Assembly (NCBI RefSeq): GCF_013113735.1
Contig: NZ_CP053346.1
Location: 4,850,001 to 4,914,000 of the forward strand
DNA: 64,000 nt
DNA from: Sphingomonas sp. AP4-R1
GTDB lineage: Bacteria; Pseudomonadota; Alphaproteobacteria; Sphingomonadales; Sphingomonadaceae
Reading direction: 5' to 3'
Shown here: positions 1 to 64,000 of the stretch, one piece after another
How the letters are laid out: each line of letters starts with the position of its first letter
Position numbering within the stretch: position 1 is the stretch's first letter
Made by a program: the position numbers and the translations under genes
The notes under the pieces: generated by a model
What the model saw: only the letters and a program-made list of their open reading frames with translations
Told to the model about the DNA's origin: nothing
Database searches by the model: none

Positions 1-2
1 GC

Positions 3-899
3 AAGCCGATGGGCATCACCATCGACGGAATGAACGGATTTGTGCTGGTCGGCGCCAACACCATCACCCGCTATCGGAATGTTCTGAACCCGTCCGAGCG
101 CATCGATCATATTTTTGATGCCTGCTACATGCCGCGCGAGACCTGGCTGACTGGTGGTCTGGACGCGCATGACGTGGCTGTCGACGCGGACGGACAGGTG
201 ATCTTCGTCAACACAGCCTTCAATTGCTTAGCGACGCTATCGCCGGTGCACAGCTTCACGCCGGTGTGGCGGCCACGGTTCATTTCAGCGTTGGTGAACG
301 AGGATCGTTGCCATCTTAACGGCTTGGCCATGGAGGCCGGCCGTCCCGCCTTTGTCACCGCGGCAAGCAGATCGGACACGATCGACGGCTGGCGCGATCG
401 GCGCGACGGAGGTGGCGTCGCGATCGATGTCAGAAGCGGCGAAATCGTGTGCAGTGGCCTGTCCATGCCGCATTCGCCGCGCGTCCACCGCGGCAGGCTG
501 TGGCTGCTAAACTCGGGCACCGGGGAGCTCGGGCGGGTCGGCGACAACGGCCTCTTCGAGCCGGCCGTCTTCTGCCCGGGATTTGTCCGTGGCCTCGCGT
601 TCCACGACAATCTGGCTTTCGTGGCCCTGTCGAAGCCTCGCCACGAACGCTTTGACGGCCTGCCGCTCGATCGTCGCCTTGCCGAGGCGGATTCCGATTC
701 GTGGTGCGGGCTGCAGGTCATCGACCTCGACACCGGCACCTGCGTCGACTGGTTCCGGATCGATGGCGATGTGATCGAACTTTACGACGTAGCTGTGATG
801 GCCGGTCATCTTTGCCCGATGGCGGTCAGTCCGAGCTCGGCCGATGCCTTCAACCTGATCACGATCGGCGAAGGCCCATCCACCAACACCAGCACTTAG
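3..899 (+). CDS. TIGR03032-family protein, 5' end cut by window edge
   Basis: The frame is open to the left edge, so the start lies outside the window; the visible part is about 298 residues. It matches the pattern of the TIGR03032 family of uncharacterised beta-propeller-like proteins: a GGLDAHDVAVD stretch, VNTAFNCLATLS, a WRPRFISALVNEDRCHLNGLAM block, GLSMPHSPR, LWLLNSGTGELG and PGFVRGLAF, all in the usual order. The family has no established biochemical function; recurring Trp/His/Asn blade motifs suggest ligand or substrate binding. It is followed 27 bp later by an autotransporter and then a DUF6065-type gene on the same strand, so the three may be one transcript. The family assignment is from memory of its motifs. 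Confidence 0.75.
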   Translation, partial: KPMGITIDGMNGFVLVGANTITRYRNVLNPSERIDHIFDACYMPRETWLTGGLDAHDVAVDADGQVIFVNTAFNCLATLSPVHSFTPVWRPRFISALVNEDRCHLNGLAMEAGRPAFVTAASRSDTIDGWRDRRDGGGVAIDVRSGEIVCSGLSMPHSPRVHRGRLWLLNSGTGELGRVGDNGLFEPAVFCPGFVRGLAFHDNLAFVALSKPRHERFDGLPLDRRLAEADSDSWCGLQVIDLDTGTCVDWFRIDGDVIELYDVAVMAGHLCPMAVSPSSADAFNLITIGEGPSTNTST

Positions 900-926
900 T
901 CGCTTACGCTTTGCGAGGGGGGAATC

Positions 927-3900
927 ATGACCAACGGCAGCAGGATTTTGCGCGGGCAGTTGACGGCCGGCGCGTCGGCGATGGCAGTGTTCTTTGGCGG
1001 CTATGGCCGGGCGTTCGCTCAGGCGAGCAATTGCGCACCCCAGCCGGACGGAACGACCTATCTGTGCTCCGGCGCGGCCACGACCACACAGGCGCTGACC
1101 TTCGACGCCACTCGGAACATCGCAAATACGGGGCCGGCCTTTTCGGTCGATACGAGCAGCGGCGCCGGACTCCAGATACAGGGTGCCGGCAGCTTCATCG
1201 ACACAAACCAGTCGACGATCACGGGCCAGTCGAACGGCATCAACTTCACCACCAACACCGGCGATATCAATCTGACGACGAGCGGCGCCGTGACCGGCCG
1301 CACTGGTCTTGGCATCAACGCCTATAACCGGGCGGGCAATATCACGATCAACGCCAATACCGTGACCGGCCTGAGCAGCGTCGTGTCTGCCCAGGCGGAA
1401 GGCCCGGCCAGCAATATCGCGATTACGGTCAGCGGTGCGGTGACGCAGACCCATGCCACCGGCACATATGGACGGATCAATACCGTCTACGGGCGGATCG
1501 ACTCCTACACATCCACCGGCTCGGTGACGGTCAGCACGTCCGACGTAACAGCGGACTATCGCGCCATCTGGGCAACGACCCATGGCAGCGGCAACGTCAA
1601 CGTCATATCGACCGGCAGCCTGATCGGGCATGGCGATGACGTCGTCAGAACCTCGGTCACAAGCGGCACCGCCACGGTGAATGTCCACGACGTCTCGGGC
1701 GAAAGCCGTGCTGTCGAGACGTCGGCGACAACCGGCGCCATCGCCGTTACCATCTCGGGTGCGGTCACGACGAGCCATCCGCCGGGCACGGGCACGGACG
1801 AAAACTCGATCGCCGTTTTCACCCGCAACAATACCAATGATGCAACCGCCGCCGGCCCGACCAGCATCCACGTGACCAATACCGGCAGCATCACCTCGGC
1901 TGTTCGCGCCATTCTAGCGACGAATGACGGTGGGGCTGTGACCATCACTCTCGACGGTCCGGTCACTCGCAGCGCTACAGCGTCAGCCTCGTTCGCAGAT
2001 AACGGCGTCGTGGTCGTCGCGCCAAACGCATCCTCTCCCGCTCCGACGCAGGGCTCCTTCGCGATCACCGCCAATGCCAACGTCACGGACGGGAGCGGCC
2101 AGACGTTTGGCATCAATGCCACCGGCTCCACACCGTCCACGATCGTCGTGGCCTCCGGAGCGACGGTGGACGCGGGCACTGCAATTCGAAGCGTAGGCCC
2201 GGCTTCGATCACGATCGCCGGCACGGCCGTCGGCCGTGCCGCAGGCGATGGACCGGGCAACGCCCCGGTCGGCATCCGGGCGGAGGTCAGCGCCGGCCAG
2301 AATGGCTCGCTCACCGTCGATGCCGGCGGCACCGTCGATGGACAGGTCCTCGTCAACCGCTCGCTCACGCCGGCCGGCAGCTTCACCCTGACCAGTGCCG
2401 GCTCGATCACGCAGAGTATTTTCTCAGCCGCGACAACGACGCTTGCGAACACAGGGTCGATCACCGCCACGAGCGGACAGTCCGCCGTCGAGATCCGCGG
2501 CCCGAACAGCGTGATCAACCTGACCAGCGGCACGGTCACCGGCGACATCAACGTCACCACCGCCGATCTCGCCCTTGGCGCCTCGAACGTCACGTGGAGT
2601 GGCGGCGCGATCGTCGGTGGGGTCGAGCTGCGCTATACGAGCGACACGACCAGCGACACTGTCGCGGGCAACCAGCTCAGGGTGTCTAGCGGCGCCAACC
2701 TTGCCGGCACGACGCATCTGCGGGGCCAGAGCAGTCATGACATCCTGGTCCTCGATAATGTAACACTGCGCGGCGGCACGTTTTCCGACGATGCGACACG
2801 CGGGGTCTCGCTCGGCTACGGCGCCGTCGGAGGCTGGAACCGGATCGACTTGGTGAATGGTGCGGCGATGACGCTCACCGGTGATCTGCGTACGGCGGTC
2901 GACAGGGCTAGCCAGATCAATATCGACGCCAATTCGCGCCTGCGCATCGCCGACGGCGTGAATCCCACGATCGGCGGGGCGGACATCACCGGTAATCAGC
3001 TTGGACTGATCCTGACGAATGCTGGCACGTTCGACATCTCGAACGGAGCCTTGGCGGGCAAGCTGGCGACCGTAAGCGGGAACTATGCTCAAACCGCGAG
3101 CGGCTCGATGATCATCGGCGTTTCGCCAAGCGCTATCGACCGCGTCAACGTGCTCGGGACAGCCTCGATCGCCGGCAATCTCGTGCTGGCCTGGGCTCCG
3201 GGCACCTACGTCGCGGGGACGCGTGCGTTTCTGACCTCGACTGCGCTTTCGGGCACTTACGCCACTGTCAGCAACGCGGCCGGCACCACCGCGCCGTCCG
3301 GAGCCTCGGTCGACTATTCGGCTACTGCGGCATCGCTGACGATCGCAGCACAAACGCCGACACCCACTCCGACGCCCACTCCGACGCCGACGCCAGCCCC
3401 AACGCCCACCCCGACACCAACGCCCACTCCGACCCCGACGCCCACTCCGACCCCGACGCCCACTCCGACTCCGACTCCGACCCCAACACCAACTCCCACC
3501 CCAACGCCCACGCCGACACCAACGCCTACTCCGACGCCCGCAGTCGTATCGCCGCTAGGCGCTCGCATGTTCAGCACGCAGGCGTCTGCGTTCGCACAGA
3601 TCAGCGAGAGCCGGACAGCGGATCTTCTTGGCCGCATTCAGGCTGACGGCGGCGGCAACGGCTTCTACAATTTCGCGTCGTCTGGCGATCAGCGGGCTCG
3701 CGCCTGGATCGAGCTGACCGGCAACACGCTGGGGGCGGATAAGACCGTTACGCGCGCCCAATTCCGCGCGAGCGCTGCCGGGATGCAGATGGGCGCCGAC
3801 CTTGCCGTTGGCGCGGGTGGACGTATCGGTATCGCGGGCGGCTATGACCGCACGTGGTTGAATGACAGCACCGGCGGCCACGGTTCCGGCGACGTCGCTC

Positions 3901-4508
3901 GCATCGGCCTTTACGCTTCTCAGACGATCGGCCGGATCGGTCTATCGGCCGTCGCCAATTATTCCCATGCGTGGCAGCGGAACCGCCGCGAAACGGGCAT
4001 CGGACAGGCATCCACCCACTATGGCCTCACCGATCTCACCGGCGCGGTCCAGGCGTCGACAGCGTTCGACTTTGCCGGAACCACCATTACGCCGTCGGCG
4101 GGCGTTATGGTCTCGCGCCTGACAGCGAGCTCCTTCGCCGAGGGCGGGCAGGCACCGCGCGCCTTCGCCATCACCGGCAGGATTCAAAGCCGGACGTTCG
4201 TCTCACCCTTCGCCGCCTTGGGACTGTCCCGCGTGCTTGCGGGCGCTGGCGGGATGGAATGGGTGCCGGACCTGCTGATCGGCTACCGACACAGCGCTGC
4301 CGCTACGGGGCCAAACGTGCTGCTCGTTGCGCAGGATGGCACCAACTTCGATGGCAATCGGGCCGGCTTGAGCAAGGATAGCGTTCAGTTGGGCGCCGGT
4401 CTGACCGCGCACAAGGGTATCTGGACCGTCTATGCCCGATATCGCGGACAGATCGCCAATCAATGGACCGATCACGGCGGATCGCTTGGGCTCCGTGTCG
4501 CCTTTTAA
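927..4508 (+). CDS. Autotransporter (type Va) with TP-repeat hinge
   Basis: 1193 aa. An N-terminal signal peptide (about residues 1-33, ending in an Ala-rich FAQA site) is followed by a Thr/Ser/Gly/Asn-rich passenger of roughly 770 residues with repeated T-I-x-G/S-A-V-T type strands, as expected for a right-handed beta-helix. Next come 31 consecutive Thr-Pro dipeptides (one Ala-Pro interruption) and then about 320 residues ending in alternating polar/hydrophobic strands and a terminal Phe (GSLGLRVAF), the signature of an outer-membrane beta-barrel translocator recognised by the Bam complex. The RBS gaggggg lies 6-12 bases before the ATG. Function is presumably a surface adhesin or biofilm protein; the passenger has no protease or lipase motif that I can see. 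The TP tract may be prone to slippage and length variation. Confidence 0.88.
3354..3539 (+). repeat. Thr-Pro dipeptide repeat tract
   Basis: Sixty-two codons of alternating ACx/CCx (31 dipeptides, one with GCC giving Ala) inside the autotransporter, linking passenger and barrel. It is the most repetitive DNA of the window. At DNA level the unit is a degenerate 6-mer, so both replication slippage and assembly collapse are possible here. Confidence 0.95.
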
Positions 4509-4520
4509 GGAGCGATCCCG

Positions 4521-5276
4521 ATGAAGCTCGAATGCTTCCTTTATCCGGGGTGGGAGCCACGCATCCGTCCCGCCCCCCGCCGCCGGGCATGGATGGACGA
4601 GACACCGGAATCGTTCGCCTATCGCTGTCTGCCGTTGTCGATCGCCAACAGCCACGGCTGGGAGATCGCCAATCCGTTTGGTTTCTCGGCGCGATGGAAC
4701 GGAGGCTGTGCCGTTTCGGATGTCGAGATAAAGTTTGATGACTCGACACGGTCCGTAGTCGAGGCGCCCGTCTCCCTGTTCGGCGAAGGCGTGCTCACCT
4801 TTCATATCCCCGGACTGTTCAGGACCGAGCCCGGATGGAATCTGTGGGTTGGAGGGGCGCCCAATGCGGCGAAAGACGGCATAGCTCCGCTTTCAGGCAT
4901 CATCGAGACCGACTGGTCGCCGTACAGCTTCACGATGAACTGGCAGTTCACGCGCGCCGGCCATTGGATCCGCTTCGAGCCGGACGAGGCCATCGCCTTC
5001 TTTTTTCCGGTCGAGCGTAAGATGATCGAAGAGACGGTACCGAGCTTCCACGACATCGGGGATGCTCCCGAACTCCACGCGGCATTTGAGCAGTGGAGTC
5101 GCTCTCGAGATGCTTTCCATAAGCGAATGCGCGAGGCACCGCCCCGCGACCCTGCCGACAAATGGCAGAAGCTCTACTATCGTGGAGTCTGCCCTGCCGG
5201 AAATCCGGGGACTGATCATCACCAGACGAAGCTGCGCGTTCGCGACTTTTGCACGATGAGAGAGACGAAAAAGTGA
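4521..5276 (+). CDS. DUF6065-type hypothetical protein
   Basis: 251 aa, cytoplasmic, no signal peptide or membrane segment. The start is preceded by ggagcg, 12 bp after the autotransporter stop, so it is almost certainly cotranscribed. Motifs such as ANSHGWEIANPFGFSARWNG, WSPYSFTMNWQFTR and FEPDEAIAFFFPVER resemble DUF6065, a family of unknown function often found beside natural-product or iron/2OG-enzyme genes. No catalytic residues can be assigned. The C-terminal 60 residues are charged (SRSRDAFHKRMRE and similar). Its pairing with TIGR03032 and an autotransporter is suggestive of a surface-modification or export unit, but that is inference. Confidence 0.7.
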   Translation: MKLECFLYPGWEPRIRPAPRRRAWMDETPESFAYRCLPLSIANSHGWEIANPFGFSARWNGGCAVSDVEIKFDDSTRSVVEAPVSLFGEGVLTFHIPGLFRTEPGWNLWVGGAPNAAKDGIAPLSGIIETDWSPYSFTMNWQFTRAGHWIRFEPDEAIAFFFPVERKMIEETVPSFHDIGDAPELHAAFEQWSRSRDAFHKRMREAPPRDPADKWQKLYYRGVCPAGNPGTDHHQTKLRVRDFCTMRETKK

Positions 5277-5351
5277 TGCCTAGCGGCGTCGATACCGCAG
5301 CAGCGACAGCGCCTGAAGAGACTGCCAGCTAGCGCTTCCCGAGCCGGTCGA

Positions 5352-6155
5352 TCAGCCGGCAGCTGCCTTCACAAAAAGCTGTTCGAACTCACGCAGCTCT
5401 TTCCCGTTGAGATCTGAGATGGCCGTGAACTCAAGATCGCCGGCCGTCCACCGGAGGATGTTGTATCCGTCTCTGGTTTCGTCCCCAGCGGCACGCGATC
5501 CACTCGAGGTAACAGGCCGGACGAACACGTTGATGACGTGAAGACGGCGGTGATAGATAAGAGCCGCAACCTCGCGGCTCTCAATCAGGTCGACGCGTCC
5601 GCCCGCCAGCGGAAAACCGTCCTTTACGAGGTCGGGCACGGGTGGAGCGAAATCGATCTTGCCGTTGAACCAGGGTTTCACGACGTGTTTGTCGGAGGTT
5701 GCGACGTCGATCAGATGATCGGCCAAAAGCGAACGGGTGTGCGCCGCAACCAAATCGTTTCCTTGTTGGACCGTCGGCGCGCGAGGGATCGCAATCATCA
5801 GCGCAAGGCCTGCGGCAAGTCCGGTCGCAACGCCGGACGCCCAGCGCCAGCTCAGCACATGACGCGCGAAACCTGCATTCCTTGGTCGAAGGGCTACGAC
5901 GTTGGTTGGGGCGCCTTCCGAATGAAAATCGACCTCCTCCATCATAGCTAAGATGCTGCCCTTCAGGGCTCCCGGCACCGGATAGGATAATGGCTCGGCT
6001 CTCAGCGCCGTGCGAAGCGCCAGAATATGCTCATATTCGGCGCGGCACGCGCCGCACTGCCTCAGATGCGCCTCGATCGCGAGCGCGTGAGCGGCATCGA
6101 TCTCGCCATCGGCGAGCCCGTGGACCAAAAGGCTTTTGTCCGGACAACCGCTCAT
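5352..6155 (-). CDS. Anti-sigma factor with zinc-finger (ZAS-like) N-terminus
   Basis: 267 aa. The N-terminus has the zinc anti-sigma pattern H-x3-C-x2-C (EAHLRQCGACRAEYEHI, about residues 28-44), then a cytoplasmic linker, a single transmembrane helix (about 92-112, ASGVATGLAAGLALMIAI) and a roughly 150-residue extracytoplasmic domain. The gene starts at an ATGA overlapping the stop of the ECF sigma gene, so the two are translationally coupled, the standard layout of a sigma/anti-sigma pair. It should hold the sigma factor at the membrane until a periplasmic or membrane signal releases it. The signal cannot be read from sequence. Confidence 0.85.
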   Translation of the reverse strand: MSGCPDKSLLVHGLADGEIDAAHALAIEAHLRQCGACRAEYEHILALRTALRAEPLSYPVPGALKGSILAMMEEVDFHSEGAPTNVVALRPRNAGFARHVLSWRWASGVATGLAAGLALMIAIPRAPTVQQGNDLVAAHTRSLLADHLIDVATSDKHVVKPWFNGKIDFAPPVPDLVKDGFPLAGGRVDLIESREVAALIYHRRLHVINVFVRPVTSSGSRAAGDETRDGYNILRWTAGDLEFTAISDLNGKELREFEQLFVKAAAG

Positions 6156-6703
6156 GTGCGATCTCCGGAGACGGACGACAGCACCGAAAGTCTGGCTCCT
6201 AGCATCTGCCGCGCACGGGCGAGACGCGACATGATCGTGCCGATAGGTACATCAACGATGGTAGCGATTTCCTTATAGGACAGCTCTTCCAGCTCGCGGA
6301 GGACCAGAACCTCCCGAAAAACCGGAGGAAGCTCTTCGATCTCCCTCTGAAGGGCTGCCGCTTCGTAACGGCCGATCAGCCATTCTTCTGGCGTGGGGTC
6401 TTGATCGGCGACGAGCTCGGCCTCCTCGACCGGAACCGCGAAGCCCGGATCGCGAGACCTGGCGAATACGCAGTTGCGAACGATTGCGAGCAGCCATGCC
6501 TTGGACGCACTGCCCCGCCATCCGTCAAAACCGCGATAGGCATTGAGGAAAGCTTCCTGAACGACGTCGTCGGCCGCGACAGCATCACGCGTCAGGAAGC
6601 GTGCCAGAGAATAAGCGGCTCCCATGTGCGGAAGCATGATCGCTTCGAATCGCTTTGCACGTTCCGCCAAACCGCACCCCACGCGACGAAAGGCCGACTG
6701 CAT
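6152..6703 (-). CDS. ECF RNA polymerase sigma factor
   Basis: About 183 aa from the ATG at 6703; an internal ATG at 6637 would give 161 aa. Region 2 is visible as LARFLTRDAVAADDVVQEAFLNAYRGFDG and WLLAIVRNCVF, and region 4 as PPVFREVLVLRELEELSYKEIATIVDVPIGTIMSRLARARQML, the helix-turn-helix that reads the -35 element. Reading frames continue upstream without a clear homology, so the longer open frame is ignored. Coupled by ATGA to the anti-sigma gene. The regulon is unknown. Confidence 0.88.
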   Translation of the reverse strand: MQSAFRRVGCGLAERAKRFEAIMLPHMGAAYSLARFLTRDAVAADDVVQEAFLNAYRGFDGWRGSASKAWLLAIVRNCVFARSRDPGFAVPVEEAELVADQDPTPEEWLIGRYEAAALQREIEELPPVFREVLVLRELEELSYKEIATIVDVPIGTIMSRLARARQMLGARLSVLSSVSGDRT

Positions 6704-7256
6704 TGCCGCTCGGACCAGCAGGCCATCACTTCGGCTCAAACAAATGGATCGGAGCCAGTGCGACCATGGCAGCAGCGGCGCGCCGAAGCGAGGCAAGAAT
6801 GTCGTTTCTCCGAGATTTGAGGACCGTTCATCTTGAAGCGACGCACAACGGCGTGACCGCGCGCCGGCGCAGAAGTCCGGAAACAACAGCAAGGCACTTG
6901 GAAGGCGCAAATAGTGAGTAAATGGGGCCACGTCGGATATGAGATCGGCGGCCGCAAGTTTATTCCCGGCGATTAAAAACAGCTCTCGCTTGGCAAGATT
7001 CTTGCGGCGCTGTCGTCTAATCGCGCCCGGCGCAAGGAGTTTTTGAGATGCCGTTGCCAGAAGCATGGTCGTCTTCGCGGTCGGCATGGGCCGCCGCATG
7101 ATGGGGCTTCGCGGAGCGATATCTCCAAGGTTCTCAGACGGCAACAGATGATCGACTGCCGACTGGCAGCGGTGACGGCGGTCTGAGGCAAGGCAGCGTA
7201 ATTGTCGTCTCTCCCGGTCAAGCAGGGTTTTTAAGGGGCAGAGCGGGATGTCCGAA

Positions 7257-7448
<192 letters not shown>

Positions 7449-9074
7449 TCACGGCGTTGCTTGCTGGCGAGCCTCTGCCAACTGCGGCCGTTCTGGGTGG
7501 TCAGGGCGCGGTGACATAGCCAGCAGCTTCTGGAAGTAGGTCCTGGCGCTCTGGCTGTTGCCGGCTCGCTTGGCCGCCTCGGCGGCACCGTACAGCGACC
7601 AGAACCGATTGGGCTCCTGAACAAGCGACGCTTCGAACGCCGCCAGCGCTTCTACCGGCTGGTTATCCTCTAATAGCATCTCGGCCAGCATCTCCCGGGC
7701 CGGCGCCAACGGTCCGGGCGTTACAGACGCCAACTGCGTCTTGTCCTCAAGGTCGGCAGCCTGGCGCATGCCCGTCAGTGCTTCGGCGATATGACCTTCT
7801 TCTAGGGAAAGGGTTGCCGCAACTTCCCGCCGCTGAATATCCGTCTGTCCTGCCCAATAGTCCTCGCCCTGCTGGGCGAGCTTATCGTGGATCTGGTCCA
7901 GCGATGAGATCGCCGTCCGCGCGGCAGCCGCGTCTTTCAAGTGCGCCGCGCCCAAGCCCCGAGCGAAGTAGGTGATCGATTCTGCGTAGGGAAACCGGCT
8001 CGGCGTCGGCTCGAGCTTGACCGCGCTTGCCCAGTCCCGGCGCTCGAGCGCGTAGCGCGCCGGGATCGCGGCGTGAGCGTAGTAGGCGGCCGAGGCCGGC
8101 GCGGCGCCGTTGGCTTTGGTGGGATCGAAGCGCGAAAACACTTGGACGGAGGCTTCGGCAAGCTGCCCGGCAGCCTTGTCCTGTCCAGTCTGTAGGTATG
8201 CGTAGATCATGTAGTCGCTGGCGTGCAGTTCGTCGGCTGGTTGTCCGGCAGCCCGCGCCGAGGTCGCCGAAGCCAGGTTGGTGTCGATCGAGGCCTGCCA
8301 GTCGCCGATCCGTGTGAAGGTGTGGGAGGGCATGTGCAGGGCGTGGGGCGTCGAGGGTGCGATCGCGCCGTAGCGCTTGGCCGCCCCGGCGGCGCGTGAC
8401 GCCAAGGCCGGCTCGTCATAGGCGTGGATGATGTAGTGAGCCAGGCCAGGATGGTCGGGATATTTGGCAAACAGGCCTTCAAGGATTGCGCCGGCCTTCA
8501 GTTGCTTGGCGTAGGTCTTGTCGGCGGGATCGGCGGCCGCTGCGAGCGCCAGGGCGTAAAAGATCCTGGCTTCGGCGTCCTTGGGATAGTCGGCGGCCAG
8601 ACGCTCCATCGCGCGTTCGTAAGCGACGGTTCGAGCGTCCTGGTCCAAGATCGCAGTCTCGGTGTAGAGGTGCGCGACCGCCTCGATATAGGCGCGTTCG
8701 CGCGAGGTCTTGGCCTTAACGGCGCGGCCGACCTGGACCGCTTCGAGGCCTTCTTTCAGCTGTAACGACGACTTGAATCCGGCAAACGGGTTGCTCCAGC
8801 TGCTCAGCGCGATTCCCCAATAAGCGATGGCGCAACTGGAGTCAGCCGCAAGCGCGGCGCGATAGCCGTCGATCGCCGGACCAAATTGGAAGGAATGCAT
8901 GAGCGCCACGGCGCGATTGAAGCGCAGCTGCGCTCCCGCGTTGCACGAGGTTTCGAAGCTGACGTTGCCAAGTCGCTCCATCGCGACATGGTCATGCCCG
9001 GCCATCTGTGCCGACGCCGGGCCTACTGGGAGCACAACCAGGAGCCATGAGGCAAGAAAGATCTTCGATCTCAT
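7449..9074 (-). CDS. Secreted TPR-repeat protein
   Basis: 541 aa with a clear Sec signal peptide (MRSKIFLASWLLVVLPVGPASAQ). The mature protein is made of helical TPR-like pairs (for example FNRAVALMHSFQFGPAIDGYRAALAADSSCAIAYWGIAL and the C-terminal MLLEDNQPVEALAAFEASLVQEPNRFWSLYGAAEAAKRAGNSQ). Between them lies a conserved HYIIHAYDEPALASRA / LHMPSHTFTRIGDW segment seen in a widespread family of hypothetical TPR proteins; the His residues in HxIIHAYD and HMPSHTF could bind metal. No function is established. It ends beside the aldo/keto reductase remnant and is divergent from the metallohydrolase gene. Confidence 0.75.
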   Translation of the reverse strand: MRSKIFLASWLLVVLPVGPASAQMAGHDHVAMERLGNVSFETSCNAGAQLRFNRAVALMHSFQFGPAIDGYRAALAADSSCAIAYWGIALSSWSNPFAGFKSSLQLKEGLEAVQVGRAVKAKTSRERAYIEAVAHLYTETAILDQDARTVAYERAMERLAADYPKDAEARIFYALALAAAADPADKTYAKQLKAGAILEGLFAKYPDHPGLAHYIIHAYDEPALASRAAGAAKRYGAIAPSTPHALHMPSHTFTRIGDWQASIDTNLASATSARAAGQPADELHASDYMIYAYLQTGQDKAAGQLAEASVQVFSRFDPTKANGAAPASAAYYAHAAIPARYALERRDWASAVKLEPTPSRFPYAESITYFARGLGAAHLKDAAAARTAISSLDQIHDKLAQQGEDYWAGQTDIQRREVAATLSLEEGHIAEALTGMRQAADLEDKTQLASVTPGPLAPAREMLAEMLLEDNQPVEALAAFEASLVQEPNRFWSLYGAAEAAKRAGNSQSARTYFQKLLAMSPRPDHPERPQLAEARQQATP

Positions 9075-9295
9075 GACACCTAGCCGTTAAGATGAGGACT
9101 CGGGACATAGACAATTTTCCCCGTCGAAAAGTCCATCGCTATGGACGCAGAAGGACAGAGGCGCCTCACCATTTGCATGATGATAGGGGTTTGCAAGCGC
9201 AATTTCGCTCGGGCAGGATCCGGTAAAGCGACTTTGCTGGTCTGAGCCGCAGCTTCGTGAAAGAGTGTCGGCTAGCCTTGGGCCGGAGACACGTG

Positions 9296-10405
9296 ATGAC
9301 TTCGAAGCCCGATTTCGCCTCCGACCGCCGCGCACTGATCGTGGGCATGCTGGCCAGCCTATTGGGAGGGACAGTCACGCCAGTCCAGGCTCAGTCACGG
9401 TTCAAGTCGCCCGTGGTCGATCGGCTGACTCTGCAAGTGCTGGTCGACAACGCCACTTTCGGCCCGTTCCTCGCAAATCAGACATTGCCGGGCTTGACGG
9501 TGAAGCGCGACACCACGCCCCGCGCTGCTCGTATGCCGCGCCAGGCGCTTCTCGCCGAGTTTGGCCTCTCCATTCTGGGCACCTCTCAGGTCGGTGATCA
9601 GACCCGCCGGATACTGGTGGATTTCGGCTACAGTCCAAACACCTTGGCCAACAACCTGAACCTTCTTCGCATAGATCCCGACCAGTTCGACGCGGCGGTG
9701 CTGAGCCATGGCCACCTCGACCATTACGGTGGTTTCGACGGGCTTTTCGCAGGGCGCACCGCCAAGGACCGCCACCTTCCGCTCTATGTGGGCGAAGAAG
9801 AAGCGTTCTGCGAGCGGCTGGCCATGACCGGCTCGCCGCCCTCGATCATGGGTGCCTTGGATCGCGGAGAGTTGGCCCGCTCAGGATTACAGGTGCGCAT
9901 CGCCCCCGAGCCGGTGGTGGTTGCCGACCAGGCCTTCACGACCGGCATCATCCCGCTGACGTCATTCGAGCGCGCCGCGATACCCACGGTGATGCGGGCT
10001 GGTGTCGGTTGCGATGCAGCCAAGCTGTCACCGGAGAAGCGCGGCGGTCAGACGCCCGACGATGGCGAGCACGAGCTGGCCACATGCTATGCCGTCAGGG
10101 GCCTAGGCCTGGTGGTGGTCTCCTGTTGTAGCCACCGGGGCGTACTCAACGCCGTTCGCCGCGCTCAGGCCTTATCGGGCGTCGACAAGATCCATGCCGT
10201 CGTCGGTGGCTTTCATCTGGTAAAACCTCGCACCGACGAGGATGCGCGCCGGACGGCCGCCGAGTTCGTCAAGCTGGACCCGACCTACATCGTCCCAATG
10301 CACTGTACCGGTGAGGTGTTCATCGCGGAGGCCACTCGGCTAATGCCTTCTAAGGTTATCCGGCCCTATGTGGGAACACAGTTGGTGTTCGACGCCAAAG
10401 CGTGA
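9296..10405 (+). CDS. Exported metallo-beta-lactamase-fold hydrolase
   Basis: 369 aa from the ATG at 9296, chosen because GGAG lies 7 bases upstream and because it gives a Tat-like leader (SDRRALIVGMLASLLGG, cleavage near VQAQ). The metal-binding motif SHGHLDHYGG (about residues 137-146) is the classic HxHxDH; later Cys-Ser-His (VVSCCSHRGVLN, about 280) and MHCTG (about 345) provide the remaining ligands. This layout matches the group of MBL-fold proteins related to 7,8-dihydropterin-6-methyl-4-(beta-D-ribofuranosyl)aminobenzene-5'-phosphate synthase homologues. The substrate is unknown. Confidence 0.82.
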   Translation: MTSKPDFASDRRALIVGMLASLLGGTVTPVQAQSRFKSPVVDRLTLQVLVDNATFGPFLANQTLPGLTVKRDTTPRAARMPRQALLAEFGLSILGTSQVGDQTRRILVDFGYSPNTLANNLNLLRIDPDQFDAAVLSHGHLDHYGGFDGLFAGRTAKDRHLPLYVGEEEAFCERLAMTGSPPSIMGALDRGELARSGLQVRIAPEPVVVADQAFTTGIIPLTSFERAAIPTVMRAGVGCDAAKLSPEKRGGQTPDDGEHELATCYAVRGLGLVVVSCCSHRGVLNAVRRAQALSGVDKIHAVVGGFHLVKPRTDEDARRTAAEFVKLDPTYIVPMHCTGEVFIAEATRLMPSKVIRPYVGTQLVFDAKA

Positions 10406-10559
10406 ACGACACTGTTCGGCGCCAAGAGCCCGTATCTTAAACGGCTGGATGCGAAGCGCACAGGCCTCCGTCTGCTCGGTCCAAACGAATGAGCGGTTCC
10501 GAAGCGAGCGGGCTTTCAAGAACCGGCCAGGAATGTCGCGAGCTGGTCGGAAGCCGCCA

Positions 10560-10730
10560 CTACCGCAACTGACCCATTTCCAGATATCCAACAGTGCTGA
10601 GCCGTTGTTTGAAACCGGACGCTGGTTCAGGTTGGCCCTTCATCGATGGCTTCGCTTGACTGGGCTTCGGAGGCGCTTCCTTCTTTGGCTTACGCGCCTC
10701 TTTCGTGCCCCGTTTTTGAGCTTTGGCCAT
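10560..10730 (-). CDS. Small Lys-rich protein (56 aa)
   Basis: Starts MAKAQKRGTKEARKPKKEAP and is strongly basic in its first half, followed by a Pro/Lys stretch. This is the pattern of a small conserved alphaproteobacterial protein of unknown function. Its ATG shares one base with the TGA of the upstream 91-aa gene, so translation is probably coupled. Too short for a domain call; a nucleic-acid contact is plausible from the charge but unproven. Confidence 0.6.
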   Translation of the reverse strand: MAKAQKRGTKEARKPKKEAPPKPSQAKPSMKGQPEPASGFKQRLSTVGYLEMGQLR

Positions 10731-11005
10731 CAATCAGCCATTCCGCGATCGGGAGTTTCGCTGGGATCAAGCGGATGCCCAGCGTTTGCGATGATCGCGT
10801 CGGCCACACCATAAACGGCGAAAGGTGCACCCGAACTGGCGCTGAGTTCGCCGATCCTTCGAGCATAGCCTGCCGCCAAACCGCGATGCGACGCACGCGC
10901 TTCCGGGCTGGCGCCCTGCGCTTCCCGCATCAACGAAACCTGGTGCCTGTGGAGGAGGAAATTGAGAGCCATAACTGCATCCCGACCTGTAAGCGGGAGC
11001 GCCAT
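10730..11005 (-). CDS. Small hypothetical protein (91 aa)
   Basis: MALPLTGRDAVMALNFLLHRHQVSLMREAQGASPEARASHRGLAAGYARRIGEL... An internal start at the second Met would give about 80 aa. Helical, soluble, with the look of a recurrent sphingomonad small protein. The stop overlaps the start of the following Lys-rich gene (TGATG). No function assigned. Confidence 0.55.
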   Translation of the reverse strand: MALPLTGRDAVMALNFLLHRHQVSLMREAQGASPEARASHRGLAAGYARRIGELSASSGAPFAVYGVADAIIANAGHPLDPSETPDRGMAD

Positions 11006-11969
11006 CGAGTCTCTCTGCCGCCGGCGCTTACTGCGAAATGCCGTCGATAACCCCCATATAGTGTCGCGATGAGGAAAAGTAAGGCCCCTGCCTTACACGA
11101 TAGAACTTTTTAGGCCGATCCAACGCCGGACTGTGAGCGACCCGAGTTGTTTGCCACGCGCGGACGTCAGGTCATATCGATGCTACGGCAGTCTCGGGGA
11201 TTTCTACATCTAGAATGGAACGGCACGGCGTGGCGAGAAATAGTTGGCCGACGCGCAAACCTCGATCCGCCTGACCTTGCAACTTACACCTATCGCAATT
11301 GTTAACTCCATAACGGTCCCATGCCGTCCGCCCCCTACAAGGATGACTCATGAGCGATGGCACGCCGCCTCACCCCCTCAACGACGGGGAGCTAGACGCC
11401 ATGCGCGAAAGCATGAAGCATGGAGTTGATCGACTGGCTCTCCCACCCGGCAGGAAACGTTGGACGCCGCGCACAAAGCCCGTAGATGAGATCGGACCAC
11501 CTCGACGTTCGTATCGCTGAGAACGCAGGCAATCGGTGTTAAATGCAAATTCCGGCTGGCAGCTTCGTAGCGGCCAAGACCCACAATCCGACATTCAGCC
11601 ACTGCTCGCGGCTTCCCGGAACCCGCCGTTCGTTCATGTAGGTAGCGAAGCGGTGCCGCGCTGCCCGCTGCAATCGTCGACCATGAAGTCTCGCGCCGCT
11701 TAGCTGGCGATCGAGCTCAGGTCCCCAACCTCCTCAACCGTCTAGATCGGGTAGCGCGCCGACGAAAGCTGGCGGGCCAAGCCTGATGAAGATGAGCGAT
11801 ATGTCTACGGGTGCTGTCAGTCCAATGCGAAGCTGCTTTGACAAACCGCTGACACTGTCTGCGGCGGGGCGGTACGTCCCGCCTCACCTTCACTGGAGTG
11901 CTGGTTCAAACACTTGCGACACTGTCCATTTGCAGCTTCCACAACGCCAGATTTGTCATGCGAAAGCGA
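11006..11969. other. Gene-poor stretch left of the defence-like region
   Basis: About 960 bases in which I see only short open frames without family resemblance, on both strands. Base composition is less GC-biased than on the left. Nothing resembles an rRNA, tRNA or intact transposase gene. It probably marks the boundary of an inserted region. Confidence 0.5.
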
Positions 11970-13469
11970 TCAAAACTCCATTGCGAGTTTCTCAGTCATT
12001 TCCGCAATATTCTCAGGTGGCCACCCAGGATTCTCCGTGCCGAGCCGCAAGCCCATGGACGATAGCACCTCTTTGATCTCATTGAGAGATTTTCGTCCAA
12101 AATTCGGCATCCGGAGCATCTCCGCTTCAGTCTTTTGAACGAGATCGCCAATGAAGAGGATATTATCGTGCCTGAGACAGGTTGCAGTACGAACTGAAAG
12201 CTCCAACTCATCGATTTTTTTGAGAAGGAAGCGATTGAGCGACATGCTCACATGGTCAGGATCATCCGCTGGCAATGTATCTACCGAGGCTCTTAACCAT
12301 TTCAGTGACGGGGCAGGCTGCTGAATCGCCGTTTGTTCCACGCCGACCTTTGCTGCGCTTTCGTACAGATCGAGGTGATTTCGCAGAATTCCGGCAGATT
12401 CCGCTAGCGCCTCGCCCGGCGTGAGAGAACCGTCGGTTTCGACCGTGAGCGTCAACCTGTCATAATCGAGCTCGCTTCCGCGTCGCGTATTCTCGACTTT
12501 GTATGCGACTTGTCGGACTGGCGAAAAAAGCGCGTCTATTGGAATGAGGCCGACTGGGGCGTCCGGCGGTCGGTTTGATGCGGCAGGCAAATATCCCTTG
12601 CCGCCGGAAGCCCAGAACTCAATGCCAAGCGTAGCATTGGCATCAAGGTGGCAGAGTGCGAGCTCTGGATTGAGAATCTCTACGCCTGCTCCAGCCATAA
12701 TGTCGGCGGCCGTCACGACGCACGGACCCATCACGTCAAGTCTGAAGTGGCGCTCTTCATCGCCGTCTGCTTTGATCGCGATTTGCTTAATGTTCAAAAC
12801 AAGATCGGTCACATCCTCTCGAACGCCCGCAAGGCTTGAGAATTCATGCAGTACGCCATCAATACGTATCGCCGTTATTGCCCATCCGTTGATCGCAGAC
12901 AGAAGCACGCGTCGAAGGGCGTTCCCGAGAGTGAGGCCAAAACCGCGCTCCAAGGGCTCGGTCACGAAGGTCGCTCTGCGCTCTTTCAGTATCGACAACG
13001 ATAACTGGCTCTCGACGACTGCAGGTGCGACGACCGTCTGCTCCACCGCCGAAGTCGACGCGCTCTTGCCCAGTATGCTGGCTACGTCGCTTAATTCGTC
13101 CGGCTGATCGGCGAGAAATGCTTCGACGAGCTTTCGGACGCTCGATCCTTCCGTATAGTCTGTGCGGATGCTCTCGAGAGCGGTCCGGAGATAAAAGACG
13201 TTGCCGATCAGTAGTCCGAGCGAACGAGATTTGAATGCTGAAAGCGGGCGATCGCCGATAGCCATGTGACGTTGGCTATTGGTGTTGATGACAACGTCAT
13301 CTTCGTCGAGCTCAATCTCATCGAACCCGGTGATTACATCTCGTTGGCATCGCTGAACGTAGGCCGCCTCGTCACGATCGTCATCGGACTCGAACAACGG
13401 AATAACAAATCCGTCTCCGATCGCCGCTGGATGCAACGCGCCAGTGAGTCTATAAAAATTCTGGCTCAT
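11970..13469 (-). CDS. RNA polymerase alpha-subunit paralogue with extra N-terminal domain
   Basis: 499 aa from the ATG at 13469, chosen because it forms an ATGA overlap with the upstream gene; a start at 13496 is also open. Residues 1 to about 155 form an unrecognised domain ([19 protein letters not shown], acidic [10 protein letters not shown]). From about 160 on it is a complete alpha subunit. The alpha-NTD has [24 protein letters not shown] (Arg187 corresponds to E. coli Arg45), [48 protein letters not shown] and [16 protein letters not shown]. The alpha-CTD (about 410-499) has [51 protein letters not shown]-element contacts Arg265, Cys269, Lys298, Ser299 and Glu302 are kept (Arg427, Cys431, Lys460, Ser461, Glu464) but Asn268 is Thr430. 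It is not in the ribosomal-protein context of housekeeping rpoA. Role unknown. Confidence 0.9.
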
Positions 13470-14248
13470 ACGAGGTATTTTTCCGTCTTGAGCCACGCGC
13501 GTGTGGCGTCTCGAATCTGCCTTTGTCGTGCATCGACGTGATCGTGATCCAATTCGTATGGCACACGTTCGGCGTCTAGCTTCCCAGCAAACGCTACGAT
13601 TTCGGGCTCTTCCAACGCCGTCGATGGCCCCACGATCGCGAGGACGTTATCTGGGCGCAACGTGATCGGATCGATGAAATGCAATTCGATCGATGCCGCA
13701 CGTTGATCGTAGGTGGTCTTGTTGTTGGGGCTGCAAATCTGTTTCAAGCTGTCACTATGGAAATCTAGCTTTGATATCCTGTTGGACAAATCGCTTCGTA
13801 TCGCCATCTCGTAATAAGCGGAGTTGTCACCGAAGAACGCGCTCACGACCTGAGACGGGGAATCTTTGCCGTCGGGGAGATAGTACTCGTCGATATCTGC
13901 ATTCTCACAGATATCTTTGTAGAAAAGATCATATCCGCCGGAATCAAACGGGAGCATACTGGATGGGCAGGGAAGCTTGTTATAGTCAAGAATGAACGTG
14001 TAAAGCGCAGACCATATCGAGTTGCTCGACCTGCCATCGCTTTTCGGTCTGTAACTTGGTTTTCCGTAGAAAAAGAACGATGCCTCTTTTCCAACGATTG
14101 GGTCCAGACGCCCGGCCGCGATCGTGCCGCTCTCCATGATTCGGATGAAGCTTCGCCCAAAACATGTGTGCATGGCGGGGAGCACGGGTGTGGCCGATGC
14201 AGACGTTGTGATGAAGCTCTGAAAACGGTGCGCAGGACCTAGCGCCAT
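13466..14248 (-). CDS. Unknown partner of the RpoA-like fusion
   Basis: 260 aa from the ATG at 14248, which has AAGGATGAG about 8 bases upstream; upstream in-frame ATGs lack a spaced RBS. Its stop overlaps the ATG of the alpha-like gene (ATGA), so the two are made together. The first 70 residues ([21 protein letters not shown] then [14 protein letters not shown]) vaguely recall the beginning of ADP-ribosyltransferase-fold proteins of the DarT/DUF4433 type, which open with a His/Thr-Ser strand, an I-L-E-S-G helix and a later Tyr motif. That likeness is weak and not a call. The middle is rich in Tyr/Asp/Asn, the C-terminus in charged helix. Codon use is less GC-biased than in the flanks. Confidence 0.75.
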
Positions 14249-14513
14249 CGATCTCATCCTTTTTGAACGTCGGCTCACTTGAAGCTAGGTTGGCCTAGGT
14301 GCCACCTTTCAACTCCAAATATCAAGACCGCGAGGCGGCCGCGTATGGCGCCATCGCCGCCAACGTGCATGCGCCTTGGCATGCGCGGCTTCGGTCCACA
14401 ATTCGAGGCTCCTTGTGTCTCGCGTCGCCCATTCCGCGAAAAGATGATCGTCAAAGGATGCCAGCGCTGCAACAGCGATGGCGAACTGGTGCGTTTGCTT
14501 CTAGCCATCGCGG

Positions 14514-15671
14514 ATGGCAGGTACGGATCTGGACGACGAGCATCAGGATATCCCCGAGGGTACAGACGGCTCCGACCTGAGGCCAAACGAGTCCATACAG
14601 AAGATCCTGATCTCGGCGGTCGCGCGCTTCACCGGCGAATTCTCTTCGCCGAATTTGCTGATCACGCATGCGTGGCCGCCATTCCATTCGGGCCGAAGGG
14701 ACTGGTTTCGCGAGGATACGCCTCTGTCGCGCACGGCGTTCGTGCTGTCGTTCAGAACGGTGCGATCTCCGAAGCTGCCGGGCTTCGTCGTCCCGAACTA
14801 TGAACCTGCGGGCCAAATCGTAGGCGCTGTGCTCAGTGTGCTATTTGGTAAGCGCTTCGATACGCACGGGCCTATCGAGATGTCGGGTAGTTTCGGTGTT
14901 CCTGATCTTTCGGCCTTCTCGATTCCCAACAATCCGTCGCTCCCTCACATCGGTCCGAAGGTACGGGCAGACTACCCCGTTCCTCTGGAAGTCTCGGAGG
15001 CTCGTCGGATGCAGCCCCTCTTCTTGGGCGATCATCCCGACGCTGCAGCACGATCGGCGTTCATGGCCGCCGCCCGTTTCTATCAGCGGGCACTCCAGGC
15101 GATCGAGGATGATCCTGAAGTCGCGTATCTCCATCTGATCACTGCCGGCGAGATCATCGCTAACCACAAGCCCTTCGTCGAGGAGGAACACATCGATGAA
15201 CAAACCCGCGCGGCTCTCGCGCGGATCGAACGAGAAATGGATGGCGGAGCGGCATTGGCCTCGCAGCTAAGAGGAAAACTTCGCGGAATAAAGCGGAGGT
15301 TCGTCTCGGCTGTCGCCTCTTACATTGATCCAGGTTTCTTCGATCGAACCGAGGCAATTGATGGTTTTTCGGCCTTCCGGTCAGATAATTTCACCCAGCG
15401 CCTGGCGGCTGCCTATGATCTTCGCAGCAAATCCGTTCACACTGGCCGACCGTTCGGGAGCTGGATCGCGGCCAGAAGCGACAGAGGCGAGGTGCAAAGT
15501 GGCGAACCGGTTGTCGAAGATGACAGGGAGTTGGCGCGGATCCTTTACCGGGCACCGACCTTTGTGGGTCTGGAGCGCGTGCTCCGGTATGCCCTGATCG
15601 GGTTCGCGCAGGAGCTGGGCGCCGCAATGTCGAATATTGGCGTTCGCCCTGACAGTGACGACAACGGCTAG
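14514..15671 (+). CDS. HEPN-domain protein (ApeA-HEPN-like)
   Basis: 385 aa, soluble. The C-terminal half (about 175-375) is helical and carries YDLRSKSVHTG, an R-x4-H motif at Arg304/His309 with the surrounding hydrophobic helix typical of HEPN ribonucleases, particularly the ApeA-like HEPN group (R-S-x-x-V-H-x-G). The N-terminal 170 residues are an unassigned alpha/beta domain (HAWPPFHSGRRDWF, LPGFVVPNYEPAGQIVGAVLSVLFG). HEPN proteins commonly act as RNases in abortive infection. The gene stands alone, divergent from the RpoA-fusion operon, with about 420 bp free behind it. Nuclease function is inferred from the motif. Confidence 0.72.
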   Translation: MAGTDLDDEHQDIPEGTDGSDLRPNESIQKILISAVARFTGEFSSPNLLITHAWPPFHSGRRDWFREDTPLSRTAFVLSFRTVRSPKLPGFVVPNYEPAGQIVGAVLSVLFGKRFDTHGPIEMSGSFGVPDLSAFSIPNNPSLPHIGPKVRADYPVPLEVSEARRMQPLFLGDHPDAAARSAFMAAARFYQRALQAIEDDPEVAYLHLITAGEIIANHKPFVEEEHIDEQTRAALARIEREMDGGAALASQLRGKLRGIKRRFVSAVASYIDPGFFDRTEAIDGFSAFRSDNFTQRLAAAYDLRSKSVHTGRPFGSWIAARSDRGEVQSGEPVVEDDRELARILYRAPTFVGLERVLRYALIGFAQELGAAMSNIGVRPDSDDNG

Positions 15672-16096
15672 GCCGCTCGCCTAGCTTCGAAATGCGCCTC
15701 CATATCGATCAGGGGACGGCCGACGGCAACAAGGTGTGTTGGGCATCCCAGTTCCGACCCACAACCAAACGTTCAGGTTGCCCTGCCCGCTTCTCAACTT
15801 CAGACATTTACTAATCTTGGGCTCGCCCGGGGTTCGACGGGCTGCCGACGATGATCGAGATGGCAAAAAGTGGGACTTTCCGGTCATTCTGTTGCGACGT
15901 GTTCAACGACGGCTTTTGTCAAACCTAGACATTCGAGGTAGTTTGAGCACTGCCTGATACTGGATGATTGCTCAGGTGAATTTCTCTGGCGTCGACTGGG
16001 TCGCGAGCAGATCTGCCGTCCAATGGATGAACCCACACCAGCCTTCGCCTATATAAAGACTGCGGACCGACCCAAGCGTCCGCCGATGGGGGACGA
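15672..16096. other. Intergenic stretch without recognisable gene
   Basis: About 425 bases separating the HEPN gene from the next operon. Only short frames without resemblance are seen. The last 20 bases hold a strong RBS (gggggacga) in front of the TTG start of the next gene. Confidence 0.5.
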
Positions 16097-17833
16097 TTGA
16101 GCGACCGGGAAGACCTCATCGCAGCAGCGAATGCGGGCACGCTGCCCGAGCTGTTTGTCGAACGGCTGCGCCGTCACCGCACCGACGAGCTCGGCAAGGC
16201 TTTCCGCGCGACCCTGACCAAACTTCACAATGACGGCACGATCGATGTGCTGGAACCCGCGCGGCAAATGGCGACATCACCGATCAACCAGCACGACTTC
16301 TTCACGGTGATGCACGTCTATAGCGAGCTGATCCCGGCGCTCGACGCCAGCGTCCCGGACATGCTCGCCGCCGTCAAAGCCCTGTCGACGCGCGCCGGCG
16401 AGGATGTCGCCGCTGGCATGGCCAATGGCGGCTATCGGACCTGGGCCGAACAGGGCAGCCGTGCTCGCGACACGTTCGAGACAATCAACCCCGAGGACGG
16501 TGACGATAGCGCCTATGTCTTCCTGGCGTTGCAGGCGCTGGCCAAGACCGAGCCCGATACGGCGCTCGACCGCGCGATCCTCTATGTCGGCAGCAATGCC
16601 GGTCCGGCGCGGTCGGCCGCGGCCAAGGCGATCGGCACCTTCGATCTAACCGATCCCGACCGCCGTACCCGCGCTACCGACGCGCTCGCCGCCCATGCAG
16701 CGAGCGCCGACGACAACAGCCTCGGCCATATCCTCGCGGCGATCTGCGAAATCGCTAAAGCTCACCCCGACACTCACACAAAGGCCGCGGCGCTGATCGA
16801 CGCCAATATCGAACGCACCGGCGACCATGCGATCCACCAGCTATCGCTCGAACTGATGTTCCATGCCGACGAGCTACCGCCGGCAATCGTAAAGCCCCTG
16901 ACCGCGATCATGCACCGTGTTCCGATCGGCAATCGCGGCACGATCCGCGACATTGGCGCGGCAGCGGGCAAACTCGCCGACAAGAACCGCCTCGATGAAG
17001 CGCTGGCGCTGATCACGCCGTTGCTCTCACAGCATGAGGAGCTGACCTCCCTCGAGCCGCTCGGCAGCCTAAGCTATCATCTGCTACAGTTACCGCCCGA
17101 CGAACTCGCTCAAACCATCGTCATCTGGCTGCTGGCGTGCGACCCCAATCTTGGCCGCGCTACTATGGCGCTGGTCGGCGACCATCATGGCGATGCGCCG
17201 CTCATCCTCGATCCTCGCTCCGCAGCCGCCAGCCTCGACGACCCCGAGCGGCTGCTGCTTGCCCACCGGGCGATCGGCTGGCTGTTCGTCCATCCGGTCA
17301 CTGCCACGTCCCTGGTGGTCGGCCTGCTCGACGGCGCCGGCGACACTGCGCAGCGCACGATCGCCGAACTGCTGTTCGATCCGCTGCTGATCAACTTCTC
17401 GGGGTCGGTCGGCGAGTGGATCGCCGAACAGGCCAAGGCTCCGGATCATCCGTCGCAAGCCATCCTTAACGATCTCGTCACGCGACTCGAGGCCTATATC
17501 GAGGGGCTGCGCGCGCCCGGCCGGATCAAGGAGTTGCGCCCGTCCGAGCGCGAACGGCTGATCGAGAACCACCGCCAGCATGAGTCGATGCGCCAAGTCT
17601 ATAAGGCATCGAAGAAAACCTCGATTCTCGCGTCGCTCGCGACGCGGCAGGTGCTGCTCTACGGCACGCGCTCGATCAGCTATTTCAAAGGAACGGGCGG
17701 CAAGCAGCAGCGCAGCGAGATGAAGATGCACAGCTTCAGCCACAGCATCGAATCGCCGCGCCTCGACATTCTCGAGCCGTTCGATCTCGACTATATGCTG
17801 CGCGTGTTTCGCGCGATGAAAGCCGCGTCATGA
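16097..17833 (+). CDS. HEAT-like helical-repeat protein
   Basis: 578 aa starting at TTG, which follows gggggacga at good spacing; no ATG fits the homology-like N-terminus (MSDREDLIAAANAGTLPELFVERLRRHRTDELG). The body is a series of amphipathic helix pairs with Ala/Leu spacing (for example ALDRAILYVGSNAGPARSAAAKAIGTFDL) as in HEAT/ARM scaffolds. The C-terminal 100 residues are basic (SERERLIENHRQHESMRQVYKASKKTSILASLATRQ, then GTGGKQQRSEMKMHSFSHSIE). No enzymatic motif. It overlaps the next gene by ATGA, so the two products probably act together, this one perhaps as the sensor or scaffold for a nuclease-like partner. Confidence 0.7.
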   Translation: MSDREDLIAAANAGTLPELFVERLRRHRTDELGKAFRATLTKLHNDGTIDVLEPARQMATSPINQHDFFTVMHVYSELIPALDASVPDMLAAVKALSTRAGEDVAAGMANGGYRTWAEQGSRARDTFETINPEDGDDSAYVFLALQALAKTEPDTALDRAILYVGSNAGPARSAAAKAIGTFDLTDPDRRTRATDALAAHAASADDNSLGHILAAICEIAKAHPDTHTKAAALIDANIERTGDHAIHQLSLELMFHADELPPAIVKPLTAIMHRVPIGNRGTIRDIGAAAGKLADKNRLDEALALITPLLSQHEELTSLEPLGSLSYHLLQLPPDELAQTIVIWLLACDPNLGRATMALVGDHHGDAPLILDPRSAAASLDDPERLLLAHRAIGWLFVHPVTATSLVVGLLDGAGDTAQRTIAELLFDPLLINFSGSVGEWIAEQAKAPDHPSQAILNDLVTRLEAYIEGLRAPGRIKELRPSERERLIENHRQHESMRQVYKASKKTSILASLATRQVLLYGTRSISYFKGTGGKQQRSEMKMHSFSHSIESPRLDILEPFDLDYMLRVFRAMKAAS

Positions 17834-19590
17834 AACTCGTCATTCGGGAATATCTTGCGTCGCTAAAGGAGCGCGACGAACTGGATGCGGTTCTGCCCGA
17901 CCTACTGACCGAACTGGGATTCACGGTCTACTCGCGGCCGGCGCGTGGCACGCGCCAATATGGCGTCGATGTCGCCGCGGTCGGCCCCGGCCAGGATGGC
18001 ATCAGGCGCGTGCATCTGTTCTCGGTCAAGTCGGGCGACCTTGACCGCAACGAATGGAATACGGCGAGCCCGCAAAGTCTCAGACCGTCGCTGGATGAGA
18101 TTCTTGATCATTATATCGCGAGCCGCATCCCGCCCGAGTATGCGAGCCTCCCGATCGCGATCTGCCTGACCTTCGGTGGTGCGATCGACGAGCAGGTCCG
18201 CGCCGAGGTGACGGGTTATATGACCCGCAACACCACGCCCAAGATCAGCTTCGAGGAATGGAACGGTGATCGGCTGGCGCAGGTTATTCTCGACGGCATC
18301 TTGCGCGAGGAACTGCTGCCAGCACCGCAACGCAGTCATTTGCGCAAGGCCGTGGCGATGGTCGAGGAGCCCGACATCGCGCTCGACCATTTCCAGAAAC
18401 TGCTACGCGCACTCGCCGACCAGCCCGGCACGACGCCCGCAGCCCGGCTCAGCCAGGCGCGGCTTATCAACATCTGTCTGTGGATAGTGTTTGTCTGGGC
18501 GCGCGAAGCCGAGAATGTCGAAGCGCCGTACCGGGCCAGCGAACTGGCGTTGCTCGAGGTATGGCAGCTGCTGAAGACCGACATCGCCAGGACTTCGAGA
18601 GCAGGCGAGGCCGCCAGCCTCGTCCTCAACGAACTGGCCGAGCTCCATTTCCTAATCTGGGACGCGCTGTTCGAAGATAAAATCCTGCCGGCGGCCGAGA
18701 CCCGTCACGCGATCTCGACCGTGGTCGAAAGCCACGCCGCGCTCGACATCAACCTCAAGCTGTTCGATCTCATCGGCCGGCTGGCACTGCGCGGGCTGTG
18801 GCTGGCCTGGCAATTGTCGCCGGCGAGCGGCCCCGTCGTTTTCACCAACGACTATCTCAACACGCTCCCGGCCCTCATCAGCGACACCACCCGAGCGACC
18901 GTCAACAAGATCGACCGGCTGATCGAGGCGATGATGGCGATCGTCAGCAACAATCGCGCGTTACTCTCGCCGATTGGAGACTGGCAAGCGATCGACATTG
19001 GTCTCGCCTTCACGCTGCTCGCCTGCCGTCCCGGCGCGCACGGCGCGATCGATCAATGGGCCGAGGAACTCGCAAAGCACTCGATGTTCGCGTTCAAAGC
19101 GCATGGCCGCTACCCGATTACCAGCAGCTCCTATTGGGACCTAGTCGACCATCCGTCGGAGCGCAGCGACGCGTATCGCACCGCCTCTACCGAGGGCAGC
19201 ATCCTCTATCCGCTGCTGGCAATTTGGGCGGCGGCGAGAGGCGAGCAGATGCTGTTCGACGAGATCGCAAAGTTCAGCGAGGACGCCCTTGCACATTGCA
19301 CGTTCCAGACTTGGCTTCCCGACGAGGACAGCGAGGACAATCTCTATCTCAACCGCGACAGCCACGGGGCGGCGCTAGCCGGCATTCCAGTGACCGAGGG
19401 CACGCGCGACGCGCTCGATTTCATTCTCGCCGAGGCGAACACCAACAAGCATTACGACCAGCTCACGGCGGTGAAGCTCAGCCATTGGCCGATCGTGCTG
19501 ACCGCTTGCCGTGCACATCGCTTGCCGGTGCCGCCGCAAGTCTGGCGCGACCTGCTGCCCCATATCTGCCGACCAGCCCGGAGGACTTAG
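17830..19590 (+). CDS. PD-(D/E)XK-like N-terminus with long helical C-terminus
   Basis: 586 aa, coupled by ATGA to the helical-repeat gene. Residues 20-70 (LLTELGFTVYSRPARG, YGVDVAAVG, VHLFSVKSGD) follow the core of Mrr/RecB-type restriction nucleases: Asp47 and Lys67 are in place, but the acidic or Gln residue of the second motif is Ser65 (S-x-K). The domain may be a divergent nuclease or a dead DNA-binding version. The remaining 400 residues are helical without known motif (LRALADQPGTTPAARLSQARLINICLWIVFVWARE and similar). Its end overlaps the convergent exonuclease gene by 4 bases. Together with the preceding gene it makes a two-gene operon typical of uncharacterised defence modules. Confidence 0.65.
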   Translation: MKLVIREYLASLKERDELDAVLPDLLTELGFTVYSRPARGTRQYGVDVAAVGPGQDGIRRVHLFSVKSGDLDRNEWNTASPQSLRPSLDEILDHYIASRIPPEYASLPIAICLTFGGAIDEQVRAEVTGYMTRNTTPKISFEEWNGDRLAQVILDGILREELLPAPQRSHLRKAVAMVEEPDIALDHFQKLLRALADQPGTTPAARLSQARLINICLWIVFVWAREAENVEAPYRASELALLEVWQLLKTDIARTSRAGEAASLVLNELAELHFLIWDALFEDKILPAAETRHAISTVVESHAALDINLKLFDLIGRLALRGLWLAWQLSPASGPVVFTNDYLNTLPALISDTTRATVNKIDRLIEAMMAIVSNNRALLSPIGDWQAIDIGLAFTLLACRPGAHGAIDQWAEELAKHSMFAFKAHGRYPITSSSYWDLVDHPSERSDAYRTASTEGSILYPLLAIWAAARGEQMLFDEIAKFSEDALAHCTFQTWLPDEDSEDNLYLNRDSHGAALAGIPVTEGTRDALDFILAEANTNKHYDQLTAVKLSHWPIVLTACRAHRLPVPPQVWRDLLPHICRPARRT

Positions 19591-20504
19591 CCTGCCGGTA
19601 TGGCGTAGGTTATTATATTCAGGCGATCGCTGTACCGGTTCAACGCGTTCAGCTCGCAAATGCGGATTTGGGCGGACCAGCCATAGATGTCGCTTCGCAG
19701 ATAGGCCATCTCCGGGTGGAAGCCCGCTTCGTCGAGATCGATCCACCAAGCCTTGGGCCTACCGTCGCTGCCATCGGCCCACCGATAGCCACGGGCCTTG
19801 AGCAGATCCTTCTTCTCGAATGGCGCTCCATCGGCCCAACACCGCCAGCTTCGCGAGTTGGCCGATGACAAAAGCACCTTCATCGCGCTTTCCGGCCCTC
19901 CCACCGGGACGCCGCGGCTCAATATTTCGATGCCTGCGTAGCAGTCGTTCACCGCGCGGTGACCATCGTAGTAGAAACCGTGTGCCAGTCCGATCATGCT
20001 GAGCTTAGCGCTCTCAAAACCATGGGCCGCCCAAGGAATCTCAGAGAAGGAGCAGGCCCACCGGTTGTTCACCAGCTGTGGACAGAACCGCTCGACGAAG
20101 CGCCGATCGAACCCTGCATTGTGCGCGACGATAAGGCTTTCTCCAGCGAACTGGGCGGCCGCCGTGAAGTCGATCGCCTTGCCCGCCACCATATCAGGCG
20201 TGATGCCGGTCAGCCGTGTCACATCGGCGGAGATCAGCTTCTGTGGCTGGCGGAGGGCGGATCCTCCGATCTCAACCCCGGCTATGCGGCCCGAGTCCTC
20301 ATACCAGAAGGGCACCATCGCGAGTTCGATGATCTCGTCCTCGTTTGGATCCAGTCCCGTGGTCTCGACATCAAGGAACACGGCCCGCTTCATGTGTGGC
20401 ATCGGCACGAAGCCGGCGGGGGGCACCTTTAGCCGGCGAAGTACCCGGTAGTCACCGCTCGCCTCGAGCTGGGCGGCGAGCGCCTCCATCGTCGGATCGG
20501 TCAT
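19587..20504 (-). CDS. DnaQ-like 3'-5' exonuclease with extra C-terminal domain
   Basis: 305 aa from the ATG at 20504, which has gggag 9 bases upstream; an ATG at 20528 lacks an RBS. Exo I is FLDVETTGLD (Asp45, Glu47), Exo II is IVAHNAGFDRRF (Asp133), Exo III is HRAVNDCYAG (His182, Asp187), so the DEDDh active site is complete. The C-terminal 100 residues (KKDLLKARGYRWADG...KAWWIDLD) form an added domain also seen on some stand-alone exonucleases. It is the third gene of the minus-strand operon after the RT and the polymerase, and may supply in trans the proofreading or trimming activity that the truncated polymerase lacks. That cooperation is inference. Confidence 0.85.
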   Translation of the reverse strand: MTDPTMEALAAQLEASGDYRVLRRLKVPPAGFVPMPHMKRAVFLDVETTGLDPNEDEIIELAMVPFWYEDSGRIAGVEIGGSALRQPQKLISADVTRLTGITPDMVAGKAIDFTAAAQFAGESLIVAHNAGFDRRFVERFCPQLVNNRWACSFSEIPWAAHGFESAKLSMIGLAHGFYYDGHRAVNDCYAGIEILSRGVPVGGPESAMKVLLSSANSRSWRCWADGAPFEKKDLLKARGYRWADGSDGRPKAWWIDLDEAGFHPEMAYLRSDIYGWSAQIRICELNALNRYSDRLNIITYAIPAG

Positions 20505-20608
20505 GATGTTAGCTCCCTTATCCAGCATGGATGGCGGTCGAGTTTCTCAAAGCACCGGCCGATACTCCGGAAGGGCCGCCATGCATCGGCGTTGATCGAA
20601 GCATGTGC

Positions 20609-22159
20609 TCAAGCCGGTGCGAAGTCCCCGACCGACGCCTTTCCAGCGATCCGGTTTCCCAAGGTTTCCGTCATCACGCGCTCGAACGCGGCGATCACCT
20701 TTGATGGGGTATCGGAGAGACGGTGCTCGAACAACAGCGCGTCGTGCATTGGAAGCAGAATGGTGACGTCCTTCAGGCTCTCCATTTCGAGGAGCGCCTT
20801 TTTGAAGATCAGCGATCCAGTGCCCTGAATGACCTGGCTGACCGCGGAACGCCGCTCCTTGCCCGTGAGTGCGCCCGAGTTGCTCCGGGCGTAGTGATTG
20901 CCCATCTCGGTAGCGATCCGTCCCGTGCGCTGGAACTCCGCGCAAACCTCCTTTTTCCATTCCTCGTATCGGGCGAAGACCCGAAAGGCGTCCTTAGCCT
21001 TATCGCGCTCGGCCCCCAGTTCGACGGCGGCATCCACCAGTGCCTTACGGCTCATCCCATAGGCGTATGACAGGAAGAGCTGCTTGGCGGCCTTCCGGTT
21101 GCCTGTGAGCCCGAGATGGCTCCCCGCGAACAGTTCGTACATGTCCCCAGCCGCGTACAGCGTGGCGAGTTGCTGATCGCCCGAGAGGGCAGCCATGATC
21201 CCCACTTCGAACTGATCGAAGTCAACGTAGCTCAGCTCCGCGCCTTCGCGAGCGCAGATGATAGGGCGATACTTCTTGGACATGCTCTGGAGCGGCGGGT
21301 TGCGCAAGAGTATGCGCGACGTGCGAGACCCGAAGACGTCCACGATAGGGCGCGTGCGCCCGCCAGCCAAGGTCAAGGAGGAGAGCACGCGCTTGGCGGC
21401 GTCGAACTCCTCAAGGGCGAGGGTATCGCCTCCGAAATCTTCGGAATGGGGCACAAACTCCAGGACGTATCTCGTGGAAACGCCTTCAAACTCGAACCCC
21501 AAGGCGTGAAGTTTCCGTTCGATTGATGTCCGTGACGGGGTCTCGAGCGGCATGTCGTGCTTGGCCGAATAGTTTTTCAGACAGTAAAAGTAGTCGTGCT
21601 CAGCCTCGCGGCGCTTGGCCGACAGATCCGCCGCTTTAATCGTTACTCCCGCAGACATTGCCTTCTGGAGCAGGCGGTAGACGGGCATTTCAACGCTGAA
21701 AAAGCGCTCCGTTTCGCCCTTCGCGGCGGCCTGGGCGCAGAGTGTCAGGTAGAGCCTTGCGATCGCTCCCGCCGCCTTCGTGGCGATTTCGGCATCGAAC
21801 GGGATACCCCGATTGAACATTCTTTTGTACGCTGAGCAAACCTCCTCAGATGCTCCGCAGGGGCCGAGATGGGCGCTTATGTCGATCTTCTCGCGATTGA
21901 GCCGGTCGTCGGGATTGCCGCTGATCGAGATCCGCAATTCGTCAATGTCCAGCACGACTGCTGGAAGATCGCCGGTCGTATCGTAAAGCAGATCGCGGAT
22001 CATCCAGAAGTCGTGACAGACCACCGGACCGGGATAGGCGACGATCTCGACAGGGTTCGTCGCCACGAGCCGATCATGGACGAACCAATAGAAGCAGTCG
22101 GCACCTCTGCCGGTGAAATCTTTGATAAAGATGAGTAGCTTGGAAACGAAATCAATCAT
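20609..22159 (-). CDS. Truncated family A DNA polymerase
   Basis: 516 aa from the ATG at 22159, which overlaps the RT stop by 8 bases. It has only a palm/fingers/thumb-sized core, no 5' nuclease and no recognisable 3'-5' exonuclease domain (full PolA is about 930 aa). Motif A is VDFDQFEVGIMAALSGD (Asp313, Glu318 kept, Ser replaced by Asp). Motif B is RKAAKQLFLSYAYGMS (Arg, Lys, Tyr, Gly kept; Leu at the position of E. coli Phe762). Motif C is LLPMHDALLFEH, where His and the catalytic Asp473 remain but the following Glu is Ala. The first 280 residues are unassigned and may bind the RT or nucleic acid. Likely an active but specialised polymerase that works with the RT encoded just upstream. Confidence 0.88.
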   Translation of the reverse strand: MIDFVSKLLIFIKDFTGRGADCFYWFVHDRLVATNPVEIVAYPGPVVCHDFWMIRDLLYDTTGDLPAVVLDIDELRISISGNPDDRLNREKIDISAHLGPCGASEEVCSAYKRMFNRGIPFDAEIATKAAGAIARLYLTLCAQAAAKGETERFFSVEMPVYRLLQKAMSAGVTIKAADLSAKRREAEHDYFYCLKNYSAKHDMPLETPSRTSIERKLHALGFEFEGVSTRYVLEFVPHSEDFGGDTLALEEFDAAKRVLSSLTLAGGRTRPIVDVFGSRTSRILLRNPPLQSMSKKYRPIICAREGAELSYVDFDQFEVGIMAALSGDQQLATLYAAGDMYELFAGSHLGLTGNRKAAKQLFLSYAYGMSRKALVDAAVELGAERDKAKDAFRVFARYEEWKKEVCAEFQRTGRIATEMGNHYARSNSGALTGKERRSAVSQVIQGTGSLIFKKALLEMESLKDVTILLPMHDALLFEHRLSDTPSKVIAAFERVMTETLGNRIAGKASVGDFAPA

Positions 22160-23897
22160 ATTCGCTGATCTCGTCCACAAGGTTCAGGATGTCTGGTCGC
22201 TCGCGGACAGCGAAGGGAAGCCCCTCCTCGTCGTCGTAACGGCCCGCCCGGTCCCTAGTCGCTTTCAGTGCTGTCGGCACCTTTCCATAGAGCGGACGCA
22301 GCTTGTCGTCGTCCAGCACTGCAGACGAAATGAGCAGATACCGGGCGTTCTGATACGGAAGGCCTTCGAAGCCACCTATGCTTCTCTCGATCAGGCCCTT
22401 CTCGCCGACACATCGCAGCCAGATAAGTATGGCTGCCGCCTCCCCTGACTTCATGTCCTCCTGAAGTTTGCGGTCGGCAAGAGCGACGAGGCCGTCAGAT
22501 CGGTGCTTGCGCATGCCGAGAAGCAGCCAGATGTTGTAGTTCTGCCAATCGTGGATGGCACCGTCTTCGGCCAGCAGGAACGCCTCCAGTGCGGGCAAGC
22601 ACCTCCCGCCGCGATCCAGGATTGATATGAGCCGGCAGTATTGATCGGTCGTTACGGCATGGTCCGAGAGTGACGCCGAGAGTGTATCGAGGAGCGAGGT
22701 AGAGAGGGCGTCACTAACGTCGAACAGACCGGATTCCACAATCTGGGCGACACGGTTGACCGCGAACCTGAAAGAGCGAGACTGCGTTTCTCCGGCTTCG
22801 ATGCACTTGGTAAGGATTTCGAAGATGTAGGTTACGGACCGCGTGACGATCCGCCGACTCCGCGACTGCCACATCTGGTTGATCGCGGTCGTCGTGCTGT
22901 CCTGCGACGGGAAGAATTCGGTCAGGTCCTCCTGCGACGTCTCGGGGGACAGGATCGCCGTTTTGTTCGCGTTGATGTTTAGTCCCACCGTCCGGAGGAG
23001 GCGGATGAGGTCCTGCAGAGCACGTCGGGCATGGACCTCGCTATCGGCGATGACCCGGATGTCGTCGACGTAGCGGTAATAGTCATACCCCTTTGCCGCC
23101 ATCGCTCTATCGACGCTGGCAAGGAGCATGTTGGAAAGGAACGATGAAGCGTCCCGGTTCTGTGGCAGGCCATGGCTTCCGCTGAACGTCCACCGTTCGA
23201 GAAGCCTGTCGAGGGTTGCGATTGCATTCCTGATCTGCAGCTTCTCCGGTCCGGTCGCGTCGATTTCCGGAATCACTTTCTCGAGCCCTGCGACGATCTG
23301 CTCGCGCGCGATATTCTCGAAGAAGTTGCTGAGGTCGGTGACCAGCAGGAACTTGCCAGAGCGGACGAAGGTCAGCGTAACGCCTTCGAATGTGAACCAG
23401 CGATTGATCTTGTTTTTGAAGAGATACTTCCTGTTCTGGGGATTGGGCTCGTATCGGTAGCTGAGCACCCGATGACCGAGCAGCTTGTCATAGTATGGTA
23501 TCAGAAAGGTGCAGATCGACTGGTAGACAAACCGGTCGAAGAAATCGGTTTCCAGTCCATACCGTTCGCCAAAGCCCTTTTTGGGGATGTTACGAACTAC
23601 GCTGCGGGTTCCCGCGTATACGCCGTTCCACTCCTGGAGCATTGCGACGATGATCCGCTTCGCCTCCTCGGAATCGTTGAACAGATCGTCGTATTGGAGG
23701 CAGTCGAAATACCAGTCGTCGCGCATGTCCTGTCGGAGATGCTTGAGGACCAGATCGAACTGGATCGGAAAGCCAAGTGCCTGACCGTTCTGCCAGAATG
23801 CGGAGGTCAGAAAGTAGTCCTTCTCCTCCTTGTTGTCAGTCGACACTCCCGAACCGCCCCCGATTGCCCATGGATAGTTTGTATTTGATCGCTTCAT
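22152..23897 (-). CDS. Reverse transcriptase (UG/Abi-like, non-intron)
   Basis: 581 aa. RT motifs are clear: motif A FLLVTDLSNFFENI (Asp188), motif B GSHGLPQNRDASSFLSNMLL, motif C YYRYVDDIRVIA (catalytic Asp278, Asp279), motif D GLNINANKTAIL. There is no maturase X, En or integrase domain, and the last 250 residues are helical, as in the unknown-group and abortive-infection RTs used in phage defence. First gene of a minus-strand operon with the polymerase and exonuclease. No group II intron or diversity-generating repeat is visible beside it. Expected reaction: templated or untemplated DNA synthesis on RNA or protein primer; template and trigger are unknown. Confidence 0.9.
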   Translation of the reverse strand: MKRSNTNYPWAIGGGSGVSTDNKEEKDYFLTSAFWQNGQALGFPIQFDLVLKHLRQDMRDDWYFDCLQYDDLFNDSEEAKRIIVAMLQEWNGVYAGTRSVVRNIPKKGFGERYGLETDFFDRFVYQSICTFLIPYYDKLLGHRVLSYRYEPNPQNRKYLFKNKINRWFTFEGVTLTFVRSGKFLLVTDLSNFFENIAREQIVAGLEKVIPEIDATGPEKLQIRNAIATLDRLLERWTFSGSHGLPQNRDASSFLSNMLLASVDRAMAAKGYDYYRYVDDIRVIADSEVHARRALQDLIRLLRTVGLNINANKTAILSPETSQEDLTEFFPSQDSTTTAINQMWQSRSRRIVTRSVTYIFEILTKCIEAGETQSRSFRFAVNRVAQIVESGLFDVSDALSTSLLDTLSASLSDHAVTTDQYCRLISILDRGGRCLPALEAFLLAEDGAIHDWQNYNIWLLLGMRKHRSDGLVALADRKLQEDMKSGEAAAILIWLRCVGEKGLIERSIGGFEGLPYQNARYLLISSAVLDDDKLRPLYGKVPTALKATRDRAGRYDDEEGLPFAVRERPDILNLVDEISEYD

Positions 23898-24212
23898 AAT
23901 AGCTGCGGATCCTCTATCCGCCAGAGGCGCGCGCTCGCCTTCCGCACTAACACGTTTACGGCGAGTTGCCGCCAGACAAGTTCGGGCAAAGCGAATGGCA
24001 GCCTCTAGGGGAAGCTGCCGATCAACGCTCGATCAGCGAACGACGTATTTTGGTCGAAAATTGTCGGTCAGCTTCTTCCGCCAACGTTGATTCGCCTGCG
24101 ATTCTGCCCGCGGGTGATGTGCGCTAAGCTCGTTGTCCGGGTTTGGTGTCGCGCAGTCCCGAACCGGCGTAACCGCGTGGCGGGGACAGCCGAGTGAGCT
24201 GGAAGGGAGGGG
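23898..24212. promoter_or_regulatory. Divergent promoter region, possible RT-associated RNA
   Basis: 315 bases between the start of the RT operon (left) and the HEPN-NTPase operon (right); both promoters must lie here. A hairpin GGCAGC...GCTGCC is at 23997-24019, followed by short GATC-rich repeats (CGATCAACGCTCGATCAGCG). RT-based defence systems often encode a structured non-coding RNA next to the RT, and this is the only gap long enough. No retron-like or DRT-like consensus is recognisable by eye. Confidence 0.4.
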
Positions 24213-25025
24213 ATGAACATGGAATTCGACTTCACGAACCGGGATCACGGCGAGTTCCTCTTGGAGGAGATCGATCTGACGGCGCAACTGGCTGCGGTGC
24301 GCAGCCTGATCAGGCGCCAGCAGCAGGCGGATGAAGAGCTCCAGAAGGAGGTCGCGGACATACGGGAGGCGGCGATGAAGGCCTCTGGCGAATACGCGGT
24401 GCACCTTGAGAACACCTGGGTCGACAACATGCATGCCGGCGTCTTCCAGGACGCGGCACACAGCATGTCGGCGCTCGGGATGCTTGCCCCGCTCGTGGAG
24501 ACACTGATGACCGCGATCTTCCGTGCCATCGGTCGTGAAAAGCTGGTGGCGGTGGCCGATCTGAAGGAGCCGAGGTCGAAGCTCAAGCCTGACGAACTGT
24601 GGGATCCGCACGTGGTCGCCGGCACCGTCAGGAAGGGCAAGCGGAAGGGCGAGCTGACCAGGAGCACCGACATACTCCGGGGCACCGTGCAGCTAGCCGG
24701 ACTGACGGGCCTCGGGGCCCATCTGCCGGCAGGCTGGCACGTCCGCATGGAGGCGCTGTTTCGCTACCGGAACAAGATGTTCCACAACGGCTTTGAATGG
24801 CCGGTCGATGAACGTGCGAAGTTCGACGAGGACGTGGCTGGGTGGCCCGACGGCTGGTTCCTGAAGTCGGAGCGCGGCACCTCGAAGAAGGGGGCCATGG
24901 AACCATGGATCTTCTACATGAGCGCGGACTTCATTCGCGACACGCTGAAGATGATCGAGGCGATCATAGAGGCTGCCGGGGCCTTTGTGATCGAACGGTC
25001 CGCGAAGGTGCGGCCCCCGGGTTGA
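24213..25025 (+). CDS. HEPN-like protein, first gene of plus-strand operon
   Basis: 270 aa preceded by a strong RBS (aagggagggg). The N-terminus has a coiled-coil-prone helix (AAVRSLIRRQQQADEELQKEVADIREAAMK, about 27-56). The C-terminal half contains LFRYRNKMFHNGFEW, an R-N-x3-H motif (Arg186, Asn187, His191) characteristic of HEPN RNases. It is followed 58 bp downstream by the NTPase gene. Divergent from the RT operon across 315 bp. RNase activity is inferred from the motif, which is well formed. Confidence 0.72.
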   Translation: MNMEFDFTNRDHGEFLLEEIDLTAQLAAVRSLIRRQQQADEELQKEVADIREAAMKASGEYAVHLENTWVDNMHAGVFQDAAHSMSALGMLAPLVETLMTAIFRAIGREKLVAVADLKEPRSKLKPDELWDPHVVAGTVRKGKRKGELTRSTDILRGTVQLAGLTGLGAHLPAGWHVRMEALFRYRNKMFHNGFEWPVDERAKFDEDVAGWPDGWFLKSERGTSKKGAMEPWIFYMSADFIRDTLKMIEAIIEAAGAFVIERSAKVRPPG

Positions 25026-25083
25026 ACGCCCATGGCCACCTGAAAAATCAACGCCACTTCGACAATCCTACGGAAACGCATCG

Positions 25084-27444
25084 ATGACGACACCGCCTGA
25101 AGCCGATCTTGAAGCCCACCTCAGCGCTCAGCTCCCGAAGATTTTTCCACATATCGCGCCTGGCGAGATTGACCATCAGACCAGACTCGTTCTGCGCTTC
25201 GGCCGGAACGAGATCGTGGTGAAGGGTGACACGCAGTGGAAGAAGGAGGGGCGTGCCGACATCATCCTCAACCACAAGGGCAAGCCGATCGCGGTTGTCG
25301 AGCTCAAGCGCGCAGGTGTGAAGCTGACCCGCGACGACGTGGATCAGGGTAGAAACTACGCGCGGGTCCTCGACGACCCGGCGCCGCTCGTGGTCGTCAC
25401 CAACGGCACCAATACCTGGTTGATCGACGCCTACACAGGCGAGGATCTCGCTGGAGACAGCGTCGAGGCCGACCAGCTCCAGGAACTGTTCGCCAACGCA
25501 TCGAAGATCGCGGCGGAGAAACGTCAATCGGCGATCGAGGCGCTTCTCGGGACGGACTCGTCCGTCTGGGCGCCCGCAGTGCAGATGGCGTCCGACAAGA
25601 TCATCGACAGGCTGAGCACCCGGGACGGCGACATCCGAAAGCCGTTCGGCCGCTTTCACTTTCTGAGACAGGCGGCCTTCACGGCGGTCGCCGCGTTCGA
25701 CAAGGGAGCGAAGACGTTCATCATCGAAGGGGGGCCTCTAACCGGCAAGACGAACGCGCTCAAATCCTTCGCGGTCGTGACGGACGAGGTCGATCCGAAA
25801 TACGCGATGCTGTTCGTCAGGGCATCGGTGGCGCAGTCGAGCCTCTTCGAGCGGCTGGCCGACGTGCTAACGCTGCAGCTCGGCTGGGAGATCGAGGCGA
25901 AGGATGCGCGATCGTGGCTCCGCCGGTTTGCATCCAAGGCCGACGGTCCAGCACTCGTGATCGCTGTAGATGGTGTCACCAAGGACTCGCTAATCGCAAA
26001 GGAGCTCGAGAGCTTCGCGGAAGCTGGGTTCGGTGACCGGCTGAAGTTCCTGGTTACGACGGAGAGGTCGGACGATCTGCTGACGTCGGGCCGTGACGCT
26101 TCGGCGCTCAGCGAGGATGCCTTCGGGATCGAGCTGGGACCTTTGGCCGACAACGAATTTCGCGCAGCGACGACTTTGCTGAAGAAGGCAGGTGTCGGCT
26201 TCGACCGGGGGGCGGAGCTTTCTCGAGCGCACCGCCTACCTTGGATATTGCGAGCCGAGGTCAGCGATGTCCCTGAGAAGATTCCCTACGGTCGTGAGAT
26301 CAGGCTTCCAGCGTCGGTCGGCGTCGAGATCGTCTGGATCGCCCGCGCGCGGCTTAAGGGGCTCACCGAGATTCAGCGGCCTCTTCGAGATCTGGCGAGA
26401 GCTCTGGTCAGCAGCACGAATCGTAAGTCTGCGGAACTGACTCTTGGCCAGATTGGAGGCTTCATCATTCCGATCGACGATCTCGATCAGATTGGTCGGG
26501 CCGCGATGGACGTGCTGGTTCGAGATGGTTGGGCCCGGGAATACCGCCACGCGGGTGGCGAAGACGTGTTGATCACCACCGTGCCTAAGTTCTTCATGGC
26601 CGAGCTTTGCGACGTAGTCTCACGCGAACTAGAGGGCAGACTCGGCGATCCCGCCGACGCTGCGGCGTGGCTGTCCGACGTGTGCTCGGGTCTCTTCCTC
26701 GGTGACGTCATCGGCGCGCAGGCGATCGTCGATTGCACCCAAAGACTAGGCTATTTCCCACGGCTGGTGATCGAGCATCTGCTCGAGGACCGCCCAGAGG
26801 TTCGCAAGATGGGTGCGGCATTGATCGCGCTCGCCCTTCGCGACGGCAGTCTGCTCTATCTGAACATGGACGATGACGGTGGTATTACGCCGAGCGATAA
26901 GAACGGGGTCGCTATCGGCGAGACGATGAAGTCCGATCCCGCCGAAGGTCTCGGTCAGACATACGGCGGTCTCACGTCGTGGGCGATGCTCGCGCAGTTG
27001 ACCCGAGTTCCAATGGCGTCAGGGTCCAAGTGGTATGATCGTGTCGATCTCGCGTTGCTGCTCGAGCTCGGGACTTGCCCGTTCCCGCTCGTGCACGTGA
27101 GCAACGATCCATTGGACGTGATGGTGCACGATCTTGGTGAGCACGGCGAGACGCTGGCTCGCGAGCATGCCTTGGCGGACCCGATTACCATGTCGATGCG
27201 GCATTTGTTCGCGCGTGAATGGCGAGATCTGGACGACTTCCTCTCGGTGATGCTGGCGGAGAGCAGCGCGGTCCTGCTGGTTCGCGCCCACAACGCGCTG
27301 CATGCCTTGGAGGGAAGCTCCGATCCAGATCTCTCCGCGTGGGCCGAAAAAATGCTATCCGACACCATTCTTCCAGAAATCGAAAAACTGCTGAAGAGAC
27401 CGGCGCACGCAGAGGCGGTTTCAGAGAACAAGAAGCTGGAATAG
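25084..27444 (+). CDS. HsdR-N nuclease-like plus P-loop NTPase protein
   Basis: 786 aa. Residues 40-80 hold a PD-(D/E)XK site of the type I restriction HsdR N-terminal kind (ADIIL with Asp59, VVELKRAG with Glu73 and Lys75). A second domain carries Walker A GGPLTGKT (216-223) and a Walker B-like LVIAVDG (291-297), followed by a winged-helix-like part and a long helical C-terminus (about 480-780), the general plan of a STAND NTPase with sensor repeats. Middle gene of HEPN-NTPase-DUF4238, with 58 and 19 bp gaps. A plausible sensor/switch protein that controls one or two nuclease effectors. Confidence 0.78.
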   Translation: MTTPPEADLEAHLSAQLPKIFPHIAPGEIDHQTRLVLRFGRNEIVVKGDTQWKKEGRADIILNHKGKPIAVVELKRAGVKLTRDDVDQGRNYARVLDDPAPLVVVTNGTNTWLIDAYTGEDLAGDSVEADQLQELFANASKIAAEKRQSAIEALLGTDSSVWAPAVQMASDKIIDRLSTRDGDIRKPFGRFHFLRQAAFTAVAAFDKGAKTFIIEGGPLTGKTNALKSFAVVTDEVDPKYAMLFVRASVAQSSLFERLADVLTLQLGWEIEAKDARSWLRRFASKADGPALVIAVDGVTKDSLIAKELESFAEAGFGDRLKFLVTTERSDDLLTSGRDASALSEDAFGIELGPLADNEFRAATTLLKKAGVGFDRGAELSRAHRLPWILRAEVSDVPEKIPYGREIRLPASVGVEIVWIARARLKGLTEIQRPLRDLARALVSSTNRKSAELTLGQIGGFIIPIDDLDQIGRAAMDVLVRDGWAREYRHAGGEDVLITTVPKFFMAELCDVVSRELEGRLGDPADAAAWLSDVCSGLFLGDVIGAQAIVDCTQRLGYFPRLVIEHLLEDRPEVRKMGAALIALALRDGSLLYLNMDDDGGITPSDKNGVAIGETMKSDPAEGLGQTYGGLTSWAMLAQLTRVPMASGSKWYDRVDLALLLELGTCPFPLVHVSNDPLDVMVHDLGEHGETLAREHALADPITMSMRHLFAREWRDLDDFLSVMLAESSAVLLVRAHNALHALEGSSDPDLSAWAEKMLSDTILPEIEKLLKRPAHAEAVSENKKLE

Positions 27445-27463
27445 GCTTGGACGAAGACTGAAC

Positions 27464-28363
27464 ATGGGGGAGCCCCGCGACCATCATGTTGTCCCGCAGT
27501 TCCTGCTGCGGAACTTCGCGCTCGACGAAGCCCGCACGAAGATCGCCACGGTGGCCAAGGAGGGCGACCGCGCGATCTGGAAGGAGCGCTCGATCCGGGG
27601 CCTCGGATACGAGCGCGATTTCTACGTGCACATGGAGGATGGGAGGCCGGTTTCGGTCGAGACCGACATAAACCGGAGGATCGAGACGCCAATAAGCCAG
27701 AGCGACACCTGGGCCAAGATTGCCTCCGGACGATCCGATCTCCTCGATCGGGACGACCGACCGATCCTCTACGCGCTCGTGCGGCACCTCGAGGCACGCA
27801 CGCCGCACTATCTGCAGACGGGCGACGAGCTCGCGGAGATGGCGGTCGACCCGAACTCGGACATGGAGTTCAGCGACGAGGAGCGAGAGATGTATGCGTT
27901 TCTTCGGGCGAACCCGGACTTCAGGAAGCAGATGTTCAACGCGATGACGCTGCGGCAGTTCGCTTTCGACTACGATCGATCGATCATCATGGTCGCGAGG
28001 TCACCGGTCCGGCTTCGCACGACCACGACGCCAGCCTTCGCCGCACCGATGGAGCCGCATCCGGCGATGGATCTGCCGCTCCCGGGAATGAAGGCGTTCC
28101 AGCGCGTCCTCATGGTTGATCCGCATACGATGGTCTCGGTGATCGTCGGGGATTTCGGCGGCGCCTTCGCCAACGTCGAGATGGAGCCGAATATCGCCCG
28201 GGGCATCAACAGGACCGTGGCGGGGCAGTTCACCAAGTTCCCGATGGTGCGTCACATGGTGACGGATCGGACCGATCTCATCGAGGATATGACCTGGGCG
28301 CCCTATGATCTGGTCACGGACACGCCCGAGAAGGTGGTGTTCAGGCGTCGGCCCGGTAAATGA
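27464..28363 (+). CDS. DUF4238 protein
   Basis: 299 aa. The start DHHVVPQFLLRNFALDE and the following GERDFYVHMEDG region match DUF4238, a family of unknown function whose conserved His-His and downstream acidic residues suggest a hydrolase. It sits 19 bp behind the NTPase gene and is presumably the last gene of the operon. DUF4238 genes are scattered through bacterial accessory regions. Alternative: it is an independent cargo gene. Confidence 0.78.
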   Translation: MGEPRDHHVVPQFLLRNFALDEARTKIATVAKEGDRAIWKERSIRGLGYERDFYVHMEDGRPVSVETDINRRIETPISQSDTWAKIASGRSDLLDRDDRPILYALVRHLEARTPHYLQTGDELAEMAVDPNSDMEFSDEEREMYAFLRANPDFRKQMFNAMTLRQFAFDYDRSIIMVARSPVRLRTTTTPAFAAPMEPHPAMDLPLPGMKAFQRVLMVDPHTMVSVIVGDFGGAFANVEMEPNIARGINRTVAGQFTKFPMVRHMVTDRTDLIEDMTWAPYDLVTDTPEKVVFRRRPGK

Positions 28364-28872
28364 GCATGGGATGGCAAACGCCCGCCGGACGTGCGCGAAG
28401 GGTTCGATCAGTATACAGGATCGCCGCTTGGACCGTCTCAGACCGCGCTGCAGACCGTCTTGCGCACCTCGCCGCAGATCCGTTCGACGCGACGGGCGCC
28501 CGCAGAGCCAGCACGTCCCTCGGAAGGTTCGCGTTTTGATAGACTTGCTAACTGGAAGTTTGCTGGGGAGCGCACCTAAACCAGCACGGAACGCGATCAA
28601 CCTCTGGCATTCGGCTTCCCATGACGAACGTCGGGTTCGACCAGTAGCGGCCATTAGTGCGTTCAGAGCAGACGGCGGAACGTGGGTCGAAAGCCGTCTC
28701 CGCGGAGGCCGGCGATCGGTCGGCGGCGGCCGCCTCATAGCGCCGCAGGCTCAATCCACCAACGTCGCCCAGCGCGTCCAAACGGGGCGTTACGGGGCCA
28801 GATTCACCGCGGAAGGGGGCTGCCAAGACCTTGGGCTCGGCGGCAGTGGAGGCCTCCCCTCCCCCCGCCTAT
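28364..28872. other. Intergenic stretch with degraded sequence
   Basis: About 510 bases with no convincing gene. Around 28,620-28,690 the text (tgacgaacgtcgggttcgacc, gcggccattagtgcg) resembles short degenerate intergenic sequences that recur near 49,690 (gacccaatagcggacattgg). They may be remnants of a dispersed repeat. Confidence 0.35.
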
Positions 28873-30504
28873 TCATTGCTGCTCGTAGCCGATCGCCTTG
28901 GCATAATCGTCGAGCCCATATTGCAGCATAGGATCAGCGCGGCCGAACGCCTCGCGTAGCCGGCTTTTGTAGAGTTTGCCGGGGTTGTGGTTGCCACCCT
29001 TGGCCACGTCCTCAATGATCCAGGCGCGCAAGCGTCCTTCAAAATCTTCGACATCAAGCTGGCTGATCATCCGCATCACACTCTCGTTCAAGGACATGGC
29101 GACCCGGTCGTCGATCGAGGTGCTCAAGAGTACGGTACGCAGCGCATCGGCGAGGATGACGGAGGCGGTCAGCGGGATGCTGCTATTGGGATAGGCATGG
29201 CGGTCGGGGAAGACGCGGTGCGGACTGTCCTCGCCGACCTTCGCGAACCCCTCGACCCAACCGATCAAAGTATCGAAGGCCATGCTGAGCAGCCGTGCTG
29301 CTCGCGTCGGAAATTCGGCCTCGCGATCGACCCCCAGCTTGTCGGAATCGTAGGCGCTCTCCAAGCCTTCGATGAAGCTGCGAAAATAAGGCAGCCACAT
29401 ATGATACTCGATGCCTTGGGCGAGGCCTGCAGTGACCATGATGTCGAAATAGAAGAAGCCGCAGAAGGCCGGATCGCGCCACTGCACCTCCTCAAACCCG
29501 CTGCCCGGGCCGTTTAGCCAAGCGTGATAATCTGTCCGTTCGCGGCCCTCAATCAGCCGCGAGACATAATTGCCGATCGGGCTCCACACCTGCAGCCGCT
29601 CGGCGCGCCGCGCGTCAACGAACAGGAAACGCAGGATGCGGTTCCGTTCAGGCAGCTCGTAGCCGACGGGATAGGTGAGGTTCTGGTTCTGCTCGAGCTC
29701 GCGATAGAGCAGGCTGCCAGGCGTGGCGATCAGCCGGGTCAGGATCTGGTCGGTGAAATCACGGCCGGAATGGAACCCGAGCTCCATCAGCGGCAGCGCA
29801 TCGTGCGGGCGAACCTGCACGAAATGGTCAAGCAAGGGCACGGAGGTGAGCAGAGCGTGCAGCAGATCGTCGGCGGCCTGAGTGGCGAGGCGCTGCGCGG
29901 GCACCGCGCGAGCGATAAAGCGCACCGCCGCCGCAACGCGCTTGGGATATTTCTGTCCCGGCGGCGGTTCGTGGCCGGCGAAGTCGAGCCACTTGTTAGG
30001 GGGCCGTCCGAAAAGATCGAGCCAATCGTGCAGCGCCTGCCAGCGGCCGCGTCGGCGGCTGGCGGTCAACAGCAATGGTCGCTGCGGGAGGACGAGCTGC
30101 AGGAAGTCCTCATATTTGCCAGCATCGAGCAGTGGGAGGGCCACGCGGGCCAGCGCGGGCACCGACGCGACGCGCGGCCGGCCAAGCCGATGCAGCGCAT
30201 AAGCGAGCGCGCCCCAGGCCAACACGATCAGGAAGGCGTCACGCCGGGCGACATCGTCGGGAAGAGCAATCACGTCGCAGAACCGGCCGAGCGACGCCGG
30301 GCAGTGGAGCACGGGCTGCCAGAGTTCCAGCCAGAGGATGGTGAGGCCGGCGACGGCCGCCAGGACGAGCTGGCCGACCCCGGACAGCGAGATGCGAAGC
30401 CGCTGGACGGGTGTCATCAACGCGAGGATCGCGGCGACGAGCGTCAGAACGGTGAGGAAGCCGTCGATCGTCATAGTGGCGGTCGGTTCATGCGCATAAG
30501 CCAA
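28873..30504 (-). CDS. Membrane-anchored protein of unknown function
   Basis: 543 aa, or 533 from an internal ATG at 30474 just before the first helix. Three hydrophobic segments near the N-terminus (about 13-33, 43-62 and 90-107) are followed by a 400-residue soluble helical domain (PALARVALPLLDAGKYEDFLQLVLPQRPLLLTASRRRGRWQALHDWLDLFG...). No catalytic motif is recognisable. The plan, N-terminal membrane helices with a cytoplasmic helical part, is common among membrane effectors in defence regions. It stands alone on the minus strand between the DUF4238 gene and the IS91-like element. Confidence 0.6.
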   Translation of the reverse strand: MAYAHEPTATMTIDGFLTVLTLVAAILALMTPVQRLRISLSGVGQLVLAAVAGLTILWLELWQPVLHCPASLGRFCDVIALPDDVARRDAFLIVLAWGALAYALHRLGRPRVASVPALARVALPLLDAGKYEDFLQLVLPQRPLLLTASRRRGRWQALHDWLDLFGRPPNKWLDFAGHEPPPGQKYPKRVAAAVRFIARAVPAQRLATQAADDLLHALLTSVPLLDHFVQVRPHDALPLMELGFHSGRDFTDQILTRLIATPGSLLYRELEQNQNLTYPVGYELPERNRILRFLFVDARRAERLQVWSPIGNYVSRLIEGRERTDYHAWLNGPGSGFEEVQWRDPAFCGFFYFDIMVTAGLAQGIEYHMWLPYFRSFIEGLESAYDSDKLGVDREAEFPTRAARLLSMAFDTLIGWVEGFAKVGEDSPHRVFPDRHAYPNSSIPLTASVILADALRTVLLSTSIDDRVAMSLNESVMRMISQLDVEDFEGRLRAWIIEDVAKGGNHNPGKLYKSRLREAFGRADPMLQYGLDDYAKAIGYEQQ

Positions 30505-31115
30505 GCTCTATGCGAACCGCGAAGCTGGACCAAATGGCGACGCTAGCTGGCGCGGTTGCCACTCGCCCGCCAGCAATAAGTGATGCCAGCCGCACATCGT
30601 GAAGCGTCCGCGCTTGAACGTCGGTACCGATTCGCGAGGGGCCAAGTGCCCAAGCAATTTGGCTTCGCGTCACCGATCTCATGTACAGCACGATCAACCA
30701 GGCGTCGGCCGCACGCGCATTCGAAGACTGGTGGGCGAGCGCTGCAGTTCACCTTTATCGCCTGAACGAACGGCCGGAATCGCATGTCCGCGCTCCAAAC
30801 CGGCCATTCCGTTTTCCTGAAGAGTTTCGGGCGCCGGCAGGCGTACGAAAGTCGTGGAAGCACGAACCCGCGGGCTGCAGGCGGTGCGCTATGGGGTTTT
30901 CGGTTTTAGCCCTGCCTCAGGGTTGGGGCGACACGGCAGGCATGGGCGTGTCCGCCAATGCGGACCGGCTGAATTTGGGCGGCGAGAGATATTCGCAGAT
31001 GGCGGTGGCCGGGTTTCATGGGCTGTTCCGGCAGCCCTGACAGAGACCGGCACAGGCTCGGCTGCTTCCGCAGATGCAAGCACCGCGAGATTGGTTGGGG
31101 TCGGGCCATGCCGGG

Positions 31116-32309
31116 TCATGGCGCACGTATCCCGGGCGGCATTGCAGGCGCCGGTGGTGCGCGAGGCTGGCGTTGGCGCTCGAAGGTCTCGACGATGACC
31201 ATGTGCCCGCCGCAACAGGGGCATGGAGGGCATGTATCCGGCGGCTCCACGGCGACATCGTCGGTGGACGCCGGCGCTACGCCGAGCAGCCGGCGTATGG
31301 TGTCGAGACCGGCCTTGCGGGTAGCGCCAGCGAGCAGGCCGTAGTGACGGATGCGGTGAAAACCTTTGGGCAGGACGTGAAGCAGGAAGCGGCGAATGAA
31401 CTCGTCGGCGGCAAGCGTCATGACCTGCTGGCGGTCGGCGTCGCCGCGGCGATAGTCCTTGTAGCGAAACGTGACGCCGGTCTCGTCGAAGCGGATCAGG
31501 CGGCTGTTCGAGATGGCAACCCGGTGGGTGTATCTCGACAGATAGGCGAGTACCGCCTCGGGACCAGCGAAGGGCGGCTTGGCGTAGACGACCCAACGCT
31601 TCTTCCTGACCGGTGCCAGGTGGCGCAGAAACGCACGCCGGTCGGCGAGATGGGCGAGGCTGCCGTAGAAGCCGAGCTGGCCGCCCTCGTGGAGCGCCAT
31701 CAGTCGGGTCAGGAACAACCGGCGGAACAGCTTGCCGAGCACGCGCACCGGCAGGAGGAAGGCCGGGCGTGAGGATATCCAGCGGCTTCTGTCTGGAGAG
31801 AGGCCACCACCGGGCACTATCATGTGGATGTGCGGATGGTGGGTCATGGCCGAACCCCAGGTATGGAGCACGGTAGTCATGCCGATGCGGGCGCCAAGAT
31901 GCTTCGGGTCGGCGGCGATGGTGGTCATCGTCTCGGACGCCGCCTGGAACAGCAGGCCGTAGATGGCGGCTTTGTTCTGGAAGGCGGCGTCGGCGACCTC
32001 GGCCGGCAGCGTGAAGACGACGTGGAAGTAGCCGACCGGCAGCAGGTCGGCCTGGCGCTCGGCGAGCCAGGTGCGTGCGGCTGCCCCCTGACACCTGGGA
32101 CAGTGCCGGTTACGACAGCTGTTATAGGCGACCCGCCAGTGCCCGCAGTCGGTGCAGGCCTCGACATGCCCGCCCATGACGGCGGTTCGGCAGGTCTCTA
32201 TCGCCGACATTACCTTGAGCTGGTCGAGGCTCAGGTGCCCGGCATGAGCGGCCCGGTATGGAGGGCCGGCGGCGCGGAAGATGTCAGCGACCTCGAGAGA
32301 GGCGCGCAC
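31116..32309 (-). CDS. IS91-family transposase (HUH/Y2-type)
   Basis: 397 aa. The N-terminus has the zinc-binding array CTDCGHWRVAYNSCRNRHCPRCQ, followed by the HUH motif MTHHPHIHMIVPGGG and the downstream tyrosine region (LSRYTHRVAISNSRLI). This arrangement is that of IS91/IS801/ISCR rolling-circle transposases, which nick ssDNA through tyrosines. It lies 6 bp after the stop of the recombinase gene on the same strand. The reading frame is intact, so the element may still be active. Confidence 0.93.
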   Translation of the reverse strand: MRASLEVADIFRAAGPPYRAAHAGHLSLDQLKVMSAIETCRTAVMGGHVEACTDCGHWRVAYNSCRNRHCPRCQGAAARTWLAERQADLLPVGYFHVVFTLPAEVADAAFQNKAAIYGLLFQAASETMTTIAADPKHLGARIGMTTVLHTWGSAMTHHPHIHMIVPGGGLSPDRSRWISSRPAFLLPVRVLGKLFRRLFLTRLMALHEGGQLGFYGSLAHLADRRAFLRHLAPVRKKRWVVYAKPPFAGPEAVLAYLSRYTHRVAISNSRLIRFDETGVTFRYKDYRRGDADRQQVMTLAADEFIRRFLLHVLPKGFHRIRHYGLLAGATRKAGLDTIRRLLGVAPASTDDVAVEPPDTCPPCPCCGGHMVIVETFERQRQPRAPPAPAMPPGIRAP

Positions 32310-32315
32310 GCCAGC

Positions 32316-33221
32316 TCAGCCGCCAGGCGACCTTCCCTCCATGGCGGTCACTCCCAGCCTGTCAAACGGACTGGCCACGTTACGCAGAGTCCGCGTGGCG
32401 ACCTTGGTGTAGAATGCGGTGGTATCCAGCCTGGCGTGGCCAAGCAGCGCCTGGATGATGCGGACGTCTATCCCGTCCTCGAGCAGGTGCGTGGCGAAGC
32501 AGTGCCGCAGCGTGTGTGGCCCGACCCGCTTGCCGATACCTGCCGCCAGGGCGGCCTCGACGACGACGCGGTGTAACTGACGGGTGCTGAGAGGCTTGAG
32601 ATAATGCTGTCCGGGGAACAGCCATCCGTCGACATGCAACACCCCCTCCTGGCGACCGACCCTCCACCACTCCCTGAGCAAGTCCAGCAACCCGACAGGG
32701 AGCATGGCATTGCGGTATCGACCTCCTTTGCCGCGCTCGACCCGGAGCAGCATACGCTCGCTGTCGACATCGCGCACCTTGAGGGCCGAGACCTCGGCCG
32801 CACGCAGCCCCGCACCATAAGCGACGGACAGCGCCGCCTGATGCTTCAGACACGTGGTCGCGTCGAGCAGCCGCGCCACCTCGTCCTGGCTCAGCACCAC
32901 CGGTAGCTTGCGCTCATGATGCGTGCGGACCAGCTTGCGCGCCAGGTCGGGCCGGTCGAGCGCCTGCGTGAAGAAGAAGCGCAGCGCCGACACGATGCTG
33001 TTCATCGTCGGCACCGGCACGCCAAGGTCGAGCTGCTCGACCTGGAAGCGCCGCACCTCCTCGGCAGTGGCCGTGTCCGGCGAGCGCCCCAGAAACGTCG
33101 CGAACCGCCCGACGTCACGAAGGTAGTTGCGCTGCGTCTCGCGGCCGAACCGCCGTATCTCCATCTCGTCGATGAGACGCTGGCGCAGAGGGCTGACGGC
33201 AACCGGAATAAGACTAGTCAT
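32316..33221 (-). CDS. Tyrosine recombinase of IS91-like element
   Basis: 301 aa. An N-terminal SAM-like core-binding domain (RFGRETQRNYLRDVGRFATFLGR) precedes the catalytic domain with Arg in GAGLRAAEVSALKV, HTLRHCFATHLLEDGID (His-x-x-Arg), LLGHARLDTTAFYTKV (His and the nucleophilic Tyr), so the R-H-R-H-Y set is complete. Such integrases accompany some IS91 transposases. Cotranscribed with the transposase. Confidence 0.93.
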   Translation of the reverse strand: MTSLIPVAVSPLRQRLIDEMEIRRFGRETQRNYLRDVGRFATFLGRSPDTATAEEVRRFQVEQLDLGVPVPTMNSIVSALRFFFTQALDRPDLARKLVRTHHERKLPVVLSQDEVARLLDATTCLKHQAALSVAYGAGLRAAEVSALKVRDVDSERMLLRVERGKGGRYRNAMLPVGLLDLLREWWRVGRQEGVLHVDGWLFPGQHYLKPLSTRQLHRVVVEAALAAGIGKRVGPHTLRHCFATHLLEDGIDVRIIQALLGHARLDTTAFYTKVATRTLRNVASPFDRLGVTAMEGRSPGG

Positions 33222-33225
33222 AACA

Positions 33226-33246
33226 GGGCTCCTTCTCGTGGAGCCC
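33226..33246. repeat. Hairpin upstream of the recombinase
   Basis: GGGCTCC-TTCTCGT-GGAGCCC, a perfect 7-bp stem with a 7-base loop, 5 bases before the recombinase start codon on its 5' side, within the mobile element. It could be part of the terminal recognition structure of the element or attenuate translation. Confidence 0.5.
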
Positions 33247-33371
33247 CGATGCTCTGCCTGCCTCCCGTAGCGCTCAATCCGAGCGCAACGCTCGACCTGT
33301 CACCTCAACCGTGCCGCACATACCCCTCCCGCGCAGCGGGTTCGTGCTCCCACCCGAAGTGCCAGCCTCCG

Positions 33372-33893
33372 TCAGGCAGCCTTGGGTTTGCGCCTACGCC
33401 GCTTCGTCGGCGCGGTCGCGACCACAGCCTCGACCTTAGCGGCGACCTTCTTGGCGCCGGCACGAACCGGTTTTATCGCTGCCGCGACCTTTACGGCCTC
33501 CTTCCGGCCAAGGCCGATGGTTTGGGCGAGCGTCTTGCGCAAATCCGAATAGTTTGGAGCGACCATCGGATAGTCTTTGGGCAGCCCCCACCTCGCGCGA
33601 TACTGGTCCGGCGTCAGATTATGACGCGATGCCAGATAGCGTTTCATCGTCTTGAGTTTTTTGCCGTCCTCAAGACAGACAATATAATCAGGCTTTACGG
33701 ACGCACGGATCGAAACCGCAGGCTTTGGCTTTTCGGGGACCTCTGACGTCGCCTCGCTCCCGAGCGACGACAATGCATCATAAACGCTCTTGATGAGAAC
33801 AGGCAGTTCGCCGCTGGCGACGCTGTTATTCGCTACATGGGCAGATACGATCTCAGCAGCCAGTCCCTTCAGGTCAACGATCTGTTCTGTCAT
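33372..33893 (-). CDS. MucR/Ros-family regulator with degenerate zinc site
   Basis: 173 aa from the ATG at 33893. The Ros/MucR domain is unmistakable (YIVCLEDGKKLKTMKRYLASRHNLTPDQYRARWGLPKDYPMVAPNY...LGRK, about residues 70-130). Of the four canonical ligands Cys-x2-Cys-x9-His-x3-5-His only Cys73 and His91 remain; Cys is replaced by Asp76 and the first His by Tyr86. Zinc-less Ros homologues that keep DNA binding are known in rhizobia. The C-terminus is an Ala/Lys tail (TKRRRRKPKAA). It lies 19 bp from the end of the IS91-like element; its own promoter region follows to the right. Confidence 0.85.
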   Translation of the reverse strand: MTEQIVDLKGLAAEIVSAHVANNSVASGELPVLIKSVYDALSSLGSEATSEVPEKPKPAVSIRASVKPDYIVCLEDGKKLKTMKRYLASRHNLTPDQYRARWGLPKDYPMVAPNYSDLRKTLAQTIGLGRKEAVKVAAAIKPVRAGAKKVAAKVEAVVATAPTKRRRRKPKAA

Positions 33894-33998
33894 CGCGATC
33901 TCTTTCTTCATTTTGGGATCATTAACGACGTTACTTTGTCAGATCCTAGCATCTCTGATGTATCTCTCATCACGCGATAAATGCAATCGCGTTCCCGG

Positions 33999-34030
33999 GG
34001 CCCACCCGTTCACAGGCGTGTGGGCCTTTT
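33999..34030 (+). terminator. Hairpin with T tract
   Basis: GGCCCAC (33999-34005), 14-base loop, GTGGGCC (34020-34026), then TTTT. This has the form of a rho-independent terminator on the plus strand, but no intact plus-strand gene ends just before it; it may be left over from a deleted gene. The 405 bases between the MucR and DUF2285 genes otherwise hold no gene. Confidence 0.45.
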
Positions 34031-34240
34031 CTGGGCAGGTCGAGCCACTGCCCATGGCTGTGCTGTAGGGCACCGGGGCCCACTCGCTTCGAGCGTAGCC
34101 ACGGCGCAGCCTTCCTCCGCGCGAATCGAAACACGTCACGTTGATTGCAGCAAGACCGCAAAGAGCCTGAAGCGGTTCTTAGCCAATCCTGTGTACAGGA
34201 CGACGCAATCTGCGGGTCGCGGCCGATAAGGTGCAGAAAT

Positions 34241-34274
34241 CGCCGGAATATCCGGCGAATATATCACGGATATC
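34241..34274. promoter_or_regulatory. Double operator upstream of the DUF2285 gene
   Basis: A perfect palindrome CGCCGGA-ATA-TCCGGCG (34241-34257) is followed directly by AATATATCACGGATATC (34258-34274), 44 bases before the DUF2285 start codon. Part of the first recurs upstream of the XRE gene (35741-35758), the second recurs in the lasso precursor promoter (36539-36555, 15 of 17 bases). This is what binding sites of the neighbouring XRE and GntR regulators would look like. Confidence 0.6.
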
Positions 34275-34317
34275 AGATCGGATGCTCTTGTGACGTCGCC
34301 GAATTTGGAGACCGTCC

Positions 34318-35128
34318 ATGCCTGCTGCCGTCCCAAAGGATCCGCTCGTGCCGCGCGCCCAGGTGAGGATCGATTGCCTTGCCGGCGCATCGGGTTTTGC
34401 CTGCGAGATCTTGCGACGCAGATCGGACTATGCCGCGCATCGCGCCGTCGATCGCGAGCGTTGGTACGGCCGGTTCGGCCAGGCTATCGAGCGCATCACC
34501 TCGCACGAGGGCCCCAGTTCAGGAGGTCTCCTCTTTCGCTGAGGACCCCGCTTTGCCAGCCGACCGCGCACAGCTTTTCTGGGCACGAACGCTCGATCCG
34601 CTCGTGGTCCCCTCGATCGCCGTGCCGGCCCCTCCAGGGGATCCGGCGAGTCTCGATCTGTTTGCGCTGCCGATCCCGGCGGTGGTGCTGACCCGGCAGG
34701 GATGCGCCGAGGAACTGCTGCTGGGTCCGAACAACCGCTCGGTTCGACTGAGCGTCGTCCAGGGAAGCCTGCTGACCGGCCCCGTCCGGCTCCAGTTCTT
34801 GCTGACCAACATTCCGCAGTTCGCGCAGCATTTGCTGGCGCTGAGAAGGTTGACAGACCTTCTCCAGACCGGCAGCCCGTGCAGCGGCAGCATCCCCGAT
34901 CGCCCGGCGCTGGCCCGACGCTTGCTCCTGATACAGACGCTCGATGCCCTGGCGGTCGACGCCCGCCACAGGAGCGTCGCGATCGCTTTGTTCGGGCAGG
35001 CGCGCGTCGAGCATGGCTGGAATGCGGGTACCGATCACCTGCGCTCCCGCGTTCGCCGCCTCATCCGCCAGGCGCTCGCCCTTGTTCAGGGCGGCTATCT
35101 CGACCTGTTTGCCATGCCGGCGGATTGA
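34318..35128 (+). CDS. DUF2285 regulator split by a +1 frameshift (FseA-like)
   Basis: A first frame (34318-34542, 74 aa) begins at ATG with ttggag 7 bases upstream and carries the short N-terminal module with ACEILRRRSDYAAHR. It stops at TGA. The continuation is in the +1 frame: after GGLLF the sequence reads AEDPALPADRAQLFWARTLDP and runs to 35128. The second part has the DUF2285 pattern (SLLTGPVRLQFLLTNI, LLALRRLTDLLQTG, ARRLLLIQTLDALAVDARHRSVAIALFG, LRSRVRRLIRQALALVQGGYLDLF). The junction is CTC TTT CGC TGA, where a tRNA-Phe slip from TTT to TTC would enter the DUF2285 frame. In ICEMlSymR7A the excision activator FseA is made from two frames by programmed +1 frameshifting and contains DUF2285. 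It may equally be a simple mutation. Confidence 0.75.
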
Positions 35129-35138
35129 GGCGCGCCCG

Positions 35139-35648
35139 TCAGGGCTTTGCCGAGCGGCGACGTCTCTCACGCAAGCGCAGGGCCGACAGGCCGATCGAGC
35201 CGGTCCGCTTCTCGAACCAGTTCTGCAGGAAATTCTCGCGATCCGACAGCTTCCCGCTGAACTCGCGAAACACGCGCTCGAAGCCGCCGATCAGGTAAGG
35301 CGGCTCGAGGAACACGATATAGCTCCCCTCGCGCTCCACGAACTCCTCGAGATGCATCATCATGATCATGACCAGCTTGGTGTCGGCGCAGTCGACGGCG
35401 AAGGCTGGCGTCTTGAAGGGCGCGCACAGCATCAGCGCAAAGGGATCGCTGTCCGTCGCTTCGGTGAAGGCACAGATTCGGGCAAAGGTGATCGGACCTC
35501 GCCCCGCCTCGAACTCCTCGAACGTGCGCAATGCCATCCCCATGGCGTCCGCGACCGCGGATGCCGTCATGGTCCGCTTACGGCGGATGGCCCGGAGCGC
35601 CTGGGATACGATCTCGGCGTCAGCGCCGATCTCCAACGAATGCTTCAT
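35139..35648 (-). CDS. XRE-type helix-turn-helix regulator
   Basis: 169 aa. The first 70 residues form an HTH (EIVSQALRAIRRKRTMTASAVADAMGMALRTFEEFEAGRGPITFARICAFTEATDSD) and are followed by a 90-residue C-terminal domain of unknown function (LVMIMMMHLEEFVEREGSYIVFLEPPYLIGG). It converges with the DUF2285 gene, 10 bp apart. An operator-like repeat at 35741-35758 precedes it and is shared with the DUF2285 promoter, suggesting that it represses both, as XRE regulators do in integrative elements. Confidence 0.8.
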   Translation of the reverse strand: MKHSLEIGADAEIVSQALRAIRRKRTMTASAVADAMGMALRTFEEFEAGRGPITFARICAFTEATDSDPFALMLCAPFKTPAFAVDCADTKLVMIMMMHLEEFVEREGSYIVFLEPPYLIGGFERVFREFSGKLSDRENFLQNWFEKRTGSIGLSALRLRERRRRSAKP

Positions 35649-35740
35649 GGCATGCAGCCTTTACGCAACGTCACTCCAGCAAGAGCTGATCAAACCTGCA
35701 CCGCAGTGCAGCATACCGCGGCACAAGAGCGATGCAGTTT

Positions 35741-35758
35741 CGGAGTATCCGGCGATAT
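35741..35758. promoter_or_regulatory. Operator copy upstream of the XRE gene
   Basis: CGGAGTATCCGGCGATAT, about 93 bases before the XRE start on the minus strand. It matches CGGAATATCCGGCGAATAT at 34244-34262 with one substitution and one gap. Likely an autoregulatory site. Confidence 0.5.
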
Positions 35759-35927
35759 TGCAGAAAAATGACAGGACGAGTCGAGGGCAACCGAGGGTCT
35801 CATGTGGAAAACCCGCTCCAAAGCGGCGGAATATCGTCACCACTTCTGTATTGATCGGTCTTCGGCAACGCCTGCCGCCCAGCGTCACGGCGATCGCAGC
35901 GCAGAATGATCCAAGCGCCCATGCAAC

Positions 35928-36533
35928 ATGCCGGGCATGGCCGAACCCCGCCCTGTGCGCTCCCTCGAGCAGATCCACGCGCTCATCCTCGCCGAGATCG
36001 TCGGTGGCGCCTACCGCCCCGGCGACCGCATCGCGATCAAGGCCCTGTCCGACCGGCTGGGCCTCAGCACGACGCCCCTTCGTGAAACCCTGTCGCGCCT
36101 GGCCGGCAGAGGCGTCGTCGAGCAGCGCCGTAGCGAGGGCTATTATCTGTCGCGCCTCGACGCGCGGGATATCGCGCAGCTGTTTTCCCTGCATGAAATG
36201 TGCGTCGCCCGTGCGGTCTCAGCCCTTACGGCGCTGCCCACGATCGAGGCGACGGATGTCTTCGACGCCTGGTCCGTCTTCGATGCTCTGGGCCAGCACG
36301 CCGACGATGCGATCGTGCGCGACGTCCGGCGCTATCTCGATGATCGCCTGAAGCCCCTGCGACGACTGGAAGCTGATGCGATCCCGGACCAGGAGACCGA
36401 ACTGGCACGCCTGATGGCGGCCTGCGCGACAGACAGGCGCGACGCGATGACCCACGAAATTGCGGTTTTTCATCAGCGACGGCGAGATCTCGCCCACCAT
36501 TTCGCGCTCGAGCTCGGGCGCACCCGCAGATGA
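35928..36533 (+). CDS. GntR-family regulator of the lasso cluster
   Basis: 201 aa (an ATG 9 bases later is also possible). A winged-helix N-terminus (SLEQIHALILAEIVGGAYRPGDRIAIKALSDRLGLSTTPLRETLSRLAGRGVVEQRRSEGYYLSRL, about 10-80) is followed by a helical FCD-like effector domain (about 85-195). GntR genes sit in front of many sphingomonad lasso peptide genes. The precursor ATG lies about 100 bp downstream, with two inverted repeats in between. Effector unknown. Confidence 0.85.
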   Translation: MPGMAEPRPVRSLEQIHALILAEIVGGAYRPGDRIAIKALSDRLGLSTTPLRETLSRLAGRGVVEQRRSEGYYLSRLDARDIAQLFSLHEMCVARAVSALTALPTIEATDVFDAWSVFDALGQHADDAIVRDVRRYLDDRLKPLRRLEADAIPDQETELARLMAACATDRRDAMTHEIAVFHQRRRDLAHHFALELGRTRR

Positions 36534-36538
36534 TCACA

Positions 36539-36555
36539 AATATATCATGAATATC
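36539..36555. promoter_or_regulatory. AT-rich operator in the lasso promoter
   Basis: AATATATCATGAATATC, an imperfect dyad (ATAT-N7-ATAT) within GC-rich surroundings, 3 bases after the GntR stop codon region. The near-identical AATATATCACGGATATC is found before the DUF2285 gene (34258-34274). Candidate binding site of the GntR protein. Confidence 0.5.
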
Positions 36556-36592
36556 TTTTGCATGTTGTTGGTTGGTGAAGAACATCCAGCAG

Positions 36593-36609
36593 GTCACGAT
36601 TGTCGTGAC
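36593..36609. promoter_or_regulatory. Inverted repeat before the lasso precursor RBS
   Basis: GTCACGA-TTG-TCGTGAC, perfect 7-bp arms with a 3-base spacer, 12 bases before the AAGGA ribosome binding site of the precursor gene. It could be a repressor operator or a 5' UTR hairpin. Confidence 0.5.
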
Positions 36610-36632
36610 ACTCCACTGCAAAGGACGAGATC

Positions 36633-36755
36633 ATGAAGAAAGACCAGAAAGCACCGCGCAAGCTGATCGCCCTCGGCTCGGCCCGCATCAAGACGAAGGC
36701 CAGCGTGGTCGGGGACCAGGACGAGCCGATCCTCGGCGGCCGCTACGACGGTTGA
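36633..36755 (+). CDS. Lasso peptide precursor (40 aa)
   Basis: A gene too short for routine calling. AAGGA lies 7 bases before the ATG. Leader MKKDQKAPRKLIALGSARIKTK (residues 1-22, more than half of it basic or aliphatic) has the conserved Thr at position -2 (Thr21). The predicted core is ASVVGDQDEPILGGRYDG (23-40): Ala1 would form the macrolactam with Asp8 (8-residue ring) or Glu9 (9-residue ring), and Arg/Tyr near the C-terminus could act as steric plugs. It has the same Gly5 and acidic-8 spacing as caulosegnin-type lasso peptides, although most of these begin with Gly. The context (B, C, isopeptidase, receptor) makes the call firm; the ring residue is inferred. Confidence 0.88.
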   Translation: MKKDQKAPRKLIALGSARIKTKASVVGDQDEPILGGRYDG

Positions 36756-36760
36756 ACCTG

Positions 36761-36791
36761 CGGCGCCGGCTCCACGCCGGCGCCGTCTTTT
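36761..36791 (+). terminator. Strong hairpin between precursor and B gene
   Basis: CGGCGCCGG (36761-36769), loop CTCCACG, CCGGCGCCG (36777-36785), then TCTTTT. A 9-bp perfect GC stem with a T-rich tail, 5 bases after the precursor stop. It should act as a partial terminator or mRNA-stabilising structure so that the precursor transcript greatly exceeds that for the enzymes, as reported for other lasso operons. Confidence 0.75.
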
Positions 36792-36805
36792 GCGGGGGAC
36801 AGGCC

Positions 36806-37387
36806 ATGGCCCGAGCGATCACGCCCTCTGCGCCCGACGGCGTCTTCCAGGCTCGGCTGGCAGACGGGATCGTCTATCTGGATCTTGAGGCCGACACCTA
36901 CAGCTTCGACTATGAGACCGGCCCGGCAGGCGGATCCGATGCGCCTGAGCCTGCCGCACCCGTCTGGCAGGATCTGCCCCACGCTGCGTCGTCGAGGCCG
37001 TCCCTGGCGAGCGTGCTGCGCTTCCTGGTCGCATTGGCGGCCACCCTGCTCTTCTTCGGGACGACCAGCCTAGCCCGGCAGGTCGCGCTGGCCCGGCGGC
37101 GGCATGTGGGCCGACACGCCGATGCCGCGCTCTATGGCCAGGTCCTCGCCCGGTTCGAGCATCTATGCCTGTACCTGCCGTTCCGCATCCAATGCCTGTT
37201 CCGCGCCCAGTTTCTTCTGCGCTTCCTCGCCGCCCATGGCCTCGCTGCCGACTGGATCTTCGGCGTCTCCGCCTTCCCGTTCGAAGCGCATTGCTGGGTG
37301 GCGGCCGACACCGTCCTGCTGGGCGAGCGGCGCGAGCGCATCGCCTGCTTCGCGCCCATCCTGGTCGTCGAGCCGACACGGATATGA
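36806..37387 (+). CDS. Lasso peptide B protein (RRE-leader peptidase)
   Basis: 193 aa from the ATG at 36806 (GGGGGA 7 bases upstream). The N-terminal 35 residues (DGVFQARLADGIVYLDLEADTYSFDY) fit the PqqD-like RiPP recognition element that binds the leader. The C-terminal half is the transglutaminase-like cysteine protease that removes it: Cys130 (PFRIQCLFRAQFLL), His162 (EAHCWVA) and Asp168 form the triad. A hydrophobic, basic segment (about 68-100) links the two. Coupled to the C gene by ATGA. Confidence 0.88.
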   Translation: MARAITPSAPDGVFQARLADGIVYLDLEADTYSFDYETGPAGGSDAPEPAAPVWQDLPHAASSRPSLASVLRFLVALAATLLFFGTTSLARQVALARRRHVGRHADAALYGQVLARFEHLCLYLPFRIQCLFRAQFLLRFLAAHGLAADWIFGVSAFPFEAHCWVAADTVLLGERRERIACFAPILVVEPTRI

Positions 37388-39216
37388 TCGGCTTTGCCGC
37401 GCTCCGCTGGGATGTGGGGGACAGTCAGGCGGTCACCCGGGTCGGTCGTGTGGTGGCCGCCCTGCGGGCTGCCGACTGGCGTCACGCCATCGATCTTCCG
37501 GGCTGGGCGCTGATGCACGATCCCCGCACGCCGTCCGACATGATCCGGCCCTACGTCACCACGGATCGCGTGGTCGTCGGTCCCCTGTTCGACCGGCAGG
37601 CGACCGCACACAGCCGCTCGGCAGCGGGCCGTCTCCTGGTCAAGGGACACGCGTTCGGCGCGCTCTGCCGGCATCTGCGCGATGCGTGCTGGGGCGGCTA
37701 CGTCGCGCTGGGGATCGAGCCGAACGCGCCGCACACCCTCTCCCTCTTTCGCGACCCGATCGGGACGCTCGATTGCCTGACATGGGCGGCGTCCGGCATC
37801 AGGATCGCTACCTCCCGCCCGGATCTGCTGCTGCCGATGGCCCCGCCCGACGACCTCGGCATCGATTGGCCGCGTGTCGGCCAGCTGCTCCGCTTTCCGG
37901 GCTCGGGTGGTGAGGCGGTGCCGCTGCTCGGCCTGACCGTCGTTCCGCCCGGAACGCTTCTGCGCGCGTCCAGCGATGGCATCTGGTCGGAGCGGCTGTG
38001 GTCGTTTGCGGGCGCCGCCCATCGGCGGTTCGACTGGCCCCGCACCCCGGCGGAAAGCCTGCCCGATCTCATCGACGCTTGCGTCACCGCCTGGGCCGGC
38101 GGTGTCGATCGGGCGATCGCCGAACTGTCCGGGGGGCTCGACAGCGCGATCGTCGCCGCCGCTTTGGGGCGCTGCCAGCCCCAACCGGTCGCGCGCTGGT
38201 TTCATTATTATGGACCGGATGCGCCGGGCGACGAACGGATCCCCGCCCGCGCCGTGGCTCGGCAGCTGGGCCTGCCCTGTGACGAGGTCTGCGGGATCGA
38301 GCGGCCCATAGACGCCGTCCTGGTCGACGCCATACCTGTGGGAGCACGCCCGAGCCTCGCCAGTCTCAGCCTGTTTCACGACCAGGATCTCGCGCATCGC
38401 GGCCAGGCGCTGGGCGCGACTCATTTGTTCACCGGCCATGGCGGCGATGCCGTCTTCTACCAATATGCGACCCCGCTCATCGCCTGCGATCTGCGGGCGA
38501 GCCCCCTGCCGCTGGCGACGCGCCTGGCCGCGATCCCGTCGCTCGCCCGCTGGACCGGCCGGTCAACCTGGTCGATCGCGGCCCACGCGCTGATGCCCCG
38601 CCGTCGCCGGCTCTCCTTCGAACCGGACTTCCCGCTCGATCTGGTCAGCCAGGCGATTCCGCATCAGGGCGCGTTCGCCGACGAGCGCGCGGCCGCCGCC
38701 GATCTCGCGCCCGCCAAGCAGCTGCAGATTCTCAATCTCGCCGCCACCCGCGCGCGCTTTGCGCCGTCGTGGACGAGCGAGACGATGACGCTGGTCCATC
38801 CCCTGTTGTCCCAGCCGCTCGTCGAACGGATGGCCAGCCTGTCGGCCTTCGACCTCACCTGCGCGACCCGCGACCGGGCGCTGATCCGGTCGGCTTATGC
38901 CCGGCGGCTCCCGCCCGAGGTGATCGCGCGCCGCGGCAAGGGCAGCGTGACCGCTTATTACGGCCGGATGCTCGCGCGAAGCCTGCCGTTCCTGCGCGAC
39001 TATCTGCTCGGAGGTGCGCTCGCCCGCCATCAGATCCTCGACCTGACGGCCCTCGAGACCTGCCTCACCATCGAGCGGCTGATGGAAAGCAACATCTATG
39101 CGGAGATCTATTCGATCCTGTTCATGGAGCGCTGGGTCCGGCATTGGCTGGCGGTCATCGCCGAGACGAAGCGTCAGGCGCGGACCGACTGGAGTTGGCA
39201 AAGCGCAGCGGAGTAA
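37384..39216 (+). CDS. Lasso cyclase C protein (asparagine synthetase-like)
   Basis: 610 aa from the ATG at 37384, overlapping the B stop. The N-terminal half is a degenerate glutaminase-like domain without the N-terminal Cys of true asparagine synthetases. The ATP-pyrophosphatase loop ELSGGLDSAIVAA (SGGLDS, 249-254) activates the core Asp/Glu side chain by adenylation, after which the new N-terminus attacks to close the macrolactam. FTGHGGDAVFY and KGSVTAYYGRML are further conserved nucleotide-domain parts. Length and layout are normal for the family. Confidence 0.92.
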   Translation: MIGFAALRWDVGDSQAVTRVGRVVAALRAADWRHAIDLPGWALMHDPRTPSDMIRPYVTTDRVVVGPLFDRQATAHSRSAAGRLLVKGHAFGALCRHLRDACWGGYVALGIEPNAPHTLSLFRDPIGTLDCLTWAASGIRIATSRPDLLLPMAPPDDLGIDWPRVGQLLRFPGSGGEAVPLLGLTVVPPGTLLRASSDGIWSERLWSFAGAAHRRFDWPRTPAESLPDLIDACVTAWAGGVDRAIAELSGGLDSAIVAAALGRCQPQPVARWFHYYGPDAPGDERIPARAVARQLGLPCDEVCGIERPIDAVLVDAIPVGARPSLASLSLFHDQDLAHRGQALGATHLFTGHGGDAVFYQYATPLIACDLRASPLPLATRLAAIPSLARWTGRSTWSIAAHALMPRRRRLSFEPDFPLDLVSQAIPHQGAFADERAAAADLAPAKQLQILNLAATRARFAPSWTSETMTLVHPLLSQPLVERMASLSAFDLTCATRDRALIRSAYARRLPPEVIARRGKGSVTAYYGRMLARSLPFLRDYLLGGALARHQILDLTALETCLTIERLMESNIYAEIYSILFMERWVRHWLAVIAETKRQARTDWSWQSAAE

Positions 39217-39332
39217 GTGCCGCACGATGCAAGGACGCCGCCCTCCCCCGCGTAGTGTGGGTCCCGTTTCCTCGATCTTGCAAAGGGTCTCCGCCCGGCG
39301 CGTCCTGCGCGGCTAGCCGGGGTGCTCGATTC

Positions 39333-39419
39333 CGTGCGGAGATTATGCGCCCTTATTTCCGCACATCATGCGGAGATAAGGCTTTCCCGTGCGGAGAAAA
39401 GTTGCAATATTCTCCGCAA
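39333..39419. promoter_or_regulatory. Repeated TGCGGAGA elements before the Fic gene
   Basis: Within 87 bases the word TGCGGAGA occurs three times (39335-39342, 39369-39376, 39390-39397), and TTTCCGCA / TTCTCCGCA occur twice inverted (39356-39363, 39409-39417). One pair forms TTTCCGCAcatcaTGCGGAGA, a palindrome. The Fic start follows 15 bases later. This looks like an autoregulatory operator, perhaps bound by the C-terminal helix-turn-helix of the Fic protein. Confidence 0.6.
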
Positions 39420-39433
39420 CCGGAGCGGCGAAT

Positions 39434-40546
39434 ATGGCAGGATATATCCACGAGCAGGCGGACTGGCCGCGCCTTCACTGGCGGCAGGACGAGCTTGCGC
39501 CCCAGCTCGCGGCCGTCAGCCGGCGTCAGGGTCGTCTCGTCGGCCGAATGGAACGGCTCGGGCTTGGCCTGCGGGCCGAAGCGGTTCTCGAAACGCTGAC
39601 CGAGGAGGTCACCACCTCCAGCGAGATCGAGGGAGAGGCGCTCGATCGCGAACAGGTGCGATCGTCGTTGGCCCGCCGGCTCGGGCTGGATGCCGCCGGT
39701 CTGAAAATCCCCGATCGCAACGTCGAAGGCGTGGTCGAGATGATGCTCGATGCCACGCAGAATTATGCAGAGCCGCTGACCGCCGAACGCCTGTTCGGCT
39801 GGCATGCGGCCCTCTTTCCGACCGGCCGCAGCGGCATGAGCCGCATCGTCGTCGGTGCCTGGCGGACCGAGCAATCCGGCCCGATGCAGGTCGTCTCCGG
39901 GCCTCCGGGCAAGGAAACCATTCACTTCGAGGCGCCCACCTTCGATCGTCTCGACCGGGAAATGGCGACATTCCTGGACTGGTTCGAGACGGAAACGGCG
40001 ATCGACCCCGTGCTCAAGGCCGCCGTCGCGCATGTCTGGTTCGTCACCATCCATCCCTTCGATGACGGGAACGGCCGGATCGCGCGCGCGATCGCGGACA
40101 TGGCGCTGGCACGTTCCGAAGAGAGCCCGCAGCGTTTCTACAGCATGTCCGCCCAGATCCGGGTCGAGCGCAAAGCCTATTACGACATTCTGGAAGCGAC
40201 CCAGAAAGGCAGCCTCGACATCTCCGACTGGCTGCGCTGGTTTCTGTCCTGTCTGGACCGCGCATTCGATGGTGCCGAAATCGTCCTGGAAAATGTCCTC
40301 CGCAAGGCGCGCTTCTGGGAGGCTGTCGCCGCCGAGGCCCTGAACGATCGCCAGCGGGCGATGCTGAACCGCCTGCTGGACGGCTTCGAAGGAAAAATGA
40401 CCTCGTCGAAATGGGCGGTCATCACCAAGACATCCCAGGACACCGCCTCGCGCGACATCGCCGATCTCGTCGCCCGCGGCCTTCTGCGGAAAGATGCAGC
40501 GGGCGGGCGCAGCACGAGCTATTCACTCGGCGACCTCGCGCGCTGA
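39434..40546 (+). CDS. Fic-family AMP-transferase (DUF4172-Fic), class II
   Basis: 370 aa from the ATG at 39434 (ggag upstream), matching the usual DUF4172 beginning (YIHEQADWPRLHW). The inhibitory helix motif S-x3-E-G (SSEIEG, about 62-67) precedes the catalytic loop HPFDDGNGRIAR (from His207), the canonical HPFx(D/E)GNGR, so the enzyme should be active and autoinhibited. The C-terminus (about 325-370, SSKWAVITKTSQDTASRDIADLVARGLLR) is a winged helix. It AMPylates unknown proteins. Location between the lasso C gene and the isopeptidase, with its own operator repeats, suggests an independent insertion. Confidence 0.9.
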   Translation: MAGYIHEQADWPRLHWRQDELAPQLAAVSRRQGRLVGRMERLGLGLRAEAVLETLTEEVTTSSEIEGEALDREQVRSSLARRLGLDAAGLKIPDRNVEGVVEMMLDATQNYAEPLTAERLFGWHAALFPTGRSGMSRIVVGAWRTEQSGPMQVVSGPPGKETIHFEAPTFDRLDREMATFLDWFETETAIDPVLKAAVAHVWFVTIHPFDDGNGRIARAIADMALARSEESPQRFYSMSAQIRVERKAYYDILEATQKGSLDISDWLRWFLSCLDRAFDGAEIVLENVLRKARFWEAVAAEALNDRQRAMLNRLLDGFEGKMTSSKWAVITKTSQDTASRDIADLVARGLLRKDAAGGRSTSYSLGDLAR

Positions 40547-40559
40547 ACCGGCGCCATCC

Positions 40560-42995
40560 TCATCGAGCCGGCTGGTCCGCACCGCTGGCCGTGCCCAGAT
40601 AGGTGTCGAACCAGGCGAGAATGCGCGCATAGCAATCGCGCAGATTGGCCGGGCTCGCCAGCGTGTGATTCTCGCCCCAATAGCTGACCAGCAGCGCATC
40701 CTTGTTCTGACGGTCCAGCGCCGAAAACAGCATCTCGCCCTGGTTGAGCGAGACGAAATCGCGGTCACCGGCGATGATCAGCAGCGGGGTCTGGATCCGC
40801 CCCGCCTGATAGACGGGGCTGTGCGCAATATATCGCGCCGGGTCGGACCAGGGCACGGTTCCCAGATGAGCCTGTCCGGTCTCGGTCCATCCGGCCTGCG
40901 TCACCAGACCGACATTGGCACCGGGATCCAGCCGGCTTTGCGGCGCGAACGTGCCGCGAAAGCTCGCAGGGTCATAAATACCGTTCGAGACGACGATCGC
41001 CTTGAACCGGTCGGTCTCGGTCGCCGTCGTCGCGGCCGTATAGCCGCCGAAACTATGCCCCCACAGACCGACATGCTGCCCGTCGACCCGGCCCGTGGCG
41101 ACCGCGGCATCCACCGCAGACCCGATCTGACCGGCAAAATCATAAGACCGGTCGGTCACCGGCAGCATCGGCATGCTCGGCTGAAGAACGGCGAAGCCGT
41201 GGCCGCGCAGCACGGCGATGTTCGTCTGGGGCGATCCGTCACCCGGCCCCCAGCCCGCAGGGGGCGTCTCGCCGGACACGCTGCCGGCATAAGCGACCAC
41301 GACGAGCGGCGGCGGGCGCGACGCCGGTGCCCGGTCCGGCAGATAGAGCCAGCTGGTCACCGATCGGCCATCGGGCAGGCGATGGTGCAAGGACAAGGGC
41401 GGTGGTGCCTCGACATCGGCGAGCATCGCATTGACCCGCGCGGCCATCAATGGCGGCTTGCCGGGGCGCAACACCAGCAGATCGGCAACCCCGCGGTCGT
41501 CGGTCACGGTCCCGACAACGGCCCGCTGCCCGGCGCTGACCGCCAGCGGGCGGAATGCGCGTCCCCCGATTGCGATCGACAGCGACCCGGCGGCCGTGGC
41601 CACCACCATCCGTCCATCCTGCGCGGCGCGCCATCCGAAGATCGCGCTTCCCGTCGACCGGGTTTCCCCACCCATGATGCTCGTCGGCGACACGCCGATC
41701 GCCGGCATGTCGCCCAGGATCCGACGCGGTCCGCTTGGCGTCAGCCGCCAGGCCGCATCGCGGGACAGCAGCAGCGGGACGCCCTCCCGCGTGCGAACCA
41801 GGGTCGGCGCCCTCTCCTCCATTGCACGCGCCAAGGCGCGCGGCCGACCGTCCAGCCGATACCAGGCCGCCGGAGCATGGGGATCCATGTGGCCCAGCGC
41901 GACCGGTGTGCGCCCCATCCAGCCGAGCGCGACCGCCGCATAGAAGGCATCGGCGGTGCGGACGCTGGCGCGAAACGCCGGATCGATCGCGGTCACCCGC
42001 TTGGCATCGACATCCGCCCGCCGCACCTTGCCCGCCTGCCAGTCGCTGTCCGGATCGCGCGCGTAGAAGAGCAAGTCGCGTCCCTGCGGCGACCAGAGCG
42101 GCGGATCGAACGGCACATCGCAGGCTCCGCATGGCGCCCAGCTGTGCCCGCTCCCGATCTCGATCAATTGCAGCGTGCGATGGCGAGGATCGTCGCTCGG
42201 GCGCACCAGCCTGCCCGGATCGGGCGGAATGACCGCGCCCTCGGCGACCAGCGCCACATGCCGGCCGTCGGGCGCCACCGCAATCGACTGGAGCAGTCCG
42301 GTCGCCAGTTCACGCTGCACGCCGGTTGCGATGTCGAGCGCGATCAGCCGGGTTGCGGCAGGTGACGGTGTTTCCTGACGATAGCGGCCGCTCCCGATCA
42401 TCGTCGCCGACGGCGCGTTCCCTGCCCGCATCGTCGCCCACGCCGCGATCTGCGCGTCCTGGCTGCGCCGGTCGCCGCCCAGCACCCAGGGCAGCCGGCC
42501 GTCCGGCTGGGCGATCAGCACCAGTCTCCCCTCCCCGGCCCAGCCCAATGTCGCCCGCCACGACGAATAATCCGGCGACACAGCGAACCAGCGCACCGCG
42601 CCGGTCGCCAGCGTCACCACGCCGAGCTGCCAGCGGTCGTCCTGCAGCCGCCCGATCGCGAGCCGGCTACCCTGCGGCGAGAAACCCAGCGCGATCGTGC
42701 CTTTATTCTCGCCGGGGCCCAACATGGGCTGCGCCGGCCCCGGATGCGCCAGATCGACCCGGTAAAGGCTCGAGCGTGCGGTTCTGAGCGCCAGTTCCTC
42801 GACAGGATCGGCCTGGTCGAGAGCGCCGAGGCGCTCGACGATCAGCCAGCGGCCGCCCGGCGCGACCAGGGTGCGGCCAAACCGCTCGGTCCGGATCAGG
42901 TCGTCGACCGTATAAGGCCGCGCAAGCAATCCGGTCGCAACCGAGCAGGCGATGCAGCCCCACAGGGCGGTCAGGTTCGCCCATCTGCTCACCAT
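40560..42995 (-). CDS. Lasso peptide isopeptidase (S9 prolyl-oligopeptidase-like)
   Basis: 811 aa with a signal peptide (CIACSVATGLLARP). The N-terminal 530 residues form a beta-propeller-like domain; the C-terminal alpha/beta hydrolase has Ser648 in GHSFGGY, an acid in GDRDFVS (about 744-746) and His777 in ENHTL. Homologous enzymes (AtxE-type) hydrolyse the isopeptide bond of astexin-like threaded peptides. Its ATG overlaps the receptor stop by 7 bases (ATGGTGA), so uptake and degradation are coexpressed. Convergent with the Fic gene, 13 bp apart. Confidence 0.9.
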   Translation of the reverse strand: MVSRWANLTALWGCIACSVATGLLARPYTVDDLIRTERFGRTLVAPGGRWLIVERLGALDQADPVEELALRTARSSLYRVDLAHPGPAQPMLGPGENKGTIALGFSPQGSRLAIGRLQDDRWQLGVVTLATGAVRWFAVSPDYSSWRATLGWAGEGRLVLIAQPDGRLPWVLGGDRRSQDAQIAAWATMRAGNAPSATMIGSGRYRQETPSPAATRLIALDIATGVQRELATGLLQSIAVAPDGRHVALVAEGAVIPPDPGRLVRPSDDPRHRTLQLIEIGSGHSWAPCGACDVPFDPPLWSPQGRDLLFYARDPDSDWQAGKVRRADVDAKRVTAIDPAFRASVRTADAFYAAVALGWMGRTPVALGHMDPHAPAAWYRLDGRPRALARAMEERAPTLVRTREGVPLLLSRDAAWRLTPSGPRRILGDMPAIGVSPTSIMGGETRSTGSAIFGWRAAQDGRMVVATAAGSLSIAIGGRAFRPLAVSAGQRAVVGTVTDDRGVADLLVLRPGKPPLMAARVNAMLADVEAPPPLSLHHRLPDGRSVTSWLYLPDRAPASRPPPLVVVAYAGSVSGETPPAGWGPGDGSPQTNIAVLRGHGFAVLQPSMPMLPVTDRSYDFAGQIGSAVDAAVATGRVDGQHVGLWGHSFGGYTAATTATETDRFKAIVVSNGIYDPASFRGTFAPQSRLDPGANVGLVTQAGWTETGQAHLGTVPWSDPARYIAHSPVYQAGRIQTPLLIIAGDRDFVSLNQGEMLFSALDRQNKDALLVSYWGENHTLASPANLRDCYARILAWFDTYLGTASGADQPAR

Positions 42996-45900
42996 GTCCG
43001 TGTCAGCTGAAGGGACACATAGCGACCGAGCGCGTCGGCGTTGGTCGCATCATAGCCATAGCCGTTCGGATTGTCGTAAAAGGGCGGTGCGGTGTCGAAC
43101 AGATTGCTGGCTGCAATCGCAATCGACGTGCCGCCGAGCCATCCCGCACGCGCCGGAATCCTCACGCCCACCTGCAGGTCGACCGTATCCCATGCGTGGA
43201 TCCGGCGCCCCGTCGGATCGCGATAACCGGTCACATGATGGAGCGTCGCCAGCGCATTGACGCGGCCCCGCGTCCAGCCGAGCGAGCCCTGCCCGCGCAC
43301 ACTCAGCGGCCGTCCGATCTGGTCGAGCCGGTCGACCGAAGCCGAGGTCGGCGTGACCTTCTCGTCCCAGCGATCCAAATAGGTCCCGGTCATCGACAGG
43401 TCGAAGCGGTTGGCCCCGACCGGCAGGGCATAGCCGACCGTCAGATCGAGCCCGCTCACGGTCACGCGGCCGGTGTTCGAATTGCGCGTGTCGACGATCG
43501 CGCCGATGCTCGTCGGCGGAAAGCCGCTGCTGCTCGCCCGAAACGCCGGGTCGGCGTACAGCGCGTTGATCCGGGCGAGATCGGCCGGATTGGTCACGGG
43601 CGACACCGTCTCGACGAACGGCGCGAGCGTGGGATCGCGCAGCGCATTCGAAAAATTGTCATTGGCCGGCGTCGCGATCCGCTGGCGGAATATGGTGTGG
43701 AACCAGGTCGCATGCAGCGACAGGCCGGGAACCGGCGCGGGCACGATATCGACCCCCGCCGTCCAGGAGCGCGCCTTTTCCGGTTTCAGATCCGGATTGC
43801 CGCCCGTGAGCTGGATGACCGGCACGGTCGCGCCCGTCAGGCTGCGCAACGTGCTGACCGAATAGACCTGGCCCGCCCGCAATTGCCGCAGATTGGGCGC
43901 CCGGAACGATGTTCCCCAGTTCGATCGCACCGTCAGCCCGGAAAGCGGTACCCACGACAGGCCGACCTTGGGATTGGCGGTGGTGCCGATCGCCTGATAC
44001 TGTTCGACCCGGCCGGAGACCGACAGATCGAGGCGCTCGACGCCGGGACGGGCATTGGCCGCTCCAAACAAGGGCACCGCCAGTTCGGCAAAGCCGGCCG
44101 TCACCAGCCGATGCCCTCCTATGTCATAGAGCGTGCGCACGCCGGCCCCGCCCGATGGCGCCGTGCCGAGCGTGGCGAAGCTTTCGCGCCGGATGTCACC
44201 GCCCACCGCCAGCTTCGCGTCACCGGCCGGCAGCGCGATCAGCGCGCCATCGGCATCGACATGCGCGCTCAGCACCCGCGTCCGCACCCGGATGTCGCTG
44301 AAGCCGCTCGTAATATAAGCGATCGTCGTCGCCCTATTGGACGATCCCGCCCCATAGGGGTTGAAATAGCCGTCGCGCGGGGTGCTGTACGGCGTCGTCG
44401 GATCGTCGGCGACGCTGCCGGTCGCCTCCGCCAGCGCCGCCGTATTGACCTGATTGTCCGATCGATAATGTTCGCGCGACTGCGCGAACGCGCCATAGCC
44501 GCGCAGCTTCCAGTCCCGCCCGAGTTCGGCATCGAGCCCGACCGAGCCGGCCAGCGCCTCGCTGAAGCCGTGATTGCGGATCGCGCCCGCCTCAGGCCCC
44601 ATCGAATAGGCGATCATGTCGGAGGCCGCCCCCGTCGGCGAGACGAAATAGGGATTGGCCCGCGTGATCGTCACCACCGCCAGAGCCGGCGGCAGATGCG
44701 CCTCGAACGCCCGGTGGCTGTAGCGCACATCTGCCGTGAGCGTGATCCCGTCGGCGATCTCCTGGTCGATGGCGGCATAGGCGCTGTGCCGGGTCTGGCG
44801 CGGAATCAGGTCGCCATAAGCCAGCCTGTCCTCCCGATTGGCGCTGCCGGCGGCGAATTGCGGCGCACCACCATTGCTGCCCGGCCGGATCCCGTAGGTG
44901 ACGCCCAGCGCACCGGTCCGGGGATCGATGCCCAGAATATTGCCGGGCGCACTCACGATCGAACTATGGTCCGTGCCGCCGAGCGAGCGCAGATCCTCGG
45001 AGCGCGTGAAAGGCCGATCGAGATTGGCGAGACGACCGGTGCGGCCAAATTCATAGGCGAGCATCGCACCGCCGCCCGACCAGCGCCTGCCCAGCGTCTG
45101 GCCGGCCTGCACGTCCCGTCGGCCGCCTTTCGTCACCGTGCCCAAACGCAGCCGGCTCTCTTCGCCCGTGAAGCGTCTCCGCAGCAGGATGTTGACGACA
45201 CCGCCGACCGCGTCCGAGCCATAAATGGCCGAGGCGCCATCCTCGAGGATCTCGACCCGGTCCAGCGCGCCGGTCGGGATCGTCGAGACGTCGGCAAACG
45301 CGCCCTCGGTGCCGGAGCCGCCCAGCCTCTGCCCGTTGACGAGCACGAGCGTGGCCCCTGCCCCCAGCCCCCGCAGATTGACGCCGGTCGCCAGCGTTGC
45401 ATTGCTGCCCGTCCGGTCCGCCAGCGTCTGTGCACTCTGCTCGGTCGCCATCCCGCCGAAATTGCCGGGCAGCGCCTGCAGGGCCTGTCCGACCGTCGCA
45501 TAACCGCGCCGGTCGAAATCGTCGCGATCGAACCGGATCACCGGCGGCGTCCCCGCCGAAACCCCGCGAATATGCGATCCGGTGACCACGATCGGCTCGA
45601 TGGTGTCGCGGCGGGCATCGCTCGCGTCCGAAGTGCGGGGCGGTGCAGGGACCGGGGTGCTGTGTGCGGGCTCCGCCTCGGCGAGCGCGCCTTTGTCGTC
45701 GGTTCGCTGCGGCGTGCCCGGCGCGGGCGCGGGGCGTGCATCGACCTCCAGCACGACCACTTTTTCGTCGACACGGCGCGATCCGATGCCGCTCCCCGCC
45801 AGCAATCGGCTCAGCGCGTCGGTGTCGGTGTAGCGCCCGACCAGCCGCGGCGCGGTGCGCCCCTCGACCAGTTCGCTGGCATACAGAAGCTGGATGCCGG

Positions 45901-46072
45901 TGGTCGCGGCATAGGCCGTCAGCGCCTGCTGCAGCGGGCCACCCGCGATCGCAAAGACATGCCCTGCCTGTGTGCTCTGTGCGTGCGCGACCATCGCCGG
46001 TGCCCCTGCCAGCAGCACGGACCCGAGCCCCGAACAGCCTATGGTGCGCCCGACGCGCTTCCCCATCGTCAT
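42989..46072 (-). CDS. TonB-dependent receptor with STN signalling domain
   Basis: 1027 aa from the ATG at 46072, which has AAGGGGGGACAAGG upstream; an earlier in-frame start at 46177 would add residues without signal character. After the signal peptide (to about 31, AHAQ) an STN domain (FAIAGGPLQQALTAYAATTGIQLLYASELVEGRTAPRLVG) precedes a Pro-rich linker, the plug (VVTGSHIRG, DRVEILEDGASAIYGSDAVGGVVNILLR) and a 22-strand type barrel ending RYVSLQLTRTW. The STN talks to FecR in the periplasm. By context the ligand is the lasso peptide itself. Confidence 0.92.
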   Translation of the reverse strand: MTMGKRVGRTIGCSGLGSVLLAGAPAMVAHAQSTQAGHVFAIAGGPLQQALTAYAATTGIQLLYASELVEGRTAPRLVGRYTDTDALSRLLAGSGIGSRRVDEKVVVLEVDARPAPAPGTPQRTDDKGALAEAEPAHSTPVPAPPRTSDASDARRDTIEPIVVTGSHIRGVSAGTPPVIRFDRDDFDRRGYATVGQALQALPGNFGGMATEQSAQTLADRTGSNATLATGVNLRGLGAGATLVLVNGQRLGGSGTEGAFADVSTIPTGALDRVEILEDGASAIYGSDAVGGVVNILLRRRFTGEESRLRLGTVTKGGRRDVQAGQTLGRRWSGGGAMLAYEFGRTGRLANLDRPFTRSEDLRSLGGTDHSSIVSAPGNILGIDPRTGALGVTYGIRPGSNGGAPQFAAGSANREDRLAYGDLIPRQTRHSAYAAIDQEIADGITLTADVRYSHRAFEAHLPPALAVVTITRANPYFVSPTGAASDMIAYSMGPEAGAIRNHGFSEALAGSVGLDAELGRDWKLRGYGAFAQSREHYRSDNQVNTAALAEATGSVADDPTTPYSTPRDGYFNPYGAGSSNRATTIAYITSGFSDIRVRTRVLSAHVDADGALIALPAGDAKLAVGGDIRRESFATLGTAPSGGAGVRTLYDIGGHRLVTAGFAELAVPLFGAANARPGVERLDLSVSGRVEQYQAIGTTANPKVGLSWVPLSGLTVRSNWGTSFRAPNLRQLRAGQVYSVSTLRSLTGATVPVIQLTGGNPDLKPEKARSWTAGVDIVPAPVPGLSLHATWFHTIFRQRIATPANDNFSNALRDPTLAPFVETVSPVTNPADLARINALYADPAFRASSSGFPPTSIGAIVDTRNSNTGRVTVSGLDLTVGYALPVGANRFDLSMTGTYLDRWDEKVTPTSASVDRLDQIGRPLSVRGQGSLGWTRGRVNALATLHHVTGYRDPTGRRIHAWDTVDLQVGVRIPARAGWLGGTSIAIAASNLFDTAPPFYDNPNGYGYDATNADALGRYVSLQLTRTW

Positions 46073-46183
46073 CGACCTTGTCCCCCCTTGCCCCGGTTTT
46101 GACCGGGCGGAACCGCGGACATGCGGTTCTTCGGCAGGAAAGACGCGCCGACAAAGAGCAGACCCTAAGCCTGCCAATGCAAG

Positions 46184-47176
46184 TTAATTTTGGCCGGATT
46201 CCGCGGACGCGACCAGATGGACACGGCCGTCGCTGCGAGGATCGGCCTTCAGCGGCAGGAGCGCGGTCGCGGCTGTCACGAAGCTCTTCGTGTCGCCGGT
46301 GTGGAACGACCCGCTGAAGCGATTGCCGGCATAACCGGCCGCATCGAGCGCGATCGGCGTGCGCGTATAGCGATTCACCTCGGCGACCGCGTCGGCGAGC
46401 GTCACCTTGTCGAGGATGATGCGCCCCCGCCGCCAAGCCGTATCGGCCGCGACATCGACGCGGTGAACCCGGGGCGCCGTCTTGCCTCGAAGCTCGAACT
46501 GCTCGCCCGACGTCAGGCGCGTCGGCTGGTGGGCGGCCGCGTCGGTCACCTCCACACTGCCCTCGACCAACGTCACCGCCGTCGCATCGCCCACGCGGCG
46601 CACCTCGAACCGCGTGCCGGTCGCACGCACTTTTGCCCCCTCCGCCTCGACGACGAACGGCCGGTCGGACGCATGCGCGACGACGAAGAACGCCTGTCCC
46701 CGCTCGAGCGAAATTCTCCGGAGGGAATGGCTGTAATGGACAGTCAGCCGCGTGTCGGTATCGAGCGTCACCTTCGAGCCATCCTCGAGCGTGATCATCT
46801 GCTGCTCACCCACCTGGGTCGCGTAGGCTTGGCTCCGGTCGGTCAGGAACAGAACCGACAGACCTCCGCCGCTTGCGATCAGCAGGCCGGCCACCGCCAG
46901 CGGCCAGCGCCAGGCTCGCCACCAGGGCAGCCCTGCCCTCCTGCCCCGGCCGAGCGCGGCCTCGGTCGCCGCCTGGATCGACGGACGATCGGCAGCCGCG
47001 CCCGCGGCCGACCAGACGCGCTCGACCGCGTCGAACGCCGCGCCATGCGTGCCGACCCGCCGCCATTCGAAGAATTGCTCGAGCGTCTCACGCGAGACGG
47101 GCACGCTCTTCAGGCGCGCGAACCACTCCGCCGCCTGGGCGCGTACCTCGTCGCCGTCGTCCACCGTTCCATCCAT
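46184..47176 (-). CDS. FecR-family transmembrane regulator
   Basis: 330 aa. Cytoplasmic N-terminal DUF4880-type segment (VRAQAAEWFARLKSVPVSRETLEQFFEWRR), one transmembrane helix (about 86-108, WPLAVAGLLIASGGGLSVLFL), a FecR domain (DTRLTVHYSHSLRRISLERGQAFFVVAH) and a C-terminal STN-like piece (LADAVAEVNRYTRTPIALD). It lies 15 bp after the FecI gene and 111 bp before the receptor. Transfers the ligand-bound receptor signal to the sigma factor. Confidence 0.9.
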   Translation of the reverse strand: MDGTVDDGDEVRAQAAEWFARLKSVPVSRETLEQFFEWRRVGTHGAAFDAVERVWSAAGAAADRPSIQAATEAALGRGRRAGLPWWRAWRWPLAVAGLLIASGGGLSVLFLTDRSQAYATQVGEQQMITLEDGSKVTLDTDTRLTVHYSHSLRRISLERGQAFFVVAHASDRPFVVEAEGAKVRATGTRFEVRRVGDATAVTLVEGSVEVTDAAAHQPTRLTSGEQFELRGKTAPRVHRVDVAADTAWRRGRIILDKVTLADAVAEVNRYTRTPIALDAAGYAGNRFSGSFHTGDTKSFVTAATALLPLKADPRSDGRVHLVASAESGQN

Positions 47177-47191
47177 CGAAATGGCGCCGCC

Positions 47192-47746
47192 CTAGTCCCG
47201 CAACCTGCGCACGCAGAAATCGAGCGCCCTGCTCATACGCCATTCGACGGTTTTAATCGACACGCCCAGATGATCGGCGATCGCCTGGTTCGTCATGTGC
47301 CGGAAACGACTAAGTACGAACACGTCGCGCATCTTTTCCGGCATCGCCAGCACTAGCCGCTCCATCTCGAGCGCCAAGTCCTGCTCCAGGAGTTCGGCGT
47401 TGGAGGGCGGCGGCGGAGAAGCCTGGATCGAGCGCGCATGCTCACTGCGCACCGCCTCGCGCCGACGGCGATCGCGGAACAGGTTCAGCGCGATCTGCGA
47501 CAGCAATGCGCGGGGACGATCAATCTGCCTGTCCGGTTGACGGGCGATCCGCAGATAGGCGTCCTGGACGATGTCGTCAGCATCGGCCGGCGAGATGCGT
47601 AGGCGTCTGGCGACGGCCGCGCGAAGCCAGTCGCCATGCTGGCGATACAGGTCGACGAGCGAGCTTCCGGAAAAGTCCAGGTCCACCGGCTCGGTGGAGA
47701 GGATGTGAGCTCGCGGCAAAGACGGTCTGTTCGTTCTCACCACCAA
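47192..47746 (-). CDS. FecI-type ECF sigma factor
   Basis: 184 aa. Region 2: RRLRISPADADDIVQDAYLRIARQ and ALLSQIALNLFRDRRRR; region 4: MPEKMRDVFVLSRFRHMTNQAIADHLGVSIKTVEWRMSRALDFCVRRL. The usual FecI family length. First gene of the minus-strand operon FecI-FecR-receptor-isopeptidase, so it probably drives its own operon on ligand binding. Whether it also activates the precursor operon cannot be told. Confidence 0.92.
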   Translation of the reverse strand: MVVRTNRPSLPRAHILSTEPVDLDFSGSSLVDLYRQHGDWLRAAVARRLRISPADADDIVQDAYLRIARQPDRQIDRPRALLSQIALNLFRDRRRREAVRSEHARSIQASPPPPSNAELLEQDLALEMERLVLAMPEKMRDVFVLSRFRHMTNQAIADHLGVSIKTVEWRMSRALDFCVRRLRD

Positions 47747-47847
47747 TTCCCTACAGCCTCGGATCGGCGAAATTGGACTGACCCTGATGACTGATTGACG
47801 AGTATACTCCGTGGAGAAATACTCATCAACAGCATCTGTTCTGGCGG

Positions 47848-48060
47848 ATGGACGTCCGTGAGATTTTGGCTTTCAATATGCGTACGCTGCGATCTGCTAG
47901 AGGCATGTCGCAAGAAGCCTTGGCCGATGCGGCAGAAATCGATCGGACATACGTAAGCTCGCTCGAGCGCTGCCAATATTCTGCAACCATCGACACGGCA
48001 CAGCGCATTGCGACCGCTCTAGGTGTCACTTTGGATACACTGTTGAGAATGCCCGAATAG
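47848..48060 (+). CDS. Small XRE-family HTH regulator
   Basis: 70 aa, made up almost entirely of one helix-turn-helix (REILAFNMRTLRSARGMSQEALADAAEIDRTYVSSLERCQYSATIDTAQRIATALGVTLDTLL). Single-domain XRE proteins of this size are often regulators of mobile or toxin-type genes. The start ATG follows gttctggcgg; no partner gene is adjacent. Confidence 0.85.
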   Translation: MDVREILAFNMRTLRSARGMSQEALADAAEIDRTYVSSLERCQYSATIDTAQRIATALGVTLDTLLRMPE

Positions 48061-48231
48061 TTGCCGATCACGCTATTGACGCCTCGCGCTAACGCGCGAT
48101 CGCGCTCTATGGCTCGGCGCGCCTCGCCACCGAGCCCCTTGCGGGTCTCGGCCTTCGGTTACGATCGCTGGCGCTCTTGCCAAGCTTGCAGCGGATTTTG
48201 CTCTTGTCTTCGGATCGCGCTAGATTGGATC

Positions 48232-49050
48232 ATGGCAAACGCAGGCTGGATGGGCAGGGTTTTGCTGGCGAGCCTGATGACCGCTCCCGGTGCTGCCGTC
48301 GGCCAGAAACCGGATGTCTACATTCTGGCAGGCCAGTCGAACATGTCCGGTCGTGGCCTGCTCGCGGATCTAAGACCAGACGAAAAGGTCGTCGACCCCG
48401 GCATCATGCTTTACGGCAACGATGGGCGCTGGCGCCCTGCCCTCGATCCACTCGACGATGCGACGGGCCAGGTCGACGAGGTTTCGTCTGATAATGCCCT
48501 CCCGGCAGTCGGCCCAGGTCTTACCTTTGCCCGAACGCTCCGGCGCCAGCAGCGCCGTCCGATTACGCTTGTCCCCTGCGCGAAAGGGGGAAGTTCGATC
48601 TCGCGCTGGAAGCCGGACGAAAGCCGGTCGAGCCTGTTCGGATCATGCATCGCGCGCGTCAAAGAAGCCGGCGGACGTCTTGCAGGAATCTTATGGTATC
48701 AGGGCGAAAGCGATGCGGAGACACCTTCGGCGGAAGCCGAGCAATGGCCGCGTCGCTTCAGCGAGATGGTCGCGGCATTCAGAGACAGGTTGAGCGCCCC
48801 TCGTCTGCCGATCCTTTTCGTTCGGATCGGCGACCGCCCTGACAACAAAGGCGATTTTGCCAAGTTTCCGAGCTGGACGCTGATCCAGTCGCTGCAGTCG
48901 AACGTGCATCTGCGGTGCGTGTTCATGGTTGATGCTGGAGGCCTGCCTCGCAAGGAGGACCGACTTCATCTGACGACCGGAGCCCAGCGCATATTGGGGG
49001 AGCGGTTGGAAGTGGTAACCATTGCTGCTCGCCAGCAGAATTGTCAGTGA
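48232..49050 (+). CDS. Secreted SASA-family carbohydrate esterase
   Basis: 272 aa from the ATG at 48232, giving a signal peptide (MGRVLLASLMTAPGAAVGQ). The SGNH-like block ILAGQSNMSGRG holds the nucleophile Ser; LVPCAKGGSSISRW and ILWYQGESDA supply the oxyanion Gly and Asn/Gln positions; DRLHLTT near the end supplies the Asp-x-x-His pair. This is the sialate O-acetylesterase (SASA) domain, used on acetylated sugars of plant polysaccharides in environmental bacteria. About 340 bases without a gene follow. Confidence 0.85.
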   Translation: MANAGWMGRVLLASLMTAPGAAVGQKPDVYILAGQSNMSGRGLLADLRPDEKVVDPGIMLYGNDGRWRPALDPLDDATGQVDEVSSDNALPAVGPGLTFARTLRRQQRRPITLVPCAKGGSSISRWKPDESRSSLFGSCIARVKEAGGRLAGILWYQGESDAETPSAEAEQWPRRFSEMVAAFRDRLSAPRLPILFVRIGDRPDNKGDFAKFPSWTLIQSLQSNVHLRCVFMVDAGGLPRKEDRLHLTTGAQRILGERLEVVTIAARQQNCQ

Positions 49051-49391
49051 CGATGTGAAACAAGCATCGGCTTGGCCTTCCGACTAGGCACCGGGCGTCA
49101 GATCGCGGTCGGAAGCTGAGATGCCCCTCAGACTCGGAAGCAGACATTGTCGCTCAACCTGCTCCGACATTCGTCTGCAGTTTTTAGGATCGCGCTGCTC
49201 TTCTCCGTCTATCAGACTACTTGTTTCAGACCCAATTGCGGGCTCTCAGTCCTTCTCTATCCTTTCCCGGCGGGAGACGTTCGCCCAAGGCGCACTATTC
49301 TTCACTTTGCGGCACGGGCACAGCGAAACAAACATTCATTACGCCTCCGGCCTTAACCGATCTGAAAGCTTCAGAACGTCACACTTGTAAT

Positions 49392-49643
49392 ATGGCTCAG
49401 GACAATGCTGCCGAACGCGACTATCGCGCTGCTCATCGACACGCCTGCGAAGCGCTGGCGGGGTGCCCGTATAGTAAGACTGGCGAGCACCTTCACCACG
49501 TGCTGCGGCGAGGATCGGTGAATCGTCGAAAGCACGGCGGCTTTCAAATGCTCTGCCAGAAGTGTCACGCCGCTGCACATCAGTACGCAACAAGCCACCG
49601 CTTCCCGCGCAACCACCCGCTGAACCTCCCCCATTACGGCTGA
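49392..49643 (+). CDS. Small Cys/His-rich protein, HNH-like
   Basis: 83 aa. The sequence GCPYSKTGEHLHHVLRRGSVNRRKHGGFQMLCQKCHAAAH has a C...H-H-x-x...C-x2-C-x4-H array as in compact HNH or zinc-ribbon nucleases (the typical E-H-H ... C-x2-C-H-x-x-x-H ending). The start ATG lies after ttgtaat without a clear RBS. The product may be a small HNH endonuclease, but the flanking Asn of the HNH core cannot be pinned with certainty. Confidence 0.5.
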   Translation: MAQDNAAERDYRAAHRHACEALAGCPYSKTGEHLHHVLRRGSVNRRKHGGFQMLCQKCHAAAHQYATSHRFPRNHPLNLPHYG

Positions 49644-49946
49644 CAGAATTTACCAGCTAACGAGCAGACGATACTAGGCGATCGAATTTGACCCAATAGC
49701 GGACATTGGAGATGCTTCCCCCCGTTTCCGGACATCGGACCTTTGTTCATCATGCCCGAACGGCGAACAGCCTCCCCACGTTCGCACTTCTCCCAGATGG
49801 ATCGTCCCTAGCAGTTGCCATACCCTTGACGTCATCAGCTTGACGCGACTGGCTGTCATCTAGCTTTAGTTTAGATCTTGACCGAACAGTACCCCTTTAG
49901 GAAACCGGGCGCTGCGCGTCACTTAGCGAGAAGGTCATTGGCGGTA
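49644..49946. other. Intergenic stretch
   Basis: About 300 bases with no gene seen. Around 49,690-49,740 are the words gacccaatagcggacattgg and ccggacatcggacc, similar to degenerate sequence near 28,640; they may derive from a dispersed repeat. Confidence 0.35.
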
Positions 49947-50672
49947 ATGGTTCGGAACGCTGCTATAGGATGCCTCTCTCTTTTAATATTGGCCGACCCG
50001 GTTCCGGCACAACGCTATGTGGCCCAGTCCGCGCGCATCCTCGAATTCCACGAAGGTTCCGGACCGCGGCCGATCAGAGGGAGCTCGACACTCGTTGGAC
50101 TGATTACGGGGACCTTGTCGGCTCCGGTAGGCGAACCAATTCTTTATGTGCACGGATTGACTGCGCGAGACAAAGTTGTCTGCTTGTCGATCGATAGGTT
50201 GAATGGCGCCTACTGGGCAACCGCCGTCGCGGCTGTAGATGCTAGGAAGGCGGACGAGCCACTGCGGATCGACTTGCGTTCGCGGACGCAAGGCTTCCGC
50301 GCGGTCGCGGGATTGCCAGCCGCGGCTGTGAGCGTACTCGCTCGGGCGGGAACGAGCATGCAAAACTGCCGCGATGGTGACATGCTTCCCACATCGTGGC
50401 GCTCGCCCACACGTATCCCGTTAACCGCTCTCATTTTGAACCCGGACGCCGCTGCCGAGGTTATCGCTCCCACGCGAGCTCCATGTCGAGCCATCGATCG
50501 CGATGCCGCCATCTCGGAACAGCGGACGACGTTCGATACGGCCTGTCCCCTGTATTCACCTGGCTGCCGGGAACAGGCGAGCGTCACTATAATCCGTGAA
50601 GAGTATGACGGTTCGCGCCTCAGGCCAGTCGTGGCAACTATCCGGGGGATCTGCGCGGCGGGTCGCCGGTGA
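49947..50672 (+). CDS. Exported protein of unknown function, operon gene 1
   Basis: 241 aa from the ATG at 49947, which makes MVRNAAIGCLSLLILADPVPAQ a good signal peptide; a TTG 69 bases upstream would be longer. The mature part has a 90-residue beta-rich region (GEPILYVHGLTARDKVVCLSIDRLNGAYWATAVAAV) and four Cys near the end (RAPCRAID, FDTACPLYSPGCREQ, GICAAG), suggestive of disulphides outside the cytoplasm. It shares GTGA with the next gene. No family recognised. Confidence 0.65.
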   Translation: MVRNAAIGCLSLLILADPVPAQRYVAQSARILEFHEGSGPRPIRGSSTLVGLITGTLSAPVGEPILYVHGLTARDKVVCLSIDRLNGAYWATAVAAVDARKADEPLRIDLRSRTQGFRAVAGLPAAAVSVLARAGTSMQNCRDGDMLPTSWRSPTRIPLTALILNPDAAAEVIAPTRAPCRAIDRDAAISEQRTTFDTACPLYSPGCREQASVTIIREEYDGSRLRPVVATIRGICAAGRR

Positions 50673-51784
50673 GCTGGGTCGGCGGACTTGCTCTCGCGTT
50701 GGCGGCTCTGGTCGTGTTTCTCGCACTTAGTCGCGAGTCGCGCTTATCGTACCATCTCCGAGGTCTAGACCCAGTCGTGTGGTTCAGAGGCGAAGCGCTG
50801 GTGGTTGCCTTTATCCTGTTGATCGTTGGGATGGTGGCGCTGAGCGGCCAGTCAGCTTCTATGAGCCTTTCCGCCCGAAGCGAAACGCTGAAAGTGACGA
50901 TCAGGCCGGAGGATCGCGCGCCTCGCTGGGGCCAGCCCTCATCTATGAAGGCGTTCGGATGGTCACTGCCGGAGTGCGAGGATCGCGTTCTAACGTTCGC
51001 ATCCAATCGATCCGCTGACATCCCCGCGACCATCTACGGAATTCTGACGAAAGCGCCGTCAGAAGATCAGCCCGACTCCGTTGTTGCTGCCTCTGACGAC
51101 GCAACAAAAGCGGTTGGGGAAAAGGTACTGCCAAGGCGTCCATCGACGCCCGTGCCTCCGCCTTCGACACCTGCGGAGCCTAAGCTAGATAGCGGCATCC
51201 GTGTTGTACTCGACCCACGCGCGAATAGCGATGTGCTTATCAGTTGTCCGGGACATGATAAGCCAACGGGAGCTAGCGGTAAGCTGGCAATCGAATATCG
51301 CGGGGGGGCGCGCAACAGGGCGCCAACCCTCTCTCTCAACGGACTGTTCGTAGTCGGCGGCAGCGTTTCAGATGGCGATCCCAATCAGCCCGCGTCCGCT
51401 ACGCCACTTCTGCTGTCAGGCAACGTCGCCATTGAGGCGCGTTCTTGGCCATGGAGGTCGGGACGTGCCCGATCGGAGGTCCCGTTGGCGCTCGGGGATC
51501 TCGTCCACTTCGAATCCCGTGAAGGGGAGCCGGCCGCAACGGGCATCGTGCGCGCGGACGATGGAGCGCTTGAAGTGATCGCCTATACTGAGGCTAGCCT
51601 CGTTAAGATCGATAGACGCGGAGTATCTGACGCCATAGCAGTTGGCTACGCTCCGAGCTTCTGGGTGCGGGTGCAAGCGATGAGCGAATGGGCGCTCGTT
51701 GTGGCGATCGGCGGCCTGCTTCTCTATCTCGCGGGTGCCTTAGAGCGCCTATCGTCCCACCTCCGTCAGAACGGGCGGAAATGA
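50669..51784 (+). CDS. Membrane protein of unknown function, operon gene 2
   Basis: 371 aa starting at GTG inside the preceding stop (GTGA). Transmembrane segments about 4-21 and 43-58 frame the N-terminus and a third (EWALVVAIGGLLLYLAGAL, about 343-361) closes the protein; the large middle is extracytoplasmic, with a Pro-rich linker (LPRRPSTPVPPPSTPAEP). Its end overlaps the next gene (ATGA). The three products are thus made together at the envelope. No known domain. Confidence 0.65.
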   Translation: MSWVGGLALALAALVVFLALSRESRLSYHLRGLDPVVWFRGEALVVAFILLIVGMVALSGQSASMSLSARSETLKVTIRPEDRAPRWGQPSSMKAFGWSLPECEDRVLTFASNRSADIPATIYGILTKAPSEDQPDSVVAASDDATKAVGEKVLPRRPSTPVPPPSTPAEPKLDSGIRVVLDPRANSDVLISCPGHDKPTGASGKLAIEYRGGARNRAPTLSLNGLFVVGGSVSDGDPNQPASATPLLLSGNVAIEARSWPWRSGRARSEVPLALGDLVHFESREGEPAATGIVRADDGALEVIAYTEASLVKIDRRGVSDAIAVGYAPSFWVRVQAMSEWALVVAIGGLLLYLAGALERLSSHLRQNGRK

Positions 51785-53100
51785 GAATAATTCGCCTTTC
51801 GATCTCAGGCTTCGCGGCTCTGCTCCCGTTAGCCGCCGCTGCGCAAGACGGCTCCCCGGCAACGGCATACATCCAAGCAGACACAGGATCGCAGATCGGC
51901 CAAGGATTTTTTCTTAATGGTGCGCGGGGCTGTGTCCTAGTGACGGCAGGCCACGTCGCGGAGGGCACGGATCGCGTGCACTGGTGGTCCGAGGGAGTTT
52001 CAGGAACTGGACACATCGCGGTGTCGTCCGTGGACAAGGCCGCGAACCTCGACATTGGCATCATCGACGAGATCGCTCCGGCCCCGGCGCGCTGTCCGAC
52101 GCATGAGGGGCTCACGCGCATCGGGCCGGCCATCTCTCAGCGTGGAACCGAAATATTCAAGGTTTCGCCGACCGGACGACGGCTTCGGATCGAGGTGTCA
52201 ATCGTCGATGACATGCCAGATTTAATCGTACGCCCAATCTTCGCCGACGAAGAGATCAAGTCTGGAACAAGCGGCGCGCCTGTCCGCGTCGCCGGCGTTG
52301 TAGTTGGCATGGTGCAGAGCGTAGACAACAAGGGCGCTAATCCCATGGTGCAGGTGCAGCGGCTCGACAGAGTTCCGCAAGTCGTGGCAGCTTGGCTTAC
52401 GGAACCGGTTGCACGTGCGGTTGTCGTACGCAAACCATTCGACGAAGCGCAGCTTCCACACAACATACTCGCCGTAGTTCGATCAGCTCGTGACATGCGC
52501 CAGCACGCCGAGCGCAACGCGAAGGAAGCCCGTAGGATCGAAGAGGAGGCCGATAAGGCCGCCGCCATTGCGAGCGGGGCAGGCCCGAGCGGAAATCCCT
52601 ATCGCACTTTCGTCGCCGACAATGAAATGCTCGAATACTCTGGCCTGATAAAGACTTTGGCGAATGATGGCGCTCGAGCATCTAGTTACGGTATAAGCAA
52701 AACAGTAAAAGGTGACAACTTAGGACGCCAAGTAAAATGCATATATTCATTTCTCAAGGAAGGGAGCTGCGACGGACTCGGAGTCGTGATATTCGAGGAC
52801 AAGAGCAGTTTGGCTCGATGGGAGGGCGAGATCTGTCCCAATCGGGTACTTTGCGGCCCCGGCATTCTCCATTATAAAGATGGCGCCGTCTGGTACTACG
52901 ACCCCACAAAACCTGGCCCTGGGGTAGTCGAGCAACAGGATCCCGGCGACCGGAGTGCGGTGCGTTTCGAAGGGGTAATCGACGGCACTTGGGAGGGCCT
53001 CGGTGTTCTATGGAATGTGAGCGACGGGTCGGTTAACCGCTTCGGTCTTTGGAAAGCCGGTAAACCACAAACCACGACTACTTCAACCCAACCGCGCTGA
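51781..53100 (+). CDS. Secreted trypsin-like protease with MORN-like C-terminus
   Basis: 439 aa from the ATG at 51781 (ATGA overlap). Signal peptide MRIIRLSISGFAALLPLAAAAQ. The protease triad is visible: His58 in VLVTAGHVAEG, Asp91 in AANLDIGII, Ser164 in KSGTSGAPV. A charged coiled coil (about 230-265, RQHAERNAKEARRIEEEADKAAAIA) leads to repeats RWEGEICPNRVLCGPGILHYKDG and RFEGVIDGTWEGLGVLWN, close to MORN repeats (a G-x-G turn after an F/W-E-G strand). Third gene of the operon; a proteolytic envelope switch is a fair guess. Confidence 0.78.
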   Translation: MRIIRLSISGFAALLPLAAAAQDGSPATAYIQADTGSQIGQGFFLNGARGCVLVTAGHVAEGTDRVHWWSEGVSGTGHIAVSSVDKAANLDIGIIDEIAPAPARCPTHEGLTRIGPAISQRGTEIFKVSPTGRRLRIEVSIVDDMPDLIVRPIFADEEIKSGTSGAPVRVAGVVVGMVQSVDNKGANPMVQVQRLDRVPQVVAAWLTEPVARAVVVRKPFDEAQLPHNILAVVRSARDMRQHAERNAKEARRIEEEADKAAAIASGAGPSGNPYRTFVADNEMLEYSGLIKTLANDGARASSYGISKTVKGDNLGRQVKCIYSFLKEGSCDGLGVVIFEDKSSLARWEGEICPNRVLCGPGILHYKDGAVWYYDPTKPGPGVVEQQDPGDRSAVRFEGVIDGTWEGLGVLWNVSDGSVNRFGLWKAGKPQTTTTSTQPR

Positions 53101-53343
53101 ACACTGCATGCACCGATGCTGCTTCGCCCTGGGAGTGCCACGATCAAAGTGAAGCATATAGCAGGCGCTACATAATAAATGCCAGAAGACCCAAGAGCCG
53201 ACGTTCCCAAGCAAACTCGCACTCTCCAAAATCAGACACTTGTTCATATGCCGGCATCTCGACGCCCGCATTTTCCTGTATCTGCATCAACGACGGCGTC
53301 TGCTGTGACCGCCTGTAGGCGGGGTGAGATTCCAGAATATCTG

Positions 53344-54279
53344 TCAAGCTGAACGAGAAAATCCTGCGACATCTACAATTACTGATCGAAACCAGGCGTG
53401 CGCGGCATTGCCCCGATTGCGACCATGCCAGACCATCCCGATCCCGATCGGCGCCTCGTCCGTCACCGGCGAGAGGATGCAGATCTCGTTTCGCTCCACG
53501 CCGTGCTCGGCTATCCGGCGAGGAATGCAGGCGACCATGTCCGTCCGCGCGACGATCGCAGTGGCCGTGCGGGAATCGTAGACGATCGCCTGCGGGTGTG
53601 GCGCGGCATGGGAGAAGGTCGCTTCCGACGTGTCGATCAGCAGGTTGACGTCCGCCAATTCCCGCTTGAGGGCTGCGAACGGATAGCGGGACGCCAGTTG
53701 CACCTGGGGCTGGCTCATCAGTTCGGCGGCATCGATCGGCCGGCCCGAGAGCTTGTTGCCCGCCGCCGCGATCCAGACCATCTCCTCCGCGAAGAGTGGA
53801 TCCACCACAAACCGCGACGGCATCGGCGCCGTGCCGGACAGCACGACGTCGACGATCCCCTGATCCAGCATCTCGCCCCCGTCATCAACGAGCGGCACGA
53901 TCCGGACGGTCAGGTTCGGCGCCTCGTCCCGGATACGCGCCAGCAAAGGCGGAACGAGCAGCAGACAGAAGTAGGCGCCCGCCGCGATCGCGAACGAATG
54001 CGACGCCGTGGCCGGTGCGAAATCCGGTGGCGCCAGCGTGTCGTGAAGCTGGCGCAGGCTGGTCCTGATCCCTGGGGCGATCTGCTCCGCCCGCGCCGAA
54101 GGCTGAAGACCGCGCGGTCCGCGTACGAACAGCTGATCGTCCAGCATCCGCCGCAGCCGCCCGAGCGCGTGACTGACTGCGGACTGCGTGAGCCCCAGCC
54201 GATCCGCGACGCGGGTAACGCTCCGCAATTCCATCAGCGCATCGAAGATCTTCAGGAGGTTCAGGTCCAGCTCGGGCAT
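53344..54279 (-). CDS. LysR-family regulator of the efflux operon
   Basis: 311 aa. Typical N-terminal winged HTH (LNLLKIFDALMELRSVTRVADRLGLTQSAVSHALGRLRRMLDDQLFVRGPRGLQPSARA) and two-lobed effector domain (FAIAAGAYFCLLLVPPLLARIRDEAPNLTVRIVP). Divergent from the emrAB-type operon, with a palindrome in the 42-base gap, so it almost surely controls that operon and itself. Confidence 0.92.
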   Translation of the reverse strand: MPELDLNLLKIFDALMELRSVTRVADRLGLTQSAVSHALGRLRRMLDDQLFVRGPRGLQPSARAEQIAPGIRTSLRQLHDTLAPPDFAPATASHSFAIAAGAYFCLLLVPPLLARIRDEAPNLTVRIVPLVDDGGEMLDQGIVDVVLSGTAPMPSRFVVDPLFAEEMVWIAAAGNKLSGRPIDAAELMSQPQVQLASRYPFAALKRELADVNLLIDTSEATFSHAAPHPQAIVYDSRTATAIVARTDMVACIPRRIAEHGVERNEICILSPVTDEAPIGIGMVWHGRNRGNAAHAWFRSVIVDVAGFSRSA

Positions 54280-54290
54280 GAATATCCTTC

Positions 54291-54317
54291 ATAATGATGC
54301 TGACGAGTGATCATTAT
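54291..54317. promoter_or_regulatory. LysR operator palindrome
   Basis: ATAATGAT - 11 bases - ATCATTAT, perfect 8-bp arms containing the T-N11-A dyad expected for LysR-type proteins, located in the divergent gap between the regulator and the efflux genes. Confidence 0.75.
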
Positions 54318-54321
54318 ATTT

Positions 54322-55527
54322 ATGGCTGCCGAACCGTTAGGTGGCAACCGATCGCCGTTGCGCCCGAACGAAAGTCCGATGACGTCCACACCCCGCTCTG
54401 CCGAATTTGAAAATGCCGTTGTCGCCGATCCCGATCTCGTGACCGGCTCCCCTTTGCCTCTGGACGATGAGGCAGCGCCTGTCGCTCGCCGCCAGCGGCT
54501 TCGCATCCCGCTGCTGATCGCGGGGGGGCTTGTCGCGGCCGCGGCGGCCTTGTTCTTTTATCTGCACGGCGGCCGCTACGAATCCACCGACAATGCCTAC
54601 TTCCAGACAGGCCTCGTCTCCGTCGCGGCGAATGTAAGCGGCCCCGTCATCGCGGTCGAAGTCCACGATAATCAGCATGTGCGTGCCGGTCAGGTCCTGT
54701 TCCGGATCGATCCGGCGCCCTTCCAGGCCGCCGTCGACCAGGCCGAGGCGAGCCTGGCGGACGCGCGCGTCCAGATCGAGGCGCTCCGCGCCACATACCG
54801 CCAGGGTCAGGCGCAGCTCGATACGGCGCGCAGTCAGCTCGACTATGCGACCGGCGAAGCGGATCGTCAGAAGAAGTTGCTCGCCGAAGGTATATCGTCG
54901 CGCGCGCAATATGATCAGGCGGTGCTGGCCGAACGCACGGCGCGTCAGGCGATCGCCTCGAGCCACCAGAAGAACGAGAGCATCGCCGCCACGCTCGCCG
55001 GCAATGTCGATGTACCGACCGACCGGCAGCCGACTGTCCGGCGCGCGCAAGCCCAGTTGAACCGGGCGCGACTGGATCTCGGCTATACGATCGTGCGCGC
55101 GGCGCAGGACGGGATCGTCACCAAGGTCAATCAATTGCAGGTCGGCGATTATGTGAGCGCCGCCCGTCCTGTCTTCTCCTTGGCCGGTAGCCACATCTGG
55201 ATCGAGGCCAACTTCAAGGAGAATCAGCTCGATCACATGCGGATCGGCCAGCGTGCCACGTTCGCGGTCGATGCCTTTCCAAGCCTGCATCTCACCGGCC
55301 GCGTCGGCAGCTTCAGCCCGGGCACCGGCAACAGCTTCGCACTGCTGCCCCCCGAAAACGCGACCGGCAACTGGGTGAAGGTCGTCCAGCGCCTGCCTGT
55401 GGAGCTGGAGATAGACAGCGTCCCGTCCGACGTCCCGCTCCATGCCGGCCTCAGCGTGACGGCGACGGTCGACACCGGCTTCCGACGCCGCCTGTTCGGC
55501 GGGGGCGACGCCCGGCCCGCGCAATGA
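54322..55527 (+). CDS. EmrA-type membrane fusion protein
   Basis: About 401 aa from the ATG at 54322; an ATG at 54379 is a possible shorter start. One N-terminal transmembrane helix (about 57-78, LLIAGGLVAAAAALFFYL) and the HlyD/EmrA fold: two lipoyl halves (GPVIAVEVHDNQHVRAGQVLFRIDP and YTIVRAAQDGIVTKVNQLQVGDYV) around a coiled coil (FQAAVDQAEASLADARVQIEALRA...). It bridges the inner-membrane pump to the outer-membrane channel. Overlaps the pump gene by ATGA. Confidence 0.92.
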   Translation: MAAEPLGGNRSPLRPNESPMTSTPRSAEFENAVVADPDLVTGSPLPLDDEAAPVARRQRLRIPLLIAGGLVAAAAALFFYLHGGRYESTDNAYFQTGLVSVAANVSGPVIAVEVHDNQHVRAGQVLFRIDPAPFQAAVDQAEASLADARVQIEALRATYRQGQAQLDTARSQLDYATGEADRQKKLLAEGISSRAQYDQAVLAERTARQAIASSHQKNESIAATLAGNVDVPTDRQPTVRRAQAQLNRARLDLGYTIVRAAQDGIVTKVNQLQVGDYVSAARPVFSLAGSHIWIEANFKENQLDHMRIGQRATFAVDAFPSLHLTGRVGSFSPGTGNSFALLPPENATGNWVKVVQRLPVELEIDSVPSDVPLHAGLSVTATVDTGFRRRLFGGGDARPAQ

Positions 55528-57053
55528 CGGTCGCCTATCCCGAGCCGGGGATACGTCGGCTTGTCACGGCCTCGGTGATGGCCGCGACCGTGATGAACTC
55601 GCTGGACAGCACGATCGCCAACGTCGCGCTGCCCCATATCCAGGGCAGCGTCGCCGCCTCCGCGGAGGAGATCAGCTGGGTGCTGACATCCTATATCGTC
55701 GCTGCCGCCATCTTCACGCCGTTGACCGGCTGGTTCGCCGGCCGCTTCGGGCGCAAGCGCCTGATGCTCTTCTCGATCGTCGGCTTCACGGTGGCGTCGG
55801 GCCTCTGCGGCATCGCGTCCACGCTGGGCGAGATCGTCGGCTTCCGCCTGTTGCAGGGTGTGTTCGGCGCGGCGCTCGTACCGATGAGCCAGGCGATCCT
55901 GCTCGACATCAATCCGCCGGAACGGCACGGCCCGGCCATGTCGGTCTGGGCGATGGGCGCCGTGCTGGGCCCGATCGTCGGCCCGGCGCTTGGCGGCTGG
56001 CTGACCGATAATCTCAGCTGGCGCTGGGTGTTCTTCATCAATTTGCCGATCGGCGTGCTCGCCTTCGCGGGCCTCTCGCTGTTCCTCACCGAGACCAAGG
56101 CCGCCGCGCGCGGCCGGCTCGATCTGTTCGGCTTCATGATGCTCGCGCTCGCGATCGGGGCGCTGCAGTTGATGCTCGATCGCGGCCAGACGAAGGACTG
56201 GTTCAGCTCGCTGGAAATATGCATCGAGGGCGGCTGCGTGCTGCTGTTCGGATATCTGTTCGTCGCCCACACGCTCACCGCGCGCCAGCCCTTTATCGAT
56301 CTCGGGCTGTTCGCGGACGTGAACTTCACCTTGGGTTCGCTGTTCGGCTTCGTGCTGGGCGTCCTGATCTTCTCGGTCCTGGCGCTGCTGCCACCGATGC
56401 TCGAAGGGCTCCTGGGCTATCCGGTCGTGCTTACGGGGCTCGTTACCGCGCCGCGAGGCGTCGGCTCCTTCATCGCGATGACGGCGGCCGGCATCCTCAT
56501 CAAACGCTTCGATCCACGGCTCCTCATCCTGATCGGCTTCGGCTTGGCCGCTCTTTCGATGTACCAGATGTCCGGCTTCTCGCTGGCGATGGATGAGCGG
56601 CTGATGATCGCCTCGGGCTTGATTTCGGGCCTCGGCACCGGCCTGATCTTCGTGCCTCTCTCAACGCTGGCCTTCGCGACGCTGCCCGCGCGCTACCGCA
56701 ACGAAGGTGCCGCAATGTTCACGCTGATCCGCAATATCGGCTCGGCGATCGGCATTTCGGTGTTGCAGGCGATGACGATCCGCAACGCGGCGACCGTCCA
56801 TTCGCGGCTGGTCGAAACGATCCGTCCAGACAATCCCGTCATGGCGCAGGCCGCCCCATCATTCGATTTCGGCACGCCCGTGCTCGTCGCACGGATGAAT
56901 GCGGCGATCACCCGGCAGGCATCGATGGTTTCCTATATCGATGCCTTCTGGTTCCTGTTCCTGATCACGCTGGCGGTGATGCCGCTGCTCCTGCTCCTCC
57001 GCAAACCGAAGAAGGCCGATGCCGGTGACGGCGTCGCGCTCCACCTTGATTGA
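55524..57053 (+). CDS. EmrB/QacA-type (DHA2) multidrug efflux pump
   Basis: 509 aa, about 14 transmembrane helices. DHA2 signatures: motif D1 MNSLDSTIANVALPHIQG, motif A WFAGRFGRKRLMLFS, motif C GPIVGPALGGWLT. A proton-driven MFS exporter working with the fusion protein and the outer-membrane factor. The stop lies 10 bases before the next start. Confidence 0.94.
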   Translation: MTVAYPEPGIRRLVTASVMAATVMNSLDSTIANVALPHIQGSVAASAEEISWVLTSYIVAAAIFTPLTGWFAGRFGRKRLMLFSIVGFTVASGLCGIASTLGEIVGFRLLQGVFGAALVPMSQAILLDINPPERHGPAMSVWAMGAVLGPIVGPALGGWLTDNLSWRWVFFINLPIGVLAFAGLSLFLTETKAAARGRLDLFGFMMLALAIGALQLMLDRGQTKDWFSSLEICIEGGCVLLFGYLFVAHTLTARQPFIDLGLFADVNFTLGSLFGFVLGVLIFSVLALLPPMLEGLLGYPVVLTGLVTAPRGVGSFIAMTAAGILIKRFDPRLLILIGFGLAALSMYQMSGFSLAMDERLMIASGLISGLGTGLIFVPLSTLAFATLPARYRNEGAAMFTLIRNIGSAIGISVLQAMTIRNAATVHSRLVETIRPDNPVMAQAAPSFDFGTPVLVARMNAAITRQASMVSYIDAFWFLFLITLAVMPLLLLLRKPKKADAGDGVALHLD

Positions 57054-57063
57054 TCGATCCTCG

Positions 57064-58527
57064 ATGCGCCTGATACCGCTCTTCCTTTGCATGTCCGCGC
57101 TGGCCGGCTGCACCGTCGGCCCGAATTTCGAGCGTCCGGCGGCACCCAGCACTCAAACCTATCTGCCGCCGGCCGAACAGGCGGCCACCGCTCCGGGCCA
57201 GCCTACCGTGTCCGTCGGCGAAGGCCCCCGGCAAGGCTGGTGGCGCGCTTTCGGATCGCCAGATCTTGACCGGCTCGTCGATCAGGCACTGACCCACAAT
57301 CGCAGTCTCGCCGCCAGTGATGCGACTCTCTCGGCATCGCGCGCCGAGATGCGGGCGGTGGCGGGGCGCGCCTTGCCACAAGTGGACGCGACCGCCCGTG
57401 TCGATCAGCAGCAGGTCAATCTCGCCGCCTTCGGCTTCGCGCCCTCACCGTCGCTCGGCCTCGCCGGCAATCCCAATTTCGAGCTTTACTCGGTCGGCGG
57501 TGGGATCAGCTACGATCTGGACCTGTTCGGCGGCACGCGCCGGCAGATCGAGCAGGCCGCCGCCCAGTCCGAGGCGCAGCGGCGTCGGACCGAAGCCGCA
57601 CACCTCACCCTCGCGGGGCAGGTCGTCGGCCAGGTGCTCGGCATCGCCGCGATCCGCGCCCGCATCGCCGTGCAGCAGTCGATCCTCGACGAGGACCGCC
57701 GCAACCTCGATCTGACACGCAAACGGCACGAGGGCGGCGAAGGTACGCTCGTCGAAGTCCTGAACGCCCAGAGCCAGTTTACCGCCGATCAGGCGATCTC
57801 GCCGGGGCTGGACCAACAGTTGGCGGAAGCGCGGCATCTGCTCGCCATCCTGGTCGGCGTCACGCCGGCCGATCTGGGGCCTACCGACTTCGATCTCGCC
57901 GCCCTTACCCTGCCAACCGACGTTCCAGTGACTCTCCCCTCCGAACTCGTCCATAAGCGTCCGGACATATTGCAGTCCGAGGCCGAACTGCACGCGGCGA
58001 CCGCCGCGATCGGCGTGGCGACCGCCAAACTCTACCCGGACATCACCCTCGGCGCGACGCTGACCCAGGCTTCGCCGTCGATCGACAACGCTTTCAAGAA
58101 TGCTTTCCGCGGCTACGACATCTTCGCGGGCCTCGCCGCGCCGATCTTCCACGGCGGCACGCTCAAGGCCGAGCGCGCCGCTGCGATCGAGCGCGCGCAC
58201 GCGGCGGATGCGACCTATCAGCAGACCGTGCTGAGCGCCTTCGGTCAGGTGGCAGACCTGTTGAGCGCGCTGCAGACGAATGCGCGCGCTGTCGAGCGGC
58301 AGAGCGAGGCGGAGGCAGTCGCCCGCCGCTCCCTTCAGCTGTCACGGCGCAGTTTCGAGGTCGGCAATAGCGGCCTGCTCCAGGTGCTGGATTCCGAGCG
58401 CCTCTACCAGCGCGCGAGCGCCGATCTGGTCACGGCGCGCTCGATCCAACTTCTCAATGTCGCCCGCCTCTATGTGGCGACGGCCGGAGGCTGGATAACC
58501 CCTTCTCCGAATCTCGCACGCCGGTAG
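57064..58527 (+). CDS. NodT-type outer-membrane efflux lipoprotein
   Basis: 487 aa from the ATG at 57064, which yields a lipobox signal (FLCMSALAGC, lipidated Cys17). TolC/OprM fold: VGPNFERP, two repeats of long helices with strands (LVDQALTHNRSLAASDATLSASRAEMRAVAGRALPQV and the second copy VHKRPDILQSEAELHAATAAIGVATAKLYP, whose RPD motif is diagnostic). Third gene of the tripartite pump; the earlier in-frame start at 57019 inside the pump gene would destroy the lipobox position. Confidence 0.92.
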   Translation: MRLIPLFLCMSALAGCTVGPNFERPAAPSTQTYLPPAEQAATAPGQPTVSVGEGPRQGWWRAFGSPDLDRLVDQALTHNRSLAASDATLSASRAEMRAVAGRALPQVDATARVDQQQVNLAAFGFAPSPSLGLAGNPNFELYSVGGGISYDLDLFGGTRRQIEQAAAQSEAQRRRTEAAHLTLAGQVVGQVLGIAAIRARIAVQQSILDEDRRNLDLTRKRHEGGEGTLVEVLNAQSQFTADQAISPGLDQQLAEARHLLAILVGVTPADLGPTDFDLAALTLPTDVPVTLPSELVHKRPDILQSEAELHAATAAIGVATAKLYPDITLGATLTQASPSIDNAFKNAFRGYDIFAGLAAPIFHGGTLKAERAAAIERAHAADATYQQTVLSAFGQVADLLSALQTNARAVERQSEAEAVARRSLQLSRRSFEVGNSGLLQVLDSERLYQRASADLVTARSIQLLNVARLYVATAGGWITPSPNLARR

Positions 58528-58776
58528 AATATCCACGGTCACAGCGTAAACCGCTTGCCAGCTCGGTTGTGGGACGGCGTGCCTGAACGACCGGACCAGC
58601 GGAGTTCTGCGGTGGAATGGGTTCGCTCGAGTGGCAAGAACAGGTTCGGTAGCATGCAGCCATACATTCGGTAACGGATATCGGAAGGGTTACGGCGCCC
58701 CCGTCACCAAGCGTGCTCGAAATTCAGCGTGGTCCGCCGCGCGCATGCCATCGCCTTCCATCGTCGGGAATATGCC

Positions 58777-59889
58777 ATGAAGATGTCAATCTCAGTCGCG
58801 ATCCTTTCCTTGATCCTTTCGGCTTCTCCAGCGACCGCGCGTGATCGATGGAGACCGGCGCAGGCGCAAGCATGGTACGACAAGCAGCCTTGGCTGGTCG
58901 GCGCCAATTACGTGCCGGCGACTGCCATCAACCAACTCGAAATGTGGCAAGCTGACACGTTCGATCCCGCCCGGATCGATCTGGAACTGGGCTGGGCGGA
59001 GAAGATGGGCATGAACACGATGCGCGTGTTCCTTCACGATCAGCTCTGGGAGCAGGATCGGGAGGGTTTCAAGGCACGTCTCGATACCTTTCTGGCCATT
59101 GCCGCCAAGCATCATATCAAGCCGCTGCTGGTCCTGTTCGACAGCTGCTGGGATCCGGCGCCAAAGCTCGGCCCCCAGCACCCGCCGATTCCGGGTGTTC
59201 ACAATTCGGGCTGGGTGCAGTCGCCCGGCATTGCGGCCCTGCAGGATAGCGCACAGCACCCCCGGCTGAGGGCCTATGTGGAGGGCGTGATCGGGGCCTT
59301 TGCCAAGGACGAGCGCATCCTAGGCTGGGATCTTTGGAACGAACCCGACAATCCCGCCGAACAATATCGGGGCCAGCCGAAGAACAAGGCCGACCTCGTG
59401 ACCGCGTTGCTACCTCACGTGTTCGCCTGGGCGCGGTCAGTCGATCCAAGCCAGCCCCTCACCAGCGGCCTTTGGACGGGCATGACCTGGGCACCGACCG
59501 ACACGCACCGGCCGATCGAAGCGGTCCAGTTGGCCCAGTCCGATATCCTTTCCTTCCACGATTATGGTTGGCCGGAATCGATCGAGAAACGAATTGCCAT
59601 GCTGGAGGGCTATGATCGGCCGATCCTTTGCACCGAATATATGGCGCGCGGTGCAGGCTCGACCTTCGACGGATCGCTGCCGATCGGCAAAGCCCACAAG
59701 GTCGGTATGATCAATTGGGGCTTCGTCGATGGCAAGGAGCAGACGCGCCTGCCGTGGGACAGCTGGAAACGACCTTATGTGCTGGAGGAACCAACCCTGT
59801 GGTTTCACGATGTTCTGCATACTGACGGTACGCCCTATCGCCCGGCCGAAGTAAAGCTGATCACGACACTCTCGCGTGGAGGCGGGTAA
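58777..59889 (+). CDS. Secreted GH5-like glycoside hydrolase
   Basis: 370 aa from the ATG at 58777 (cgggaa before it), signal peptide MSISVAILSLILSASPATA. A TIM-barrel pattern with NTMRVFLHDQLW, WDLWNEPDNP (acid/base Glu189) and PILCTEYMARG (nucleophile Glu287) places it among clan GH-A enzymes of the cellulase/mannanase type. LGWAEKMGMNTMRVF is typical of proteins annotated as 1,4-beta-xylanase or cellulase-like. The substrate is not predictable from the motifs. Confidence 0.8.
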   Translation: MKMSISVAILSLILSASPATARDRWRPAQAQAWYDKQPWLVGANYVPATAINQLEMWQADTFDPARIDLELGWAEKMGMNTMRVFLHDQLWEQDREGFKARLDTFLAIAAKHHIKPLLVLFDSCWDPAPKLGPQHPPIPGVHNSGWVQSPGIAALQDSAQHPRLRAYVEGVIGAFAKDERILGWDLWNEPDNPAEQYRGQPKNKADLVTALLPHVFAWARSVDPSQPLTSGLWTGMTWAPTDTHRPIEAVQLAQSDILSFHDYGWPESIEKRIAMLEGYDRPILCTEYMARGAGSTFDGSLPIGKAHKVGMINWGFVDGKEQTRLPWDSWKRPYVLEEPTLWFHDVLHTDGTPYRPAEVKLITTLSRGGG

Positions 59890-59946
59890 GGCGGGACAGG
59901 GGCTTGGTGGGACGCAATCCACCCGCCGGTCTGTCCGCCTGCCGCG

Positions 59947-61101
59947 TCAGGCCAGCAAGGCCGTTGCGCACCAGAGTATCGGCGCCTGACCATGGAGATC
60001 GCCGGTGTTTCGTTTTCGATCCATATAATATTGATAGTCGTTCTTTTTGTTGGTGCCCTCGCAGACATCGGGGATCTCGGCATTGGCATTGATCCGGGCG
60101 CACAGAGCCAGCCAGCCCTTGCGCCCGGCCTGGGCATATCGCCCGTCAAGCCAGCCTGATTTGGCGCCGGTAATCATGGCGAAGGTGAACATCGCGGTGG
60201 CCGAACTCTCAGGCCAAGATTCCGGCCGGTCGATCAACTGGCGCCACATTCCTCCCTCGCCCTGGTGGGAGAGCAGCGTCGCCATCATCGTGCGATAATG
60301 CACGAGGATTTTTGCCCGGTTTGCATCGCCGGCCGGCAATGTCCGCAGCAGCTCCGCCATGCCGACAGCGAACCAGCCATTGCCGCGCCCCCAGTAGAAG
60401 GGCACGTCGGGAGCGTGGAAGAACAGCCCGTTGGGCTGTTGCAGGCGGTCAAGATAGGCGACCGCCTCGCGGCCGGCCCGATCGAGATAGACAGGATCGC
60501 CGGTCGCGCGGAACGCCTGCAGCTGCAGGATAGTAATCATATACATATCGTCGACCCAGAAGCGGGTCTGCGGACTCAGATTGGCGGCTACGGCCTCTGC
60601 GGAGATGGCGCGCTCGTCCGGCGTGAGCGCTGAAAGGCGCTCGGACGACAGCGGGGCCCACTGACGATCGGCGATCGCCTTGCCGATCGCCAGATATCGC
60701 GGATCACGTGTTTCGATATACAGCTCCAGCGGGACAGCCCCGAACATCGACGGATCGACATGCTGGACGGTGGGCAGCAGGGCGGATTCGGTTGAAAACA
60801 GCGGCTCGAAACGCGCTGCCAAACGATGGCTCAGGTCGGTATCACCGCTGAGCTTCGCGAAGGTCAGCGCGCCGTACCAGGCGCAGCCTTCCGGATAAAT
60901 GATGCTGCCGGTCGGCTGCACGCCATCCGCATTACCGTGGGGCATGCGGACGAAACGTTCGGCGACGCGCTTGCCGATTGCGCCCGGCGACATGCCCTTG
61001 GGCCACCCCGACAAGACGGTCTCGGGTGCTTGCGCCCGGATGGATGGGGCAGCCGCCGAAGCCGCAAGCGCAACGATCAGGGAGCGTCGGTCCACAAGCA
61101 T
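59947..61101 (-). CDS. Secreted GH88/GH105-like unsaturated glycuronidase
   Basis: 384 aa from the ATG at 61101 (ggagagaac before it), with a Tat-like/Sec leader (MLVDRRSLIVALAASAAAPSIRAQ). The (alpha/alpha)6 features WVDDMYMI, FFHAPDVPFYWGRGNGWFAVGMAELL and SSATAMFTFAMITGAKSGWLD match unsaturated rhamnogalacturonyl hydrolase-type enzymes; the Asp in WVDDMY is the usual catalytic acid. Convergent with the GH5-like gene. Together they point to plant pectin or hemicellulose breakdown. Confidence 0.82.
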   Translation of the reverse strand: MLVDRRSLIVALAASAAAPSIRAQAPETVLSGWPKGMSPGAIGKRVAERFVRMPHGNADGVQPTGSIIYPEGCAWYGALTFAKLSGDTDLSHRLAARFEPLFSTESALLPTVQHVDPSMFGAVPLELYIETRDPRYLAIGKAIADRQWAPLSSERLSALTPDERAISAEAVAANLSPQTRFWVDDMYMITILQLQAFRATGDPVYLDRAGREAVAYLDRLQQPNGLFFHAPDVPFYWGRGNGWFAVGMAELLRTLPAGDANRAKILVHYRTMMATLLSHQGEGGMWRQLIDRPESWPESSATAMFTFAMITGAKSGWLDGRYAQAGRKGWLALCARINANAEIPDVCEGTNKKNDYQYYMDRKRNTGDLHGQAPILWCATALLA

Positions 61102-61880
61102 GTTCTCTCCATCAGGCTCGTTGAATCGATGCGCGCCACGATGGTCCACGATCCGGTGTGGCCTTCGGGGTTCACGCACCTTGGTCATTATTTGTCATAC
61201 AACTCGGCCTGTGCCAACACTCGTCGAAATGCAGTTCCGTAATCGGCGGACGCCCCCACCGGGGGGATGAGATTATGAGCGCAGCCTTCAGGGCGTAGAA
61301 CCAGGACGGCCGGCTCGCTCTCTGGAACCGGGCGCGACAATGGCGGCAGCTCTGCGGCTCGCGCATCACTGAGCTGCCGCTCGTGCCGGCTCCGACACTG
61401 GTTGACGCGCCAAGGGTCTCGGGGCAGCGCCCGGTGCAGTAGCTGGTCGGAACATCTCGGAAGTATTCGACGGCACAGAGTGGGATTGTCCTGCCATTCA
61501 AAAGCGACGGACGGAACGCCCGCTCTTGTCTGGAGCAGGCATTCGGCGTTTCCCCGAGTGGCATTGCAGGCCACCAATGATTTCAAATCCTAGGAGCACC
61601 TTCTGCGCGTGGAAGGATGGAGCATCGCTCAACTGGTGCATCTCGCAGAATTTCTAAATAAGTTCAATAAGATACAAGCCCACTCTCAAAGAGAGTACAG
61701 ATATCGGGCAGAGTGGAGTATTTTTCAGAATACATTTTCCGAAAACCTTCGTCAAAAGGCAGATATTTTTTGAATAAGCATACTGTTACATAGTTGTCTC
61801 AAGCTTTTACAATTTTATCTCCGGATACACAGTGAAAACCCTCTCTTACCAGCCATGTTATTCGGGCGCACTACCTCCGA
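61102..61880. other. Gene-free stretch with an AT-rich tract
   Basis: About 780 bases. The first half has open frames on both strands without resemblance. From about 61,655 to 61,820 the DNA is strikingly AT-rich (runs such as attttctaaataagttcaat and tatttttcagaatac), unlike the rest of the window. It may be a promoter region, a site of foreign DNA, or an insertion scar. No gene supported. Confidence 0.4.
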
Positions 61881-63482
61881 TCAAACGCCTATCCTTATGC
61901 GGTGATTGGGTTTCAGACGAATGGTGCGCCTGGGAAGCCCGGGAATCGACAATTCTATCGTCTGGGGATTTTCTTCGATCCCCAGGAGCTCGAGAGGAAT
62001 GCCTGTCGAGGTCGTGACGAGTCTCGCGCTACCGCCTTGAATCCGAGCCACCGGTTTGCCGGCAATTTCCAACTCGGCGCCGCCGAGGCGATACCGCATG
62101 TTCAGGCGCAGCCCTGCGTCACTATACGTCTCCAATCGCGCTTCGCGCGCGGCGGGATGCGATGGACGCACGTTCCAGCAGATCGTGTCCCGCTCTTCGT
62201 GTACGCCTACAAGACGCCAGCTATATTCGATCATGACAAGTGCGGTGGGAGAATAGCCGGGAGCATCTTCTTGCGTGAAGGCGCCGGTGAGCGGATCGAC
62301 CTGAGTTCGAATAGACAGATCCCGTTGAATGGCTTCGCACCATTTGCTCATCATCGTCCCGAATTCGGCAGTGCGGCCGTAATGATCGAACCAACGGCAG
62401 GCTCGCAAAGCTGTGAGCGCCTGAGCGGCACCGCCCCAGCTGTTGTTCGGGATCGGCCGGACGAAGGTCGGATCGTCGAGCGCGACGGACGGCAGCGGGA
62501 ATGCGGCCCAGAATTTCTTCGGATTGTGGATCTGGCGTTCCCATAATGTCTCGAAGAGCGCCTGATCCGGCACATGCTCGCCGATCACTCGGGATAGAAG
62601 ATCGCAATTCACCCGGACGAAACGATCCTGCGCATCGCGATCGTAGAAGGTGGCATCCACAGGATCATAGAGCGTGGAGATGATGGTGGAGCGCAAGGTC
62701 TCCGCCTCCGTCAGCCAGCGATCAGCGTCTGCAGACTTGCCAAGGGAGGTGGCCATCTCCGCCAAGGCGCGCCGGGCACCAAATGTGCTGGCAGACAGGT
62801 CGGGACATAGGCGCGGAAGCGATGCGATCGGATGATGCGTGCGGGCATTCTTGTTCGGGCATTGGTTGGGCATACCGGCCCAACGCGGGCTGTTGTCATG
62901 TCCGGTGTCATAGGTGCAGAACCCTTCGACCAGACCAGTCCCCCGCGTATCCCGATATTGCCTGAGCCAAGCGTCCCAGGCGGCGCACGCTTTGTAGGCC
63001 GTCGCAAGCAGTTCCTCGTCGCCGGTGCTGCGGGCAAGCTCCCAGGCAGTTGCAGCTATCGGCACGACCATCTGAATTTGGCCGAAACCGGTCTCGGTTC
63101 GCTTGTTATTGGCTGGAAGTTGGCCGTCCGCGCGCTGAAGATCGAAAAATGTTGTGTGGCTGTTTCGGGCGACATCTGGCCTGAACTTTCGGTAGACGAG
63201 CGCTTCGTGCGGCCCGCATTCCATCCAAATGCCTTGATAGACCGAGCCCTCGATCAGGACCGGTCCGTCGATATAGGGCATGACCTGAACATTGCCTGCC
63301 AGCACCGACAGCGCCTTGTCATAGGCGGCCTGCCATCGCGCATTCGCTATCGCGAACTTCGGCGCACGGTGATCCAACCGTGGCGAGGCCTGTGAAGCGC
63401 TCAACGGCGTCGCGTCAACACCGAGGACCGTTGCGGAAGCCACCGCACCTGTGGAGATCGTCAAAAACGCACGTCTGTCCAC
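61881..63482 (-). CDS. Tat-exported (alpha/alpha)6-barrel glycosidase
   Basis: 533 aa. Twin-arginine-like leader (MDRRAFLTISTGAVASATVLGVDA). The body (NSHTTFFDLQRADGQLPANNKRTETGFGQIQMVVPIAATAWELAR, CTYDTGHDNSPRWAG, WIPNNSWGGAAQALTALRA-like segment) follows the glycoside hydrolase 63/MGH1 trehalase-like pattern, in which an Asp in the TGHDNSPRW block and a late Glu serve as catalysts. A C-terminal beta-sandwich (about 430-533) is added. Likely a polysaccharide-side-chain hydrolase acting with the two neighbours. Confidence 0.75.
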   Translation of the reverse strand: MDRRAFLTISTGAVASATVLGVDATPLSASQASPRLDHRAPKFAIANARWQAAYDKALSVLAGNVQVMPYIDGPVLIEGSVYQGIWMECGPHEALVYRKFRPDVARNSHTTFFDLQRADGQLPANNKRTETGFGQIQMVVPIAATAWELARSTGDEELLATAYKACAAWDAWLRQYRDTRGTGLVEGFCTYDTGHDNSPRWAGMPNQCPNKNARTHHPIASLPRLCPDLSASTFGARRALAEMATSLGKSADADRWLTEAETLRSTIISTLYDPVDATFYDRDAQDRFVRVNCDLLSRVIGEHVPDQALFETLWERQIHNPKKFWAAFPLPSVALDDPTFVRPIPNNSWGGAAQALTALRACRWFDHYGRTAEFGTMMSKWCEAIQRDLSIRTQVDPLTGAFTQEDAPGYSPTALVMIEYSWRLVGVHEERDTICWNVRPSHPAAREARLETYSDAGLRLNMRYRLGGAELEIAGKPVARIQGGSARLVTTSTGIPLELLGIEENPQTIELSIPGLPRRTIRLKPNHRIRIGV

Positions 63483-63710
63483 TCGATCTCACCTCTGATT
63501 TGCTAGGTCGATGTCACGTCTTTTATGCCGATGGCGAATAGTCGGAATGACCGACGGAAGTCGCCCCGGATGATAGCCAGGCCTGAGCTTTTCCCGCCTG
63601 TTCTATAATGAAACCTAGCACCCGAATTCGGCTTACAGCATGGTTTTCAGGAGAGCCGGCATGGTACTTTTCGTGACATTTTAGCTTACGACGCATGCGA
63701 AGAGTTTCAA

Positions 63711-63731
63711 CTCAATCACCTAGTGATTGAG
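63711..63731. repeat. Perfect palindrome beside the integrase fragment
   Basis: CTCAATCAC-CTA-GTGATTGAG, 9-bp arms. Immediately after it stands gttcgaatccctccgcc, which resembles the T-arm and 3' end of a tRNA gene, the common attachment core for P4-type integrases. Possibly part of an att site. Confidence 0.5.
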
Positions 63732-63737
63732 TTCGAA

Positions 63738-64000
63738 TCCCTCCGCCCCGAGCTCGTGCCGCTGACGCCGCAGGCGATCGCGGTCCTGCGCGCTCTGGCC
63801 GCTCTCCGGTCATCGCAGGCCGGTCTTTCCAGCAATCGCCATGCCGATCGCCCGATGAGCGAGAATGCGATCGGCTATCTGCTCAACCGCGCCGGCTATC
63901 ATGGCCACCACGTGCCCCACGGCTTCCGGGCCGCTTTCTCGACGATCATGAACGAGTGGGTCGAACGGCACGGCAAGGACCATGATCGCAAGGTCATCGA
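63738..64000 (+). pseudogene. 3' part of a P4-type tyrosine integrase, runs off the edge
   Basis: In the frame beginning near 63,738 the sequence reads LRPELVPLTPQAIAVLRALAAL, then RPMSENAIGYLLNRAGY, VPHGFRAAFSTIMNEWVERHGKDHDRKVI: the catalytic C-terminal domain of P4/CP4-57-type integrases (H-G-F-R-A box, then the E-R-x-L-A-H region expected just outside). The N-terminal two thirds and the first Arg box are missing; upstream frame continues to 63,610 without a start codon or homology. It is therefore truncated on its left, probably by an earlier recombination event. Confidence 0.75.

Follow-up and report, generated by a model that had tools for sequence, protein, structure and literature searches.

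Contig NZ_CP053346.1 of Sphingomonas sp. AP4-R1 contains what appears to be a second RNA polymerase alpha subunit, preceded by an N-terminal extension and coupled to a small partner gene. The question is why a bacterium would keep such a copy: as a spare or replacement subunit, as a tether to the polymerase, or as a decoy for phage proteins. We analysed the surrounding stretch of 64,000 nucleotides (positions 4,850,001 to 4,914,000, hereafter the window), in which the gene pair is laid out as follows.

13466..14248, minus strand: gene A, 260 aa, predicted DarT-fold ADP-ribosyltransferase and proposed effector
11970..13469, minus strand: gene B, 499 aa including Met1, proposed sensor composed of an N-domain and an RNA polymerase alpha copy
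13466..13469, minus strand: four bases (ATGA) shared by the stop codon of A and the start codon of B, read from the sequence
13005..13469, minus strand: N-domain of B, residues 1-155, common to other B proteins (profile E 6.3e-13)
12363..12986, minus strand: copy of the alpha N-terminal domain, B residues 162-369 (249-bit match to alpha of 7ye1)
11985..12257, minus strand: copy of the alpha C-terminal domain, B residues 405-495 (124-bit match to alpha of 7ye1)

An additional alpha subunit in a two-gene locus

The preliminary description had proposed an extra, full-length alpha subunit with an N-terminal extension, ATGA-coupled to its partner, and database comparisons bear this out. The Pfam models RNA_pol_L, RNA_pol_A_bac, and RNA_pol_A_CTD all match B above their cut-offs, following an extension of about 155 residues, and the protein matches the NCBIfam model for RpoA (NF003513, E 1e-125). 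By Pfam, NCBIfam, and the alpha chain of 7ye1, the N-terminal domain (NTD), the insert, and the C-terminal domain (CTD) of RpoA are all present. Since the same genome has an ordinary rpoA elsewhere (contig C1, 796 kb, 355 aa), the alpha in B is an extra copy; this rules out that the fusion is the sole rpoA or an annotation oddity. Two PF01000 matches occur in a single genome among 59 from the family, the window's own, and in 3 of 115 genomes of the class, the window's included. In the other two class genomes, the second match is a frame of 242 aa in one case and arises from a single frame matched in two pieces in the other. Among the PADLOC 2.0.0 protein models, A matched none at E 0.1 and B matched only PglW (E 0.015), and a Pfam match to RelA/SpoT is absent from both window proteins.

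Recurrence of the gene pair

The pair recurs across genomes, contrary to what would have refuted the preliminary description. A single-sequence search with A matched 4 of 249 genomes of its own family, one of them falsely as judged by eye, and A is present in 2 of 7 genomes of the genus. With a profile of A, matches were obtained in 7 of 385 class genomes and in 12 of 398 phylum genomes, one of the latter being a contig-end fragment. A collection with one genome per species (84,980 species) yielded 38 pattern matches, of which 32 are relatives. Several A-B loci sit on plasmids, and tblastn of A against plasmids returned nine records, each with an overlapping gene downstream. A phage collection queried with window A or with the A of locus L044 gave no A match; A is present on four viral contigs, among which window A as query found no relative.

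After removal of duplicates (L049, the same as L044; L051, the same as L029; and L017, a near-copy of L014), A was counted at 59 loci, and an adjacent B with the common N-domain is present at 58 of these. Two plasmid loci found later also pair A with an N-domain B. Using longest-ORF starts, the two genes overlap by four bases at 18 of the 58 paired loci. The A gene is split over two frames at L053 and L072. Left out were L008, a false match by eye whose long frame encodes an unrelated protein, and L041, a contig-end fragment. Together, the match scores and the recurrence of the pair exclude chance as an explanation. At L079 (7663-8428), A occurs without B and the next ORF is transposase-like by eye; at L009 (5101-5850), the ORF before A resembles DUF2971 by eye.

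The N-domain of B is a conserved hub

The N-terminal extension, previously described as an unknown domain of the fusion, is present but is not peculiar to it. The window extension matches an N-domain profile built without the window (E 6.3e-13), and is therefore a conserved part of a large family; this match also rules out a chance fusion of the extension to alpha. The profile was built from 51 of the 58 B proteins, and the seven that were not used (the window, L064, and L083-L087) match it as well. Among the 385 class genomes it matched the same seven as the A profile and none of the other 378. Because six of these seven genomes supplied rows to the profile, with G298 recovered without contributing, the comparison mainly indicates that the N-domain is not found without A.

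Residues 1-120 of the B model have a mean pLDDT of 87-96 per ten residues and form eight strands followed by helices. The alpha part of the model is poor because the alignment held one ordinary alpha, and 261 of the 499 residues of B fall below pLDDT 50. The matches listed in fold searches with this model are RNA polymerase alpha chains. Pfam matches to a macrodomain (DarG) or NADAR were found neither in window B nor in the other B proteins scanned.

Gene A is a predicted ADP-ribosyltransferase

The window A protein has no Pfam match at E 1 and no NCBIfam match at 0.01, and PDB sequence profiles gave no convincing match for A, the N-domain, or three orphan clusters of C-terminal domains. However, the best structural match of its AlphaFold model (pLDDT 91) in both Foldseek and VIA is DarT. 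A is thus predicted to have the DarT ADP-ribosyltransferase fold, in keeping with the faint likeness to such enzymes noted earlier from its N-terminus. Residues H27, F60, D102, G104, Y145, D181, R183, E188, and P208, constant in both alignments of A, are kept in window A. E188 does not vary among the 32 aligned A proteins and presumably corresponds to DarT E152 or E160. Position 58 is Phe in window A and Tyr in every other aligned row, and window A also departs at C48 (Leu), R63 (Lys; the column is mostly Arg), and P82 (Leu). Given Phe58 and these three changes, window A may be weak or altered.

Unrelated proteins occupy the C-terminal slot of B

The C-terminal parts of 57 B proteins fall into 32 unrelated clusters, 21 of them with a single member (blastp, E 1e-6); L064 stands outside this set, with a B frame of only 110 aa. 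In 13 of the 32 clusters, a scanned member has a Pfam family above cut-off. The other 19 clusters, with at least one member scanned in each, have no Pfam family over cut-off; L009, L018, and L027, whose C-terminal parts had seemed FtsZ-like by eye, likewise gave nothing over the Pfam cut-offs, and neither did any of ten B proteins added to the scan. The assigned C-domains (by Pfam) are the following.

Window B: RpoA
L029: RelA/SpoT, without a synthetase match
L031: UvrD-like helicase
L032: Eco57I methylase
L045 (clusters with L046 and L047): nSTAND5 NTPase
L063: FtsZ
L075: DnaA
L069: DnaA-like ATPase
L068: DnaA N-domain
L062: Lys/Orn monooxygenase
L074: SNF2 helicase
L065: HsdR
L083, viral contig, 6756-9002: FGE (FGE-sulfatase), E 4.3e-56

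The alpha subunit is one of many interchangeable C-domains and was seen in this slot at the window locus only, so that it is the pair, and not the alpha fusion, that recurs. The second A-B pair of the genus (L087) carries a C-domain unrelated to that of the window. At L062 and L075, the A proteins are 42% and the N-domains 37% identical, whereas the C-domains are a monooxygenase and DnaA, respectively. Such related A proteins and N-domains with unrelated C-domains indicate that effector and hub are constant and that the C-domain is swapped.

This swapping bears on the possibility that B copies the target of its own toxin, with the C-domain serving as a sacrificial substrate for the ADP-ribosyltransferase A. 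RpoA, FtsZ, and DnaA are essential and hence good toxin targets, and a strict pairing of A with B would suit an antitoxin of this type. However, the A protein of L029, paired with a RelA/SpoT domain, is 60-63% identical to those of L044, L050, L052, and L054, which are paired with unrelated C-domains, and HsdR, a STAND NTPase, a monooxygenase, and FGE are improbable toxin targets. DarT, whose fold is nearest to that of A, acts on DNA bases according to the available part of PMC11543638. We regard a copied toxin target as unlikely.

Several copies derive from host lineages and are altered at functional sites

Identity between the alpha copy of the window and the RpoA of its host is 62.7%, whereas 29 other RpoA proteins of the family reach 77-87% against that host RpoA. 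In a tree of 61 rows (the window, 30 RpoA from 59 family genomes, and 30 from 108 class genomes with a match, the RpoA rows being those with loci given), it nests within the RpoA of its own family (26-row set, support 100/97). Its branch is seven times the median length, so that its exact place is unsure. Of 112 aligned columns that are near-invariant in RpoA (unchanged in 59 or all 60 of the family and class sequences), 16 are changed in the window alpha and 96 are kept. Five of eight such columns are changed in the last helix of the NTD and five of 17 in the DNA-contact region of the CTD, both regions having been chosen after looking. The CTD copy keeps Arg427 (codon 12189-12191), which we take to be E. 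coli R265, the arginine modified by T4 enzymes. An Asn is replaced by Thr430 (codon 12180-12182), a position that presumably corresponds to E. coli N268.

Several other C-domain copies also have a host-lineage origin and carry changes at functional sites. In Magnetospirillum aberrantis (L075, 5491-9534), native dnaA, A, and the B that contains the DnaA copy are consecutive genes, an arrangement that suggests the adjoining gene was captured. This DnaA copy is 87.7% identical to native DnaA (385/439), and over its last 151 residues, beginning at native residue 315, it differs only by D363N, D431A, and H432P; we take D431 and H432 to be the DnaA-box contact pair (E. coli D433 and H434). Its Walker A Gly is also changed (G175S). 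The FtsZ copy at L063 is 75.3% identical to the FtsZ of the same genome (292/388), with GGGGGN changed to GEGGGN and GAGSKP to GALGKP in what are presumably nucleotide-binding loops. The RelA/SpoT copy at L029 is 34.4% identical to a paralogue in its genome (162/471) and lacks the ED pair of an HD motif, together with residues from two further motifs; we assume these to be the hydrolase HD motif and two synthetase motifs. In the HsdR, SNF2, and UvrD copies, by contrast, the ATPase motifs appear preserved on visual inspection.

The last of these observations would suit a guard, in which the C-domain still works as, or mimics, a host protein and senses host perturbation such as DNA damage or alarmone change, instead of the binding of a phage protein. 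A guard, however, fits poorly with a RelA/SpoT copy that has lost hydrolase and synthetase motifs and with a DnaA copy whose Walker A motif and DNA contacts carry substitutions, and it too seems unlikely to us, slightly more so than a copied toxin target. Rather improbable is a tether, by which the C-domain would insert into host complexes (here RNA polymerase) and bring A to a chosen place. The identity of the alpha copy to host RpoA and its 96 retained near-invariant columns are compatible with a tether, but such columns are changed in the last NTD helix and in the CTD DNA-contact region, and a DnaA copy without its box-contact pair is the opposite of what a tether would need. The preliminary description had also entertained that alpha might be a spare, a replacement, or a tether. 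As a general role of the C-domain this is not supported, since FtsZ, DnaA, RelA/SpoT, HsdR, and others fill the same slot and since near-invariant positions of the alpha copy have been altered. Its reading of the altered alpha as a decoy has gained support.

Defence genes near the pair

As had been noted from its surroundings, the window pair lies near defence genes, with two systems identified by PADLOC within 10 kb.

16097..19590, plus strand: Olokun OloA and OloB (E 4.6e-115 and 1.8e-207)
19587..23897, minus strand: DRT locus with DEDDh exonuclease, RT-associated PolA, and UG9-type reverse transcriptase (E 2.8e-25, 2.2e-173, and 4.9e-240)

At L063, genes for HamA and a helicase (Hachiman-like, 9486-13738) directly follow the FtsZ-carrying pair, and a UvrD helicase and a Fic gene lie upstream of the HsdR-carrying pair at L065. 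PADLOC at 1e-15 was applied to 91 of 192 candidate flanking ORFs, all large and drawn from 26 loci, without control loci; the matches listed include Gabija, Druantia III, Hachiman, Lamassu, and restriction models, each with one or two ORFs and without a per-locus count. Divergent from A in the window is an ORF of 385 aa (14514-15671, plus strand) with a HEPN-like R-x-x-x-x-H motif by eye, which matched no PADLOC model and no Pfam family above cut-off.

An addiction module with no antiviral role, in which the C-terminus of B drifts by random fusion and host-like copies are recombination accidents, would be in line with the plasmid location of several loci and with the one copy that adjoins its source gene (L075), but it is very improbable in view of long in-frame copies of many host proteins, several changed at functional sites, and of defence genes near several loci.

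A proposed decoy mechanism

We consider it somewhat more probable than not that A and B form a toxin-antitoxin-like phage defence in which B carries an altered copy of a host protein as an integrated decoy. Free A would stop growth or damage nucleic acid through its predicted ADP-ribosyltransferase activity, and B would keep A inactive through the conserved N-domain. The altered, host-derived alpha in B would serve as bait for phage proteins. Binding, modification, or cleavage of this decoy by a phage protein would alter or destabilize B and free A, and the infected cell would shut down. Exchange of the C-domain, which is observed among the loci, would redirect the same effector to another class of phage attack.

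The decoy model is supported by the predicted fold of A, the near-strict pairing, the swapped C-domains, the changes at functional sites in several of them, the host-lineage origin of several copies, the defence genes nearby, and published precedents. It is weakened by the HsdR, SNF2, and UvrD copies, as their ATPase motifs mean that not all C-domains look dead, and by the 19 of 32 clusters without a recognised family. We also know of no phage that targets the monooxygenase or FGE. The Phe58 and other departures of window A count against the model as well, as does the fact that alpha as a C-domain was seen once and that the second pair of the genus has an unrelated one.

Relation to known systems

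Two of the swapped domains, RpoA and FtsZ, copy proteins for which phage attack is in print (excerpts of PMC7552054 and PMC13423816). T4 Alt, ModA, and ModB ADP-ribosylate RNA polymerase alpha, and the action of phage Rac results in cleavage of this subunit, according to the available text of PMC7552054. T7 Gp0.4 binds FtsZ, and the Gp0.4-FtsZ complex triggers CapRel-Ebc, as stated in the excerpt of PMC13423816. CapRel resembles the proposed A-B system in responding when a phage attacks an essential protein of the host. It differs in that, by the same excerpt, CapRel-Ebc senses the host's own FtsZ with Gp0.4, whereas here the copy is built into the sensor, and in that CapRel is a fused toxin-antitoxin with an alarmone-synthetase-like toxin, whereas the partner of B has a predicted ADP-ribosyltransferase fold.

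The pair shares with DarTG, itself antiviral (PMC11543638, in part), a toxin whose best structural match is DarT, a constant Glu, and a two-gene toxin-antitoxin-like layout. Unlike DarTG, A has no Pfam match, and the B proteins scanned have swapped host-protein copies and no macrodomain or NADAR. As proposed for A, the ADP-ribosyltransferase effector of CmdTAC is released upon recognition of a phage protein, but there the sensing component is a chaperone resembling SecB, and the available part of PMC11618068 makes no mention of host-protein copies. BREX-related helicases contain an inactive copy of a phage inhibitor's target within a defence protein, proposed to be a decoy (PMC12839542, excerpt). 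There, in contrast, the copied domain is a defence nuclease domain, whereas the swapped C-domains of B form a set in which housekeeping proteins also occur; the excerpt mentions no ADP-ribosyltransferase partner.

A parallel in organization is found in plants. In plant NLRs with integrated decoys, the core of the receptor is conserved, and the domains joined to it are copies of pathogen targets that can be exchanged. The A-B family likewise has a constant core (the N-domain, at 58 of 59 loci) with swapped domains (32 clusters among 57 C-terminal parts), although its proteins, effector, and fold are unrelated and belong to another kingdom. The guard concept is covered in a 2025 review of effector-triggered immunity, the available part of which mentions no receptor of the present type (PMC12409349). 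The A-B pair is described in none of the titles or abstract openings listed in our literature search, whose coverage mostly excluded preprints and subscription papers. In the literature searched, we found no known kind of system that combines a partner with an ADP-ribosyltransferase fold, a constant hub, and host-protein copies that are interchangeable.

Implications

We lean, by little more than an even judgement, toward the view that these pairs are bacterial integrated-decoy immune receptors. In such receptors, a DarT-fold ADP-ribosyltransferase would be joined with a hub onto which altered copies of phage-targeted host proteins (RpoA, FtsZ, DnaA, RelA/SpoT, and restriction enzymes) are grafted, sometimes from an adjoining gene, redirecting one alarm to new phage attacks. 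If this is true, bacteria would have evolved the same trick as plant NLR integrated decoys, in which the target of the pathogen is copied into the alarm. The sensor would be modular, with its specificity changed by the swap of one domain. The C-domains would then constitute a readable list of host proteins attacked by phages in environmental bacteria, with RpoA, FtsZ, DnaA, and RelA/SpoT among them, and the unrecognised clusters would point to further proteins of this type. Binders of each decoy would offer a direct route to new phage inhibitors.
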